Below are positions 1 to 51,730 of a stretch of 51,730 nt of DNA, piece by piece. The stretch comes from Desulfobacterales bacterium. GTDB lineage: Bacteria; Desulfobacterota; Desulfobacteria; Desulfobacterales; C00003060. Both the position numbers and the translations under genes were made by a program. The first letter of the stretch is position 1. Each line of letters starts with the position of its first letter. The stretch is taken from assembly GCA_013375375.1 (NCBI GenBank), contig JABXJX010000005.1:1-51730 (forward strand), in the 5' to 3' direction. The notes below the pieces were generated by a model, which was given only the letters and a program-made list of their open reading frames with translations, was not told the origin of the DNA and did not search any database.

Positions 1-2
1 CT

Positions 3-1040
3 TTAATGCGCTCCATACCCTTGTGCATACCCCTTTCTGACGATCTTTGCAATCGATTCGATTTCGTCAATGAGCTTGTAGAATTTTTCAGGCTTAAGGG
101 ATTGAGCTCCGTCACAAAGGGCATGCTCCGGATCCGGATGGACCTCGATCAGCAGGCCGTCGGCCCCAACCGCGACAGCCGCCTTGGCCAGAGGGAGCAC
201 GAACTTCCACTGGCCGATAGCGTGGCTGGGATCAACAATGACCGGCAAGTGGGTTTTATCCTTGAGCACCGGCACCGCGCTGATATCAAGGGTGTTGCGC
301 ATGGCGGTTTCAAAGGTGCGAATCCCCCGTTCGCAGAGCATGACTTGATCGTTGCCGGACGCCAATATGTACTCCGCGGACATAAGCAGCTCTTCAAGGG
401 TGGTCATCATGCCCCTTTTTAAAAGAACCGGCTTTTTCGCAAGACCGACCTTTTTCAACAGGACAAAATTCTGGACGTTTCTGGCGCCCACTTGAAGCAC
501 GTCCGCATAACTTTCAACAAGTTCTACATCCGAGGAACTCATGACCTCGGTAACTATGGGAAGCCCCGTCTTTTCCCGGGTACGTGCCAAGATCTTCAAG
601 CCTTCTTCTCCCAACCCCTGAAAACTATACGGAGATGTCCTTGGCTTAAAGGCCCCCCCTCTCAGCATAGAAGCCCCGGCCTTCTTTACAACAAGGGCGG
701 CCTCCATGAGCTGCTCTTCGCTTTCCACGGCGCAGGGACCTGCCATGACCACGCATTTTGGCCCGCCTATCTCCACGTCACCCACCTTAATCACGGTGTT
801 CCCCTCTTTGGTCTCCCGGCTTGCAAGCTTGTAAGGGGCCAAGATCGGCACGACCTTGTCAACCCCCGGCATGGTCTCTACGTGTTTCAAAGCCACTTTC
901 CCCCTCTCATCCCCAACGGCTCCGATAATAGTCCTGTCTGTCCCTTTTGACACATGTGCCTTGTACCCTGCCGATTCTATCCGTTCGATCACGTTATCAA
1001 GCTCTTGTTGATCGGCCTTCCTCTTCATGACAATAATCAT
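3..1040 (-). CDS. aroF: 3-deoxy-7-phosphoheptulonate (DAHP) synthase
   Basis: This 345-residue protein catalyses the first step of the shikimate pathway: phosphoenolpyruvate plus erythrose-4-phosphate gives DAHP. Residues 1-70 form a ferredoxin-like N-terminal domain ([20 protein letters not shown]), typical of the AroF/AroA(I-beta) type, where it serves in feedback control. Residues from about 85 form the TIM-barrel catalytic domain, with [23 protein letters not shown] and the late motif [12 protein letters not shown]. Length is normal and the stop is inside the window. The start is chosen because AAGGAGG lies seven bases upstream. Expression is probably controlled by the attenuator directly upstream (leader peptide and two hairpins). 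Identification is firm; which aromatic amino acid inhibits the enzyme cannot be read from the sequence. Confidence 0.97.
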
Positions 1041-1065
1041 GGGTCAACCTCCTTCTCTTACAAAT

Positions 1066-1098
1066 AAAAAAGGCCGCGTGAGATCTGTCTTCGCGGCC
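1066..1098 (-). terminator. second leader hairpin of aroF
   Basis: Read on the minus strand, GGCCGCG (1098-1092) pairs with CGCGGCC (1078-1072), and six T follow (1071-1066). It lies between the main attenuator hairpin and the aroF ribosome binding site, so it would act as a second conditional or back-up terminator. Its 5' arm can also pair in part with the 3' arm of the first hairpin. Confidence 0.7.
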
Positions 1099-1112
1099 TG
1101 TTAGCAAAAAAC

Positions 1113-1150
1113 AAAAAAGCCGCGGACAGGTTATCCGGCCTGCCCGCGGC
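1113..1150 (-). terminator. attenuator terminator of aroF (region 3:4)
   Basis: On the minus strand GCCGCGGGCAGG (1150-1139) pairs with CCTGTCCGCGGC (1130-1119), giving a 12-bp stem with one G-U pair and an 8-nt loop. Six T follow at 1118-1113. It begins 26 nt after the leader-peptide stop codon, where a transcription attenuator is expected. Its 5' arm is also the partner of the antiterminator strand within the leader-peptide gene. Confidence 0.88.
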
Positions 1151-1269
1151 TTGGAGTTATTATTGTCTATTCTTTGCTAAAAAATCCTTCTGTCAAGCTG
1201 TGGGCAGACCCGTCCAAAATACCAATAATAATAGTAGTAAAAAAACAGCCCCGTCTCCGTATGTCTGCC
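1137..1269 (-). promoter_or_regulatory. alternative pairings of the aroF attenuator (regions 1, 2, 3)
   Basis: Region 1, GGCAGAC (1269-1263, leader codons 4-6), is complementary over 7 bp to region 2, GTCTGCC (1209-1203, codons 24-26). The ten aromatic codons lie in the loop between them. Region 2 extended, GGTCTGCCC (1210-1202), also pairs over 9 bp, with one G-U, with region 3, GGGCAGGCC (1145-1137). Region 3 overlaps the 5' arm of the terminator. The 1:2, 2:3 and 3:4 helices are therefore mutually exclusive in the classic attenuation order. The pairings are visible in the sequence; the regulatory behaviour is inferred. Confidence 0.85.
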
Positions 1270-1278
1270 ATTCTCCAT
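1177..1278 (-). CDS. aromatic-amino-acid leader peptide of aroF (33 aa)
   Basis: The short reading frame starts at ATG 1278-1276 and stops at TAG 1179-1177. Residues 12-21 read FFYYYYYWYF, ten aromatic residues in a row. GGAG lies seven bases before the ATG, so initiation is well supported. The gene sits between a promoter-like sequence and two tandem terminator hairpins ahead of DAHP synthase. Ribosome stalling in the run when charged tRNA-Phe, -Tyr or -Trp is scarce would leave region 2 free to form the antiterminator. Reaching the stop codon would cover region 2 and let the terminator form. The mix of Phe, Tyr and Trp codons suggests sensing of all three end products. A chance run of this kind in exactly this place is very unlikely. 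Confidence 0.88.
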   Translation of the reverse strand: MENGRHTETGLFFYYYYYWYFGRVCPQLDRRIF

Positions 1279-1308
1279 GTTTTTTCTCCATGCCACAGTT
1301 TGAATTAA

Positions 1309-1339
1309 ATTAAATGCCATATTTTACCCGTAGTGTCAA
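1309..1339 (-). promoter_or_regulatory. aroF: probable aroF leader promoter
   Basis: On the minus strand TTGACA (1339-1334) is followed by a weak -10, either CATTTA (17-nt spacer) or TTTAAT (1314-1309, 19-nt spacer). It lies about 30 nt upstream of the leader-peptide start, as an attenuator-controlled operon requires. Confidence 0.55.
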
Positions 1340-1373
1340 GCAAAAAGGGTTAATCTGTCACGATTTTTTGGAA

Positions 1374-1400
1374 TTGACTGTACAGCCCTTTTCCTATAAT
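1374..1400 (+). promoter_or_regulatory. probable hxlB-hxlA promoter
   Basis: TTGACT (1374-1379) and a consensus TATAAT (1395-1400) are separated by 15 nt. They lie 26 nt before the hxlB start and diverge from the aroF promoter. Confidence 0.5.
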
Positions 1401-1425
1401 CTCACATTCGCTATAGGATAATCAA

Positions 1426-1982
1426 ATGAATCCTCAAACCCTTATTAAATCCATTTTGGACGAAAACCGAAAGCTCCTGGCAATGGTCTCAAAGGAGGAA
1501 GTTGATCATCTAATCGAAGGGCTGGACAAGGCAGACAGGATCTTTTGTGCCGCCCAAGGGAGATCGGGATATATCCTGCGTTCTTTTTGCATGCGGCTAA
1601 TGCAACTCGGATATCCGTCCTTCTTTGTTGGTGAAACCATAACCCCCGGGATCGGCAAAAGAGACATGCTCATTGTGCTTTCCGGTTCCGGACAAACCAT
1701 TTTAACACAAGAATGGGTCAGGGTAGCCCAACAGCAGGGGGCAACGACTGTTGGCGTAATAGGGATCGAGGATTCACCAATCGGGGTGTCCTCGATTACA
1801 GTCTCTGCCTTGCAGCAGGATCAAAGGCGGAATTTTCCAATGGGTCTAACTGCATCCAGCCACCTGGGTCTTTGTTTGAGCAGGCGGCCTTTGTCTTACT
1901 TGAATCAATCGTACTGGCATTATACCAGAGGCAGGGAAGTGACCCTCAAACAATACTGGACCGACACGCAAATTTAGGGTAG
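1426..1982 (+). pseudogene. hxlB: 6-phospho-3-hexuloisomerase, frameshifted
   Basis: The SIS-domain isomerase HxlB (PHI) converts D-arabino-3-hexulose-6-phosphate to fructose-6-phosphate, partnering the hxlA product encoded next. The frame from ATG 1426 carries the N-terminal two thirds, including the SIS motifs AAQGRSGYILRSF and LSGSGQT. From about position 1785 homology continues in a different frame, which gives the typical C-terminus IQPPGSLFEQAAFVLLES and DRHANLG and stops with TAG at 1980-1982. A G4 run near 1782-1787 lies at the transition; one extra G would restore a full-length protein of about 185 residues. The first frame alone ends at 1977 with an unrelated tail. It could be a real inactivating deletion, a homopolymer sequencing error or, less likely, programmed frameshifting. 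AGGA lies upstream of the start. Confidence 0.82.
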
Positions 1983-2047
1983 CTTTTTGTTGGTAACCCT
2001 GTAATCACTGTAATAAAAGCTAAAAAATCTTGGAACTCCTGTAAATA

Positions 2048-3334
2048 ATGAAACCTGTTCTACAATTAGCACTCGATTTTGTTGACCTAAAACGAGCCAT
2101 AAAGAGTGCACAGGCGGGGGTAGCCGGCGGTGCGGATTGGCTTGAGGTCGGAACCCCTCTGATCAAGAGCGAGGGGCTCCAGGCTGTTCGGGAACTAAGG
2201 AGCTTGTTTCCACACATGACCCTTGTTGCCGACATGAAGATTATGGATGCGGGCCGTATCGAGGTTGAGACCGCTGCCAAGGCCGGGGCCAATATAGTGG
2301 ATGTACTTGGTGCTGCAAGCGATGCCACGATTCGCGAGTGCGTACAGGCCGGGAAAAACTACGGGGCGAAGATCGTAGTGGACCTGATCGCTGTCAAGGA
2401 CCCTGTATCTCGGGCCAAACAGGTTGAAGAATATGGGGTGGATTGTATCACGGTACATTGTTCCATAGATGAACAAATGGAGGGAAAAGATCCCTTTAAA
2501 ACACTGCGCAGTGTGTCAGAGGCTGTCTCCCTGCCCGTGGGGGTGGCCGGGGGGATTAACTCTGAAACAGCGTTACACGCACTCGAAGCAGGGGCATCCA
2601 TCGTTATTGTGGGCGGAGCGATTACCAAAGCGGTTGACCCCACGGAGGCGGCCCATGACATCAAGAAGGCCATGGAGGAAAGGATCGCCATCCCTACCAA
2701 GCTCTTTAAAAGGGGCTCTGAGACAGAGATTCGAGACGTCCTTGAACGGGTTTCCGCGGCAAACCTGTCAGATGCCCTGCACAGGGGGGGTGTTCTGGAG
2801 GGGATACGCCCTTTGTTTCAAGGGATCAAGATGGCAGGCCGTGCAATAACAGTCAGGACCTATCCGGGCGACTGGGCCAAGCCTGTTGAAGCGATTGATA
2901 TTGCTGAAAAGGGGGATGTGATCGTGGTTGATGCAGGCGGGGTTGGCCCGGCTATCTGGGGAGAGTTAGCCACACATTCTGCTCTGCAGAAAGGGGTGGC
3001 AGGGGTAGTCATAGACGGAGCCGTCCGCGATACCTACGATATTGCCAAGATGAGATTCCCCGTTTTTACGAGATTGATCATGCCCAACGCCGGCGAGCCA
3101 AAGGGTTTTGGAGAGATAGGTGTCCCAATAACGGTGGGCAACAGGAAGGTAGAAAATGGCGACTGGATTCTGGGGGACGATGACGGAGTCGTGGTACTGC
3201 CAAGGTCAATGGCTACTGAATATGCCAACCGCAGCATGGACGTGTTAGAAAGAGAGAACCGAATCCGTGAAGAAATCAAGGAGGGGAGCACCCTCAGTAA
3301 GGTAACAGAACTTCTACGATGGGAGAAAAAATAA
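2048..3334 (+). CDS. hxlA: bifunctional 3-hexulose-6-phosphate synthase / RraA-like protein
   Basis: Residues 1-210 are an OMP-decarboxylase-fold hexulose-6-phosphate synthase (LQLALDFVDLKRA, VADMKIMDAG, ITVHCSIDEQM, VAGGINSETA). It condenses formaldehyde with ribulose-5-phosphate, or in reverse supplies ribulose-5-phosphate. Residues 225-428 are an RraA/HMG-aldolase-like domain (VDAGGVGPAIWGELA, DGAVRDT, LGDDDGVVVLP). In this superfamily the domain is either an aldolase/decarboxylase or a protein-binding regulator; the family name 'ribonuclease regulator' need not apply here. The same fusion is known in other prokaryotes, mainly archaea. The gene follows hxlB, forming a RuMP module that may provide pentose phosphates or remove formaldehyde. 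No strong ribosome binding site is seen before ATG 2048. Confidence 0.92.
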   Translation: MKPVLQLALDFVDLKRAIKSAQAGVAGGADWLEVGTPLIKSEGLQAVRELRSLFPHMTLVADMKIMDAGRIEVETAAKAGANIVDVLGAASDATIRECVQAGKNYGAKIVVDLIAVKDPVSRAKQVEEYGVDCITVHCSIDEQMEGKDPFKTLRSVSEAVSLPVGVAGGINSETALHALEAGASIVIVGGAITKAVDPTEAAHDIKKAMEERIAIPTKLFKRGSETEIRDVLERVSAANLSDALHRGGVLEGIRPLFQGIKMAGRAITVRTYPGDWAKPVEAIDIAEKGDVIVVDAGGVGPAIWGELATHSALQKGVAGVVIDGAVRDTYDIAKMRFPVFTRLIMPNAGEPKGFGEIGVPITVGNRKVENGDWILGDDDGVVVLPRSMATEYANRSMDVLERENRIREEIKEGSTLSKVTELLRWEKK

Positions 3335-3624
3335 ATAGACCAATGGAAAGAAGAAGAGAACAGAGATACAAAATTAATGCTGAAGCTGAAGTAAGGTATG
3401 ATAATAACACCATTAATGCCAAAGCCCTTGAAATTAGCAAACATGGGATTAAAATAGAATCTGCAGATTTCATTGAACCGGGGACTAAAGTCGAGGCCGT
3501 GCTCTTTCTCAAAGAACCGGAAAGAATCTCAGGGGAAGTCAAGTGGGTAGTTGCCGAACAAGGGCAAGAAAAGGTAAGCTACAAAATAGGTATAGGATTT
3601 ATAGCAAATAGCATATCATCATAA
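3319..3624 (+). CDS. PilZ-domain protein
   Basis: The 101-residue product resembles a single PilZ domain, the family that binds cyclic di-GMP. The arginine-rich N-terminal box reads MERRREQRYKI. The second motif (D/N-x-S-x-x-G) appears as EISKHG, with Glu at the Asp/Asn position. A beta-rich remainder ends in YKIGIGFI. It overlaps the 3' end of hxlA by 16 nt, so it is probably co-transcribed with it, though no functional link is evident. The internal ATG at 3343 is an alternative start, because neither has a clear ribosome binding site. Domain call is good; c-di-GMP binding is uncertain because of the Glu. Confidence 0.8.
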   Translation: MGEKINRPMERRREQRYKINAEAEVRYDNNTINAKALEISKHGIKIESADFIEPGTKVEAVLFLKEPERISGEVKWVVAEQGQEKVSYKIGIGFIANSISS

Positions 3625-3682
3625 GACTTGAGTTCTTCGACAAGCCACCTCTTAGAGAAAGTAACGTTCATACAAGCTTATA

Positions 3683-4315
3683 CTATAGAGATATCTCGTC
3701 TCTTTTTTTTCGTCTAAGTCTATGGGCTTTTTCCCTGGCAGTCCTGACCACTCCCAAAACCAAGAAATAGCCTGCTGCGCCTACGATTATGCCGGTGACG
3801 GTGCCACCCACCAATAGGGAGAGGAATACGCTCTTGCCGGAATACCACAACGTTTCCCACGAAGGGCTTGAAAAGAACGAGGTCTTTAGTGGATAACCGA
3901 GCAGCTTTGCCCCTGCCATATAATTGAATCCATAAATAAAAGGTGCGGTGACTGGATTGGTGAGCCACACGGTTGCTGCAGCTGTCACCTTGCTGATCTT
4001 GAAGAAGGCTGCAATCGGGACAGCTATGATGGTTTGGATGCCCATAGTCGGACTCATCGCCACAAAGAAGCCTGCCGCGGCCCCCCAAGCAATCTGCTCG
4101 GGACTCCCGTGAAGGCGGATGAAGCGATCATAAAAATATCGAGCAAACCTCCTGATGCGGCCACCAGCAGGGTTTGGCAGTTCCGACATCCGTTCAATAG
4201 GATGGTCTCGTTTTTCCTCAGGCATTTTGTCTAAGATTCTCTGCGTCTTTGCCGGCGCTAACGAGGGCTCAGCCCCTGCCGGTCTGTTATGGGAATTATG
4301 GGGGGTGGGCAGCAT
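3683..4315 (-). CDS. DUF2062 membrane protein
   Basis: The 210-residue product has a hydrophilic N-terminus of about 55 residues and then a DUF2062 domain: RLHGSPEQIAWGAAAGFFVA, MSPTMGIQTI and TVWLTNPVTAPFIYGF. Two or three membrane segments lie at about residues 75-112 and 160-195, and the C-terminus is basic (RLRRKKRDE). The family's function is unknown; members lie in the inner membrane, often near cell-envelope genes. AGGAAG lies eight bases before the chosen start. Later ATG codons (residues 31 and 43) are possible starts. It is convergent with the PilZ gene and divergent from glnA. Confidence 0.85.
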   Translation of the reverse strand: MLPTPHNSHNRPAGAEPSLAPAKTQRILDKMPEEKRDHPIERMSELPNPAGGRIRRFARYFYDRFIRLHGSPEQIAWGAAAGFFVAMSPTMGIQTIIAVPIAAFFKISKVTAAATVWLTNPVTAPFIYGFNYMAGAKLLGYPLKTSFFSSPSWETLWYSGKSVFLSLLVGGTVTGIIVGAAGYFLVLGVVRTAREKAHRLRRKKRDEISL

Positions 4316-4504
4316 GAATCATCTTCCTATCCAAATTCCGTCCGAAAAACAAGGGAAATAGTCTTCTGCTATCAATATATTTATATTTATAAGCTTCAGT
4401 ACTCAACAGGCCTTGCCCAAACAGCCGTGCGCCCGGTATAAGGATAACCCTCAAAAAGGTACCTTTTGGGGGCCAGGTCAAATCTCATGGAAAATAGATC
4501 CCTC

Positions 4505-4534
4505 TTGACATCTGAAAACATACCTGCATTATTT
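4505..4534 (+). promoter_or_regulatory. glnA: probable glnA promoter
   Basis: TTGACA (4505-4510), an 18-nt spacer and TTATTT (4529-4534) lie about 80 nt upstream of glnA. No sigma-54 signature (GG-N10-GC) was found in the same region. The rest of 4316-4614 holds no gene that I can see. Confidence 0.45.
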
Positions 4535-4614
4535 AATAAGTGAAAAGAAGTTTTTGAAGGCCCTTGAAGAAAGAAGCATGTTCTGGAGGATACCGCTGAA
4601 AGGAGGACTCGGAA

Positions 4615-5943
4615 ATGATTTGTGCGACTGATAAAGACGTCTTGAAGATTGTTAAAGATAAGAAAGTCAGCTTCATTCAGTTCTGGTTTACCGATGTCTT
4701 GGGCATGTTAAAAAGTTTTGCCGTCATGCCCTCTGAGCTGGAGGAAGGATTAACAGAAGGAATGGGTTTTGACGGCTCTTCCATTGAAGGGTTTGCCAGG
4801 ATAGAAGAAAGCGACATGATCGCGAAGCCCGATCCCGCCACCTTTCAGTTCCTGCCGTGGAGGCACGGAGATAGGCCCGTAGTCAGGATGTTTTGTGATA
4901 TCCTCCAGCCTGACGGCACTCCTTACGAGGGAGATCCCCGATATGTGTTAAAACGAGTTTTGGCCAGGGCTGCAGACAAGGGCTATACCTTTTATGTGGG
5001 GCCGGAGCTTGAATATTTTTACTTTGAAAGTGACGAGGCCCCAAAGATCATCGATAAGGGGGGGTATTTTGACACCCGGCCTTTGGATATGGGCGGCGAC
5101 TTGAGAAGGGAGACAATCTTTGCCCTTCAGGACATGGGGGTTCAGGTAGAATACAGCCACCATGAGGTTGCGCCGAGCCAGCATGAGATCGACATGCGGT
5201 ATGATGAAGGGTTGAAGATGGCCGACAAGACCATGACCCTCAGGATTATGGTCAAGGAGATCGCCAGGCAGCATGGGGCCTATGCCACCTTCATGCCCAA
5301 GCCGATCTTTGGTGAAAACGGCAGCGGCATGCACACCCATCAGTCACTCTTCAAAGGGGAGGGGAATGCATTTTTCGACGTCAAGGATCGTTACCACCTG
5401 TCTGGTATCGGTAAGTCTTACATAGCAGGGATCTTGCGGCATGCCCGCGAGATGGCGGCGATCACCAATCAGTGGGTCAACTCCTACAAACGCCTTGTGC
5501 CTGGTTACGAGGCACCGGTCTATGTCTCGTGGGCAAGGCGCAACCGTTCGGCCATGGTTCGTGTGCCCATGTACAAACCGGGCAAGGAAAAAGCCACGCG
5601 TATCGAGTTCCGCTCGCCGGATCCTGGCTGCAATCCGTATCTGGCCTTTGCGGTGATGCTGGCGGCCGGGTTGAAAGGGATTGAGGAAAATTATCCGCTG
5701 CCCGACCCTGTGGAAGAGGACATATACGAGATGGACGAGGCGGCGCGAAAACGTGCCGGCATTGACTCGCTGCCCGGCAACCTTTTTGAAGCGATTCAAG
5801 AAGTTGAGAAGAGTGAGTTGGTGCGCGAAACCCTGGGAGATCACATCTTCAATAAGGTTATTGAAAACAAAAAGATCGAGTGGGGGTGCTACCGGACCCA
5901 CGTGAGCAAGTATGAGATTGAAAAGTACCTTCCGATTATGTAG
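4615..5943 (+). CDS. glnA: glutamine synthetase, type I-alpha
   Basis: The enzyme makes glutamine from glutamate, ammonia and ATP. At 442 residues it has the GSI-alpha length. The motifs are complete: FDGSSIEGFARIEESDM, GPELEYF, the ATP-binding KPIFGENGSGMHTHQS and the late EFRSPDPGCNPYLAFA. The segment SIEGFARIEESD, with Arg62, is the alpha-type form. In Bacillus, Arg62 takes part in glutamine feedback inhibition. The beta-type adenylylation loop is not apparent, so control by feedback rather than GlnE is expected. An optimal AAAGGAGG precedes the ATG. Together with the ANTAR regulator and gltB-like gene downstream it points to local clustering of nitrogen assimilation. Confidence 0.97.
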   Translation: MICATDKDVLKIVKDKKVSFIQFWFTDVLGMLKSFAVMPSELEEGLTEGMGFDGSSIEGFARIEESDMIAKPDPATFQFLPWRHGDRPVVRMFCDILQPDGTPYEGDPRYVLKRVLARAADKGYTFYVGPELEYFYFESDEAPKIIDKGGYFDTRPLDMGGDLRRETIFALQDMGVQVEYSHHEVAPSQHEIDMRYDEGLKMADKTMTLRIMVKEIARQHGAYATFMPKPIFGENGSGMHTHQSLFKGEGNAFFDVKDRYHLSGIGKSYIAGILRHAREMAAITNQWVNSYKRLVPGYEAPVYVSWARRNRSAMVRVPMYKPGKEKATRIEFRSPDPGCNPYLAFAVMLAAGLKGIEENYPLPDPVEEDIYEMDEAARKRAGIDSLPGNLFEAIQEVEKSELVRETLGDHIFNKVIENKKIEWGCYRTHVSKYEIEKYLPIM

Positions 5944-5961
5944 TAAGTACGAATAGAATAA

Positions 5962-5996
5962 ATTAGCCGCAGACCCACACAGACTGACGCTGATAC
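5962..5996 (+). repeat. GCAGAC-type dispersed repeat flanking copy 1
   Basis: The sequence TTAGCCGCAGACCCACACAG, followed by ACTGACGCTGAT, recurs in inverted and diverged form at about 6307-6345 on the other side of element copy 1. A third form, GGCCGCAGATTCACGCAGAC, lies at 32208-32227. The function is unknown. Confidence 0.4.
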
Positions 5997-6032
5997 TTTG
6001 TTCAACCGACCCCGGTTAAATGCGAAACCTAT

Positions 6033-6291
6033 TTACTAAGCACATTAACTACCCGACATCATAGATAGGGGCACAATGATGTCTTTTCTGGAGTGACTGG
6101 CGTTAGGGCGCCGTGTTTTTGTGACTTATCTGTGGGGGAGACCGCAGCTCCCGCTTGCGGGAGAATGCGGAGGGGGCAAGGAATGCCCCCTCAGATAAGT
6201 TACAAAAAACACCAGCTCGAGAGACTCGAAACGAAAGAAAAGACATCATGAGCCCAAACCAATGTCGAGTAGGAAGGTTTCTCATTAGTAA
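6033..6291 (+). repeat. nested palindromic element, copy 1 (large form)
   Basis: This 259-bp element has TTACTAA at one end and TTAGTAA at the other. Inside is an imperfect inverted repeat with TACCCGACAT / ATGTCGAGTA and ATGATGTCTTTTCT / AGAAAAGACATCAT. An inner 96-bp palindromic insert lies at 6115-6210 with ends GTTTTTGTGACTTATCTG and its near-complement, centred on the hairpin CTCCCGCTTGCGGGAG. It fills most of the 427-nt gap between glnA and nadE. No protein is encoded; short frames through it are by-products. Confidence 0.92.
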
Positions 6292-6370
6292 CTGGGGCTG
6301 ACCGACTGTTTATCTGTGTTAGTCTGCATGTGTTTGTGGCTAAAAGAAAACTTTCCATTGTAATATTGCT

Positions 6371-7999
6371 ATGAAAATTGCCTTAGCTCAAATTAATCCT
6401 ACCATCGGCGATTTTGAACACAACACCGAAAAGATGACGGCCTCCATAGAAAAGGCTGTTAATCATTCCTGTGATCTTATTGTTTTTTCGGAACTCGTTA
6501 TCTGTGGCTACCCGGCCGGTGAACTTCTGAATAAGAAAGACTTTGTGGCCGCGAACCTGAACCATCTGCGCAAAATGATCGACTCTACAAAGGGAATCGG
6601 GGTGATATGCGGCTTTGTAGACAAAAATACAGATCAGCAACTGTACAATTCGGCTCTCCTCTTTGATAAAGGAGAAATCCTCCATCAGGTCTACAAAAGG
6701 GTGCTTCCCGCTTGTGGAATCTTTGATGAGAGAAGGTATTTTGAACGAGGTACAGAGTGGTCGTCGTTTTCCTATAAGGGTCGCAAAATAGGACTGACCA
6801 TCTGTGAGGACATCTGGGATGATAAAGGCTTTTTTTCAAGGAGGCATGACCCTGTCGACCAGGCAGCGCGTATGGCCAAAGAAGGGGCCGACCTAATCAT
6901 AAATATCTCGGCCTCTCCTTACTATGCCGGCAAGAGAGAGCTGAAGCTGGGCGTCCTTGGTAATATTGCCAAAAAATACAAGGTCCCCCTCCTGTATGTC
7001 AATCAGGTTGGTGGCAACGACAGTGTGCTTTTCGACGGCATGAGTATGGCCTTTGATTCAACAGGCCGAGTGGCGGCCAGGGCCCGTGAGTTTGAACAGG
7101 ACATGATTGTATTTGATACAGATATTGAAAAAGGTGACATCCATCCAATCACGGAAACCAGCGCCGAGTCCATGCTCAATGCCCTGATCATGGGTACACG
7201 CGACTATGCTCACAAGTGTGGTTTCAAGAAGGCCTTGGTGGGGATCAGCGGGGGTATAGACTCGGCACTCACGGCCTGCATTGCCGTAAAGGCCCTTGGC
7301 AAGGAAAACGTACTGGGGGTCTTTATGCCCTCACAGTACACATCTCAACAAAGCCGCAAGGATGCAAAAACACTGGCGGGAAACCTTCAAATTGAGTTGC
7401 TTCATATACCTATCGAACCTCTGTTCAATCAATTCCTGCAATCCCTTTCCCCTGTCTGCGGAGAGACCTCGCACGGTCTGACGGAACAAAATATTCAGGC
7501 ACGTGTTCGGGCGACCCTGCTGATGGCCCTTTCGAACAAATTCGGCCATCTGGTGCTATCGACCGGAAACAAGTCCGAATCAACGGTCGGCTATTGTACA
7601 TTATACGGTGACATGGCTGGAGGGCTGGCAGTAATCTCGGACGTTCCCAAGATGATGGTCTATGAACTCGCCCGCCTCATCAACAAGGATGGAGAGACCA
7701 TTCCAGCAGAAATTCTTCAAAAGCCCCCTTCCGCAGAACTCAAGCCGGGTCAGAAGGACCAGGATGATCTCCCGCCTTATGAGATCCTGGATAGTATATT
7801 AAGGGCATATATTGAAGAGAATAAAGACCCGGAGGAAATCACCGGTATGGGCTTTGACCCATCAACAGTCAGAGACGTTATCCACCGCGTTGATCGCAAT
7901 GAATACAAGCGACATCAGGCGCCCCCTGGGTTAAAGGTCACCACAAAGTCGTTCGGCTACGGAAGAAGATATCCGATTGCAAGGAAGTCCTGGGCATAA
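6371..7999 (+). CDS. nadE: NAD+ synthase, glutamine-hydrolysing
   Basis: The enzyme converts deamido-NAD to NAD using glutamine nitrogen and ATP. Residues 1-265 are a nitrilase-type glutaminase with the Glu in FSELVICGYP, the Lys in YKRVLPACGIFDE and the nucleophile Cys in LTICEDIWDD. Residues 275-542 are the synthetase domain with the ATP pyrophosphatase loop GISGGIDSAL, then STGNKSE and YGDMAGG. The length of 542 residues is normal. No clear ribosome binding site precedes ATG 6371; element copy 1 ends 79 nt upstream. It may use glutamine supplied by the neighbouring glnA. Confidence 0.96.
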   Translation: MKIALAQINPTIGDFEHNTEKMTASIEKAVNHSCDLIVFSELVICGYPAGELLNKKDFVAANLNHLRKMIDSTKGIGVICGFVDKNTDQQLYNSALLFDKGEILHQVYKRVLPACGIFDERRYFERGTEWSSFSYKGRKIGLTICEDIWDDKGFFSRRHDPVDQAARMAKEGADLIINISASPYYAGKRELKLGVLGNIAKKYKVPLLYVNQVGGNDSVLFDGMSMAFDSTGRVAARAREFEQDMIVFDTDIEKGDIHPITETSAESMLNALIMGTRDYAHKCGFKKALVGISGGIDSALTACIAVKALGKENVLGVFMPSQYTSQQSRKDAKTLAGNLQIELLHIPIEPLFNQFLQSLSPVCGETSHGLTEQNIQARVRATLLMALSNKFGHLVLSTGNKSESTVGYCTLYGDMAGGLAVISDVPKMMVYELARLINKDGETIPAEILQKPPSAELKPGQKDQDDLPPYEILDSILRAYIEENKDPEEITGMGFDPSTVRDVIHRVDRNEYKRHQAPPGLKVTTKSFGYGRRYPIARKSWA

Positions 8000-8197
8000 A
8001 ACCCGAACTCCCTTCCTGCTTGCATCTCGTTGACTGCCTGTCCCAATAAAAGACAGGGCTCGATCTCAAAGGTCGTTCCACAGGGATCTGCCATCCCAGG
8101 CCGTTCTTTTTGTTGACCCGCCAAACCCAATCTGTTACGTAGGGCACGCCAAAATGTTCGGCTAAAATCGATGGTTATTGATGAAAGGTGACCTTGT
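8000..8197. other. nadE-carB spacer
   Basis: This 198-nt spacer has one small inverted repeat, CCTGTC...GACAGG, at about 8036-8057. The reverse strand reads through without stops for a while and yields protein-like text, but I recognise no gene there. GGTGA lies ahead of carB. Confidence 0.3.
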
Positions 8198-11100
8198 ATG
8201 CCAAGGCGTAAAGATATTAAGAAAGTGATGATTATCAGTTCCGGGCCCATTGTCATAGGCCAGGCCTGCGAGTTCGATTATTCCGGCACCCAGGCCTGCA
8301 AGGCGCTTCGAAAGCTGGGCTATGAGATTGTTCTGGTCAATTCCAACCCGGCGACTATCATGACCGATCCCGGTACGGCCGACGTAACGTATATTGAACC
8401 GCTGAACCTGGAGGTCATGAAGGAAATCATTAAAAAAGAGAGACCGGACGCCCTCCTCCCCAACCTGGGCGGCCAGTCAGGACTTAACCTTTCCTCAGAG
8501 CTTGCCCGTACCGGCGTGCTTGAAGAATACGGCGTCAAGGTGATTGGTGTTGAGGTCGATGCCATCAAGCGCGGTGAAGACCGGATCGCCTTCAAGGAGA
8601 CCATGAATCGGCTCGGTATTGAAATGCCGAGGAGTGAACCAGCCTTCAGCGTGGAAGAGGCGGAAAAGATCGCCGCCGAGCTCGGCTATCCGGTTGTGAT
8701 TCGTCCTGCTTATACCATGGGCGGAACCGGCGGCGGCCTGGTTTACAATGTTGAGGATCTCCGCACTGTTGCCGGACGCGGCGTCGCAGCAAGCCTTGTG
8801 GGCCAGATATTAGTTGAGGAGTCGGTCTTAGGATGGGAGGAGTTAGAACTTGAAGTGGTGCGCGACGCAAAAAGCCAGATGATTACCGTCTGCTTTATCG
8901 AGAATGTGGACGCCATGGGCGTTCACACGGGCGACTCCTATTGTACGGCACCCATGCTGACTATTGATCCTGAACTGCAAGGGCGTCTGCAAAAATGGTC
9001 CTATGACATCGTAGAGGCCATTCGGGTAATCGGCGGCACGAACATCCAGTTTGCCCATGATCCAAAGACCGGCCGTGTGGTGGTAATTGAGATCAACCCG
9101 AGGACCTCCCGTTCTTCTGCTCTCGCCTCAAAGGCTACTGGATTTCCGATCGCACTGATTTCCTCCATGTTGGCCGCGGGCATGACCCTGGATGAAATCC
9201 CTTACTGGAGGGAAGGGACACTCGACAAATACACGCCAGGGGGAGAATACGTGGTGGTAAAGTTCGCCCGCTGGGCATTTGAAAAGTTTGAAGACGCTGA
9301 GGACAAGCTCGGTACGCAGATGCGTGCCGTGGGCGAGGTAATGAGCATCGGCAAGACTTATAAAGAGGCCTTACAGAAGGCTATTCGCTCCCTGGAAAAT
9401 GGACGCTATGGGCTTGGTTTTGTCAAAGACTTTCATGAGCGGTCGCTCGATGAGCTGATGGAACTTCTGGCCGAGCCTTCCAGCGAGCGCCAGTTCATCA
9501 TGTATGAGGCGCTCCGCAAGGGTGCGGGCGTGAGCACGCTGTATGAAAAGACATTTATTAAGCCATGGTTCATTGAACAGATGAAGGAGCTGGTTGAACT
9601 CGAAGAAGAGATACTCAAATACAAGGGGAAGGCCATGCCGGACGACCTCCTGGTCCGGGCCAAAAAGGACGGGTTTTCAGACAGATACCTGTCACGGATT
9701 CTCGGCCTGCCGGAAGCGGATCTCAGGCAGCAGCGAATCTCCTTAGGTGCTGTGCAAGGGTATGAACCTGTGCCTGTCAGTGGTGTCGAGGATGCCGCGT
9801 ACTATTTTTCTACATACAACGCGCCTGACAAAGTAGGTACGAGCAAGAAGCGCAAGATCATGGTATTAGGGGGAGGGCCCAACCGTATCGGCCAGGGGAT
9901 CGAGTTTGATTACTGCTGCGTACATGCAGCCTTTGCGCTCCGCGACGAGGGTTTTGAATCGATCATGGTCAACTGCAATCCCGAGACTGTCTCAACCGAT
10001 TACGACACCTCGGACAAACTCTATTTTGAGCCACTGACCGTTGAGGACGTGCTGCGGATCTATGAGAAGGAAAAGCCGGAAGGCGTTATCGTTCAGTTCG
10101 GCGGGCAGACACCCCTGAATATTGCAAATGAACTGGCCAAGGCAGGTGTCAGGATCATCGGTACATCACCCGAGACCATAGACCTGGCCGAAGACCGCGA
10201 CCGCTTCCGCCGCATGATGGAGAAGCTTGGTATTCCCGAGCCTGAATCCGGAATGGCGAGCACCCTGGAAGAAGCCCTTGATGTGGCGGACAGGATAGGG
10301 TATCCACTCATGGTCCGTCCGTCCTACGTCCTTGGTGGACGGGGGATGGAGGTGGTCCACGACGAGGAGATGCTCAAACACTATGTAGCCGCGGCCGTGG
10401 ACGTGTCGCCGGAGAGACCGATCTTGATCGACAAATTTCTGGAAAATGCGATCGAGGCGGAGGCTGATGCAATTGCGGACGGTACGGATGCCTTTGTGCC
10501 CGCGGTCATGGAACATATCGAGCTGGCCGGCGTGCATTCCGGAGACTCTGCCTGCGTGATTCCGTCAATCAGCATCCCTGCCGAACACATTGACACCATT
10601 TACGAGTATACAAAAAAGATCGCAATGGAACTCAATGTCGTCGGTCTGATGAACATCCAGTATGCCATAGCAAATGACGTTGTTTACGTCCTTGAGGCCA
10701 ATCCCCGCGCTTCTCGAACCGTCCCTCTGGTATCAAAGGTGTGCAACATCCCCATGGCACGCATCGCCACCCAGTTCATGCTCGGCAAAAAGCTTTCCGA
10801 ACTTGACTTCCAGCCGAAGTCCATCCCGCACTTCGGTGTAAAGGAAGCGGTCTTCCCATTTAACATGTTTCCAGAAGTCGATCCGCTCCTGGGGCCCGAG
10901 ATGCGGTCCACGGGGGAGGTCTTAGGAATGTCCGACTCTTTCGGACTGGCCTTTTTCAAGGCCCAGGAGGCCGCATATCAGCACCTTACCTCCAATGGGA
11001 CCGTGCTTATTACCGTATCCGAAATGGACAGGCAGGCCGTTCTGGAGGTTGCCAAACAGTTCGACAAACTCGGCTTTAAGATCAAGGCGACTATAGGAAC

Positions 11101-11398
11101 CCATGGTTTTTTGGCTGACAACGGCATTGAATCCGAGCCCATCCGCAAGATGCACGAAGGACGGCCCAACATCGTTGACGACATCAAGAATAAGGAGATT
11201 CAACTGGTCATCAATACCCCCAGCGGCAAACTGAGCAAGTACGACGATTCCTATATCCGCAAGGCAGCGATAAAGTATAAGGTGCCATACATTACGACAA
11301 TCGCTGCCGCCAATGCCGCTGCCAGGGGGATCGCCGCTCACCGGCGGGTACAAGGCAGGGTCAGGTCGCTGCAGAGTTATCATATTGATATCAAGTAG
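8198..11398 (+). CDS. carB: carbamoyl-phosphate synthase large subunit
   Basis: The subunit makes carbamoyl phosphate from bicarbonate, ammonia (channelled from CarA) and two ATP, feeding arginine and pyrimidine synthesis. At 1066 residues it is full length. Two homologous halves are each PreATP-grasp plus ATP-grasp: first half SSGPIVIGQACEFDYSG and RPAYTMGGTGGG, second half LGGGPNRIGQGIEFDYCC and RPSYVLGGRGME. An oligomerisation domain lies between them and a C-terminal MGS-like allosteric domain runs from about residue 935 (GFKIKATIGTHGFL, INTPSGK). The start has GGTGA eight bases upstream. carA is not in the window. The next gene, a GAF-ANTAR regulator, begins only five bases after the stop, so the two are likely co-transcribed. 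Confidence 0.98.
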   Translation: MPRRKDIKKVMIISSGPIVIGQACEFDYSGTQACKALRKLGYEIVLVNSNPATIMTDPGTADVTYIEPLNLEVMKEIIKKERPDALLPNLGGQSGLNLSSELARTGVLEEYGVKVIGVEVDAIKRGEDRIAFKETMNRLGIEMPRSEPAFSVEEAEKIAAELGYPVVIRPAYTMGGTGGGLVYNVEDLRTVAGRGVAASLVGQILVEESVLGWEELELEVVRDAKSQMITVCFIENVDAMGVHTGDSYCTAPMLTIDPELQGRLQKWSYDIVEAIRVIGGTNIQFAHDPKTGRVVVIEINPRTSRSSALASKATGFPIALISSMLAAGMTLDEIPYWREGTLDKYTPGGEYVVVKFARWAFEKFEDAEDKLGTQMRAVGEVMSIGKTYKEALQKAIRSLENGRYGLGFVKDFHERSLDELMELLAEPSSERQFIMYEALRKGAGVSTLYEKTFIKPWFIEQMKELVELEEEILKYKGKAMPDDLLVRAKKDGFSDRYLSRILGLPEADLRQQRISLGAVQGYEPVPVSGVEDAAYYFSTYNAPDKVGTSKKRKIMVLGGGPNRIGQGIEFDYCCVHAAFALRDEGFESIMVNCNPETVSTDYDTSDKLYFEPLTVEDVLRIYEKEKPEGVIVQFGGQTPLNIANELAKAGVRIIGTSPETIDLAEDRDRFRRMMEKLGIPEPESGMASTLEEALDVADRIGYPLMVRPSYVLGGRGMEVVHDEEMLKHYVAAAVDVSPERPILIDKFLENAIEAEADAIADGTDAFVPAVMEHIELAGVHSGDSACVIPSISIPAEHIDTIYEYTKKIAMELNVVGLMNIQYAIANDVVYVLEANPRASRTVPLVSKVCNIPMARIATQFMLGKKLSELDFQPKSIPHFGVKEAVFPFNMFPEVDPLLGPEMRSTGEVLGMSDSFGLAFFKAQEAAYQHLTSNGTVLITVSEMDRQAVLEVAKQFDKLGFKIKATIGTHGFLADNGIESEPIRKMHEGRPNIVDDIKNKEIQLVINTPSGKLSKYDDSYIRKAAIKYKVPYITTIAAANAAARGIAAHRRVQGRVRSLQSYHIDIK

Positions 11399-11403
11399 CT
11401 ATA

Positions 11404-12120
11404 ATGTTCATTAAGAATTCTATGACAGAAATCGAGACTTTTGAAAGACATATCGAGGCCCTCACCCGGATCAGCAAGGCAATCACCTCAGACCGCTACA
11501 TTGAAGATATCCTGCGGCTTGTTGTCACGGTGATGGCAGAGGCCATGCACTCCAAGATCTGCTCGCTATGGCTTTTGGATGACAGCGACAATGCCTTTAA
11601 ACTGCGTGCCACACAGAGTATGAGTGAGGATTATCTGAAGGAGCGCTCACTGAAGATAGGTGAAGGGATCGTGGGACAGGTCGCTCTTACCAGGGAGCCC
11701 AGGTCGGTTACAAATGTGCTGGAAGAGCCCGATTACAAAGAAAAGGATCTGGCCGAAAAAGAGGGACTGGTCTCTATGCTGAGTGTGCCCATGGTGGTCA
11801 AGGATAGGGTTGTCGGCGTGATTAACTGCTACACATCCCATCCTCATGAGTTCACGGAAACCGAAAAGAATGTGTTGATCACAGTGGCCGGCGAAGCGGC
11901 GGTGGCTATAGAGAATACCGAATTGATGGTAAAAACCAGGGTGATCCGGGAGGAATTGGAGACCCGAAAGCTGGTGGAACGGGCCAAGGAGGTTCTCATG
12001 CGCCGGCGCAACATGAAAGGGGATGAGGCGTACAGGTGGATACAAAAGCGCAGCATGGACTTGCGCAAGTCCTTGCGCGGTGTATCTGAGGCGATCCTGC
12101 TTTCAGAGGAGTTTTATTAG
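11404..12120 (+). CDS. GAF-ANTAR RNA-binding antitermination regulator
   Basis: The 238-residue protein has a GAF sensor domain at about residues 20-175 (KICSLWLLDDSDNAF, IGEGIVGQVALTREP, EGLVSMLSVPM) and an ANTAR domain at about 185-235 (KLVERAKEVLMRRRNMKGDE, then AYRWIQKRSMDLRKS). ANTAR domains bind pairs of RNA hairpins with hexanucleotide loops and prevent termination. Exactly such a structure lies 90 nt downstream in front of the gltB-like gene, so that gene is the likely target. The GAF ligand cannot be read from sequence. The alternative start MTEIETF at 11422 is possible; neither has a strong ribosome binding site. It probably belongs to the carB transcript. Confidence 0.92.
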   Translation: MFIKNSMTEIETFERHIEALTRISKAITSDRYIEDILRLVVTVMAEAMHSKICSLWLLDDSDNAFKLRATQSMSEDYLKERSLKIGEGIVGQVALTREPRSVTNVLEEPDYKEKDLAEKEGLVSMLSVPMVVKDRVVGVINCYTSHPHEFTETEKNVLITVAGEAAVAIENTELMVKTRVIREELETRKLVERAKEVLMRRRNMKGDEAYRWIQKRSMDLRKSLRGVSEAILLSEEFY

Positions 12121-12160
12121 CCTCTCCCCGGGAGCCTATCCATAACTCAGAAAAAATAGC

Positions 12161-12189
12161 TTGACAAAAAAAAACAGCACGGTTAAGTT
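12161..12189 (+). promoter_or_regulatory. probable promoter of the ANTAR-controlled leader
   Basis: TTGACA (12161-12166), a 17-nt spacer and TAAGTT (12184-12189) lie just upstream of the two leader hairpins, so the leader would be transcribed independently of the regulator gene. Confidence 0.6.
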
Positions 12190-12210
12190 GCACATTGCTT
12201 TACTAAGACT

Positions 12211-12267
12211 AAGACTTCGCACAAAGGCGTGGGAAGTCTTTTGTTTGTGAGACAGACAAAGGCGTCT
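12211..12267 (+). promoter_or_regulatory. tandem hexaloop hairpins, probable ANTAR target RNA
   Basis: Hairpin P1 has stem AAGACTTC (12211-12218) / GAAGTCTT (12233-12240), a G-G mismatch, CAC/GTG and the loop AAAGGC (12223-12228). Hairpin P2 has stem AGAC (12254-12257) / GTCT (12264-12267) and the same loop AAAGGC (12258-12263). Both loops are six bases with A at position 1 and G at position 4, the published ANTAR recognition pattern. P2 and the following terminator cannot form together, as P2's loop and 3' strand are the terminator's 5' arm. Confidence 0.85.
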
Positions 12268-12294
12268 ATTCCATTGGGGTAGACGTCTTTTTTT
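12258..12294 (+). terminator. conditional terminator in the gltB-like leader
   Basis: AAAGGCGTCTA (12258-12268) pairs with TAGACGTCTTT (12280-12290) over 11 bp with one G-U, and T continues to 12294. It lies 37 nt before the next start codon, within the leader, so it must be read through for expression. Confidence 0.85.
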
Positions 12295-12330
12295 GTTGGA
12301 AATTACTAAAGTGTAGGAGGACAACGGCTT

Positions 12331-13914
12331 ATGAATTTACATCAACCCAATGCCAACGAAGCTTTACGGACCAAAAATCGTTCCCGCAGTGTGGCCCCGC
12401 AGTCAGGTATCTGCAGCCGGTGTGTGGATGGATGCAAGGGTAATTGCGACATGTTCAATGCTACATTCCGTAGCCGCGAACTGCTTTATCCTGGTCCTTT
12501 CGGCGGAATCACCGCGGGCGCGGACAAGGACTATCCCGTCGACTATTCTCATCTTAACATCATGGGGTATGCCTTGGGGGCGGAAGGAACCAAGGCCGAC
12601 CCTGATCATGCCACTTTTCCAGCAGTAAATACCGAGACCTCCTTTGGGGTTACGGAAAAAGTGAAGATGAAGATCCCGATGTTTACCGGGGCCCTCGGCA
12701 GCACGGAGATCGCGCGCAAGAACTGGGAGCACTTTGCCATTGGCGCTGCAATCACAGGAATAACCCTGGTTTGCGGTGAGAACGTTTGCGGCATTGACCC
12801 GCAATTGGAGATAGATAAAAATGGCAAGATTAAAAAATCTCCGGATATGCGGCGCAGGGTAGAAGAATACCGCCGATATCATGAGGGATACGGTGATATC
12901 CTGGTTCAGATGAATGTTGAGGATACGCGGCTCGGCGTGGCAGAGTACGTCCTGGATAAGCTCGGCGTGGAAACCATTGAACTAAAATGGGGCCAGGGCG
13001 CCAAGTGCATTGGCGGCGAAATCAAAGTCAACTCTCTTAAGCGGGCGCTGGAATTAAAAAGGCGGGGTTACATTGTTACGCCGGACCCGGAAAGCAAGGT
13101 GAACCAGGCTGCTTTCAAGAGCGGCGCGATTAAAGAGTTCGAACGCCACTCCCGCCTGGGATTTATAGATCAAGAGGGCTTTATGAAAGAGGTCGAACGG
13201 CTTCGCAAGTTAGGTGCAAAGCGGGTAACGTTGAAGACAGGTGCCTACCCCATGCGTGAAGTGGCTATGGCTATACGCTGGTCTTCTGAGGCCGAGATTG
13301 ATCTTTTGACCTTTGACGGCGCACCCGGAGGGACCGGCATGAGCCCCTGGCGCATGATGGCCGAGTGGGGTGTGCCCTCTATATATCTCCATTCCATGGT
13401 TTATGAACTCTGCCGGCGACTCGCCGACAAGGGTGCGCGCGTCCCGGATATTGCCTTTGCAGGTGGTTTCTCCTCTGAGGATCACATATTCAAAGCACTT
13501 GCCCTGGGAGCCCCTTTTTGCAAGGCCGTATGTATGGGACGGGCACTGATGATCCCGGGCATGGTAGGCAAAAATATCGGCCGCTGGCTTGCCGGTAAAG
13601 ACGGGGGCCTTCCAAAGACAGTCTCAAAGTATGGCTCCACAAAAAAACAGATCTTCGTGTGCTACGAGGAATTGAAGGACAACTACGGAAAAGAGGTCGA
13701 CAAGTTCCCATTAGGCGCAATAGGAATCTACAGTGCCGGAGAAAAGCTCCGCGTGGGCCTTCAGCAACTCATGGCGGGCGCACGGAAATGGAGAGTCGAT
13801 CTGTTTTCCAGAAAAGACCTGGCGGCGTTGACCGAGGAGGCATCCAGGGTAACCGGCATTCCGTACATCATGGACGCTTACAGGGAAGAAGCCTTGGAAA
13901 TCATTGATGCCTAA
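12331..13914 (+). CDS. FMN-binding glutamate-synthase-like protein
   Basis: The 527-residue protein corresponds to the FMN/2-oxoglutarate synthase domain of GltB without a glutaminase domain. The barrel motifs are MFTGALGSTEIAR, ELKWGQGAKCIGGE, DLLTFDGAPGGTGMSP and DIAFAGGFSSEDHIFKALAL. The N-terminus has a cysteine cluster, CSRCVDGCKGNCDMF, which may bind an Fe-S cluster. Such stand-alone proteins probably transfer ammonia or glutamine nitrogen to 2-oxoglutarate with partner subunits, but their exact reaction is not settled. AGGAGG precedes the start. The leader with ANTAR-type hairpins and terminator implies antitermination control by the upstream regulator. Confidence 0.88.
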   Translation: MNLHQPNANEALRTKNRSRSVAPQSGICSRCVDGCKGNCDMFNATFRSRELLYPGPFGGITAGADKDYPVDYSHLNIMGYALGAEGTKADPDHATFPAVNTETSFGVTEKVKMKIPMFTGALGSTEIARKNWEHFAIGAAITGITLVCGENVCGIDPQLEIDKNGKIKKSPDMRRRVEEYRRYHEGYGDILVQMNVEDTRLGVAEYVLDKLGVETIELKWGQGAKCIGGEIKVNSLKRALELKRRGYIVTPDPESKVNQAAFKSGAIKEFERHSRLGFIDQEGFMKEVERLRKLGAKRVTLKTGAYPMREVAMAIRWSSEAEIDLLTFDGAPGGTGMSPWRMMAEWGVPSIYLHSMVYELCRRLADKGARVPDIAFAGGFSSEDHIFKALALGAPFCKAVCMGRALMIPGMVGKNIGRWLAGKDGGLPKTVSKYGSTKKQIFVCYEELKDNYGKEVDKFPLGAIGIYSAGEKLRVGLQQLMAGARKWRVDLFSRKDLAALTEEASRVTGIPYIMDAYREEALEIIDA

Positions 13915-13949
13915 CATCGCGTACACCTAATATCTTAGCATCTAACCGG

Positions 13950-13990
13950 TGGGTTCCCGGTTTGAGCCCAGCGGTTTTCTTATCCCAAAA
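13950..13990. terminator. possible bidirectional terminator
   Basis: AACCGG...CCGGTT with a short loop lies between the converging gltB-like gene and histidine kinase gene; the T-tract after it is weak. Confidence 0.35.
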
Positions 13991-14003
13991 TTGGAAGTAG
14001 ATC

Positions 14004-15998
14004 CTATTCCTTTTCCAAAATCTCCTTTATTTTTGAAGAGAGTACTTTCACGGTGAAGGGTTTCTGAATAAAGCCGTTACAGCCCCGTGCCAATATCTCG
14101 GTTGCTTCACCATCAACACTGAAACCACTCGAAAGCAAGACTTTTATATCCGGGTTTATCTCTTTCAAACGGTCATAGGCCTCGCCACCACCTATATCCG
14201 GCATAACCATGTCCAAGACAATTATCTCTATCTCATTCCAATTCTTCCTGTAAACCTTGATCGCCTCTTTCCCGTCCCTGGCTGTAAGTACCCGGTATCC
14301 CATCGCCTCCAACAACTCCCGGCCGACCTCCAAGATTACCTCTTCATCATCTACCAGGAGGACCGTTCCGGTTCCTTTAACGAATGGTTTGGCGGCTCTG
14401 ACAGCTTCCCAGGCCTTTTTTTCTGATGCAGGGAGATAAACATTAAAGGTGGCCCCTCGCCCTTTCTTGGAATCGACATCTACATACCCGCCGTGGCCCT
14501 TTATGATACCGTATACAGAAGCCAGACCAAGACCGGTCCCGCGGCCCCTCTCCTTAGTTGTAAAGAACGGATCAAAGATGTGCTCCAGGGTCTTTTTGTC
14601 TATGCCCTCTCCTGTATCGGTCACCGTTAACAGCACATAGTTGCCGGGCTTTGGATCATAGAGCTCGGCCTTCATATCCTTGTGGGTGGTATTCATTGTC
14701 TTCAAGATAAGATCCCCGCCGGAGGGCATGGCATCTGCAGCATTTACAAACAGATTAAAAAGCACCTGCTCGATCTGCCCGGAGTCTGCCTCTATTGCAA
14801 ATAAGTCCCCGGCAAGCTCTCGGTGAATCGCAATCTCCTTTTTGGTCCTGCCAAAGTTCTCAGAGGTCTCTTCCACTAATCGGCTCAGGTCAATAGGCTT
14901 GACCTCATATCTCCCCTTCCTGGCATATCCAAGAAGGTATGAGGTCAGCCTGGCGCCGCTTTGAACCTGCTTTTCAATCTTCTTTAGCCGCTCATGATAT
15001 GGGTGAGCAGGATCCATATCCATAGACATTAAAGAGATATTCCCCTGAATACCCATAAGCAGGTTATTAAAGTCATGGGCAACGCCTCCGGCTAAGGTGC
15101 CGATTGCCTCCATCTTTTGGGCTTGTTCGAATTGGGCTTGAAGTCTCTTTTGTTCGGTAATGTCTCGTAAAATGTGAATACTCCCTGCGGGATTCCCATC
15201 ACGATCCAGGTAGATGCCTCCGCTTATACTGACATCAACAATATTTCTTTTCTTGGTGTATCGACGGCTTTCAATGCCGGAAAAACCCCCTCCCGCCAGC
15301 ACCTTGTCTATCATCATTTGGGTTTCAGGCCGGTTCTCCTCTGGAACATAATCTATCCTGCCGCCCAAGAGTTCCTCCAGGGTCCACCCAAAAACTTTCG
15401 TGAAAGCCGGATTTAAGTAGATAACCTTCCCGTCCATGTCATAGACGACAACAGGATCAGGAGATGCCTCCAAGACTGTGCGATATTTTTCCTCGCTCTC
15501 CTCTAACGCCTCCTGTGTCCGCTTGCGCTCGCCTATTTCTCCCCTGAGTTCCAGTGCATATATTGTCGATTGTTCATAAGCAATCTCCGTCCGCTTAATG
15601 GTCTCGCGTAGCTCCTCCTCTGCGCGCTCGCGCTCGGCAAGCCGTTCTTCTTCAATCTGAAAGATATCCCAGAAGAGACGTGCAACCATATTGTCCATAA
15701 ATCTGACGTGCTTTGGTAGTGTCTCGCGGATCTCATCGGCCACCTCGTCACGCCCCGTCAGTTCGATGATCATGTTTAGATTCTTAAGTTTATACAGGTC
15801 CCGGTAGTCCTTTGTGGTGTAAATCCCCTTTCCCTGGGCGTAACGGTAACCTACAGCCTTGGGATTGGTACAGGCCACCCCGAGGAGCTTCATCCAAAGC
15901 TGGCCGAGCCTTTTGGCAAATATCATATCTATAATCGCCTTGCACCCGGAACCGCCACCTACAATAGCTACGTTAAGAACCTTATCCTGTTTCGTCAT
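14004..15998 (-). CDS. hybrid sensor histidine kinase with N-terminal Rossmann-like domain
   Basis: The 664-residue cytosolic kinase has no membrane segment. Residues 7-110 begin with a dinucleotide-binding signature (VAIVGGGSGCK) and look like a Rossmann fold (later IIELTGRDEVAD). Residues 112-170 are a charged coiled coil. A PAS domain follows at 170-290 (LEASPDPVVVYDMDG). HisKA carries the phospho-acceptor His308 in GGVAHDFNNLL. HATPase_c spans about 410-525 (N419, DTGEG 461-465, GTGLGLASV). A receiver domain runs from about 545 to 664 with phospho-acceptor D596 in IIVLDMVMPD. The Rossmann domain suggests sensing of NAD(P)(H) or a related metabolite, which is inference. AAGGA lies upstream of the start. 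No cognate regulator is adjacent; it is convergent with the gltB-like gene. Confidence 0.9.
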   Translation of the reverse strand: MTKQDKVLNVAIVGGGSGCKAIIDMIFAKRLGQLWMKLLGVACTNPKAVGYRYAQGKGIYTTKDYRDLYKLKNLNMIIELTGRDEVADEIRETLPKHVRFMDNMVARLFWDIFQIEEERLAERERAEEELRETIKRTEIAYEQSTIYALELRGEIGERKRTQEALEESEEKYRTVLEASPDPVVVYDMDGKVIYLNPAFTKVFGWTLEELLGGRIDYVPEENRPETQMMIDKVLAGGGFSGIESRRYTKKRNIVDVSISGGIYLDRDGNPAGSIHILRDITEQKRLQAQFEQAQKMEAIGTLAGGVAHDFNNLLMGIQGNISLMSMDMDPAHPYHERLKKIEKQVQSGARLTSYLLGYARKGRYEVKPIDLSRLVEETSENFGRTKKEIAIHRELAGDLFAIEADSGQIEQVLFNLFVNAADAMPSGGDLILKTMNTTHKDMKAELYDPKPGNYVLLTVTDTGEGIDKKTLEHIFDPFFTTKERGRGTGLGLASVYGIIKGHGGYVDVDSKKGRGATFNVYLPASEKKAWEAVRAAKPFVKGTGTVLLVDDEEVILEVGRELLEAMGYRVLTARDGKEAIKVYRKNWNEIEIIVLDMVMPDIGGGEAYDRLKEINPDIKVLLSSGFSVDGEATEILARGCNGFIQKPFTVKVLSSKIKEILEKE

Positions 15999-16054
15999 TT
16001 GATCCTTTTTGAAGCTTCCTGAAGTCCCTACAGACCGTTGCCCAAATCAAGATG

Positions 16055-16082
16055 CTCTAAATATACCTTAACATCTTGAAAG
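16055..16082. promoter_or_regulatory. inverted repeat in the kinase-queD intergenic region
   Basis: CAAGATG and CATCTTG are separated by 17 nt between the divergent kinase and queD genes. It could be an operator. No preQ1 riboswitch pattern was found in the leader. Confidence 0.25.
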
Positions 16083-16197
16083 GTCAAGGAAATTCTGTTA
16101 GCTTCGATTAAATATAAAAGGTGTGGCTTGATTGTAATTCTTAAAGATGTATTATAAAAGGAATTAGTGACGTTATCCTCAACAAGATGGAGGGCTT

Positions 16198-16578
16198 ATG
16201 TCCGGGGTCTTTGAGGTGTGTGTGAAAACCGATTTCTCCGCGGCCCATTCCCTGAGAGGTTACCAGGGTGATTGTGCCCGTGTACATGGGCATAACTGGA
16301 TCATCGAAGTCTTTGTCAGGTGCAAGGAACTCGACGAGATCGGCATCGGCATCGATTTCATGGATGTCAAAAAAGCCGTCAAAGACGTCCTCCAAGGCCT
16401 TGATCACTTCAACCTTAATGATCTCCCGGCTTTCAAGAAAGTGAATCCAACGTCTGAGAATATCGCAAGGTTTCTGTATAAAGAGCTGGGTAATAAGCTT
16501 AATTCCGCCGTAGTGAAAGTTTCCAGGATCAAAGTATCCGAAACACCTGGTGCCGGCGCTTTCTACTGGGAGGAATAG
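16198..16578 (+). CDS. queD: 6-carboxy-5,6,7,8-tetrahydropterin synthase
   Basis: QueD converts dihydroneopterin triphosphate to 6-carboxytetrahydropterin, the second step to preQ0/queuosine. The 126-residue protein has the zinc histidine in DFSAAHSL and the QueD-type signature CARVHGH (Cys-x3-His-Gly-His). It also has GIDFMDVKK, LDHFNLND and the terminal SETPGAGAFYWEE, close to the usual E-T-P-x-S-G-A. GGAGGG lies just upstream. The stop codon abuts the queE start, showing an operon. Confidence 0.95.
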   Translation: MSGVFEVCVKTDFSAAHSLRGYQGDCARVHGHNWIIEVFVRCKELDEIGIGIDFMDVKKAVKDVLQGLDHFNLNDLPAFKKVNPTSENIARFLYKELGNKLNSAVVKVSRIKVSETPGAGAFYWEE

Positions 16579-17226
16579 GTGGCGCTAAAGGTAAACGAGA
16601 TCTTCTACAACATCCAGGGGGAATCCTCCTATGCCGGCCGGCCCTGCGTTTTTGTCAGACTGACCGGTTGTAACCTCAGATGTTCGTACTGTGATACCCG
16701 GTATGCTTACGAAGACGGAGAAAAACTGGAGATCGCTGAAATTGTAAGCCGGATCGTATCTTACCAATGCAATCTCGTCGAAGTCACGGGCGGAGAGCCC
16801 CTTATCCAGGGAGATACACCGCTCCTTGTCCGTCGCTTACTTGAAAAAGGTTATGAGGTTTTGATGGAAACCAATGGCAGCCAGGACATCAGCCGGGTCG
16901 ATAACCGTTGCGTGAAGATCGTCGACATTAAATGCCCCTCAAGTGGAGAGACGAGCCGGAATGACCTGGGAAACCTGAGCAGGCTAACGGAAAAAGACGA
17001 AATCAAATTTGTCATTGGAGACAGGGCGGATTATGAATACGCCAAGAAAATACTCGATCTAATGGATACCGGTCCTGTAAGAAAAACTTTGGTCCACTTC
17101 TCGCCAGCCTCAGGAAAGATACAGCCCAAAAGATTGGCGGAATGGATCCTGGAAGATCATCTGAATGTTAGGGTTCACATACAATTACACAAGATCATCT
17201 GGCCACATGAGCAAAAAGGGGTCTAA
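16579..17226 (+). CDS. queE: 7-carboxy-7-deazaguanine synthase (radical SAM)
   Basis: QueE rearranges 6-carboxytetrahydropterin to 7-carboxy-7-deazaguanine. The 215-residue protein has the radical SAM cysteines in CNLRCSYCDT (C-x3-C-x2-C), the N-terminal IFYNIQGESSYAGRPCVFVR and the SAM-binding VTGGEPL. The start is GTG, immediately after the queD stop, with GGAGG inside the end of queD. Element copy 2 begins seven nt after the stop and separates queE from queC. Confidence 0.95.
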   Translation: MALKVNEIFYNIQGESSYAGRPCVFVRLTGCNLRCSYCDTRYAYEDGEKLEIAEIVSRIVSYQCNLVEVTGGEPLIQGDTPLLVRRLLEKGYEVLMETNGSQDISRVDNRCVKIVDIKCPSSGETSRNDLGNLSRLTEKDEIKFVIGDRADYEYAKKILDLMDTGPVRKTLVHFSPASGKIQPKRLAEWILEDHLNVRVHIQLHKIIWPHEQKGV

Positions 17227-17232
17227 CCCCGG

Positions 17233-17397
17233 CTAACAAAAAGTACATTAACTACCCGACATCATACACTGGGGTCATGATGTCTTTTCTGGAGTGACTG
17301 GCGGGAGGGCGCCGTAAACACCAGCCCGGGAGACTCGGAACGAAAGAAAAAACATTGTGACCCCAAACCAATGTCGAGTAGAAATTTTTATTAGTAA
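17233..17397 (+). repeat. nested palindromic element, copy 2 (medium form)
   Basis: This 165-bp copy lacks the inner 96-bp palindrome. Its right end is intact (TTAGTAA 17391-17397); the left terminal heptamer is degraded. Direct neighbours are the queE stop (7 nt away) and the queC start (4 nt away). Confidence 0.9.
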
Positions 17398-17401
17398 TTC
17401 A

Positions 17402-18097
17402 ATGAGCAAAAAAAAGAAAGCCATTGTTCTTTCCAGCGGCGGGGTCGATTCGACCACGGCAATGGCCATGGCCAAGCGTGAAGGCTACGAGATCTACAGC
17501 CTCAGCTTCCGCTATGGACAGCGTCATGCCATTGAGTTGGAGGCGGCCCAGAGGATTGCAAAAGCGCTTGGTGCCAAACAACACCTGGTAATCGATATTG
17601 ACCTGGCAAAGGTAGGCGGCTCCGCTCTTACCAATGATATCGATGTGCCAAAGGATAGAACTAATCAGGAAATGCAAAGAGAAATTCCGGCTACTTATGT
17701 ACCGGCGCGTAACACTATCTTTCTTTCCTATGCCCTGGCCTGGGGAGAGATACTGGAGGCCCCTGATATCTTTATAGGGGTGAACGCCGTTGATTACAGC
17801 GGATATCCTGACTGCCGTCCCGAATACATCGAGGCTTTTGAACGCATGGCAAACTTAGCCACCAAAGCGGGAGTTGAAGGCAAAACGAGAATCAGAATCA
17901 AGACACCCCTTATTCAGATGAGCAAGGCTGAAATAATCAGAACAGGGATTGAGTTAGGGGTTGATTATAGCATGACTCACAGTTGCTACGACCCATCACC
18001 GTCAGAAAAGGCTTGCGGCCGATGCGACAGTTGCCTTCTAAGAAAGAAGGGTTTCCGGGAGGCCGGTATCCCGGACCCAACGGAGTATGTCGGCTAA
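17402..18097 (+). CDS. queC: 7-cyano-7-deazaguanine synthase
   Basis: QueC makes preQ0 from 7-carboxy-7-deazaguanine, ammonia and ATP. The protein has the PP-loop [12 protein letters not shown], then [31 protein letters not shown] and zinc cysteines in SCYDP and [14 protein letters not shown]. The start chosen is ATG 17402 (231 residues), which matches the usual family N-terminus. It begins four bases after element copy 2, and no ribosome binding site is present between or in the repeat end. A GTG at 17357 inside the repeat is in frame and would add 15 residues. Element copy 3 starts one base after the stop codon. The gene is therefore enclosed by inverted repeat copies, although its function groups it with queD and queE. 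Confidence 0.95.
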
Positions 18098-18098
18098 G

Positions 18099-18361
18099 TA
18101 ACTAATGAGAACGTTTTGTACCCGACATTGGTTTGGGGTCATGATGTCTTTTCTTTCGTTCCGAGTCTCCCGGGCTGGTGTTTTTTGTGACTTATCTGCA
18201 GGGGCATTCCTTGCCCCCTCCGCATTCTCCCGCAAGCGGGAGCTGCGGTCTCCCCCACAGATAAGCCACAAAAACACGGCGCCCTACCGCCAGTCACTCC
18301 AGAAAAGACATCATGACCCCAGTGTATAATGTCGTCGGGTAGTTAATGTACTTTTTAGTAA
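18099..18361 (-). repeat. nested palindromic element, copy 3 (large form, reversed)
   Basis: This 263-bp copy is inverted relative to copies 1, 2 and 5. Its ends are TAACTAA and TTAGTAA, and its inner 96-bp palindrome is at 18180-18275 with the hairpin CTCCCGCAAGCGGGAG. It makes up most of the 338-nt gap between queC and the amidohydrolase gene. Confidence 0.92.
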
Positions 18362-18435
18362 GATTACCTGTGTTACCAAGGAGAGCACAATATTATTAAC
18401 AATTTCACTTTGAAGCATATCAAGACATATAGTAC

Positions 18436-19431
18436 ATGAAAATCAATTGTCACTGTCATATCTTTAGCCCCGATTGTGTCCCTTTGGAATTCCGCAAACG
18501 CTTTTTCCTGGACGTGAAAAATCCAATAGACCGACTTTTTCACCGGCTTCTCAGAAGAATTTTGCCGGAGGATTCCAAGCTTGAAAACTTGTTGGACATC
18601 ATTGATATGCCCATCTCCGAGATCGCGCAGAAATTAGTTGATGAAATGGATGAGGCCGGCATAGATATCTGCACACCCTTAATGATGGACATGGAGTATT
18701 GCGAGAAGTTTGGGGGTGCCACAAAGAGTTTCAATGATCAGATAATAGAAACTATGGCCACAGTTGAAGCTATAAACAAGAAATACAATCGCATACGCAT
18801 GCTTCCATTTATTGCGGTCGATCCCCGTAGAGAAGGTATGGTAACCATCGTAAAAGATGCTCTAAGAGGCGGAGCGTTCAAGGGGGTTAAGATCTATCCT
18901 GTCATGGGATTTACCCCGGACGACAGAAGGCTGTATCCGATATATCAATATTGTGTGGATAATAACATACCCATAACAGCCCACTGTGAAAACGGCGGTA
19001 TTCCGGGCCTTAAAGATTATTATCGCCTGGCAAACCCGAAATACTGGGCCGTAGTTTTACAGGAATTCCCCGAGCTAACACTGAATCTAGCCCATAATGA
19101 CCGCACAGGATCTCCCTGGCAAACTAAGATCGCTCAGCTAATCAAAGCCTGCCCCAATGTTTATACCGATATTTCATATGATATTGAGATGTGGTTTATG
19201 CCCAGGAGATACTTCAAAGATATAAAACGGATGCTCGGGACGGCGAAAATTCAGGACAGGCTCCTTTACGGCACTGATTGGTACATGGGACGATGCCTTT
19301 GGACTGAAAGTTCTTACCTGAAATGGTTCCTGGAATACTCGAAAAAGATTTTTTGGTGCCGGGTGGAATTTACAGACCAAGAGATAAAAAGGTTGACCGA
19401 GGATAACCCAAAAAGATTTCTGGGGTTGTAG
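18436..19431 (+). CDS. amidohydrolase-family TIM-barrel metalloenzyme
   Basis: The 331-residue protein belongs to the amidohydrolase-2 type (PF04909-like). Metal and catalytic positions seen are NCHCH at the N-terminus (H-x-H), AHCENGG, NLAHND and the late YGTDW. GVKIYP marks the strand that normally carries a barrel residue. Related enzymes include decarboxylases and hydrolases of aromatic or lactone substrates; the substrate here is unknown. No ribosome binding site is obvious before the ATG. It is convergent with the following coiled-coil gene, with only 43 nt between. Confidence 0.8.
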   Translation: MKINCHCHIFSPDCVPLEFRKRFFLDVKNPIDRLFHRLLRRILPEDSKLENLLDIIDMPISEIAQKLVDEMDEAGIDICTPLMMDMEYCEKFGGATKSFNDQIIETMATVEAINKKYNRIRMLPFIAVDPRREGMVTIVKDALRGGAFKGVKIYPVMGFTPDDRRLYPIYQYCVDNNIPITAHCENGGIPGLKDYYRLANPKYWAVVLQEFPELTLNLAHNDRTGSPWQTKIAQLIKACPNVYTDISYDIEMWFMPRRYFKDIKRMLGTAKIQDRLLYGTDWYMGRCLWTESSYLKWFLEYSKKIFWCRVEFTDQEIKRLTEDNPKRFLGL

Positions 19432-19474
19432 GGCAGGAAGCGAGACGCAAAAAATTGACGACTCCAATAAACAC

Positions 19475-20380
19475 CTATTCGTCGATCTCTTGCTCTATGA
19501 TCTTGTCTGGTGTCGGCGTGAGAGTATCTCTTGTGGCTTTGACGGCAGGCTTCTTTTGAGAATGATCGAGTTCCGTTTTTCTTCTTACAACCATGTCAAC
19601 CTGTTTTTGCAACAGAGAGATCCCCTCTTTGAGTGTTTTTATCTCCTTCTGTAAAATAGAGATTCTTGCCTGGTAACCCGACCACTTATTTTTGAGGATA
19701 TTTCCGAACTCTTCCTTATCTAATTTATGTTCTAAAAGATCCTTGACAGCCAAGTCTTGTTTTTGTCGATCCTTTTTTAGCCTTTCGATGATTTGAACGA
19801 TCCCTGTCACCTCTTTCTTCAATGTCTTATCCAGATCTTCAACGACCTGCCTTTGCTCGCGTAGCTCATTCCGCAACCCTGTCAAAATTTTAGCAACTTT
19901 GGCAGAATGTTTCTTTACAGCGTTATCCAGGGTCTTCTTATCTGTTTTCGACGCAGCGAGCTTTTTGATCGCGCGGTTATTTCTTTTTAGGTCTTGTTTG
20001 ATCAAAGCAGACGATTTCTCAAGACCGGACACACCATCGATTAACGATTTTTCGAGTTTTTCATACTGTTGTGAAAGTGATGCTATCTTATCGACAACAT
20101 CTTCAGACAAAATTTGCACTTCCTTTGATCCGATGTTTCTCGTTTTACTCAGCTTATCACTCAGGTCAAAGTAGACAAATAGCAAGATTGCACACAAGAG
20201 GCACGGCGCAACTATTGACAATAATGTGATTCGATGACTTAACCTTTGAATCTGCGGTTCCAGCCGTAGATCCCGCATTTCATCCTGATAAGAAAAATCA
20301 GAAGGTTCTTCGTCTATCTTGATCTCCTTTTCAAAACCGATTTCATCCCCTTGATCCTCTTTAGTTGGAAAGTTACTCAC
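19475..20380 (-). CDS. membrane-anchored coiled-coil protein of unknown function
   Basis: I do not recognise the family. The 301-residue protein has an acidic cytoplasmic N-terminus, one membrane helix at about residues 50-72 (LLSIVAPCLLCAILLFVYF) and a long charged coiled coil to about residue 270. It ends in a proline- and charge-containing tail. The start is GTG with GGGGG seven bases upstream. The layout suggests a bitopic envelope protein with a large extracytoplasmic rod. Confidence 0.7.
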   Translation of the reverse strand: MSNFPTKEDQGDEIGFEKEIKIDEEPSDFSYQDEMRDLRLEPQIQRLSHRITLLSIVAPCLLCAILLFVYFDLSDKLSKTRNIGSKEVQILSEDVVDKIASLSQQYEKLEKSLIDGVSGLEKSSALIKQDLKRNNRAIKKLAASKTDKKTLDNAVKKHSAKVAKILTGLRNELREQRQVVEDLDKTLKKEVTGIVQIIERLKKDRQKQDLAVKDLLEHKLDKEEFGNILKNKWSGYQARISILQKEIKTLKEGISLLQKQVDMVVRRKTELDHSQKKPAVKATRDTLTPTPDKIIEQEIDE

Positions 20381-20713
20381 TGTATCCCCCTAAGTTCAGC
20401 ATGGATTGCCTGATCTTTTTCAAAAATCAGCACCCTGCCAGGTATCCAGACAACCCCGAAAATAGCATGTTTTCGTCTCTTTTGCCAATGGATTATGTGA
20501 GGCGACGTCTCTGAACGAAGGATGCCCCCGGCACTTGCCTGACGCACATGGCACCAAATTTGCGGTATTCTCGAATTTTGGGGTTGATTTTTTCTTGTCT
20601 AAAATATAGGAATAATCTTCTTCGCATATTGGAAAAGTACACGGGGCTGTTTTCGGCTGGTTATTCGGTGAGCTTATTTTGCGGTAAAAATCAAGGATTG
20701 GAGAGGAGTTTTC
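20381..20713. other. intergenic region without a recognised gene
   Basis: This 333-nt gap separates the divergent coiled-coil and EF-G-like genes and must hold both promoters. A small AT-rich inverted repeat, CTGAT...ATCAG, occurs near 20411-20431. A reverse-strand frame (20420-20761) runs into the EF-G-like gene and looks spurious. Confidence 0.4.
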
Positions 20714-22783
20714 ATGAGTGAATCTGTCAATGAATTGAGAAACATCGGACTGGTAGGCCATGGGGGAGGAGGAAAAACCTCCCTGGCAGAGGCTTTATTG
20801 TTTGATGCCAAGGTCACCAATCGTTTAGGAAGTGTGGATGATGGTAATAGCGTGATGGACTTTGAGCCTGAAGAAGTGCGTCGGCACATTAGCATCAGCT
20901 CGGCCTTCCATCAGTATTCCTGGAAACAACACAAGGTAAATATCATTGATACCCCCGGAGACGCCAACTTCTTCTCAGACACCCGATACTGCCTGCAGGG
21001 TGCCGACGGAGCTATTGTAGTAATAGAAGCGATCGACGGCGTCAAGGTACAGACCGAACAGGCCTGGGAATTTGCAGACCAGTTCGAGATGCCAAGAGCG
21101 ATCTTTATAAACAAGATGGATCGTGAACGAGCCGACTTTTTCGGGACCGTAAAGGATGTGGCCGGAATCTTCGCCCCAAAACCGATTCTCTTGCAATTGC
21201 CCATAGGTGCTGAAGAAAACTTCAAGGGTGTCGTCGATCTAATCAGCCAAAAGGCCTATCTTTACGAACAGGATAGAAAAGCTAAGGCAGGGGATATCCC
21301 CGCGGAAATTCAAGACCAGGTTACAACAGAGCGGGAGGCCCTTATTGAAAATATCGCTGAAGCCGATGACGAACTCCTGGAAAAATATTTGGATGGTCAA
21401 ACCCTTACCAATGAAGAGCTTATGCACGGGTTGCGCGCCGGCACACTCGGTCGGGCCTTTGTTCCCGTGCTGTGCGGTTCAGCAACCAGGAATATTGGGA
21501 TCGATCGGTTGATGGATTTCATAAATGATTGTTTCCCGTCTCCCCTTGACCAAGGTCCCAGGGTCGGCATCGACAGTGGCAAAGACACGATAGAACGCCG
21601 CCCTGCTCCTGATGAGCCTTTTTCAGCGTTGGTTTTTAAGACAATTGCCGACCCGTATACAGGAAGGCTCAGTCTCTTCAGGGTCTATTCCGGAACCATA
21701 AAGCCGGACGGGACCTTCTATAATGCAACTAAGCAAACCAAGGAACGATACGGACAACTCTTTCAGATGGCCGGCAGGGAGCAAAAGAGTGCTCCACAGG
21801 CAGGCCCGGGCGATATCGTGGCCGTCGCCAAACTAAAAGAGACCGCCACAGGGGACACCCTGTGTAATGAGCCGAACAAGATACGCTTTGAAAGCGTCGA
21901 GCCGCTGCCGACCCTCATGTCATATGCCATTCAGCCCAAGGCAAAAAAAGATGAGGACAAGGTATTTATGTCCCTTTCCAAGTTACTGGAGGAAGATCCT
22001 GCCCTCAGGTTGAACAGGAACGCGCAGACCAGAGAGATTATCATCTCCGGCATGGGACAGATTCACCTGGAGACCATGACCGAGAAGCTCAAGCGCAAGT
22101 TCGGCGTTGAGGTAAACCTGAAAACTCCCAAGGTCCCTTACAAGGAAACGATTAAACAGCCGGTTAAGGGTGTGATATATCGTCACAAGAAGCAGTCAGG
22201 CGGAAGAGGTCAGTTTGCCGAAGTACATTTTGATATCTTGCCACTTGAAGAGGGTAAAGGCTTTGAGTTCGAAGAGGCCTTATCGGGTATGAACGTGCCA
22301 CGAAACTTTGTGCCGGCAGTAGAAAAGGGCCTCGTTGAAGCCATGCAGTCCGGTGTCCTGGCTGGTTGTCCGGTTGTGGATATAAAAATCCGCTTCTATG
22401 ACGGCAAGTCCCACGATGTGGACTCTTCTGAAATGGCATTCAAGATTGCCGCATCCATGTGTTTTAAAAAAGGCGTACAAGACGCTAAACCCACCTTGCT
22501 CGAGCCGATCATGAACCTGGCAGTCACCGTGCCCGAGGACTACATGGGCGATGTCATAGGAGACCTGAACGGCAGGCGCGGCAAGGTCCTTGGCATGGAT
22601 ACTAAGGGTAAAAGACAAATCATACGCGCACAGATACCCATGTCTGAGACCTTGAGCTATGCCCCTGATCTTACTTCCATGACCGGCGGCAGGGGGGCCT
22701 TTACGACCGAGTTTGACCATTACCAGGAGGTACCGGCTCAGATCGTCCAGAAGGTCATAGAACAGGCTAAGAGCAAAGAGTGA
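20714..22783 (+). CDS. elongation factor G-like GTPase
   Basis: The 689-residue protein has the five EF-G domains. The P-loop is GHGGGGKTSLAEAL, switch II reads DTPGDANFF, and the guanine motif is NKMD. Domain IV (SGGRGQFAEVHF) and domain V (GDVIGDLNGRRGKV) are complete. In canonical EF-G the residue after DTPG is the catalytic His; here it is Asp. This, with the glycine-rich P-loop, places it in the EF-G-like/EF-G2 group rather than as the housekeeping factor. Such paralogues are thought to act in recycling, stress or regulation. It stands alone, not in a str operon, which supports that. AGGAG lies before the ATG. Confidence 0.9.
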   Translation: MSESVNELRNIGLVGHGGGGKTSLAEALLFDAKVTNRLGSVDDGNSVMDFEPEEVRRHISISSAFHQYSWKQHKVNIIDTPGDANFFSDTRYCLQGADGAIVVIEAIDGVKVQTEQAWEFADQFEMPRAIFINKMDRERADFFGTVKDVAGIFAPKPILLQLPIGAEENFKGVVDLISQKAYLYEQDRKAKAGDIPAEIQDQVTTEREALIENIAEADDELLEKYLDGQTLTNEELMHGLRAGTLGRAFVPVLCGSATRNIGIDRLMDFINDCFPSPLDQGPRVGIDSGKDTIERRPAPDEPFSALVFKTIADPYTGRLSLFRVYSGTIKPDGTFYNATKQTKERYGQLFQMAGREQKSAPQAGPGDIVAVAKLKETATGDTLCNEPNKIRFESVEPLPTLMSYAIQPKAKKDEDKVFMSLSKLLEEDPALRLNRNAQTREIIISGMGQIHLETMTEKLKRKFGVEVNLKTPKVPYKETIKQPVKGVIYRHKKQSGGRGQFAEVHFDILPLEEGKGFEFEEALSGMNVPRNFVPAVEKGLVEAMQSGVLAGCPVVDIKIRFYDGKSHDVDSSEMAFKIAASMCFKKGVQDAKPTLLEPIMNLAVTVPEDYMGDVIGDLNGRRGKVLGMDTKGKRQIIRAQIPMSETLSYAPDLTSMTGGRGAFTTEFDHYQEVPAQIVQKVIEQAKSKE

Positions 22784-22801
22784 TCTGGTGTGGGGATTCG
22801 A

Positions 22802-23485
22802 TTATGGATTGCACCTCTTGCACGGGCTATAGCCCGCCCAAAAAGCGTCGTATTTGGCCTTGAAGATGTTTCGGTGTTTGAAGGCCGTGGCCTTACCAAA
22901 TGGACACGTCATCCTGTGGAAACGCCTTGAATGACGATTGCCGAGAAATGGGCCTTTTTGATCCAGGAACCCCGCCCACATCCCCAACCTTTTTGCCATG
23001 GCTTCTTGCTGAAGACGAAGCAGCAGCGAATCGTATTTAGTGTTTGGTCTGCGAAACACATAAAAGGCATACCCGGCCTTTATCAGTTCAGCGTTAACAA
23101 AAGTGTTGTCCTGCAAAAAGACGTAGGCCAGCACGCGGCCATACTGATCATGTTTTTCCGGGCCAAACTCCAGGCGGACCTTCTTCTTGTATACCAATTT
23201 CCGGTTAAAATCCCCGGCCTCAGGACCAAACCTCTCCGCGGGTCTGTTTTCGTGTGCCACTTCCGGGGCATTGATCCCAATATATCGAACCCGCCTTCCA
23301 TCAGCCAGTACAACAGTATCCCCATCATCCACCCATCGCACTAAGTGAAACGAAGCAGCTGAAGCCGCCTCATACAGGCAGAAAAACATCAGCAGAACAG
23401 CGGCCACAAAGAATGTAGACCCTAATGTCGCATCATAAACAACACGGCGAAAGAATAAATAAACAATTCTAATAAAGGGTTTCAT
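22802..23485 (-). CDS. secreted thermonuclease-family protein with Ada-like zinc domain
   Basis: The 227-residue protein has a hydrophobic segment at residues 22-44 ending in a possible signal-peptidase site (ASA-A). A staphylococcal-nuclease domain at about 45-175 has the catalytic-type motifs VRYIGINAPE, HDQYGRVLAYV and LIKAGYA. The C-terminal domain, FLGNRHSRRFHRMTCPFGKA...PCKRCNP, resembles the Ada metal-binding domain and is often fused to such nucleases. It likely degrades nucleic acid outside the cytoplasm. The start is uncertain because no ribosome binding site is close. It is convergent with the EF-G-like gene. Confidence 0.88.
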   Translation of the reverse strand: MKPFIRIVYLFFRRVVYDATLGSTFFVAAVLLMFFCLYEAASAASFHLVRWVDDGDTVVLADGRRVRYIGINAPEVAHENRPAERFGPEAGDFNRKLVYKKKVRLEFGPEKHDQYGRVLAYVFLQDNTFVNAELIKAGYAFYVFRRPNTKYDSLLLRLQQEAMAKRLGMWAGFLDQKGPFLGNRHSRRFHRMTCPFGKATAFKHRNIFKAKYDAFWAGYSPCKRCNP

Positions 23486-23705
23486 TGGTATTGAAACTTA
23501 TAAAGCTCCTACATAAGAAATGTTTGCGTTAAATTATAGAATTCCCGGCCTTTTTCCCCTGTTTTTCCTGTCCGATCAGCCGCTTGCGTCAAATGCCAAA
23601 TCAATGGCTCGCATATTGTCTTTTTGCACGAACCGGTGTATTGTTCAATGAATTTGCAACCATTGGCCAAAAAAGCACAATCAACTCAAGCAGCGCAATT
23701 GGCAA

Positions 23706-24746
23706 TTGGGGTCAAACCTTGATTTGTGATTAAAGATTGACAATATTTTGAGGTTCATATAACATTTCAGAATCATGGCAAGACAATGGAGAATACAATA
23801 CCCAGGCGCACTATATCATGTGCTTTCCCGTGGGAATGATCACCAGGACATTTTCCTGAGTGAAAAGGATAAACAATTATTTCTAGAAATCATTGGTGAA
23901 TTGACCGAACGTTTTTCCGTCGAGGCCTATGCTTTTGTGTTGATGAATAACCACTACCATTTGCTTCTGAAAACGGTTCGGCCCAATCTATCAAAAGCGA
24001 TGCAGTGGTTGGGCACTGCATACACAAGGCGGTTTAATCTGCAGAATAATAAAAGCGGCCACCTTTTCCAGGGTCGTTTCAAGAGTATATTGATTGAAAA
24101 CGATGCTTACTTGTTACGCCTATCGTGTTATATCCATCGAAATCCGTTAAGAGCCGGAATGATCAAACGTTTGGCTGACTATCCTTGGAGCAGTTATCGT
24201 TATTATGCCTATAAGAAAAAGCCCCCTGCATGGCTGGCAACTGGTCTAATCTTGAGCCAGTTGCATGCCGCTGACAAGCGCAGAGCCTATCGAATGAAGG
24301 TTCAACAATATTCGAATGAAAAGAATAGCATCTGGGAGGATATAAAACACGGACTGATATATGGATCACAAGATTTTGTGGATCAAATCAGGTCAAGATA
24401 CTTGTCCGACTCTCAACAGGCCGAATTACCGCAGCACAACAGAATGCTTGGTGACATTCAGCCAGAGGTGATTGTGCAGCGGAGCTCTGTTATATTGAAC
24501 TGCGATTTGGAGACTATGAAACAATCACGGCGAGTGTCGGAAACAGATAAGAATAACAGGGATATGATGATATACCATTTGTGGGAAAACGGTGGGATCA
24601 CAAACGAGCAGATCGGCCAGTTATTTGGCCTAACCTATTCATCAATAAGTCGCCGCGTACGTGATTTTTCCGAACGCTGCAAGAAAGATAAAGGCCTTAA
24701 AAAGAATTATGGTTGGCTAAAATCACAAATCAAGGTTTGACCCCAA
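23706..24746 (+). mobile_element. Y1 (REP-type) transposase element 1
   Basis: This 1041-bp unit is bounded by perfect 26-bp inverted repeats (23706-23731 and 24721-24746); their outer part reads TTGGGGTCAAACCTTGATT. It contains a single transposase gene whose stop codon lies inside the right repeat. The right end abuts a coding frame that lacks its 5' part. No target duplication is visible, as expected for single-strand (Y1) transposition. Confidence 0.88.
23775..24740 (+). CDS. REP-associated Y1 tyrosine transposase
   Basis: The 321-residue protein of the Transposase_17/TnpA-REP family has the N-terminal YPGALYHVLSRGN, the HUH motif as NNHYHLLL and RFKSILIENDAYLLRLSCYI with the catalytic tyrosine region. 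A C-terminal helix-turn-helix-like part (ENGGITNEQIGQLFGLTYSS) may bind DNA. Its last codons and stop lie inside the right terminal repeat. It is clearly related to the second copy at 26100-27062. Confidence 0.93.
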   Translation: MARQWRIQYPGALYHVLSRGNDHQDIFLSEKDKQLFLEIIGELTERFSVEAYAFVLMNNHYHLLLKTVRPNLSKAMQWLGTAYTRRFNLQNNKSGHLFQGRFKSILIENDAYLLRLSCYIHRNPLRAGMIKRLADYPWSSYRYYAYKKKPPAWLATGLILSQLHAADKRRAYRMKVQQYSNEKNSIWEDIKHGLIYGSQDFVDQIRSRYLSDSQQAELPQHNRMLGDIQPEVIVQRSSVILNCDLETMKQSRRVSETDKNNRDMMIYHLWENGGITNEQIGQLFGLTYSSISRRVRDFSERCKKDKGLKKNYGWLKSQIKV

Positions 24747-24780
24747 AAGCGTCATTGTTAGCTTTGCAGCGGGAATCGGT

Positions 24781-25182
24781 GTGAAAGCTACAACCGCAGC
24801 AATATCAGCAACATTCCAGAAGGTGTTTGGTTCAAGACCTGACCTTGAAAAGCGATTAGCGCAACCCGCTTCACCTGCTGATTTTGAAAATGCACTTGCC
24901 GAGGCAACTGGTGTGCTTGAAGCGCTTGCTGGGTCTGGTTCCATTTCGATTGATGGTGCTTTGATTAGCGCCCTTAGAGCAGCCCGTTTCGATCACCAAA
25001 ATGGTTCAATTCGCATCGGCAACACAACAATCTCGGCTCCCTTACTGCACACAGGGGGCATAGGCAAGGGACAGACCGTTATAGAAGGCAATACAGAGTT
25101 GCGTTCGAAAGGTACAGGTATCAAAGTTGGGAAAGGGGCTGGAATAATCATCAAGGGAAATGCTGGAATCAAACAAACTTAG
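24781..25182 (+). CDS. hypothetical cassette protein, possibly 5'-truncated
   Basis: I do not recognise the family. From GTG 24781 it has 133 residues: a helical alanine-rich first half and a glycine-rich second half of short beta repeats (GNTTISAPLLHTGG, IEGNTELRSKGTGIKVGKGA). The frame stays open upstream into the right end of transposable element 1, so the original 5' end may have been removed by the insertion. It is followed three bases after the stop by an attC-like site, which marks it as an integron-type gene cassette. Confidence 0.5.
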   Translation: MKATTAAISATFQKVFGSRPDLEKRLAQPASPADFENALAEATGVLEALAGSGSISIDGALISALRAARFDHQNGSIRIGNTTISAPLLHTGGIGKGQTVIEGNTELRSKGTGIKVGKGAGIIIKGNAGIKQT

Positions 25183-25184
25183 CC

Positions 25185-25255
25185 CTCCAACCCGTCAGTT
25201 CACCTGACAGGTGTTTCGCTGCGCTTCACACCTGCCGGTGACTTCATCGTTAGCC
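25185..25255 (+). repeat. attC-like site 1
   Basis: This 71-bp imperfect palindrome ends in the core GTTAGCC (25249-25255) and begins with the inverse core CTCCAAC. The arms TCACCTGACAGGTGT and ACACCTGCCGGTGA pair with unpaired bases on one strand, the arrangement by which integron integrases recognise folded attC. Confidence 0.75.
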
Positions 25256-25269
25256 TGAGGAATATAAAA

Positions 25270-25758
25270 ATGACAGAAACAACACTAAGCATTATTGCAC
25301 TCATCATCTCAACAATAACGATAGTGTGGACGCTGTATTACAACCTTTCCCAAAAAAGAACCTCCAGCGTGCGTTATGTACTGGAGCTTTACTCTAATTT
25401 CTACACCCAAGAAATGATTGCAGCTAGAAGAATTACATGGCACGACTTGGGTGAAATGATGGACAAAGATGCAAGTCTTACTTGGAAAAAATTATGGGAA
25501 GACAATAATGATAGCGATCAAAGAATTTACAATCATTTGCAGTTGGTATTGCAGTTTTGGTTTCAATTATATGCACTTGACAAAAAAAGGCTTCTTGATC
25601 GCAAGCTTGCGTTTGAATTGTTTGGTTATCAATTTGGTATGTGGCGTGATCACTTATCGAAACTTGCAAAAAACACACAAAAATATGATGATTTACAACC
25701 GGATGTTTTCAAATCAATCTTAGAAAACCAGCTCGATTGGTTGAGCTCAAGCGGCTAA
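25270..25758 (+). CDS. hypothetical cassette protein with N-terminal membrane helix
   Basis: The 162-residue protein has one membrane helix at residues 6-26 (LSIIALIISTITIVWTLYYN) followed by a cytoplasmic, helical, aromatic-rich domain. I cannot name the family or function. It starts 15 nt after attC site 1 and its stop codon is within the core of attC site 2, the usual form of a single-gene integron cassette. Confidence 0.7.
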   Translation: MTETTLSIIALIISTITIVWTLYYNLSQKRTSSVRYVLELYSNFYTQEMIAARRITWHDLGEMMDKDASLTWKKLWEDNNDSDQRIYNHLQLVLQFWFQLYALDKKRLLDRKLAFELFGYQFGMWRDHLSKLAKNTQKYDDLQPDVFKSILENQLDWLSSSG

Positions 25759-25843
25759 CCATTGCATTCACCAGACGGCAAGAAGCGCTGCGGCGCTGAT
25801 GCGGCAAGTTTGGATGGGCCGCTGGTGATGCAGGTCGTTAAGA
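25753..25843 (+). repeat. attC-like site 2
   Basis: This 91-bp site runs from the inverse core GGCTAAC (25753-25759) to the core GTTAAGA (25837-25843). Its arms TGCATTCACCAGACGGC and GCCGCTGGTGATGCA pair fully except for two extra bases on one strand, which is typical of attC extrahelical bases. The rest of the 341-nt gap to the next gene shows no recognisable gene. Confidence 0.8.
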
Positions 25844-26020
25844 GATGCGAAATGGACGAAAAGAAGCATCGCGGTCGGAGATAAAGGATTCGGACAAAAG
25901 CCAGGATGGGTGCACAGGCCGTGGGGCGAAAAGTATTTGGGGAAAACGGTAATTATGAATTAAGGGAAACCCAAATCCCTTACACTCCTCTTTTTAGCCC
26001 TGAAAAGTTAGTGCTAATTT

Positions 26021-26042
26021 CCATCTGGTGTCCATCTGGTGT
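26021..26042 (+). repeat. 11-bp tandem duplication at the edge of element 2
   Basis: CCATCTGGTGT occurs twice in direct succession and runs into the left terminal repeat of the second transposase element. It may be part of the target or of a slipped end. Confidence 0.5.
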
Positions 26043-27066
26043 CACATCTTGATTAGTGTATTAATTGACATCTGTTTACGCAGATGCTATTGAAGAAACA
26101 TGTCAAGACCATGGAGAATTGAGTTTAAAGGCGCCCTATATCACGTTCTTTCACGGGGAAACGAACAGGGAGATGTATTTTGGGATGATGATGATCGGAA
26201 CTGTTTCATTGGCCTTATGGGTAGAATGTCCGATCGCTTTGATGTGGATATTTTTGCCTATGTATTGATGGACAACCATTACCATATTCTTCTTCGAACA
26301 AACAATCCCAACCTTTCAAAAGCAATGCAGTGGCTTGGGGTCACTTATACAAGACGTTTTAATAACCGCCATGCCCGCAGTGGTCATCTGTTTCAAGGCA
26401 GGTTTAAGAGTCTTATCGTAGAAAATGATGCTTACCTTGTCCGTTTGTCATGCTATATTCATCGCAATCCCTTAAGGGCCGGTATAGTTAAAAGGCTTAT
26501 TGATCATAAGTGGAGCAGTTATCCGGTATACGCCTATAACCGAAAGTATCCCGAATGGTTGAAAACAGATACTGTCTTGTCGCAGTTTGGTACAGATAGT
26601 CCGCAACTATCCTATCGGAAAACGGTGCAGAGATATTCAAAAGAGGAAGCATCTCTGTTCGAAGAGCTGCGCTATGGTCTATTCTTTGGGACAGCCGGAT
26701 TTGCCGATAGACTGAAATCCAGATTTTTAAAAGAAGCCCACCCGGAACTACCTCAACAGATAATGCTGCTTAAGAAGCATAAGCCTGAAAAACTACTGCG
26801 AGACTTATCCGATGCCTTGGGATGCGATCTTGAATCATTCAGAGAATCTTTAAGGATACCGGAAAAAGATAAGGCGGCCCGGGATCTGATGATATATTTT
26901 TTGTGGCAAACAGGACGTTTTACAAACCGGAAGATATCAGAAGTGTTCGGCCTGTCGTACTCATCCGTTAGTAAACGAGTTGGTATTTTCAGAGAAAAAC
27001 TTCGCGTCGATAAAACCTTTAAAAAGAAATATGACGGGATAAGTGCGCTAATCAAGATGTGACACC
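26038..27066 (+). mobile_element. Y1 (REP-type) transposase element 2
   Basis: This 1029-bp unit is bounded by the perfect 19-bp inverted repeat GGTGTCACATCTTGATTAG (26038-26056) and its complement (27048-27066). The repeat resembles that of element 1 (both contain an AATCAAGnTnTGACnCC core in the right end). The transposase stop codon is again inside the right repeat, and the element again abuts a truncated gene on its right. Confidence 0.88.
26100..27062 (+). CDS. REP-associated Y1 tyrosine transposase, second copy
   Basis: The 320-residue protein is similar to the product of 23775-24740 along its whole length: GALYHVLSRGNEQGDVF, DNHYHILLRT (HUH), GHLFQGRFKSLIVENDAYL and the C-terminal TGRFTNRKISEVFGLSYSSV. 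The divergence is well beyond a recent duplication, so the two elements probably arrived separately or are old copies. All expected motifs are intact. Confidence 0.93.
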   Translation: MSRPWRIEFKGALYHVLSRGNEQGDVFWDDDDRNCFIGLMGRMSDRFDVDIFAYVLMDNHYHILLRTNNPNLSKAMQWLGVTYTRRFNNRHARSGHLFQGRFKSLIVENDAYLVRLSCYIHRNPLRAGIVKRLIDHKWSSYPVYAYNRKYPEWLKTDTVLSQFGTDSPQLSYRKTVQRYSKEEASLFEELRYGLFFGTAGFADRLKSRFLKEAHPELPQQIMLLKKHKPEKLLRDLSDALGCDLESFRESLRIPEKDKAARDLMIYFLWQTGRFTNRKISEVFGLSYSSVSKRVGIFREKLRVDKTFKKKYDGISALIKM

Positions 27067-27067
27067 T

Positions 27068-27178
27068 ATGCTCTCTTGTGGCAGTGTCCAAGGTGACCGT
27101 GAATGGTATACGATTTTTCAATCCGGTAATCAGAGTGCTATTAACGCTGAAATCGACCGAATGTTTGAACTCGACTAA
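27068..27178 (+). pseudogene. 3' fragment of a cassette gene
   Basis: An open frame of 36 residues (MLSCGSVQGDREWYTIF, later SAINAEIDRMFELD) begins directly at the right end of transposase element 2 and stops at TAA 27176-27178, 25 nt before attC site 3. It looks like the 3' end of a cassette gene cut by the element. The family is unknown and no matching 5' part was recognised left of the element. Confidence 0.45.
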
Positions 27179-27203
27179 AATGCAGATAAGTCTTAAATGA
27201 AAA

Positions 27204-27275
27204 CTCTAACAAAGGCATTGAGGTGGATTTTAAAAAGCTGGCGCTTTTCAAAACCACTCACGCCTGTCGTTAGCA
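27204..27275 (+). repeat. attC-like site 3
   Basis: This 72-bp site runs from CTCTAAC (27204-27210) to the core GTTAGCA (27269-27275). The arms GGCATTGAGGTGG and CCACTCACGCC pair with two unpaired bases on one strand. Confidence 0.75.
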
Positions 27276-27297
27276 TAAAAATAAAAGGATAAACAAA

Positions 27298-28059
27298 ATG
27301 AAAGAATGGTACGAAGAATTATTTGAAAATTATGCTGAGACCTATGATTCTGAAGAATTTACCAAGGGAACAATCGGAGAATGCGATTTCATTGAAAAAG
27401 AAATCAATTATGACAAAACAGTGAAAATACTTGATGTCGGATGCGGAACTGGCAGGCATGCAATTGAGTTATCAAATAGGGGATATATTGTTACTGGTAT
27501 TGATTTATCAGAAACCCAACTTGCAAGAGCCAGGCAAAAAGCAGAAAGTCACAATCTAAAGATTGATTTTCAGAAACAAGACGCAAGAAATCTGCCTTTT
27601 ATCGATGAATTTGATGTTGCAATAATGCTTTGTGAAGGTGGTTTTCCATTGATGGAAACAGATGAAATGAATTATGAGATACTGAAATGTGTGACAAAAT
27701 CGCTAAGAGATCATGGGAAAATTATATTCACAACCCTAAATGGCCTCTTCCCTATATTCCATTCTGTAAAAGATTTCTTTGCTGCAGAAAAAAGAGACGG
27801 TGGTGCTACATATAAAGATAATACTTTTAATCTGATGACATTCCGTGATCACAACATCACAGAATTTGTTGATGATTTTGGAAATAAAAAATCTCTTAAT
27901 TGTGATGAAAGATACTATATTCCATCAGAAATCACATGGCTATTAAAATCATTAGATTTTAATAGTATAGAAATATTTGGAGCAAAGCTAGGTGCTTTCA
28001 GCCGAAACGATACATTAACAACCGAAGACTTTGAAATGTTAGTAATAGCAGAAAAATGA
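27298..28059 (+). CDS. SAM-dependent methyltransferase, cassette-borne
   Basis: The 253-residue class I methyltransferase has motif I ILDVGCGTGRHAIELS, the acidic end of strand 2 in VTGIDLSETQLARARQKAE and motif IV FDVAIMLCEGGFPLM. The substrate is unknown. It lies between attC sites 3 and 4 with 22 nt before its start. AAAGGA lies upstream of the ATG. Its base composition is much richer in A and T than the core genes of the window, which fits acquisition as a cassette. Confidence 0.85.
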   Translation: MKEWYEELFENYAETYDSEEFTKGTIGECDFIEKEINYDKTVKILDVGCGTGRHAIELSNRGYIVTGIDLSETQLARARQKAESHNLKIDFQKQDARNLPFIDEFDVAIMLCEGGFPLMETDEMNYEILKCVTKSLRDHGKIIFTTLNGLFPIFHSVKDFFAAEKRDGGATYKDNTFNLMTFRDHNITEFVDDFGNKKSLNCDERYYIPSEITWLLKSLDFNSIEIFGAKLGAFSRNDTLTTEDFEMLVIAEK

Positions 28060-28064
28060 CAAAA

Positions 28065-28138
28065 TGCTAACAACGCACTACAGCGGACGTAAATCGCGGC
28101 TCCGCCGCGCTTCCCGCCGCTGAGTTTGAATGTTGATT
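28065..28138 (+). repeat. attC-like site 4
   Basis: This 74-bp site runs from the inverse core TGCTAAC (28065-28071) to GTTGATT (28132-28138), a degraded core. The arms CAGCGGAC and GCCGCTG pair with one extra base, and an inner hairpin CGCGGC/GCCGCG is present. It ends the cassette run before vapBC. Confidence 0.7.
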
Positions 28139-28144
28139 TTTCTA

Positions 28145-28180
28145 TTGACAATTATGCCTATATGATGCATATATATGCAT
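28145..28180 (+). promoter_or_regulatory. vapBC promoter with palindromic operator
   Basis: TTGACA (28145-28150) is followed by the perfect palindrome ATGCATATATATGCAT (28165-28180), which covers the likely -10 region and ends at the vapB ATG. A VapBC complex bound here would block transcription. No ribosome binding site is visible, so a leaderless transcript is possible. Confidence 0.65.
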
Positions 28181-28378
28181 ATGAGAACGACATTGAACAT
28201 AGACGACGACATCCTCAAAAAAGCGTCACAATTGACGGGAATTAAAGAAAAAACCGCATTGGTGAGGCAGGGCTTGGAAGCTTTGATTGCCCGAGAGAGC
28301 AGCAAGCGCCTGGCGAAACTGGGTGGGACTGAGAACGATCTGATGCCGATACCACGACGTAGATCGGCAAAATCTTAG
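28181..28378 (+). CDS. vapB: VapB-type antitoxin
   Basis: The 65-residue ribbon-helix-helix antitoxin has the N-terminal DNA-binding MRTTLNIDDDILKKAS, then TGIKEKTALVRQGLEALIAR and a C-terminal toxin-binding tail (LGGTENDLMPIPRRR). The ATG at 28181 is chosen because the family starts with MRTTL. An in-frame ATG at 28175 lies within the operator palindrome. The stop overlaps the vapC GTG by one base, showing translational coupling. Confidence 0.88.
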   Translation: MRTTLNIDDDILKKASQLTGIKEKTALVRQGLEALIARESSKRLAKLGGTENDLMPIPRRRSAKS

Positions 28379-28740
28379 TGATGGTTCTGGTGGACACCTC
28401 CATATGGGTCAATCATCTGTGCAAGGGTGATCGTCATCTTGAGAGCCTTCTGCTGGCTGGTGAAGTGGCCTGCCACCCATTCATCATTGGTGAGTTGGCT
28501 TGCGGAAACATCAGAAACCGGTCTGAAATCCTTTCCTTGCTGAAAACCTTACCTTCAACGTCAATTGTTGATATGACCGAATACCTTTTCTTTGTCGAAC
28601 AAAACCATTTGTTTGGTTTGGGGATAGGGTTTGTTGATGTACACCTTCTATCATCCGCTAAATTGTCCGGCATTCCTTTGTGGACAGCAGACAAGAGACT
28701 AAAAGAAGCAGCTCTTCATCTAAAGATTTCTTATAAATAA
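28378..28740 (+). CDS. vapC: VapC-type PIN-domain toxin ribonuclease
   Basis: The 120-residue protein is a PIN nuclease with the four acidic positions in place: LVDTSIWVNH, GELACG, GFVDVHLL and TADKRL. VapC toxins cut tRNA or rRNA when VapB is degraded. The start is GTG 28378 or ATG 28381, directly at the antitoxin stop. The pair follows an attC site, a setting in which toxin-antitoxin genes often stabilise cassette arrays. Confidence 0.9.
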   Translation: MMVLVDTSIWVNHLCKGDRHLESLLLAGEVACHPFIIGELACGNIRNRSEILSLLKTLPSTSIVDMTEYLFFVEQNHLFGLGIGFVDVHLLSSAKLSGIPLWTADKRLKEAALHLKISYK

Positions 28741-28783
28741 TCCAGCAATGATAACCACTGCAGGGAGTTTCAATCATCAATCG

Positions 28784-29899
28784 TCATTGACCAACAACCA
28801 CCCCGCAATGCCGTGCGGCGCTCTCATCCAGCATTTTTGATAAGCCGCCGCGATCTTCGGGCACGAAACCCAGTGCCCTTTCCCACACATCTTTGTCCTC
28901 CATACAAAAATAGAGCATCACATCAGGGGCCAGCTCTTTGATCCAGGCTGCCATCTTCTTGTAGAGTTCAATGCGCAAGGGCTTAAAATATCTCGTCTTG
29001 CCATCCAGGCCCTGTATAAACTCGCCATAGATAATCTTCGATTTTTGAAATCGTTTTTGGATGACCGGTTTTAAAGACGGCATAAAGCGAAACGAGCCGA
29101 GACTGATCCAAACAATGTTTTGGGCTGAAACACTTGTAAAAAGTTCTCTTACCAATCTTTTATAATCCTTTTCCCAGCCCTCATACAAAATCAAGGGATC
29201 AAAATGAAATGCCAGTGGATACCCCCAGGTCTCACACTGAGCGGCAGCCCTTAGGCGTGCCCGCATCCCGGCAGTGCCGCGTTCCTCGCTCCGGATAACG
29301 GCCGGGGTATTGAGAGACCAGGCCATAATGGTCTTTTTATTGTGCTCCAGGCCCCTGAGATTTTCAACTGCCGTTGTCTTTGTTTTCAATTCCAAAACGA
29401 CCCTATCCTGTTGAGCAAAGTAGGGGACCAAGGATCTTGAGAGTTCGGTCCATGGTTCCCATATCAGGCTGTCTGTAAACTCGCCCGTGCCGATCCGATG
29501 AAACAACGGATTCTCTGATCGGACAATGACATCGAGTTCTTCAAAAAGCCTCTCTTGATTGACAAAATATTGCAAGACCGGGGGGTGAAAGTAGGACTGC
29601 AGTATGCAGTAGGCACAGTCCATTGTGCAGTAGGTTCCAATATGAAGTATCTGGTAGCCGCAACAAATATACGATTTAGTACCGGGACATTTTTTCAGGA
29701 AAGATCCCTTGTTGCGGGTAAGGAAGAGCACGCGTTTTCCTGCGGCTATTGGGTCTTGTTTAGTAGCCAGGGCTTCATGGACTTTCACTGCATCAGGCAC
29801 AATAGAGACCGGCACGGCAGGGAGGGATTTTCGGACAGTGCCGACAACATGATAGTCCACTACCGCTTCATCAATGTACAGCCTGGAAATCATGGTCAT
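28784..29899 (-). CDS. spore photoproduct lyase-like radical SAM protein
   Basis: The 371-residue protein has the radical SAM cysteines in GTYCTMDCAYCILQ (C-x3-C-x2-C) within the SPL-family context PGTKSYICCGYQILHIG. Later family motifs are IGTGEFTDSL and LELKTKT. True SPL repairs thymine photoproducts in spores. Homologues in non-spore-formers, as probably here, are of uncertain role, possibly DNA repair. The start codon ATG (29899-29897) overlaps the end of element copy 4, so no ribosome binding site precedes it. A second ATG is two codons later. Confidence 0.85.
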   Translation of the reverse strand: MTMISRLYIDEAVVDYHVVGTVRKSLPAVPVSIVPDAVKVHEALATKQDPIAAGKRVLFLTRNKGSFLKKCPGTKSYICCGYQILHIGTYCTMDCAYCILQSYFHPPVLQYFVNQERLFEELDVIVRSENPLFHRIGTGEFTDSLIWEPWTELSRSLVPYFAQQDRVVLELKTKTTAVENLRGLEHNKKTIMAWSLNTPAVIRSEERGTAGMRARLRAAAQCETWGYPLAFHFDPLILYEGWEKDYKRLVRELFTSVSAQNIVWISLGSFRFMPSLKPVIQKRFQKSKIIYGEFIQGLDGKTRYFKPLRIELYKKMAAWIKELAPDVMLYFCMEDKDVWERALGFVPEDRGGLSKMLDESAARHCGVVVGQ

Positions 29900-30066
29900 T
29901 ACTAATGAGAATGTTTTGTACCAGACATTAGTTTGGGCTCATGATGTCTTTTCTTTCGTTCCGAGTCTCCCGGGCTGGTGTTTACAGCACCCTCCCGCCA
30001 GTCACTCCAGAAAAGACATCATGAGCCCAGCGTATAATGTTGGGTAGTTAATGTACCTTTTAGTAA
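29899..30066 (-). repeat. nested palindromic element, copy 4 (medium form, reversed)
   Basis: This 168-bp copy has intact ends TTACTAA and TTAGTAA and no inner palindrome. It fills the gap between the two minus-strand genes: one end provides the first base of the SPL-like gene's start codon, and the other lies one base beyond the stop of the ParB-like gene. Confidence 0.92.
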
Positions 30067-30067
30067 T

Positions 30068-31057
30068 TTACTTATCATCAAAAGGTTCCAAGAGTCTTCT
30101 TAAGGCAGGGTTTTTGGCCATGTCATCAAGAGTTTTGCGGCATTTATCAAAATCTTTTATATTCTTGAAAGTCATGCGTAGCGTGTAGGAACCTCCTTCA
30201 AAATAAGGAGGTGCGGTCATATTGATATGTTCGTTCAGCTTCAGGGCCTTTAGTTCTTTTGAAAACCTTTCTTCTGCTTTTGTCAGCTCCGGGAACCGGC
30301 GTTGTTTCAGATATGCCCTGACCTTCGAACCCTTTTCATTTTGATTCAACTCGGGTCGATCCATGATTCTCCTGATGTCATTGGATTTAAGTATATCTCC
30401 GGGGCCAAGGTCTTCGCGAATCGCGATCTCTTGAACCAACATAATGATTTCTCTTTGTTTGTTCTGGCTCAGCTTCAACCCATTGAAAAGATCAAAAAAG
30501 GTCAAGGCGTCTTCAGGCGAAAATTCACACAAATCGACTGCCGCCTCAAAGGCAATTGTTTCATCCAGTACGCCTGCCTGGATGGTTTCAGGAAGGCGAC
30601 ACAACTTGCTGAGCTTTCCGAAAACTTTTTTGTTTGAAGGAAATCCGAGTATTGATGCCAAGACTTCAAGACGATCTCCGGCGGGCATGTGCGCGCTTAG
30701 CTTTTCAATCCCTTGCGCCTGCTCAATAACGTTTAAGGGACGGTGAGACCGGTTATCCCATATGGCCATCTTAAGCAGATCAAATTCTGAAAGCTCTCCC
30801 AATAGTACCCGCACATTGATCTTATGCCAACCTAATAATTGGCAGGCCTTGATCCGCTGAAAGCCGCATACAATCTGATATTTGAAATCGTTCTTTTGTC
30901 TTAAAACCGGCGGGCTAACAAGGCCGACAGCCTGTATGGACGCGACAAGGGTGCCGGGGTCGGCGCGCAGACCAATGAGGCAGGTGTCATCTGTTAAGTC
31001 GATTTCGGAAATCGAGATAACTATGTCCTCATACTTCATAATCGCTTGGTCAAACAT
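30068..31057 (-). CDS. ParB/Srx-fold nuclease-domain protein
   Basis: The 329-residue protein has a ParB-like N-terminal domain at about residues 10-110 (SIQAVGLVSPPVLRQ, VCGFQRIKACQLLGW). A helical middle part resembles a KorB/ParB DNA-binding region, and the C-terminal domain is unassigned. It is not beside parA, so chromosome partition is unlikely; a regulatory or CTP-binding role is possible. The internal ATG of residue 7 (MKYEDIV) is an alternative start. Element copy 4 follows the stop directly. Confidence 0.7.
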   Translation of the reverse strand: MFDQAIMKYEDIVISISEIDLTDDTCLIGLRADPGTLVASIQAVGLVSPPVLRQKNDFKYQIVCGFQRIKACQLLGWHKINVRVLLGELSEFDLLKMAIWDNRSHRPLNVIEQAQGIEKLSAHMPAGDRLEVLASILGFPSNKKVFGKLSKLCRLPETIQAGVLDETIAFEAAVDLCEFSPEDALTFFDLFNGLKLSQNKQREIIMLVQEIAIREDLGPGDILKSNDIRRIMDRPELNQNEKGSKVRAYLKQRRFPELTKAEERFSKELKALKLNEHINMTAPPYFEGGSYTLRMTFKNIKDFDKCRKTLDDMAKNPALRRLLEPFDDK

Positions 31058-31155
31058 GTTGGCCCGCTAGTTTTGGAATTCGTTTTTCCAAAGATTTTAA
31101 AGATGATCACGCCTCTTCTCAAGGCGTAAAGCCACAAAACACGAAAGGAACAAAC

Positions 31156-31239
31156 ATGACTGGCGATCTCAATTTGAAAAAAATCAGCAGTGAGTTTAGA
31201 GAGATGGAAAAACAGAAGAAAGAAGAGCCCTCCAACTAA
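31156..31239 (+). CDS. possible small charged protein (27 aa)
   Basis: The frame ATG 31156 to TAA 31239 encodes MTGDLNLKKISSEFREMEKQ followed by KKEEPSN. AAAGGAA lies at a suitable distance upstream. It sits in a 224-nt gap between two minus-strand genes. I do not recognise it, and it could be chance. Confidence 0.3.
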   Translation: MTGDLNLKKISSEFREMEKQKKEEPSN

Positions 31240-31281
31240 TTTTCGTGTTTTCGTGATTAGTCCCGCTTTTATACGACGCCA

Positions 31282-32166
31282 CTATGTACCCGTCAAGCTG
31301 CGCAAGGCCTCTTCATATTTTCTGCGGGTATTTTCAACAACCTCAGGCGGGAGTTCAGGTGCGGGCGGCCTTTGGTCCCAGCCAAGAGAAAGAAGATAAT
31401 CTCGCACATATTGCTTATCAAAGCTTTTCTGGGCACCGCCCGGCCGATAGGTATCTTTCGGCCAAAACCGGGATGAGTCCGGGGTAAGGATCTCATCGAT
31501 CAAGGTGAGTTTGCCGTCGATCGTACCAAACTCAAACTTTGTGTCCGCAATGATGATGCCCCGGGGCTCGGCAAACTCAACCGCCCTTTTGTAGATGTCC
31601 AGGCTGATATCCCTGAGCTGGCCGGCCAGATCCTTGCCCAAGATATCTTCGACCTGTTCAAAGGGAATGTTCTCATCATGGGCCCCGATATCCGCTTTGG
31701 TCGACGGGGTAAACAGGGGTTCCGGAAGCCGGTCGGATTCCAGCAAGCCTTCTGGAAGTTTTATCCCGCAGACCTTTCCGGATTCCATATACGATTTCCA
31801 GCCGGAGCCCGAGATGTATCCACGAACAATACATTCTACTGAAAGGGGCTCTGCCTTGCGAACCAGCATGCTCCTATCCCTTATGATATCGACGTACGGA
31901 TGACATACCTTTGGGAACCGCTCCACATCAGCAGTGATGAGATGATTTGGAATGAGACCCTCCATCATTTCAAACCAGAACCTTGACATCCGGGTCAGAA
32001 TGCGACCCTTTCCCGGGATGGGATTCGGCATCACCACATCAAAGGCGGAGAGGCGATCCGTGGCAACCATTAACAGGACATCTCCGAGATCATATATGTC
32101 CCTCACCTTGCCTTGTCTCAGCAAACTCAAGTCAGGAAAGACTGTATTATATAAAGTATTTTCCAA
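31282..32166 (-). CDS. purC: SAICAR synthetase
   Basis: PurC joins aspartate to CAIR in purine synthesis. The 294-residue protein has [67 protein letters not shown] and [13 protein letters not shown]. The size suits the longer yeast-type form. The start is TTG at 32166-32164, chosen because AAAGGAG lies six bases upstream. It is transcribed alone, divergent from mdh across element copy 5. Confidence 0.96.
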
Positions 32167-32347
32167 GGTCGACTCCTTTCCGTGTCTGGTTTATTCTCTG
32201 ATTCTTTACCCTGGCCGCAGATTCACGCAGACTGCTGATTTTCTTGATGAGCATCTTAGGATTAGACATTAGAAAAAGTCAAGTTGCAAAATCCGGTTTC
32301 GCTTATAATTGACAATCTGAATGAATATGCTATTTGAAGGCATATAG

Positions 32348-32607
32348 TTACTAAGGAGTGCGTTAATTACCCGACTCCACAGATAGGGCACAATGATGTC
32401 TTTTTTGAAGTGACTGGCGGTAGGGCGCCGTGTTTTTGTGACTTATCTGTGGGGGAGACCGCAGCTCCCGCTTGCGGGAGAATGCGGAGGGGGCAAGGAA
32501 TGCTCCGCAGATAAGTTACAAAAAACACCAGCTCGGAAGACTCGGAACAAAAGAAAAGACATCATTTGCCCTAACCAATGTCGAGTAGAAAAGGTTCTTA
32601 TTAGTAA
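32348..32607 (+). repeat. nested palindromic element, copy 5 (large form)
   Basis: This 260-bp copy has intact TTACTAA/TTAGTAA ends and an inner palindrome at 32432-32526 that has lost part of one side (GAATGCTCCGCAG instead of GAATGCCCCCTCAG). It lies between purC and mdh. The mdh ribosome binding site begins just outside it. The remaining part of the 457-nt gap (32167-32347) contains a GCAGAC-type repeat at 32208-32227 and nothing else recognised. Confidence 0.92.
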
Positions 32608-32623
32608 GTGAGGAGATAAGACG

Positions 32624-33547
32624 ATGCAAAGAAAAGTAACAGTCATCGGCGCGGGTAATGTGGGTGCGACAGTGGCGCAGCGCCTGGCAGAAAAGCAACT
32701 TGCTGATGTGGTCATGATCGATATCGTAGAGGGTTTGCCACAGGGTAAGGCCTTGGACCTTCAGGAGGCGGCCCCAATAGAAAAGCATGATGCCCGCTTG
32801 ACGGGAACCAACGACTACAAGGCATCAGAGGGGTCTGATGTCATTATCGTAACAGCGGGCATCCCGCGCAAGCCTGGCATGGGGCGAGGCGACCTGCTAA
32901 CAACCAATGCCAAGATCGTGAAGGGTATTATGGAGCAAACAGCACCCTTGTCGCCTGATGCCGTCCTGATTCTTGTGACCAATCCCTTGGATGCAATGTG
33001 CCACGTTGCGCTCCAGACCAGTAAATTCCCCAGGAATCGGGTTGTGGGAATGGCAGGTATCCTGGACGCCGCCCGATTCCGCTCATTTATCGCCACGGAA
33101 CTAAACGTGTCGGTGGAGAATACGCATGCCTTTGTTTTAGGCGGCCATGGCCGCACCATGGTGCCGCTGCCCAGGTATTCCACGGTTGCCGGTATTCCCA
33201 TAACCGAATTGATGCCGCAGGATCGCATTGAGGCGCTTGTAGAGCGCACTCGATGGGGCGGTGTTGAGATCGTGGATTTGTTAAAGAACAACAGTGCCTA
33301 TTACGCACCAGCATCAGCCGCAGTGGAGATGGCTGATTCGATATTAAAAGACAGGAAGAAGATTCTTCCATGCACCGCCTACCTGCAAGGAGAATACAAC
33401 ATCCATGATCTTTTCATAGGCGTTCCGGTGAAGCTGGGAAAGGACGGGGTAGAGGAGATCATCGAGGTCACACTGACGGAAGAGGAGCGCACTGCCTTGA
33501 AAAAATCGGCAGACGCTGTGAGGTCTCTGGTAGAAAGCCTGGATTAA
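32624..33547 (+). CDS. mdh: malate dehydrogenase
   Basis: The enzyme interconverts malate and oxaloacetate with NAD. The 307-residue protein belongs to the LDH-like MDH group. It has the NAD loop [12 protein letters not shown] with Asp in MIDIVEG, the substrate loop [10 protein letters not shown], the DP-type [11 protein letters not shown] and the catalytic His in LGGHG. GAGGAG precedes the ATG just beyond element copy 5. Confidence 0.96.
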
Positions 33548-34710
33548 TACAGAAACATCGGCTTGCCTACAATTGTTCGCGTCTTCGGCATATATTGATC
33601 CGCATCGTACAATTCCCTGACATCCACGCGCTTTTGACCGGCCGTAACCGTGCTTATCGGAACATCAGTATAAGTTCCACCTGATAATGCGACCATACGG
33701 CCTGAGACGCCCTTTTTTGCAAGGTTAACCGTCATATTGGCAAAATTGATAGCCACCATAAGATCAAGGGAATCCGGAGCGCCGCTCCTCATAAGGTAAG
33801 AGAGCTGTTGAAAAATAATCCCCTGGCCGGTCAATTTCTTCAGTATATCTCCTGTTACGATTCCGATTCCACCAAGCTTTCTATGTCCGTATGCGTCCTT
33901 CTCGCCAGACTCGACGATTTTGCCGCCCGTCATTTTAGCCCCTTCAGAGATAGTCAGCACGGCATAGTTGCTCGGATTTGCATTTTTATCTTCCATGATG
34001 AGTTTGGCGAGTTTTTCCGGATCAAAGGGGACCTCGGAGATGATAGCCCGGTCAGCCCCTGCAAGGTATGCGGATATCAGTGAGGTCTCACCGCAATTTC
34101 TTCCAAACAACTCAACCACCGCGATCCGTTCATGAGAACCAGTTGATGTACGCAGGGCGTGAATGAAATTGACCGAACGGGTCACTGCAGTGGAAAAGCC
34201 TATACAGTAGTCGGTTCCGAATACGTCATTGTCCATTGTCTTCGGGATAGCGATTACCGGAAAGCCTTCTTCGGCAAGCCGCTCTCCATAGCTCAAGGTA
34301 TCGTCTCCGCCAATCGGGACCAGTAAATCAATCCCGAGATGTTCGAGATTTTTAAGGATATGAGGTGTTACATCGGTTTTTTCCTTAGTGGGATGGGCGT
34401 TCAAAAAGGCCGGCATCTCGCTCTTTTTTACAGCACTGGGCTTGGTACGTGAGGTGTGTAAGATGGTACCGCCTGACCTGTCAATCGTTCGCACCGTCCC
34501 TTTATCCATAGATACCACATTGACATCGTGAGTGCGTTTACTTCTAATGTTATATTCTACAAGCCCTGCCCACCCTCTCTTTATGCCAAGGACACGCATC
34601 TCCTCGTCTATCGCCCGGTAGACAATAGCCTTGATACACGGATTCAGGCCGGGGACGTCGCCCCCTCCTGTAAGAATGGCTATTGTTTTTATTTTGCTTT
34701 TTTTCGCCAT
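33544..34710 (-). CDS. phosphofructokinase, pyrophosphate-type signature
   Basis: The enzyme phosphorylates fructose-6-phosphate. The 388-residue protein (start at ATG 34710, with GGGGG upstream; an earlier in-frame ATG at 34728 lacks one) has the PFK motifs [22 protein letters not shown] and PKTMDND. The positions equal to E. coli 104 and 124 are Asp and Lys, the pair known from PPi-dependent PFKs, so a reversible PPi enzyme is predicted. The catalytic TMDND and the F6P-binding ELFGRNCGE are present. It overlaps the 3' end of mdh on the other strand by four bases. Confidence 0.9.
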
Positions 34711-34792
34711 TGTATACCCCCATAGCATTTTGGATTTCAGATTAAGGAATATCGAAATATATTGAGAAAAGGCATGATAGTCAAGAACCTTA

Positions 34793-36118
34793 TCAATTCT
34801 TCAGGGGAGGTTGGCCTGTTGTCTCCAGCACGCTCATCCACTTGCCCCCAAAAAGGTCCACCTGTTTTTGCTTACCAACCGTTGCCTCCATCGGAATATG
34901 AACCAGTTGGTTATTGCACAGACCGACGAGCATCCTGGTCTTGCCGGCCATGCCGGCATGAACCGCGCCGCGAGCCAAAAAGCTGCACAGTACATGGTCA
35001 TTGGCATTGGCCGGAACGCTTCGAATCGTGTAACTCGGGTCAATATACTTCAGGTTGACCTCGATCTTCTGTTTTTGGAAATAGGCACAAATGGCCTTTT
35101 TCAGATAAACGCCGATGTCATGAAGCTTTATGTTTCCCGAGGCATCGCGTTCCTTGGTTCTGTCGCCAAAGAACTTCTGGCCTGCCCCCTCGGCCGCGAC
35201 GATCACCACATGTTTTCTGTGGATCAAGCGCTCTTTTAAGGCTTCAAGGAGTCCCCTTGGACCTTCCAGGTCAAAGCCCGACTCCGGGATGAGGCAAAAG
35301 TTTACCTCCGGCATCGCCAGGGTAGCCGCCGCCGCAATAAAGCCTGAATGGCGGCCCATAAGTTTAACCAGCCCTATCCCGCTCGGCGCACTGACGGCCT
35401 CGTTGTGGGCAGAGCGGATGACATCCACGGCCACATCCACAGCCGTGTCAAAGCCGAACGAACGATCGACCAGATAGATATCATTGTCAATGGTCTTTGG
35501 TATTCCTATGACGCCGATTTTTAATCCCCTTTTGTTGATGACAGCGGCAATCTTGGTTGATGCGACCATTGTCCCGTCTCCGCCAATGGTAAAAAGGAGG
35601 CCTATGTTCATCCGCTCTAAGGAATCCGCGATACTTTCAATATCCTGAGGTCCCCTCGAAGAGCCGAGCACGGTCCCGCCGATTTCGTGGATGTTGAGTA
35701 CGGACTCTGGTGTAAGATCCATTAGTTCATGGCCGAATGAGGGTATGAAACCCTGAAATCCGTACCGGATGCCGTAAATATGGCGTACGCCGTAATTATG
35801 GTGCAGCGCCAATACAATGCCGCGAATAATATCGTTTATCCCGGGGCAGAGCCCTCCACAACTTACCACTGCACACCGCAGTTTAGTGGGATCAAAGAAG
35901 ATCTTGCTGCGAGGCCCGGCCCGTTCAAAGGACAACATCTTCTTGCCGCTCTTTGCAGCTTCCATCACGCGATCTTCAACAATGTCCAGCAGGATTCGCT
36001 CGTTATCCAATACAAAGCACCTATCCCCACCCTTCTCTGCCCTATCTGCAAGTGGAGAAGTGATCTTTGCAGGGCCAAGTGTCATGATGGAAGTTTTGAT
36101 CTCTTTCTTCCTGCTCAA
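34793..36118 (-). CDS. phosphofructokinase, long ATP-type signature
   Basis: The 441-residue protein has an N-terminal extension of about 80 residues before the PFK core ([41 protein letters not shown]). Position 104 is Gly and position 124 is Lys, the combination of plant and trypanosome ATP-dependent PFKs. The neighbouring PFK has Asp/Lys instead, so the two probably use different phosphoryl donors. Both are on the minus strand behind kdsD and the DapA-like gene, suggesting one transcript. Confidence 0.9.
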
Positions 36119-36137
36119 TATTACGTCTCCTTCAATC

Positions 36138-37094
36138 TCATATCAGGTCATATTTTCTGCAAATGGCCTCAACTGTCTGGTTCTGAGTCCTGTTGGTAGG
36201 AGGAGTACCTGATGCAGTATGGGCATTTGGAAGCACCCCCGCGACATGGAGCATACGCTTTAGAACAGCCGCAGGTTTTTTGGCGTAAAGGTCATAAAAT
36301 TCCTGAACCATGACACCGGTTTCCCATACCTGGCTCACATGGTCGGCATACTGACGCTGAACATCGTATCGGTTTAGACAGGACCAGGTAATCTCATGCC
36401 AGGCCCGGGGAAGCAGGTTTGCCCCCCCTGCCACCACTCCGTCCGAGCTTGGCTGTCTCATAAAGGCTGCTTCATCTCCATCGTAAAAGACAAAGCCGCG
36501 ACGGTTCCGAACAGCCGTATGGTAGTTTATCGACCGTGTTAACGAACCGCTGAAGATCAAACCTCGTATGAGGTCGATTTCCGAAAGTCTTTTTAAGACA
36601 CTGGTTCGAATATTCTTGTGTTTAATATGCTTCTTGCGCCGTTGGATCAGCCCGGGATGGTTGCCCAATATGAGTGGAATCGTTGTATCGCGAGCCACGG
36701 CCTCATAGAATTGAGGAAGCCCGCGGTTGCTGTGGTAATAGATCGGGTAATCGACCCAGAAGACGCTACCTGAATAACCTGATCGTTCAATAAAGGCCTC
36801 GATCCCGGCCATCAGCCTAAGTGTAGCCTTGGAGGTGTCTGACGTAATCGTAATAAGGACCGGCCATTTCCCCTGGACAATCTCTAAGGTAGCATTTGCT
36901 GTCTCTGTCCTTGTTTCAGGGCTCAGCACCAGGCTTTCACCCCAGATAACATCACCAATCAGTAAGGCGTCCGCCCCAATTCCTGTGTGATTGATGAGCC
37001 GTTCAAGGGCGGCCGCATCCGGCACGTCTCCGGTCTTCAAGGGCGTAACCAAGGGGCAAATCAATCCCCGTGGGAGTTTGTTCGTATCAAACAT
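36138..37094 (-). CDS. DapA-like (DHDPS/NAL family) protein lacking the Schiff-base lysine
   Basis: The protein has the fold signature of dihydrodipicolinate synthase: LICPLVTPLKTGDVPDAAAL near the start, GESLVLSPETRTE, a Tyr in DYPIYYHSNRGLPQFYEAV and GNHPGLI. In the family the barrel carries VGVKEASGDL, with Lys forming a Schiff base. Here the aligned text is RGLIFSGSLTR, with no Lys, and the T-T-G-E motif is I-W-G-E. Aldolase chemistry is therefore unlikely, or it is very different. The start is taken at MFDTNKL (37094), overlapping the kdsD stop; an upstream in-frame ATG exists at 37112. It sits between kdsD and the PFK pair. Confidence 0.78.
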   Translation of the reverse strand: MFDTNKLPRGLICPLVTPLKTGDVPDAAALERLINHTGIGADALLIGDVIWGESLVLSPETRTETANATLEIVQGKWPVLITITSDTSKATLRLMAGIEAFIERSGYSGSVFWVDYPIYYHSNRGLPQFYEAVARDTTIPLILGNHPGLIQRRKKHIKHKNIRTSVLKRLSEIDLIRGLIFSGSLTRSINYHTAVRNRRGFVFYDGDEAAFMRQPSSDGVVAGGANLLPRAWHEITWSCLNRYDVQRQYADHVSQVWETGVMVQEFYDLYAKKPAAVLKRMLHVAGVLPNAHTASGTPPTNRTQNQTVEAICRKYDLI

Positions 37095-38061
37095 CATTGA
37101 ACCTAAACGCACCCTTACCTAAAATATCATGAAGATGAAGAAGTCCCCGAACCTTTTGGACCGGGTTAACTATGGGCAATACCGTGATCTGGTGCTTTTC
37201 CATAATGCCCAGGGCCTGTGATGCCAGGCTGTCTGGCTCAGCAGTCCTGGGATCCCTCGTCATAATCTCTTCCACAGGCAGGTCATAGATGTGCTCATGT
37301 GCGGTGAGGCATCGTCGAATGTCCCCATCGGTTACAATACCGACCAGGATGTTGTCTCTTTCGACAACCAGGGCGGCCCCGAGCTGCATGCGATTGATCT
37401 CCTGTATCGCGTGGCGCATGGTCTGACCCATGGAAACCATTGGAACTTTTTTTCCTGTGAGCATGATTTCCTGAACCTTAACCGACAGATGCTGCCCCAG
37501 GCTTCCACCTGGATGAAATTTCTTGAAGTCGCTCGACTTAAACCCTTGCTTACGGAGAAGAGTAACCGCGAGTGCGTCTCCTACAGCCAAAAAAGCCGTG
37601 GTGCTGGCCGTTGGTGCAAGCCCTAATGGGCAAGCCTCCCGCTCAACACTGACGTCGATCACAATATCGCTCTGCCGTCCCAAGGTAGAGTCAACATGGC
37701 CGGCAAATGCAATAAACGGGCACCCGATTCTCTTGATACTTGGAATCAGCATATTCAGCTCATCCGTCTCCCCGCTGTTGGAAAGCGCAATCACGACATC
37801 ATCTGCACTGACCATCCCCAGGTCACCGTGCATCGCCTCCACAGGATGAAGGAAAATGGACGGAGTTCCGGTACTATTCAGGGTCGCAACGATCTTTCGC
37901 GCCACAATCCCGGATTTGCCGATACCCGTCAGAATGACCCGTCCTTTGGAGGCATAAATCAGATCTACCATCTTGACAAAATTATTGTCGAGGCGATCTA
38001 TAACACCCAAAATCCCTTCGGCCTCAATCTGAAGAACCTCTTTGGCTTGTTTCAACACCAT
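37087..38061 (-). CDS. kdsD: D-arabinose-5-phosphate isomerase
   Basis: The enzyme interconverts ribulose-5-phosphate and arabinose-5-phosphate, the precursor of KDO for lipopolysaccharide, implying a Gram-negative envelope. The 324-residue protein has a SIS domain (GRVILTGIGKSGIVARKI, ALSNSGETDE, LGLAPTASTTAFLAVGDALA, FHPGGSLG) and two CBS domains from about residue 205 (IMLTGKKVPMV, GIVTDGDIRR, EIMTRDPRT). It is the first gene of a minus-strand run of four. Confidence 0.95.
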   Translation of the reverse strand: MVLKQAKEVLQIEAEGILGVIDRLDNNFVKMVDLIYASKGRVILTGIGKSGIVARKIVATLNSTGTPSIFLHPVEAMHGDLGMVSADDVVIALSNSGETDELNMLIPSIKRIGCPFIAFAGHVDSTLGRQSDIVIDVSVEREACPLGLAPTASTTAFLAVGDALAVTLLRKQGFKSSDFKKFHPGGSLGQHLSVKVQEIMLTGKKVPMVSMGQTMRHAIQEINRMQLGAALVVERDNILVGIVTDGDIRRCLTAHEHIYDLPVEEIMTRDPRTAEPDSLASQALGIMEKHQITVLPIVNPVQKVRGLLHLHDILGKGAFRFNDV

Positions 38062-38254
38062 GCTCAGACTATCTCCTCCCCGTTGTCGTCGGCCTGTCCA
38101 GTGTAAGTCATGATTATCACGATCGTCTCCATTCTATATTCAGGAAAGACTTAAGATCAACAATTATTTGAAAATTGCATTGCGAAACCGCAGCTCCCGC
38201 TTTATATACCCTTTCGGCTTGCAATCTTATGGAATATCCATTAGCTTAATTGCC

Positions 38255-39025
38255 ATGAACATCCTCCTTACCAATGATGACGGTATCCAGGCCGGGGGCC
38301 TTTGGGCCCTGGAAAGGGCCTTGTCAGGCGAACACCAAACCACCGTGGTTGCCCCCGACACGGAGCGAAGCGCCGTGGGCCATAGCATCACCCTGCTACA
38401 TCCATTGAGGGTCAACACGATTCAGGCAAACGGAGGCCGTGGGTACGCAGTGAGCGGGACCCCTGCCGACTGTGTTAAGATTGCAGTTCATGAGATCCTG
38501 GAATCGAGGCCTGATATAGTGATCTCAGGAATTAACCCCGGGCCTAACATAGGAATCAATCTTAACTATTCGGGAACCGTATCAGCGGCCAAGGAAGCAG
38601 CCCTTATGGGGATTCCCGCCATAGCAATTTCACAAAATCCCAATCCGTCCAATGAATACAAGGTGGCGGCAAATTTTGTCGGCACCTTAATTGCCAAGAT
38701 TATGGAACACGGTCTCCCCCACGGCACCTTCCTTAATGTAAACGTTCCGGCCTGCCCTCCGGACCAAATTGAGGGGGTTCGTATAACCAGACAAGGGATA
38801 TCCCGGCTTCAGGAGGCTTTTTACAAAAGAACCGATCCGAGAAATCAAACCTATTACTGGCAAGGGGTGGAAACTCAGATTTTCGATCATGATATGGATA
38901 CTGACGGTGCGGCCCTTTGCGGAAACTATATTTCCGTCACACCCGTCCAATGCGACATGACAGACCATCAAGTCCTGAAAGATCTACAGGACTGGGATAT
39001 CGGCCTGACTAAAATTAAGACCTGA
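38255..39025 (+). CDS. surE: 5'-nucleotidase SurE
   Basis: SurE is a metal-dependent phosphatase acting on nucleoside monophosphates. The motifs LLTNDDGIQAGG, PDTERSAVGHSIT, SGTPADCVKIA and SGINPGPNIGINLNYSGTVSAA are all present. The start at 38255 (MNILLTNDDG) is the usual one; an in-frame ATG at 38168 would add 29 unrelated residues. The 256-residue length is normal. No ribosome binding site is clear. Confidence 0.95.
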   Translation: MNILLTNDDGIQAGGLWALERALSGEHQTTVVAPDTERSAVGHSITLLHPLRVNTIQANGGRGYAVSGTPADCVKIAVHEILESRPDIVISGINPGPNIGINLNYSGTVSAAKEAALMGIPAIAISQNPNPSNEYKVAANFVGTLIAKIMEHGLPHGTFLNVNVPACPPDQIEGVRITRQGISRLQEAFYKRTDPRNQTYYWQGVETQIFDHDMDTDGAALCGNYISVTPVQCDMTDHQVLKDLQDWDIGLTKIKT

Positions 39026-39079
39026 TAGTATAACGTCGATTCCAGTCTGATTCAAAGTTTATGGCCACTAAGATGTATT

Positions 39080-39113
39080 GAAGATTCCCTGCAGCAAGCT
39101 GCAGGGAATCTTC
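39080..39113. repeat. perfect 15-bp hairpin with CAAG loop
   Basis: GAAGATTCCCTGCAG (39080-39094), loop CAAG and the exact complement (39099-39113) form a long perfect hairpin between surE and the YhaM-like gene. It resembles two other hairpins with the same loop at 39155-39174 and 43994-44013. Confidence 0.85.
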
Positions 39114-39154
39114 GACCGTAAGGAAGTTAACCATTTTTTGGATTCGCTCGCTAA

Positions 39155-39174
39155 CCCCGCAGCAAGCTACGGGG
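39155..39174. repeat. CCCCGCAG-CAAG-CTACGGGG hairpin
   Basis: This is a second hairpin of the same type, with one mismatch, flanked by direct copies of GCTCGCT. It lies just upstream of the YhaM-like gene's ribosome binding site and could affect its expression. Confidence 0.6.
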
Positions 39175-39215
39175 AATGCGCTCGCTGTCGCGGTTCAAAT
39201 CAAACGGAGAAGCAT

Positions 39216-40187
39216 TTGAAAAAGACCTTTGTCAACACGATCACGGCGGGGCAAACAGTAAATGACATCTTTGTCGCGCGCGACAAGCAACTGGCACATA
39301 AAAAAGACGGGGACCCTTACCTCACCCTGAGCCTGGCAGACCGCAGCGGCGGCATTAAGGGAGTGGCATGGGACAATGTTGAGGCCATGAACAAAGCCTT
39401 TGCGACCGGCGATCATGTCAGGGTAAAGGGAAATGCGGTTGAATACAGGAGCGCGTTACAACTTGTCTTGCAACAACTTGAACGGCTTGATCCGGCCGAG
39501 ATAGATGCGCGGGATTTTATACCTGCCACCGAGCGCGATCCAAACCAGATGATGGACCGATTGATCCGGATCAGCCAAACGGTAGAAAATGAACACCTGT
39601 CAAGACTCCTGGCCGCCTTTCTTGAAGACAAGGCCTTTGCGGATCGCTTTAAGACCGCCCCTGCAGCAAAAAAGTTGCATCACGCCTATCTCGGGGGGCT
39701 GCTGGAGCACACCCTTTCCATTGCCATGCTCATCCAGGCGATTGCAGACCATTACAGCGGGATCGACAAGGACCTGTTGCTTACAGGCGGAATACTTCAC
39801 GACATAGGCAAGGTTTACGAATTTTCTTATGAGACACATATAGACTATTCAGATGCAGGGCGTCTCCTCAATCACATTGTCATCGGGGTTGAGATGCTCG
39901 AAAAAAAGATCGCCGGCCTCAATGACTTTCCACAAGATCTCGCCCTTGTCTTAAAGCACATGATTGTAAGCCACCACGGGACTCGTGACTTTGGATCACC
40001 TGAACCGCCCAAGACACTTGAAGCCATCATCCTGTACTACCTGGACGAACTGGATGCCAAGGTCACGGGCGTCCGCGCTTTCATGGAGGCCGAGGACCCG
40101 GATGCTGCATGGACATCTTATCACAGGGTTTTCGAGCGCTTCTTTTTTAAAGGAGAAGCGGGCAACTCAGATTCAGAAAAGGACTAA
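39216..40187 (+). CDS. YhaM-like 3'-5' exoribonuclease (OB-fold and HD domain)
   Basis: The product has an OB-fold nucleic-acid-binding domain (YLTLSLADRSGGIKGVAWDN, DHVRVKGN) and a C-terminal HD domain (HHAYLGGLLEHTLSI, GGILHDIGKVYEF, HMIVSHHG), as in the YhaM/Cbf1 exoribonuclease family. The start is TTG 39216 because GGAG lies seven bases upstream and the family begins there. Translating from ATG 39078 would add 46 residues encoded by the two hairpins. It is followed by tmk after 12 nt. Confidence 0.88.
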   Translation: MKKTFVNTITAGQTVNDIFVARDKQLAHKKDGDPYLTLSLADRSGGIKGVAWDNVEAMNKAFATGDHVRVKGNAVEYRSALQLVLQQLERLDPAEIDARDFIPATERDPNQMMDRLIRISQTVENEHLSRLLAAFLEDKAFADRFKTAPAAKKLHHAYLGGLLEHTLSIAMLIQAIADHYSGIDKDLLLTGGILHDIGKVYEFSYETHIDYSDAGRLLNHIVIGVEMLEKKIAGLNDFPQDLALVLKHMIVSHHGTRDFGSPEPPKTLEAIILYYLDELDAKVTGVRAFMEAEDPDAAWTSYHRVFERFFFKGEAGNSDSEKD

Positions 40188-40199
40188 GCAAAAAGATTT

Positions 40200-40841
40200 A
40201 TGTTCATTACCTTTGAAGGAATCGAGGGTTCCGGCAAAACCACACAGATAAAGCTTCTCATCTCACTGCTTCTGGCAAAGGGTTATGAGTGCATCGCCAC
40301 ACGCGAACCAGGGGCCACCAAGATCGGAGAGAAGATTCGGGCCATCCTTTTGGACTCCAGCCACACAACCATGCTTCCCTTAACAGAGCTGCTTTTGTAC
40401 GAAGCCGACAGGGCACAACACGTTCATGAAGTAATCAAGCCCGCCTTGGCCGCTAACAAGGTGGTCGTATCAGACCGATTTTTTGACGCAACCACTGTGT
40501 ATCAGGGGTATGCCAGGGGTTTTGACCTGGAACTGATTCAACAGATCCATCAGGTTATGCTGGACGGCCTCAAACCGGATCTGACGCTCATCCTTGACCT
40601 TCCGGTTGAAATGGGGCTTGAGCGGGCATGGGAGCGCATCAATAACCGGTCCAGCAGCCTGCCTGAAGATCGTTTTGAAAAAGAGGCGCTTGCCTTTCAC
40701 GAAAAGGTACGCCGGGGTTATCTGACACTGGCCGAGCGCGAGCCAAAACGTTTTCGGGTGATTGACGCCTCAAAAGACCCGCAGGCCATCCATAAAGAGA
40801 CCGCAGAAATCGTCTTGAGTTTTCAAGGCCGTAAATTATGA
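40200..40841 (+). CDS. tmk: thymidylate kinase
   Basis: Tmk phosphorylates dTMP to dTDP. The 213-residue protein has the P-loop FEGIEGSGKTTQ, the DR motif in VVSDRFFDATTVYQGYARG and TREPGATKIGE. It lies 12 nt behind the YhaM-like gene, and its stop overlaps the dsbD start by four bases (ATGA), indicating a polycistronic transcript. Confidence 0.96.
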   Translation: MFITFEGIEGSGKTTQIKLLISLLLAKGYECIATREPGATKIGEKIRAILLDSSHTTMLPLTELLLYEADRAQHVHEVIKPALAANKVVVSDRFFDATTVYQGYARGFDLELIQQIHQVMLDGLKPDLTLILDLPVEMGLERAWERINNRSSSLPEDRFEKEALAFHEKVRRGYLTLAEREPKRFRVIDASKDPQAIHKETAEIVLSFQGRKL

Positions 40842-42679
40842 AATTCATCAGATTCAATCTCCTGTCCGTAGCTGTCCTGTTGTTACAGTATTTGTTTGTC
40901 CCTTTATCATCCGGACAGCCCCCTCAAGACTTGAAAGTAGTTCAAGCGGAGGCCTGTGTATCTTACGATAAGATCCATCCTGGAGGAACCTTTCAAGTTG
41001 CGATCGTTGCCGATATAAAACAAGGTTTCCACATCAACAGCCACAAGCCTATGAATCAGTTTCTGATGCCGACGGTCGTCAGGTTTGATGAAAGAAAAGA
41101 GATAGCCTTCGGCCACGTGCGCTACCCGGAATCCGAACTCAAATCGTTTTCCTTTTCCGCCGAAAAGCTGTCCGTTTACAAAGGTAGAATCGTAATGTTA
41201 GCCCAAGGCAAACTTTCTGAGGATATTTCTTTGGGAGATACAAAAGCCTCCGGCTTACTCGCTTATCAGGCCTGTAACGATCAAAGTTGTTTCATGCCCA
41301 GGACTGTCAAGTTTGAGATACCTTTGAAGATTGTCAGGGCGGGTGAACCGGTCAAGTTGATTAACAAAGATATCTTCCAACAAGAAGCCTCTCTTGCCGG
41401 AAGAGTTCATAGGCCAAGGGAGATCGCTGACAATAAACGATTACCGTTTACCTCGGATGAACTGCGCGCCAAAGAGTTGATTGAAAGAGGACTTCCATAT
41501 GCCCTGCTCGCCTTTTTCCTCTTCGGACTTGCCTTGAATCTAACTCCATGCGTTTACCCTGTTATTCCGATGACCGTCAGCCTCTTTGTGGGACAAGGCG
41601 AGGGTAAAAAGCGGGAGATGTTTATCCTGTCCTTGTTTTATGTCGTTGGAATCGCCCTGATTTTTTCGGTTCTGGGTTTAATCTCCGGTATTGCCGGCAA
41701 ACAATGGGGCTTTTTATTTCAACATCCATGGTTTGTCATCATCATCGTCATAATTATTCTGTCCATGGCGGCAAGCATGTTTGGCGCCTTTGAAATCACA
41801 ATCCCCTCGTCTTTGATGACAAAGTTCGGCAAATCGCGGAAGGGTGCCATTGGTTCTTTTATCATGGGATTGACGGTCGGGGTGGTTATTGCCCCCTGTG
41901 CAACAGGGATTATTATCGGGCTGGTCGGTGTTGTCGCCAAGCTGGGGATTGTAGCAAAAGGCGCGTTGCTCTTTTTTGTCATGGGTCTGGGTCTGGGGCT
42001 CCCCTATCTTTTCCTGGCCACGTTTTCCGGACTTTTGAACCGATTGCCCAAATCCGGTATGTGGATGGTCTGGGTACGAAAGTTGTTCGGCCTTCTTCTG
42101 ATCGGCGTTGCCCTCTATTTCCTGGTTCCTCAAGCCAAACAGATCCACAACCAGCAAGGGTTCTATCTTGGCATCCTCGGAATCTTCGGCGGACTTTTGC
42201 TTGGTTTCCTGGAGCATGGAAAAGGCCACACCCGAGGTTTTAAAATAATTCGCGGTTTTTTTTGTGTCCTACTCATCCTTTCAGGGGTCTTGCTTGTGAA
42301 CGCGGCAATCAGACCAGGGCCGCAGGAAATCGATTGGGTGTACTATAAAGGGCAATCCATTGAACAAATACAAAAGGAAAATAAACCTATCCTCGTTGAC
42401 TTTTACGCGGATTGGTGCGCTGTCTGCAAGGAATTGGACCGCAAGACCTTTGCGGACAAGCGGGTCGTGGAAAAGTCAACAAAGTTCATTATGGCAAGGG
42501 TCGATTGCACCTCACCGGATAACAATTGTACTCCCTTAACGGAAAAATTTAATGTGTCAGGATTGCCCACAATAGTCTTCATAAGCGCGGGGGGCGAACA
42601 GCTCCACAACTTGAGAGCGGTTGGTTTCTTGGGGCCGGACGAGATGTTAAAAAGAATGGAAAAGGCCTTGGTTAAGTAA
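40838..42679 (+). CDS. dsbD: thiol:disulfide interchange protein DsbD
   Basis: DsbD passes electrons from cytoplasmic thioredoxin across the inner membrane to periplasmic thiol proteins. The 613-residue protein has a signal peptide (residues 1-27), an N-terminal periplasmic domain with the cysteine pair in AYQACNDQSCFMP, and an eight-helix core with LTPCVYPVIPMT and APCATGIIIG, which carry the two membrane cysteines. The C-terminal thioredoxin domain has C527 and C530 in DWCAVCKELD. All six redox cysteines are present. Its start overlaps tmk. Confidence 0.95.
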   Translation: MKFIRFNLLSVAVLLLQYLFVPLSSGQPPQDLKVVQAEACVSYDKIHPGGTFQVAIVADIKQGFHINSHKPMNQFLMPTVVRFDERKEIAFGHVRYPESELKSFSFSAEKLSVYKGRIVMLAQGKLSEDISLGDTKASGLLAYQACNDQSCFMPRTVKFEIPLKIVRAGEPVKLINKDIFQQEASLAGRVHRPREIADNKRLPFTSDELRAKELIERGLPYALLAFFLFGLALNLTPCVYPVIPMTVSLFVGQGEGKKREMFILSLFYVVGIALIFSVLGLISGIAGKQWGFLFQHPWFVIIIVIIILSMAASMFGAFEITIPSSLMTKFGKSRKGAIGSFIMGLTVGVVIAPCATGIIIGLVGVVAKLGIVAKGALLFFVMGLGLGLPYLFLATFSGLLNRLPKSGMWMVWVRKLFGLLLIGVALYFLVPQAKQIHNQQGFYLGILGIFGGLLLGFLEHGKGHTRGFKIIRGFFCVLLILSGVLLVNAAIRPGPQEIDWVYYKGQSIEQIQKENKPILVDFYADWCAVCKELDRKTFADKRVVEKSTKFIMARVDCTSPDNNCTPLTEKFNVSGLPTIVFISAGGEQLHNLRAVGFLGPDEMLKRMEKALVK

Positions 42680-42747
42680 ATATGCTGCGCACGACTATAA
42701 ATGGCATTTTTTGAGACAGCACCCCTAAGTTCGGCAAGGAAATCGGT

Positions 42748-43776
42748 TTGGAAACAACGTCAAACAACAAAACCTTGAAGGAGCTTGGCGAAGTCGGCAT
42801 CATTAACCTTATACATGGTAAAGTATCCTCGAAACTGCCGCCATACATAAAGAAGGGGATCGGCGATGATTGCGCGGTTCTGGAAACCTTGGGAGACAGG
42901 GCTCTTCTGGTAACCACGGATACTCTGATCGAAGAGATTCACTTCACGGCCCAGACCCTTCCCCCGGAAGCCCTTGGTTGGAAGGCCCTTGCCGTTAATA
43001 TCAGCGATATTGCCGCTATGGGCGGCAAACCCCGCACGGCATTTCTCTCCATCGCATTAAAGCCGGACACAAAAGTAAGCTTTCTGGAGTCATTCATGGA
43101 GGGACTCAATGACCTTGCGGACAAAACCGGCGTTGTCCTGGCCGGAGGGAACACGGTGGAAAGCCCATCTTGTGCGGTAATCACCATAACGCTTCTGGGG
43201 GGCTGCCTGGCAGAACACGTCGTGTACCGTTCAGGGGCCAGGGCCGACGACGACCTGTGGGTGACCGGTCCGTTGGGAAATGCAGCCGCAGGACTATTTC
43301 TGCTACAAAACAAGCAGGCCCCTTCGCTTTCTGAATACGAATCCCTTGTCCAAGCACACCAAAAACCGGTGCCTCGGCTTGACATGGGAAAGGCCCTGGG
43401 AGAAAGCGGCATCGCTCACGCCATGATCGATATCTCAGACGGTATTGCCAAAGACCTCGGTCATATCTGCGAGCAAAGCAACACCGGGGCATTGCTTCAG
43501 GCCACATCCATACCCATGTCGGACAAATTGCTGAAACTCGCGGCCGAGGCAAAAAAAAAGGCTTTGGACTGGGTACTGCACGGTGGTGAAGACTATGAGC
43601 TGCTATTCACGGCCTCTCCTGCTGACAGAGAGAAGATTGAATCCATTGCCGCCAAGGTCTCAAACACCCCCGTCACAAAGATAGGCACGATCATCACGGA
43701 GGCCGGCGTCCGGCTTGAGACAGAAAAAGGCAAGGAGCCTCTTGGGCCGGGCGGATACGTCCACTTTTCGGGTTAG
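42748..43776 (+). CDS. thiL: thiamine-monophosphate kinase
   Basis: ThiL makes thiamine diphosphate from thiamine monophosphate. The 342-residue protein has GIGDDCAVLE, TTDTLIEEIHF, VNISDIAAMGGKPRTAFLSI, LAGGNTVES and DISDGIAKDLGHI, and the late HGGEDYELLFTA. The start is TTG 42748 with AAGGA seven bases before. No TPP riboswitch is seen. It is the last gene of the YhaM-like-tmk-dsbD-thiL run. Confidence 0.95.
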   Translation: METTSNNKTLKELGEVGIINLIHGKVSSKLPPYIKKGIGDDCAVLETLGDRALLVTTDTLIEEIHFTAQTLPPEALGWKALAVNISDIAAMGGKPRTAFLSIALKPDTKVSFLESFMEGLNDLADKTGVVLAGGNTVESPSCAVITITLLGGCLAEHVVYRSGARADDDLWVTGPLGNAAAGLFLLQNKQAPSLSEYESLVQAHQKPVPRLDMGKALGESGIAHAMIDISDGIAKDLGHICEQSNTGALLQATSIPMSDKLLKLAAEAKKKALDWVLHGGEDYELLFTASPADREKIESIAAKVSNTPVTKIGTIITEAGVRLETEKGKEPLGPGGYVHFSG

Positions 43777-43891
43777 CTGCATCAGACCAATTTAAGCTAC
43801 AAGGCCTCAATCCCGGACTTTTTTTGTACCTACAGTGTCTAAATCCCACACGAGCTTGCAATTTTCCTTGACGGGAGATTCTTGCTTCCCT

Positions 43892-43982
43892 AATAATAAC
43901 ACATTAACTACCCAACATCATAAATAGGGGGTTATATTGTGACCCCAAACCAATGTCGGGTACAAAACGTTCTCCTTAGTAT
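43892..43982 (+). repeat. nested palindromic element, copy 6 (minimal form)
   Basis: This 91-bp copy contains only the outer layer: ACTACCCAACAT on one side and ATGTCGGGTACAAAACGTTC on the other, with a short centre GGGGGTTATATTGTGACCCC. The layer with ATGATGTCTTTTCT and the innermost 96-bp palindrome are both absent. The terminal heptamers are partly decayed. Confidence 0.85.
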
Positions 43983-43993
43983 ATGGATGGTAA

Positions 43994-44013
43994 CCCCGCC
44001 GCAAGCGGCGGGG
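43994..44013. repeat. CCCCGCCG-CAAG-CGGCGGGG hairpin
   Basis: A perfect 8-bp stem with loop CAAG lies just after element copy 6, in the 302-nt gap between thiL and the HIT gene. It belongs to the same hairpin type as 39080-39113 and 39155-39174. A rho-independent terminator is unlikely because no T-tract follows. Confidence 0.7.
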
Positions 44014-44078
44014 TACTAAAAACAGTAAAACATTCTACTTTGTGTCGCCGGTGATTCTTTATTACAAGGAGGCCAATC

Positions 44079-44492
44079 ATGGATTGCATCTTTTGTAAGA
44101 TCGTCAGCAATGAAATTCCTTCAATAAAGGTATATGAGGATGACAGGGTATTTGCCTTTATGGATATAAACCCCCTTAATGACGGACATCTCCTGATTGT
44201 CCCTAAGGCCCATGCTGCTACCATCCATGAAATTACCGAGGCTGATTTTTTGGCGGTTATGTCCGTCACACACAAACTGGCAGCTGCCGTCAAGAAGGCC
44301 TTGAATCCCGAAGGGATCAATCTCATGCAACTAAACGGGCGCGCCGCAAATCAAGTAGTGCCGCACCTTCATGTACACATCGTTCCCAGGTGGTCGGGCG
44401 ATGGGCTGCCCATCTGCAACTGGGAGCCGGCCGCAAGCGACATGGAAAAGATTAAGGATGTAGCGGGCCAGATTCAAGAGGCACTCGAGTAA
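44079..44492 (+). CDS. HIT-family nucleotide hydrolase
   Basis: The 137-residue protein belongs to the HinT branch of the HIT superfamily, which hydrolyses nucleoside phosphoramidates. It has the N-terminal CIFCKIV (zinc CxxC), DINPLNDGHLLIVPK and the histidine triad HLHVHIVPR. AAGGAGG precedes the ATG. The cellular substrate is unknown. Confidence 0.93.
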   Translation: MDCIFCKIVSNEIPSIKVYEDDRVFAFMDINPLNDGHLLIVPKAHAATIHEITEADFLAVMSVTHKLAAAVKKALNPEGINLMQLNGRAANQVVPHLHVHIVPRWSGDGLPICNWEPAASDMEKIKDVAGQIQEALE

Positions 44493-44512
44493 GCAAATCG
44501 TGAATCGGAGAA

Positions 44513-44598
44513 AGGCATAGAGCATGGCGCATAGAGCATAGAGTGCATGATTTTACTTACGCTTTGCACTATGCTCTTTGCCCTTTGCGCAAGTGAAT
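44513..44598. repeat. low-complexity inverted repeat
   Basis: Two direct copies of GCATAGAGCAT are followed by an imperfect complement (TGCACTATGCTCTTTG...TTTGCGC), so the spacer before the cysteine synthase fusion can fold into a long hairpin. No ribosome binding site is evident between it and the ATG at 44607. Confidence 0.6.
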
Positions 44599-44606
44599 AA
44601 CAAACA

Positions 44607-46892
44607 ATGCATTCAATTATAGACACTATCGGCCATACGCCACTGGTTGAAATCAAGCAGCTCAACCCGAACCCCAAGGTTACCATCTTGGCCAAGCTTG
44701 AATATTTCAACCCTAGCGGCTCCATAAAAGACCGCATTGCCAAGGCCATGATCGAAGCAGGAGAAGCCTCCGGCGCCCTGACACGGGACAAGACCGTCCT
44801 GGAGGCCACAAGCGGTAACACAGGGATCGGTTTAGCCCTGGTCTGTGCGGTCAAGGGGTATCAGCTTCTTTTGACCATGTCTGAATCGGCCAGTATAGAA
44901 CGACAGAAGATCCTTCGGGCCATGGGCGCGGAAATCCGGCTGACACCGGATCGTCTTGGAACAGACGGCGCCATAGAAGAAGCCTACCGGCTGGCCCGCG
45001 AACACCCTGAAACCTATTTTATGACGGACCAGTTCAATAACGAAGCCAACTGGCTGGCCCACTACGATGAGACCGGCCCGGAAATCTGGGAACAAACAGC
45101 AGGAAAAATCACCATGCTGGTTGCAACCATGGGGACTACCGGAACCCTTATGGGTACTTCCAGGCGATTGAAGGAATACAACCCGAAAATACAGATTGTG
45201 GGTGTCGAACCTTACCTCGGTCACAAGATTCAGGGCCTCAAGAATATGAAGGAGTCATATCGGCCTGAGATATATGAAAAGGAGCGCCTGGACAAGAAGA
45301 TCAACATAGATGACGAGGCCGCCTTTGAGATGACCCGGCGTCTGTCCCGGGAGGAAGGGATCTTTGCCGGCATGAGCGCGGGAGCCGCCATGGCCGTCGC
45401 GCAAGAAGAAGCCAAATCCGTGTCCGAAGGTGTGGTGGTGGTGATTTTCCCGGACGGAGGGGAGCGGTATCTAAGCACCCCGCTCTTTGCCGTACGTGAG
45501 GAAACAAACCTTAAATTTTACAATACCCTGACGCGCGCCAAAGAGCCCTTCACGTCCCTTCTGCCCGGCGAGGTAACTTGCTATTCTTGCGGGCCTACTG
45601 TTCATGATCGCATGCATATTGGGGAATGCAGACGTTTCGTCCTGGCTGATCTCGTTCGACGGTATTTAGAATATAAGAGATACACTGTAACGCATATCGT
45701 GAATATTTCTGATCTTAACGACAAGACCATTCAGGGGTCTGAAAAGGCCGATATACCCTTAAAACCCTTTACGGATAAGTATCTCGAAGCCTTTATGGAG
45801 GATATGAAGATTCTGGGTATAAAGCCGGCCACACAGTATCCCAGGGCAAGTGAACATGTTGAAGATATGGTGGCACTCACCGGCCGACTTGTGGAAAAGG
45901 GGTTTGCCTATGAAAAGCTCCGGTCGGTATATTTTGATATTTCCAGATTCCCGGACTACGGCAAATTCTCCGGGATCGACCTTGACAAGATCAAGCTGGG
46001 CTTAACCGTTGATCTGGATGAGTATGAAAAAGACAACCCAAGGGATTTCACACTCCTCAAGCGAGCCAAACTCTCTGAACTCAAGCGGGGTATCTATACG
46101 AAAACCGAATGGGGCCAGTTAAGGCCCAGCTGGCATATAGAGTCTGCCGCGATGGCCATGAAATACTTTGGGGAGAGACTCGATATTTACACCAGCAGCC
46201 GCGACCTGATCTTTCCCCACCATGAAAACGAGATAGCCGTCAGCGGCGCCCTGACCGGACAACCTTTGGCACGCTACTGGATACACAGCGAACTGGTGCT
46301 GTCGGGAGGGAAGAAGGCGGGACGGGATGCCGCTATCCCTTATATCCGGGATCTATTGGAACAAGGATACAGCGGAAGGGTGATTCGATACTGGTTTCTT
46401 TCTAATCATTACCGGAAACCATTGAATTTGTCTTTTGAAGGACTCGACCAGGCCGGCCGGGCCATACGTCGATTTGATGAATGCATCTCCCTCCTAAACA
46501 GCGTGATGGACGGGCGCCCCCATCCGGATCTGGACCAGCTTCTCTATGACATAAAATCAGGCTTTACAGATGCAATGGATGATGACCTTAATGTATCATC
46601 CGCCATGTCAACAATCTTCCTGGTCGTCAGAAATGTCAATCGACTGATCATGCACAAAGAACTGGATCAGGCCGGAGCCGGACGGATCATCGATGCCTTC
46701 AAGAAGGTCAATGAGGTGCTGAACATCTTTGACTTTGAACAACAGCCCCGGGATGCAGAAGTTAAAAAGCTGATGCTTGAGCGTGAAGAGGCAAGGCGAA
46801 TAAAGGACTGGGAGACGGCAGACCGGATCAGGGAGCGCCTTAAGGCAATGGGCGCGGAGGTTAAAGACAAGAAGATTTTGACGGACAACTGA
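44607..46892 (+). CDS. cysteine synthase fused to a cysteinyl-tRNA-synthetase-like domain
   Basis: The protein has 761 residues. Residues 1-295 are a PLP cysteine synthase/CBS-type enzyme with PLP Lys41 (NPSGSIKDR), SGNTG (69-73), GTTGT (176-180) and GMSAGA (255-260). Residues 303-761 match cysteinyl-tRNA synthetase: FYNTLTRAKEPF, Cys328 in YSCGPTVHD, HIGE (337-340), FPHHENE with zinc positions H538 and E542, and the C-terminal helical domain (AMDDDLNVSSAMS, RRIKDWETADRIRERL). KMSKS is replaced by KKAGR (569-573) and the zinc Cys of HIECSAM is Ser513. Ordinary Cys-tRNA synthesis is therefore doubtful. The fused domain might ligate or transfer the cysteine made by the first half, as MshC does for another acceptor; this is inference. 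Confidence 0.9.
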   Translation: MHSIIDTIGHTPLVEIKQLNPNPKVTILAKLEYFNPSGSIKDRIAKAMIEAGEASGALTRDKTVLEATSGNTGIGLALVCAVKGYQLLLTMSESASIERQKILRAMGAEIRLTPDRLGTDGAIEEAYRLAREHPETYFMTDQFNNEANWLAHYDETGPEIWEQTAGKITMLVATMGTTGTLMGTSRRLKEYNPKIQIVGVEPYLGHKIQGLKNMKESYRPEIYEKERLDKKINIDDEAAFEMTRRLSREEGIFAGMSAGAAMAVAQEEAKSVSEGVVVVIFPDGGERYLSTPLFAVREETNLKFYNTLTRAKEPFTSLLPGEVTCYSCGPTVHDRMHIGECRRFVLADLVRRYLEYKRYTVTHIVNISDLNDKTIQGSEKADIPLKPFTDKYLEAFMEDMKILGIKPATQYPRASEHVEDMVALTGRLVEKGFAYEKLRSVYFDISRFPDYGKFSGIDLDKIKLGLTVDLDEYEKDNPRDFTLLKRAKLSELKRGIYTKTEWGQLRPSWHIESAAMAMKYFGERLDIYTSSRDLIFPHHENEIAVSGALTGQPLARYWIHSELVLSGGKKAGRDAAIPYIRDLLEQGYSGRVIRYWFLSNHYRKPLNLSFEGLDQAGRAIRRFDECISLLNSVMDGRPHPDLDQLLYDIKSGFTDAMDDDLNVSSAMSTIFLVVRNVNRLIMHKELDQAGAGRIIDAFKKVNEVLNIFDFEQQPRDAEVKKLMLEREEARRIKDWETADRIRERLKAMGAEVKDKKILTDN

Positions 46893-46925
46893 CATTACCA
46901 AGACAGAAAATTACGAGATGGTGCC

Positions 46926-48029
46926 ATGAGTTGTAAATCGACAATCGACAATCAACAATCGACAATCCTATCCGCCGCTTACTTCCCTTTTACTTTCATA
47001 TCCCATTCGTTGGTGGAGGCCATGTCGCTCTGTTTCCACCACATAGTTGTATATCAGCCGGCTCACGCCAAGTCTCAAGATGCCCTTCTGCCCTGGATGG
47101 AAAAGGGTTTTATGGATGTTCGAAGCCCTTTTGAAAAGCGCATCAACAAGGAGCTCCTGGACACAGCACTACCGAATTTCAAGAACTGGGGGCTTTTGCA
47201 CCAGTATGCCGACATGTCCTACCTGAAGACGGCTGGAAACGACATTGCATCCGTTGGTCCGGAGACACATAGAATCGCCTCTGACATTAGAACCATGGCC
47301 GCAAAAAGCTCCCGGACATTCGAAGAGAGTGGGCTTCCCGTCCAGCTGTTTCTTCACCTGGCACAGGAGTTTGACCAGCACTCCTGGGAATTAAGGCAAC
47401 AACTGAATCGGCTTAATGATCAGTATCAGGCCTTGCAAAGCTCCTTTCGCCAGGACCAGACCGAGGAGGCACGCTACCTTATCCAAGAAGAAACGCTTCC
47501 TCCTATGCAAGAAGATCCGGGTAGTTTTATGATCGAAAAGCGGATGGCCGCATGGAACCATCTCTTTCAGAATGATCCTGCCGACTATAGTCTCCTCTTC
47601 ACAGATTCTCGCTTAGCATTCGCCTACCTCCTTGAGGAAGTACAAGAAAAAGTCGAGGTCTTGAAACTCAACATCACTTACACCAAAACCGAGCTGAAAG
47701 AGGCACTCAAAAATCGCCCCCCTTGGACCGACCACCTTCAGGAGATCTTCGATACGGTCCTTACCACGCCTTGGAGCCGGACATTTCAAGAAGAGATTGT
47801 ACAGTCGGGCCGTGAAATAGAGGTAAAGATTGATCACTGGAGAGAGTCAACAATGAAATCTCATGACAGGAGCATATCATTACGCTGGTATGTGGTGCCC
47901 GGCCAAGTTGCTCGCAACCTGTTGAATCAACGCTGTGGCGTGGAGAGTGGAGCTGACAAAGACAAGACTGCCAGGATCAAGAATACCCTGGTAGGAATCA
48001 TTGAGGAAGGCCGACCCGCGGTCTCCTGA
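46926..48029 (+). CDS. protein of unknown function
   Basis: The 367-residue product is not recognised. The text after the first 18 residues (YFPFTFISHSLVEAMSLCF, then HHIVVYQP) looks like the natural N-terminus, while residues 2-15 are encoded by a heptanucleotide repeat. The repeat may have replaced the original start. Alternative starts are the ATG at 47022 or a non-standard codon. The rest is helical, acidic and rich in Gln and Glu (LAQEFDQHSWELRQQL, LLEEVQEKVEVLKLN), with no catalytic motif or membrane helix seen. It is 33 nt behind the cysteine synthase fusion and may share its transcript. Confidence 0.65.
   Translation: MSCKSTIDNQQSTILSAAYFPFTFISHSLVEAMSLCFHHIVVYQPAHAKSQDALLPWMEKGFMDVRSPFEKRINKELLDTALPNFKNWGLLHQYADMSYLKTAGNDIASVGPETHRIASDIRTMAAKSSRTFEESGLPVQLFLHLAQEFDQHSWELRQQLNRLNDQYQALQSSFRQDQTEEARYLIQEETLPPMQEDPGSFMIEKRMAAWNHLFQNDPADYSLLFTDSRLAFAYLLEEVQEKVEVLKLNITYTKTELKEALKNRPPWTDHLQEIFDTVLTTPWSRTFQEEIVQSGREIEVKIDHWRESTMKSHDRSISLRWYVVPGQVARNLLNQRCGVESGADKDKTARIKNTLVGIIEEGRPAVS
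46936..46968 (+). repeat. heptanucleotide repeat (GACAATC type)
   Basis: About four units of a 7-base motif (GACAATC, AACAATC, GACAATC) lie at the start of the next gene and are read as its first residues. The same type of repeat recurs at 28767-28792, 50057-50088 and 50150-50243. Confidence 0.75.
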
Positions 48030-48083
48030 AGAAACAAGAATCCTGCCTTTTCCCCACAAAAATCACCAAAATCATAAGAAGGC

Positions 48084-48112
48084 TTGACGGTTTTAAAGAA
48101 TTGGTGTAATAC
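48084..48112 (+). promoter_or_regulatory. probable ferredoxin promoter
   Basis: TTGACG (48084-48089), a 17-nt spacer and TAATAC (48107-48112) lie about 80 nt before the ferredoxin start. Confidence 0.6.
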
Positions 48113-48190
48113 GGCATATCTTACGATTACGGACGAGAGCGCTTTAGGCGTGGAACCTGTTGAAAAAATAAAGAAAGGAGGCATTATATC

Positions 48191-48376
48191 ATGTTCACAC
48201 CAACAGTGGATAAGGACAAGTGCACCGGATGTGGAGAGTGTGTTGAAGTCTGCCCCGCGGAGGTTTTGGAACTCGAAAACGAAAAATGCGAGCCCGTCAA
48301 TGCAGAAGAGTGTTTAGGATGTGAAAGCTGTATTGAGGTTTGTGAGACCGGAGCAATTACTGTGGAAGAAACATAA
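48191..48376 (+). CDS. 2[4Fe-4S] ferredoxin
   Basis: The 61-residue electron carrier has two cluster motifs, CTGCGECVEVCP and CLGCESCIEVCE (C-x2-C-x2-C-x3-C each). In the second motif the usual Pro after the last Cys is Glu. AAAGGAGG lies eight bases before the ATG. It has its own promoter-like sequence and a following hairpin, so it is probably a single-gene transcript, typical of an anaerobe. Confidence 0.95.
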   Translation: MFTPTVDKDKCTGCGECVEVCPAEVLELENEKCEPVNAEECLGCESCIEVCETGAITVEET

Positions 48377-48397
48377 TCTAATCATGATTGCAGGTAT

Positions 48398-48436
48398 CTG
48401 GTCCTTGGTCCGGGTTGAGCCGGGATCAAGGACCAG
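48398..48436 (+). terminator. ferredoxin terminator hairpin
   Basis: CTGGTCCTTG (48398-48407) pairs perfectly with CAAGGACCAG (48427-48436), and CCGG/CCGG can pair inside. Only a short TTT follows, so efficiency is uncertain. Confidence 0.6.
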
Positions 48437-48527
48437 TTTCCCAACTCCTCGCCTAAGTTCTCAATAGATTTTTTGTCTTACTCTCTCTTCAATTACATCG
48501 CGCTGTTTTCCCACCGGAGGCATGAGA

Positions 48528-48809
48528 ATGGATGAAAAACCGATCGCCCGCTGTGAGGCCAATAGCGTCGATGCCTATAAGTATCCCTTTTACATAAAAC
48601 CCGCACACGGCATGGAACCGGCCTATATCTTCCTGGAAGAGCATGTCTACAACTTCAACAACGAAGAAGTAGAAGAGATAATGGTTTATCTTGTTCGCAT
48701 CAATGAGGAAAAGGATCTCCAGCAGCTTGGATATAAAAAGGATCAAGAGGGAATCTATATCTTATCAAAGCCGGAGAAATCCTGGTTGCGCGAAGGAGGC
48801 GGCTCTTAA
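48528..48809 (+). CDS. small protein of unknown function
   Basis: The 93-residue acidic protein (MDEKPIARCEANSVDAYKYP ... YIFLEEHVYNFNNEEVEEIM) is not recognised. The start at 48528 is chosen because GGAGG lies seven bases upstream; the ATG at 48522 is too close to it. It ends six bases before the LarA-like gene, so the two are probably translated from one mRNA. Confidence 0.7.
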   Translation: MDEKPIARCEANSVDAYKYPFYIKPAHGMEPAYIFLEEHVYNFNNEEVEEIMVYLVRINEEKDLQQLGYKKDQEGIYILSKPEKSWLREGGGS

Positions 48810-48815
48810 CCAATC

Positions 48816-50084
48816 ATGCTTTTCCCTGAAATGGCCCTGGTTCGGCAGAGACTCCACGCCGAAAAACTCGAAGACATCCCGGCAGCAACAAACAAGGCTA
48901 TTCAGGGCCTTCACCTTGCCTCAGCGACAAAACCCGGTGACTCTATAGCAGTAGCGGTCGGAAGCCGGGGCATCAGCCACATTCCTCTCATTATTTCCGA
49001 ATGCGTGAAATCTTTAAAGGACCTGGGTTTAAAGCCTTTTATTGTCCCTGCTATGGGGAGCCACGGGGGCAACACACCAAAGGGTGAACTCTCGGTCTTG
49101 GCCGGGCTCGGCATTAATGAATCCTTTGCTGGTGTGCCTATACTTGCTGCTGAGGATGTGGCCAGGGTCGGGACATTGGAGATTGGGATACCGATCCTCA
49201 TGGACAGACGAGCGGCCGAGGCCGACCACCTTGTGGTAATCAACCGGATTAAGCCCCATACAAAATTTCACGGGACGATTGAAAGCGGCCTGACCAAGAT
49301 GCTCACCGTCGGGCTCGGCAAAGGGGAAGGGGCAGCTCTGTACCACCGGGCCGCGGTCCAGCATACCTTTAGCATCCTGCAAGACGCTGCACGCCGTATC
49401 ATGGAAAGCCGCTCCGTCCTCTTTGGACTCGCCATACTTGAAGACGGCCACAAGAATGTCTCTCGAATCTCTGCTGTAAGGCCCGAAAACTGGTTTGAGG
49501 CGGAACGCGCCCTGCTCGAAGAGGCACGATTTATGATGCCTAAAATCCCTTTTGACCTGATCGATATTTTGATCGTGGATGAAATCGGCAAGGAGATCAG
49601 CGGGATTGGAATGGATTCCAATGTCACAGGAAGACACAGGGATATCATAGGTGACTTTCGTACTGCCCCGCACGTGAAACGGATCTTTGTGAGAGATTTG
49701 AGCCCTGAATCCAATGGAAATGGAAACGGCATCGGGCTGGCAGACGTAACTACCCGGCGCCTCGCGGATGCACTCGACCTTGAAAAGACCTATGCTAACG
49801 CCTTAACGGCAATCTCACCGGAAAAAGCGGCTATTCCCATGTATTTTGATACGGATCGTGAATGCATCAAAGCCTGCCTCAACACCATAGGCATGGTAAA
49901 GCCTGAGACAGCGCGAATCATTCATATCAAAAACACCGCCACAATAGAGACACTCTCGGTCTCACGGGCCTTAGAGGACAATGTTGTCTCCAGTCCTGAC
50001 CTGCAGATCTTAAGACCGTGGGAACCAATGGCCTTTGATGATAGCGGCAACCTGGAGGATTGCGGATTGACGATTGATGATTGA
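48816..50084 (+). CDS. LarA-like (DUF2088) protein
   Basis: The 422-residue protein has the DUF2088/LarA N-terminal domain: AVAVGSRGI, PAMGSHGGNTPKGE and INRIKPHTKFHG. The last of these contains the Lys and His that in LarA bind the nickel-pincer cofactor or substrate. The full-length match suggests a racemase or epimerase of the LarA homologue class, with unknown substrate. No lar cofactor genes are in the window. The last residues (GLTIDD) and the stop codon are encoded by a heptanucleotide repeat. Confidence 0.8.
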   Translation: MLFPEMALVRQRLHAEKLEDIPAATNKAIQGLHLASATKPGDSIAVAVGSRGISHIPLIISECVKSLKDLGLKPFIVPAMGSHGGNTPKGELSVLAGLGINESFAGVPILAAEDVARVGTLEIGIPILMDRRAAEADHLVVINRIKPHTKFHGTIESGLTKMLTVGLGKGEGAALYHRAAVQHTFSILQDAARRIMESRSVLFGLAILEDGHKNVSRISAVRPENWFEAERALLEEARFMMPKIPFDLIDILIVDEIGKEISGIGMDSNVTGRHRDIIGDFRTAPHVKRIFVRDLSPESNGNGNGIGLADVTTRRLADALDLEKTYANALTAISPEKAAIPMYFDTDRECIKACLNTIGMVKPETARIIHIKNTATIETLSVSRALEDNVVSSPDLQILRPWEPMAFDDSGNLEDCGLTIDD

Positions 50085-50088
50085 CGAT
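50057..50088 (+). repeat. heptanucleotide repeat (GATTGAC type)
   Basis: Units GATTGCG, GATTGAC, GATTGAT and GATTGAC run through the 3' end of the LarA-like gene and supply its stop codon. Confidence 0.75.
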
Positions 50089-50149
50089 TTACCATAAACG
50101 CGTAACCCGCAACTCGCAACACGAATAACTAAGACTAATGAAAGGCTCA

Positions 50150-50243
50150 ATGTTCAATCAACAATCAACAATCGTCAATCGCTAGTAACTAATGACCAAT
50201 GATGTACGACCTAAATTCGTAATCCACAATCCACAATCCACAA
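50150..50243 (+). repeat. heptanucleotide repeats before the alkyltransferase gene
   Basis: Units TCAACAA, TCAACAA, TCGTCAA followed by TCCACAA, TCCACAA, TCCACAA extend from the spacer into the presumed N-terminal codons of the next gene. Confidence 0.7.
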
Positions 50244-50779
50244 TAGTATACTACCACATATGCAATACAGCGTTTGGATATGCGGCCATCCTTTTTCAAT
50301 CTGAACCGTTCCTTGTGAAGAGGATCTTCCTGCCCCATTCACATAAAAAAGCCTTAAAAAAACGAATACAGAAGGCAGGGCCAGCCAAACCCGGATGCAC
50401 GCCAAAGGCTCTTGAAATGTGCAAAGAGATACAGGCCTGTTTTGAGGGGGCCTCCATAAAAATTCCGTGGAGATTCCTCGACATAAGCGGGCTGACGCCC
50501 TTGCAACACTCAGTACTCAAAGCCGTGGCAAGCGTGCCTCACGGAGAGGTCCGATCTTACGGCAAAATAGCTGCACGGATCGGACGCCCCCGGGCCTGTC
50601 GTTTTGTGGGGGCCACCCTTGCCGGAAATCCCTTCCCTATCATTATCCCGTGTCACCGCATCGTCCGTGCTGACGGCTCACTTGGCGGCTTTAGCGGCGG
50701 GACCGACCTTAAAAAACGCATGCTCCTGCTGGAAAAAGGAAAAGCCGTTACCGAGATTTTAAGTACACAGGACTTTTGA
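50192..50779 (+). CDS. ogt: methylated-DNA-protein-cysteine methyltransferase
   Basis: The repair protein moves alkyl groups from O6-alkylguanine to its own Cys. The acceptor motif IIPCHRIV is present, preceded by the DNA-binding helix GEVRSYGKIAARIGRPRACR and followed by GSLGGFSGG. The first 20 or so residues (MTNDVRPKFVIHNPQSTIVY) come partly from heptanucleotide repeats and are unlike the family, so the true start is uncertain. The 3' end overlaps the deacetylase gene on the other strand by 21 bases. Confidence 0.9.
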   Translation: MTNDVRPKFVIHNPQSTIVYYHICNTAFGYAAILFQSEPFLVKRIFLPHSHKKALKKRIQKAGPAKPGCTPKALEMCKEIQACFEGASIKIPWRFLDISGLTPLQHSVLKAVASVPHGEVRSYGKIAARIGRPRACRFVGATLAGNPFPIIIPCHRIVRADGSLGGFSGGTDLKKRMLLLEKGKAVTEILSTQDF

Positions 50780-51538
50780 TACATGAACCAATGAAACGTC
50801 ATGATCCATACGACCGCTCAAAAACCGTTCGATCGCCCTTGCTGTCTTTGGGAAGGGGTGGCCGATTCCAACCGCGCGTCCATATTTCCGTGCATGTTTT
50901 CTAAGCTTATGGAGCTGGGAAAGAATGGCTGATTCATCAAGGTGATTATCCAGAAAGATGTTCCTGCGGGCGGTGACCATATGACGTCTTCTGGCAACCT
51001 TGTAGGCTATGGAACGGCTTGAGGTAAAGCTGTCAACAAAAAAGAGGCCTCTATTCTTGACAACTGTAAGGGCTTCATTTATCTCCCTGCGGCACTCCGT
51101 GAACCTTGAACCCATATGGTTGTTAACCCCGACTGCAAAAGGCACATCAGAGATATTTTCCTCCACAATATTTCCTATTGTCTCGGATCCATATCCAACA
51201 TAGAGGGCACCAGGACCCGGATCAAGATTAGAGTTGTAAGGCTCCATTGGCTGGTGGAGCATGATTTCATGCCCTTTATCATGGATCTCAACGGCAAGAT
51301 CATAGGAACTTGCAAGTCTGGGCAAGATGGAAAAGGTGATTGGGACTCCCAGTTCCAAGAATTGTCTCGCACGGGAGAAGCTGTATCCGATATCGTCGAT
51401 AATCAGGGCCATGCGGGCCTTAAAAAAGGTCTTGCTTTCATGTTCCTCAAAGCCAAAGGCCCTTGAAAAACCGTTCATACCAAAGAGACTTCCGGCCAGC
51501 AAAGAGGCACTTTTTAACAAAAAGCTCCTTCTATCCAT
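50759..51538 (-). CDS. divergent polysaccharide deacetylase family protein, Tat-exported
   Basis: From ATG 51538 the 259-residue product begins with MDRRSFLLKSASLLAGSLFG, a twin-arginine signal (RRxFLxK) with a hydrophobic stretch, so export in folded form is predicted. AAGGGGAAG lies upstream of this start; an earlier in-frame ATG at 51643 would hide the signal. The mature part has ALIIDDIGYS, FSILPRLASS, HEIMLHQPMEPYN, GVNNHMGSRFT and GIGHPFPKT, typical of the divergent polysaccharide deacetylase (DUF610) family, which acts on envelope glycans. The rest of the window (51644-51730) has no gene I can see. Confidence 0.9.
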   Translation of the reverse strand: MDRRSFLLKSASLLAGSLFGMNGFSRAFGFEEHESKTFFKARMALIIDDIGYSFSRARQFLELGVPITFSILPRLASSYDLAVEIHDKGHEIMLHQPMEPYNSNLDPGPGALYVGYGSETIGNIVEENISDVPFAVGVNNHMGSRFTECRREINEALTVVKNRGLFFVDSFTSSRSIAYKVARRRHMVTARRNIFLDNHLDESAILSQLHKLRKHARKYGRAVGIGHPFPKTARAIERFLSGRMDHDVSLVHVSKVLCT

Positions 51539-51730
51539 TAACTTCCCCTTGAGACCTTTGCATAACCCCTTTTCACTCCTTTGTATGAACTTTTTGATCC
51601 GCCTGAGGCGGACTTGCTCACTAAATAGTGCATTGGCAGCCAAGGGGGATCTTTTTTTGAGTCAGGTCAAATCTCGTCCTGCTTGTTAACGGCAGTGTAA
51701 CGAACCTCACGAACCAGGCACACGTCAACG

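Follow-up and report, generated by a model that had tools for sequence, protein, structure and literature searches.

The leader of a DAHP synthase gene in a Desulfobacterales bacterium is very probably a ribosome-mediated transcription attenuator of the trp, phe and his kind, one that controls the common aromatic pathway. In the window (the whole stretch of DNA that was analysed, 51,730 nucleotides), sequence inspection places this compact leader on the minus strand, flanked by the DAHP synthase gene on one side and a divergent hxlB-like gene on the other. Along that strand the parts follow in the order TTGACA, GGAGA, a 33-codon open reading frame (ORF), two hairpins each followed by T6 (the first of 12 bp), AAGGAGG and the gene itself. 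Four components of such an attenuator are found here: a short ORF with its ribosome-binding site, a cluster of cognate codons, an intrinsic terminator and a mutually exclusive antiterminator. The features are as follows, read from the sequence unless other grounds stand in brackets.

1334-1339, minus strand: −35-like TTGACA of the putative leader promoter
1311-1319, minus strand: weak extended −10-like TGG-CATTTA, 17 nt after TTGACA
1285-1289, minus strand: ribosome-binding site GGAGA of the leader ORF
1177-1278, minus strand: leader peptide ORF, 33 residues and a stop codon, MENGRHTETGLFFYYYYYWYFGRVCPQLDRRIF (sequence; homologous ORFs in same-genus relatives)
1216-1245, minus strand: ten consecutive aromatic codons, FFYYYYYWYF, residues 12-21 (sequence; shuffles; relatives)
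1263-1269, minus strand: segment 1, 5′ arm of helix 1:2, GGCAGAC (pairing confined to this genome and, in part, G001)
1269-1263 with 1209-1203, minus strand: helix 1:2, 7 bp, GGCAGAC with GUCUGCC
1202-1210, minus strand: segment 2, GGUCUGCCC, of which 1209-1203 also pairs with segment 1 (2:3 pairing; conservation)
1137-1145, minus strand: segment 3, GGGCAGGCC, the 3′ arm of the antiterminator, which overlaps the 5′ arm of the terminator (pairing analysis)
1210-1202 with 1145-1137, minus strand: helix 2:3, the antiterminator, 9 bp with one G-U, GGUCUGCCC with GGGCAGGCC
1113-1150, minus strand: first intrinsic terminator, helix 3:4 and T6 (terminator prediction; covariation)
1150-1139 with 1130-1119, minus strand: helix 3:4, 12 bp, GCCGCGGGCAGG with CCUGUCCGCGGC
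1066-1099, minus strand: second hairpin, helix 5:6 (1099-1092 with 1078-1071) and T6 (sequence; genus alignment)
1117-1124, minus strand: part of segment 4 that could pair with 1099-1092 in a hypothetical helix 4:5
1048-1054, minus strand: Shine-Dalgarno AAGGAGG of the DAHP synthase gene
3-1040, minus strand: type I-beta DAHP synthase, called aroF here (TIGR01361, 408 bits; NF006421, 521 bits)

The sequence-only reading of this DNA had described a leader peptide with ten aromatic residues preceded by a ribosome-binding site, and both are present essentially where they had been placed, the latter as GGAGA at 1289-1285. The aromatic run comprises 6 Tyr, 3 Phe and 1 Trp and lies beyond what shuffling produces, as the longest run reaches at most 6 in 60 dinucleotide shuffles of the window and at most 7 in 5000 shuffles of the leader region. 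FFYYYYYWYF is the sole aromatic run of at least five residues in the 51.7-kb window. Its core pattern TWYTWYTAYTAYTAYTGGTWYTWY has a single occurrence in this genome and, among 40 genomes searched, is found in 3 others, where it likewise lies in the leader of this gene. None of 200 shuffles folds as well as the 270-nt region (z −4.5). The promoter that had been read from TTGACA is a mixed case: the box is present at 1339-1334, most upstream regions of the genus retain it at a similar spacing before the leader, and TGGCATT is found in many relatives, but the −10 box is weak and a consensus promoter scan does not list the site, which it misses because the −10 is poor.

The leader is widely retained within the genus. 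Nearly all same-genus genomes carry a close orthologue of the DAHP synthase (81-89% identical), and 18 upstream regions, our own included, were long enough for scanning. An automated rule recognizes a mixed aromatic leader in 14 of the 18, and beyond that count the run is present with a truncated start at L054. The runs vary (FFYYYYYWYF, FSYYYYYWYF, FYFGYYYWFF and FYYYYYCYFG are among them) while relatives retain a YYY(Y)W core, and the genus leaders are Tyr-rich. ORFs similar to the leader ORF also occur in other families. An intact leader was not found within 1500 nt of three genus orthologues (L055, L056 and L060); at these loci the gene is preceded by remnants of hairpins and by inserted sequence.

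Helices 2:3 and 3:4 are mutually exclusive, and both are conserved. Alignment of relatives' upstream regions, the check that the sequence-only reading had proposed, shows that the aromatic run and the two helices are kept. In a 13-genome genus alignment, 92% of cells are paired in helix 2:3 compared with 25-53% when the arms are slid, with weak covariation (one two-sided change within the genus). Helix 3:4 is paired in 95% of cells and includes a C-G/G-C swap, that is, covariation; none of 500 shuffles reaches its score. Segment 2 sits within the end of the leader ORF; its conservation extends across the genus and to Syntrophales-like leaders. The second hairpin with T6 that had been noted after the first terminator is likewise present (1099-1092 with 1078-1071, then T6), and is 88% paired in the genus alignment, where 12 of the 13 members keep it. 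Of the three mutually exclusive helices originally described, helix 1:2 fared differently: it can form in this genome but is not conserved at these positions in the genus alignment, where 58% of its cells are paired versus 59.9% in shuffles, and a conserved 1:2 protector helix there was rejected because genus pairing is no better than in shuffles. Also rejected, as a pausing signal, was the SD-like AGGAGG of the leader tail: it falls only slightly below shuffles of matched composition (z about −0.75 for the genus and close to 0 for some of the other groups).

We propose that transcription would start near 1305 and that the 33-residue leader peptide would be translated. With charged tRNA for Tyr, Phe or Trp scarce, the ribosome would stall within FFYYYYYWYF, so that segment 2 (1210-1202) would stay unoccupied and could pair with segment 3 once the latter is made; the resulting 2:3 antiterminator would keep 3:4 from forming, and polymerase would read into the DAHP synthase operon. 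With all three aromatics plentiful, the ribosome would cover segment 2 and prevent 2:3, so that 3:4 would form and transcription would stop. The promoter, stalling, termination and the action of each amino acid alone are all four predicted steps.

Folding with a ribosome mask agrees with a model in which ribosome position decides the antiterminator, most of the run permitting 2:3 and positions past the run blocking it. Transcripts truncated after segment 3 were folded with a 30-nt mask, a model that leaves out kinetics and steric effects beyond the mask. Across the genus, P(2:3) is mostly about 0.5-1 (outside G000 typically at least 0.85) as long as the A site holds an aromatic codon no later than the Trp, is weaker over the last two aromatic codons and falls to 0 within about two codons beyond the run. 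In this genome it is scattered within the run, 0.22-0.98 up to the Trp codon, because 1:2 competes. The mean over 59 mixed-leader loci with a terminator, which are related and so do not give independent counts, is 0.76 for a ribosome within the run and 0.20 for one beyond it. RNA without a ribosome is predicted to favour 2:3 in most relatives, where 1:2 is not conserved; this counts against the attenuator reading, as do the scatter in this genome, the weak covariation of 2:3 and the three genus orthologues in which no intact leader was found.

The downstream gene does encode a DAHP synthase, as the sequence-only reading had it, but one of the B. subtilis/T. maritima type (type I-beta, TIGR01361) and not of the E. 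coli AroF type. The contig edge just beyond this gene ends the window. Elsewhere the gene heads longer arrays: at L083 the order is aroF-aroB-(chorismate mutase-aroE fusion)-aroA-aroK-aroC, and in Syntrophales-like loci aroB and aroE follow the mixed-leader DAHP synthase. In this genome aroB is found right at an edge of contig C99, which fits an operon of this order broken by assembly. On the other side of the leader, the hxlB-like ORF (6-phospho-3-hexuloisomerase; 1426-1982, plus strand) matches its family only in residues 8-133, with a plausible C-terminal part in another frame at 1713-1982, which suggests a frameshift or an assembly error.

A wider survey, drawing on searches at genus, order, class and phylum level and on 80 named loci, covered 243 distinct upstream regions of DAHP synthase genes. 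An aromatic-rich leader precedes the gene in 103 of the 243, compared with 60 of 2430 shuffles (2.5%). By composition these leaders divide into 60 mixed, 30 Trp-rich and 12 Phe-only, a rough automatic typing that placed a few Phe-class leaders (L078, L104, L105) among the mixed ones; for the tree these were reassigned manually. On average the mixed leaders contain 3.7 Phe, 3.6 Tyr and 1.0 Trp, and nearly all of the 60 have a Trp codon (mean 1.03 per 14-residue window). They stand before the DAHP synthase that heads the aro operon, and 43 of 56 DAHP synthases at least 61.5% identical have a mixed Phe/Tyr/Trp leader. Phe leaders (...FGRFFFxFRSVHPVV) stand before DAHP synthase-prephenate dehydratase fusions, including this genome's own paralogue, and Trp leaders (WWW) before a third DAHP synthase class. 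Mapped on the protein tree, leader types require 39 changes versus 98.6 in shuffles. Judged by sequence comparison, leader type is matched to DAHP synthase class in Desulfobacterota, and apparently in other phyla as well. Mixed leaders also appear in single loci labelled Calditrichota, Acidobacteria and Planctomicrobium, these being few loci with metagenome labels. T-boxes, which sense tRNA, occupy the corresponding place upstream of the orthologous DAHP synthase in 6 of 12 Firmicutes-type loci scanned (among L122-L189). Two tRNA genes were observed near leaders of the survey. This genome's second DAHP synthase, the prephenate dehydratase fusion with a Phe-rich leader (L002, 1-4020), has a tRNA-Leu(CAA) gene just upstream on the same strand, and a tRNA-Phe gene (L140, 2554-2629) lies near an aromatic leader region on the opposite strand.

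Complementarity between the leader tail and the 5′ arm of the terminator recurs beyond the genus, with a mean z of −3.2 and p<0.01 in 37 of the 59 related loci. Upstream complementarity of the 1:2 type is enriched more weakly, at p<0.05 in 30 of the 59, and not in most genus members.

That Phe, Tyr and Trp supply is integrated in one leader, as first proposed from this sequence, is a prediction supported by leader composition across relatives; the Phe/Tyr leader of C. glutamicum, however, is reported to respond to Phe only. A substantial minority chance falls, in our estimate, to a classical attenuator that senses mainly Tyr, perhaps Phe, with the single Trp codon passive and no true integration of three amino acids. 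The run here, with 6 Tyr to 3 Phe and 1 Trp, and the Tyr-rich leaders of the genus fit this description; the other two amino acids could be left to the fusion class with Phe leaders and the class with Trp leaders, and C. glutamicum aroR carries Phe-Tyr-Phe, yet only Phe matters. Against a passive Trp codon stand its presence in nearly all mixed leaders, at a mean of 1.03 per 14-residue window, and the mask model, in which a ribosome stalled at Trp is still predicted to yield high P(2:3).

Arrest by the nascent peptide itself, as in TnaC or SecM, with the aromatic peptide in the exit tunnel halting the ribosome via a free amino acid or factor, is very improbable. A long aromatic stretch could contact the tunnel, but arrest peptides keep specific residues, whereas the order and identity of the aromatics here vary freely (FFYYYYYWYF, FYFGYYYWFF, FYGYWFYNYY, FYFWFGFYFR), and the residues after the run (VCPxLRR) follow RNA segment 2. 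Least credible of all is the idea that the short ORF is incidental and that the operon is insulated by a pair of ordinary terminators placed back to back: both hairpins do resemble strong intrinsic terminators, but aromatic leaders at DAHP synthase genes are far above shuffles, the leader is complementary to the terminator, and leader type matches enzyme class.

For the attenuator itself, the second hairpin raises the prospect of a six-segment cascade, a tentative extension that we think rather unlikely. The OFF state would combine 3:4 with 5:6 and the ON state 2:3 with 4:5, so that one ribosome decision would open two terminators in series: stalling would disarm the first terminator, and the freed arm 4 would pair with arm 5 (CGCGGCUU with AGGCCGCG), disarming the second. 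A second terminator-like hairpin occurs within 60 nt in 31 of the 59 related loci. Among the four possible cross-pairings, enrichment versus mismatched partners is highest for 4:5, though modest (mean z −1.0). Given 2:3, folding predicts that 4:5 forms ahead of the synthesis of segment 6 in 12 of 12 genus members tested. In folded full-length transcripts 5:6 usually wins over 4:5, and any 4:5 effect would therefore be kinetic. The tandem hairpins of this window (1150-1071) and of homologous loci share a lineage-specific core (CCGCGG here, CCATGG in Syntrophales-like loci, and CCCCGGG), which fits the cascade but may also reflect duplication.

The working principle would be that of the trp, phe and his attenuators, and the three-aromatic version and the matching to enzyme class are the candidate new part. 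Enterobacterial pheL/pheA, pheM/pheST and trpL/trp likewise combine a short ORF of cognate codons with an exclusive antiterminator and terminator ahead of a biosynthetic or synthetase operon, but they answer mainly to one amino acid and have other targets. Leaders that answer to several related amino acids are found in the ilvGMEDA and thrABC attenuators of E. coli, where these are the branched-chain amino acids or Thr/Ile and not the aromatic trio. No Rfam family reaches its gathering score in the window: Phe_leader (RF01859) scores 18.3 bits at this element against a gathering score of 55, trpB and PyrG_leader give weak scores well below threshold, and the T-box model (RF00230) has no match. 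The closest precedent is the aroR-aroF attenuator of C. glutamicum (Neshat et al. 2014, reviewed in PMC11802643; the leader is noted too in PMC4046766), whose Phe-Tyr-Phe leader is reported to respond to Phe and not to Tyr; leader-peptide control of DAHP synthase is therefore already known in another lineage. As here, an aromatic-codon leader peptide lies upstream of a DAHP synthase operon whose transcription is regulated, with reported induction under Phe limitation. The actinobacterial leader has Phe-Tyr-Phe, whereas the present one, in another phylum, has ten aromatic codons of three kinds and tandem terminators. In Geobacter, a predicted short RNA element, Gmet_R0069/GSUR082, is described in an excerpt of PMC2700814 as conserved 5′ of aroG-2, a T. 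maritima-type DAHP synthase gene. That excerpt mentions no leader peptide or attenuation. The element is probably of the same kind, since the Geobacteraceae loci L119 and L120 carry aromatic leaders. No DAHP synthase attenuator is reported in work on delta-proteobacterial regulation (PMC545781), premature terminators (PMC2965389) or actinobacterial RNA elements (PMC1262725). Neither a leader reading all three aromatics nor a match of leader type to DAHP synthase class was found described in the open-access papers searched, which is no proof of novelty.

If this reading is right, entry into the aromatic pathway in these bacteria would be controlled by codon composition alone, with one DAHP synthase class reading all three aromatics, another Phe and a third Trp. 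Leader peptides would then perform the division of labour for which E. coli uses the TyrR and TrpR repressors, and the roles of isoenzymes could be predicted simply from upstream sequence. The element would also make it possible to test how three amino acids are weighed by a single leader.
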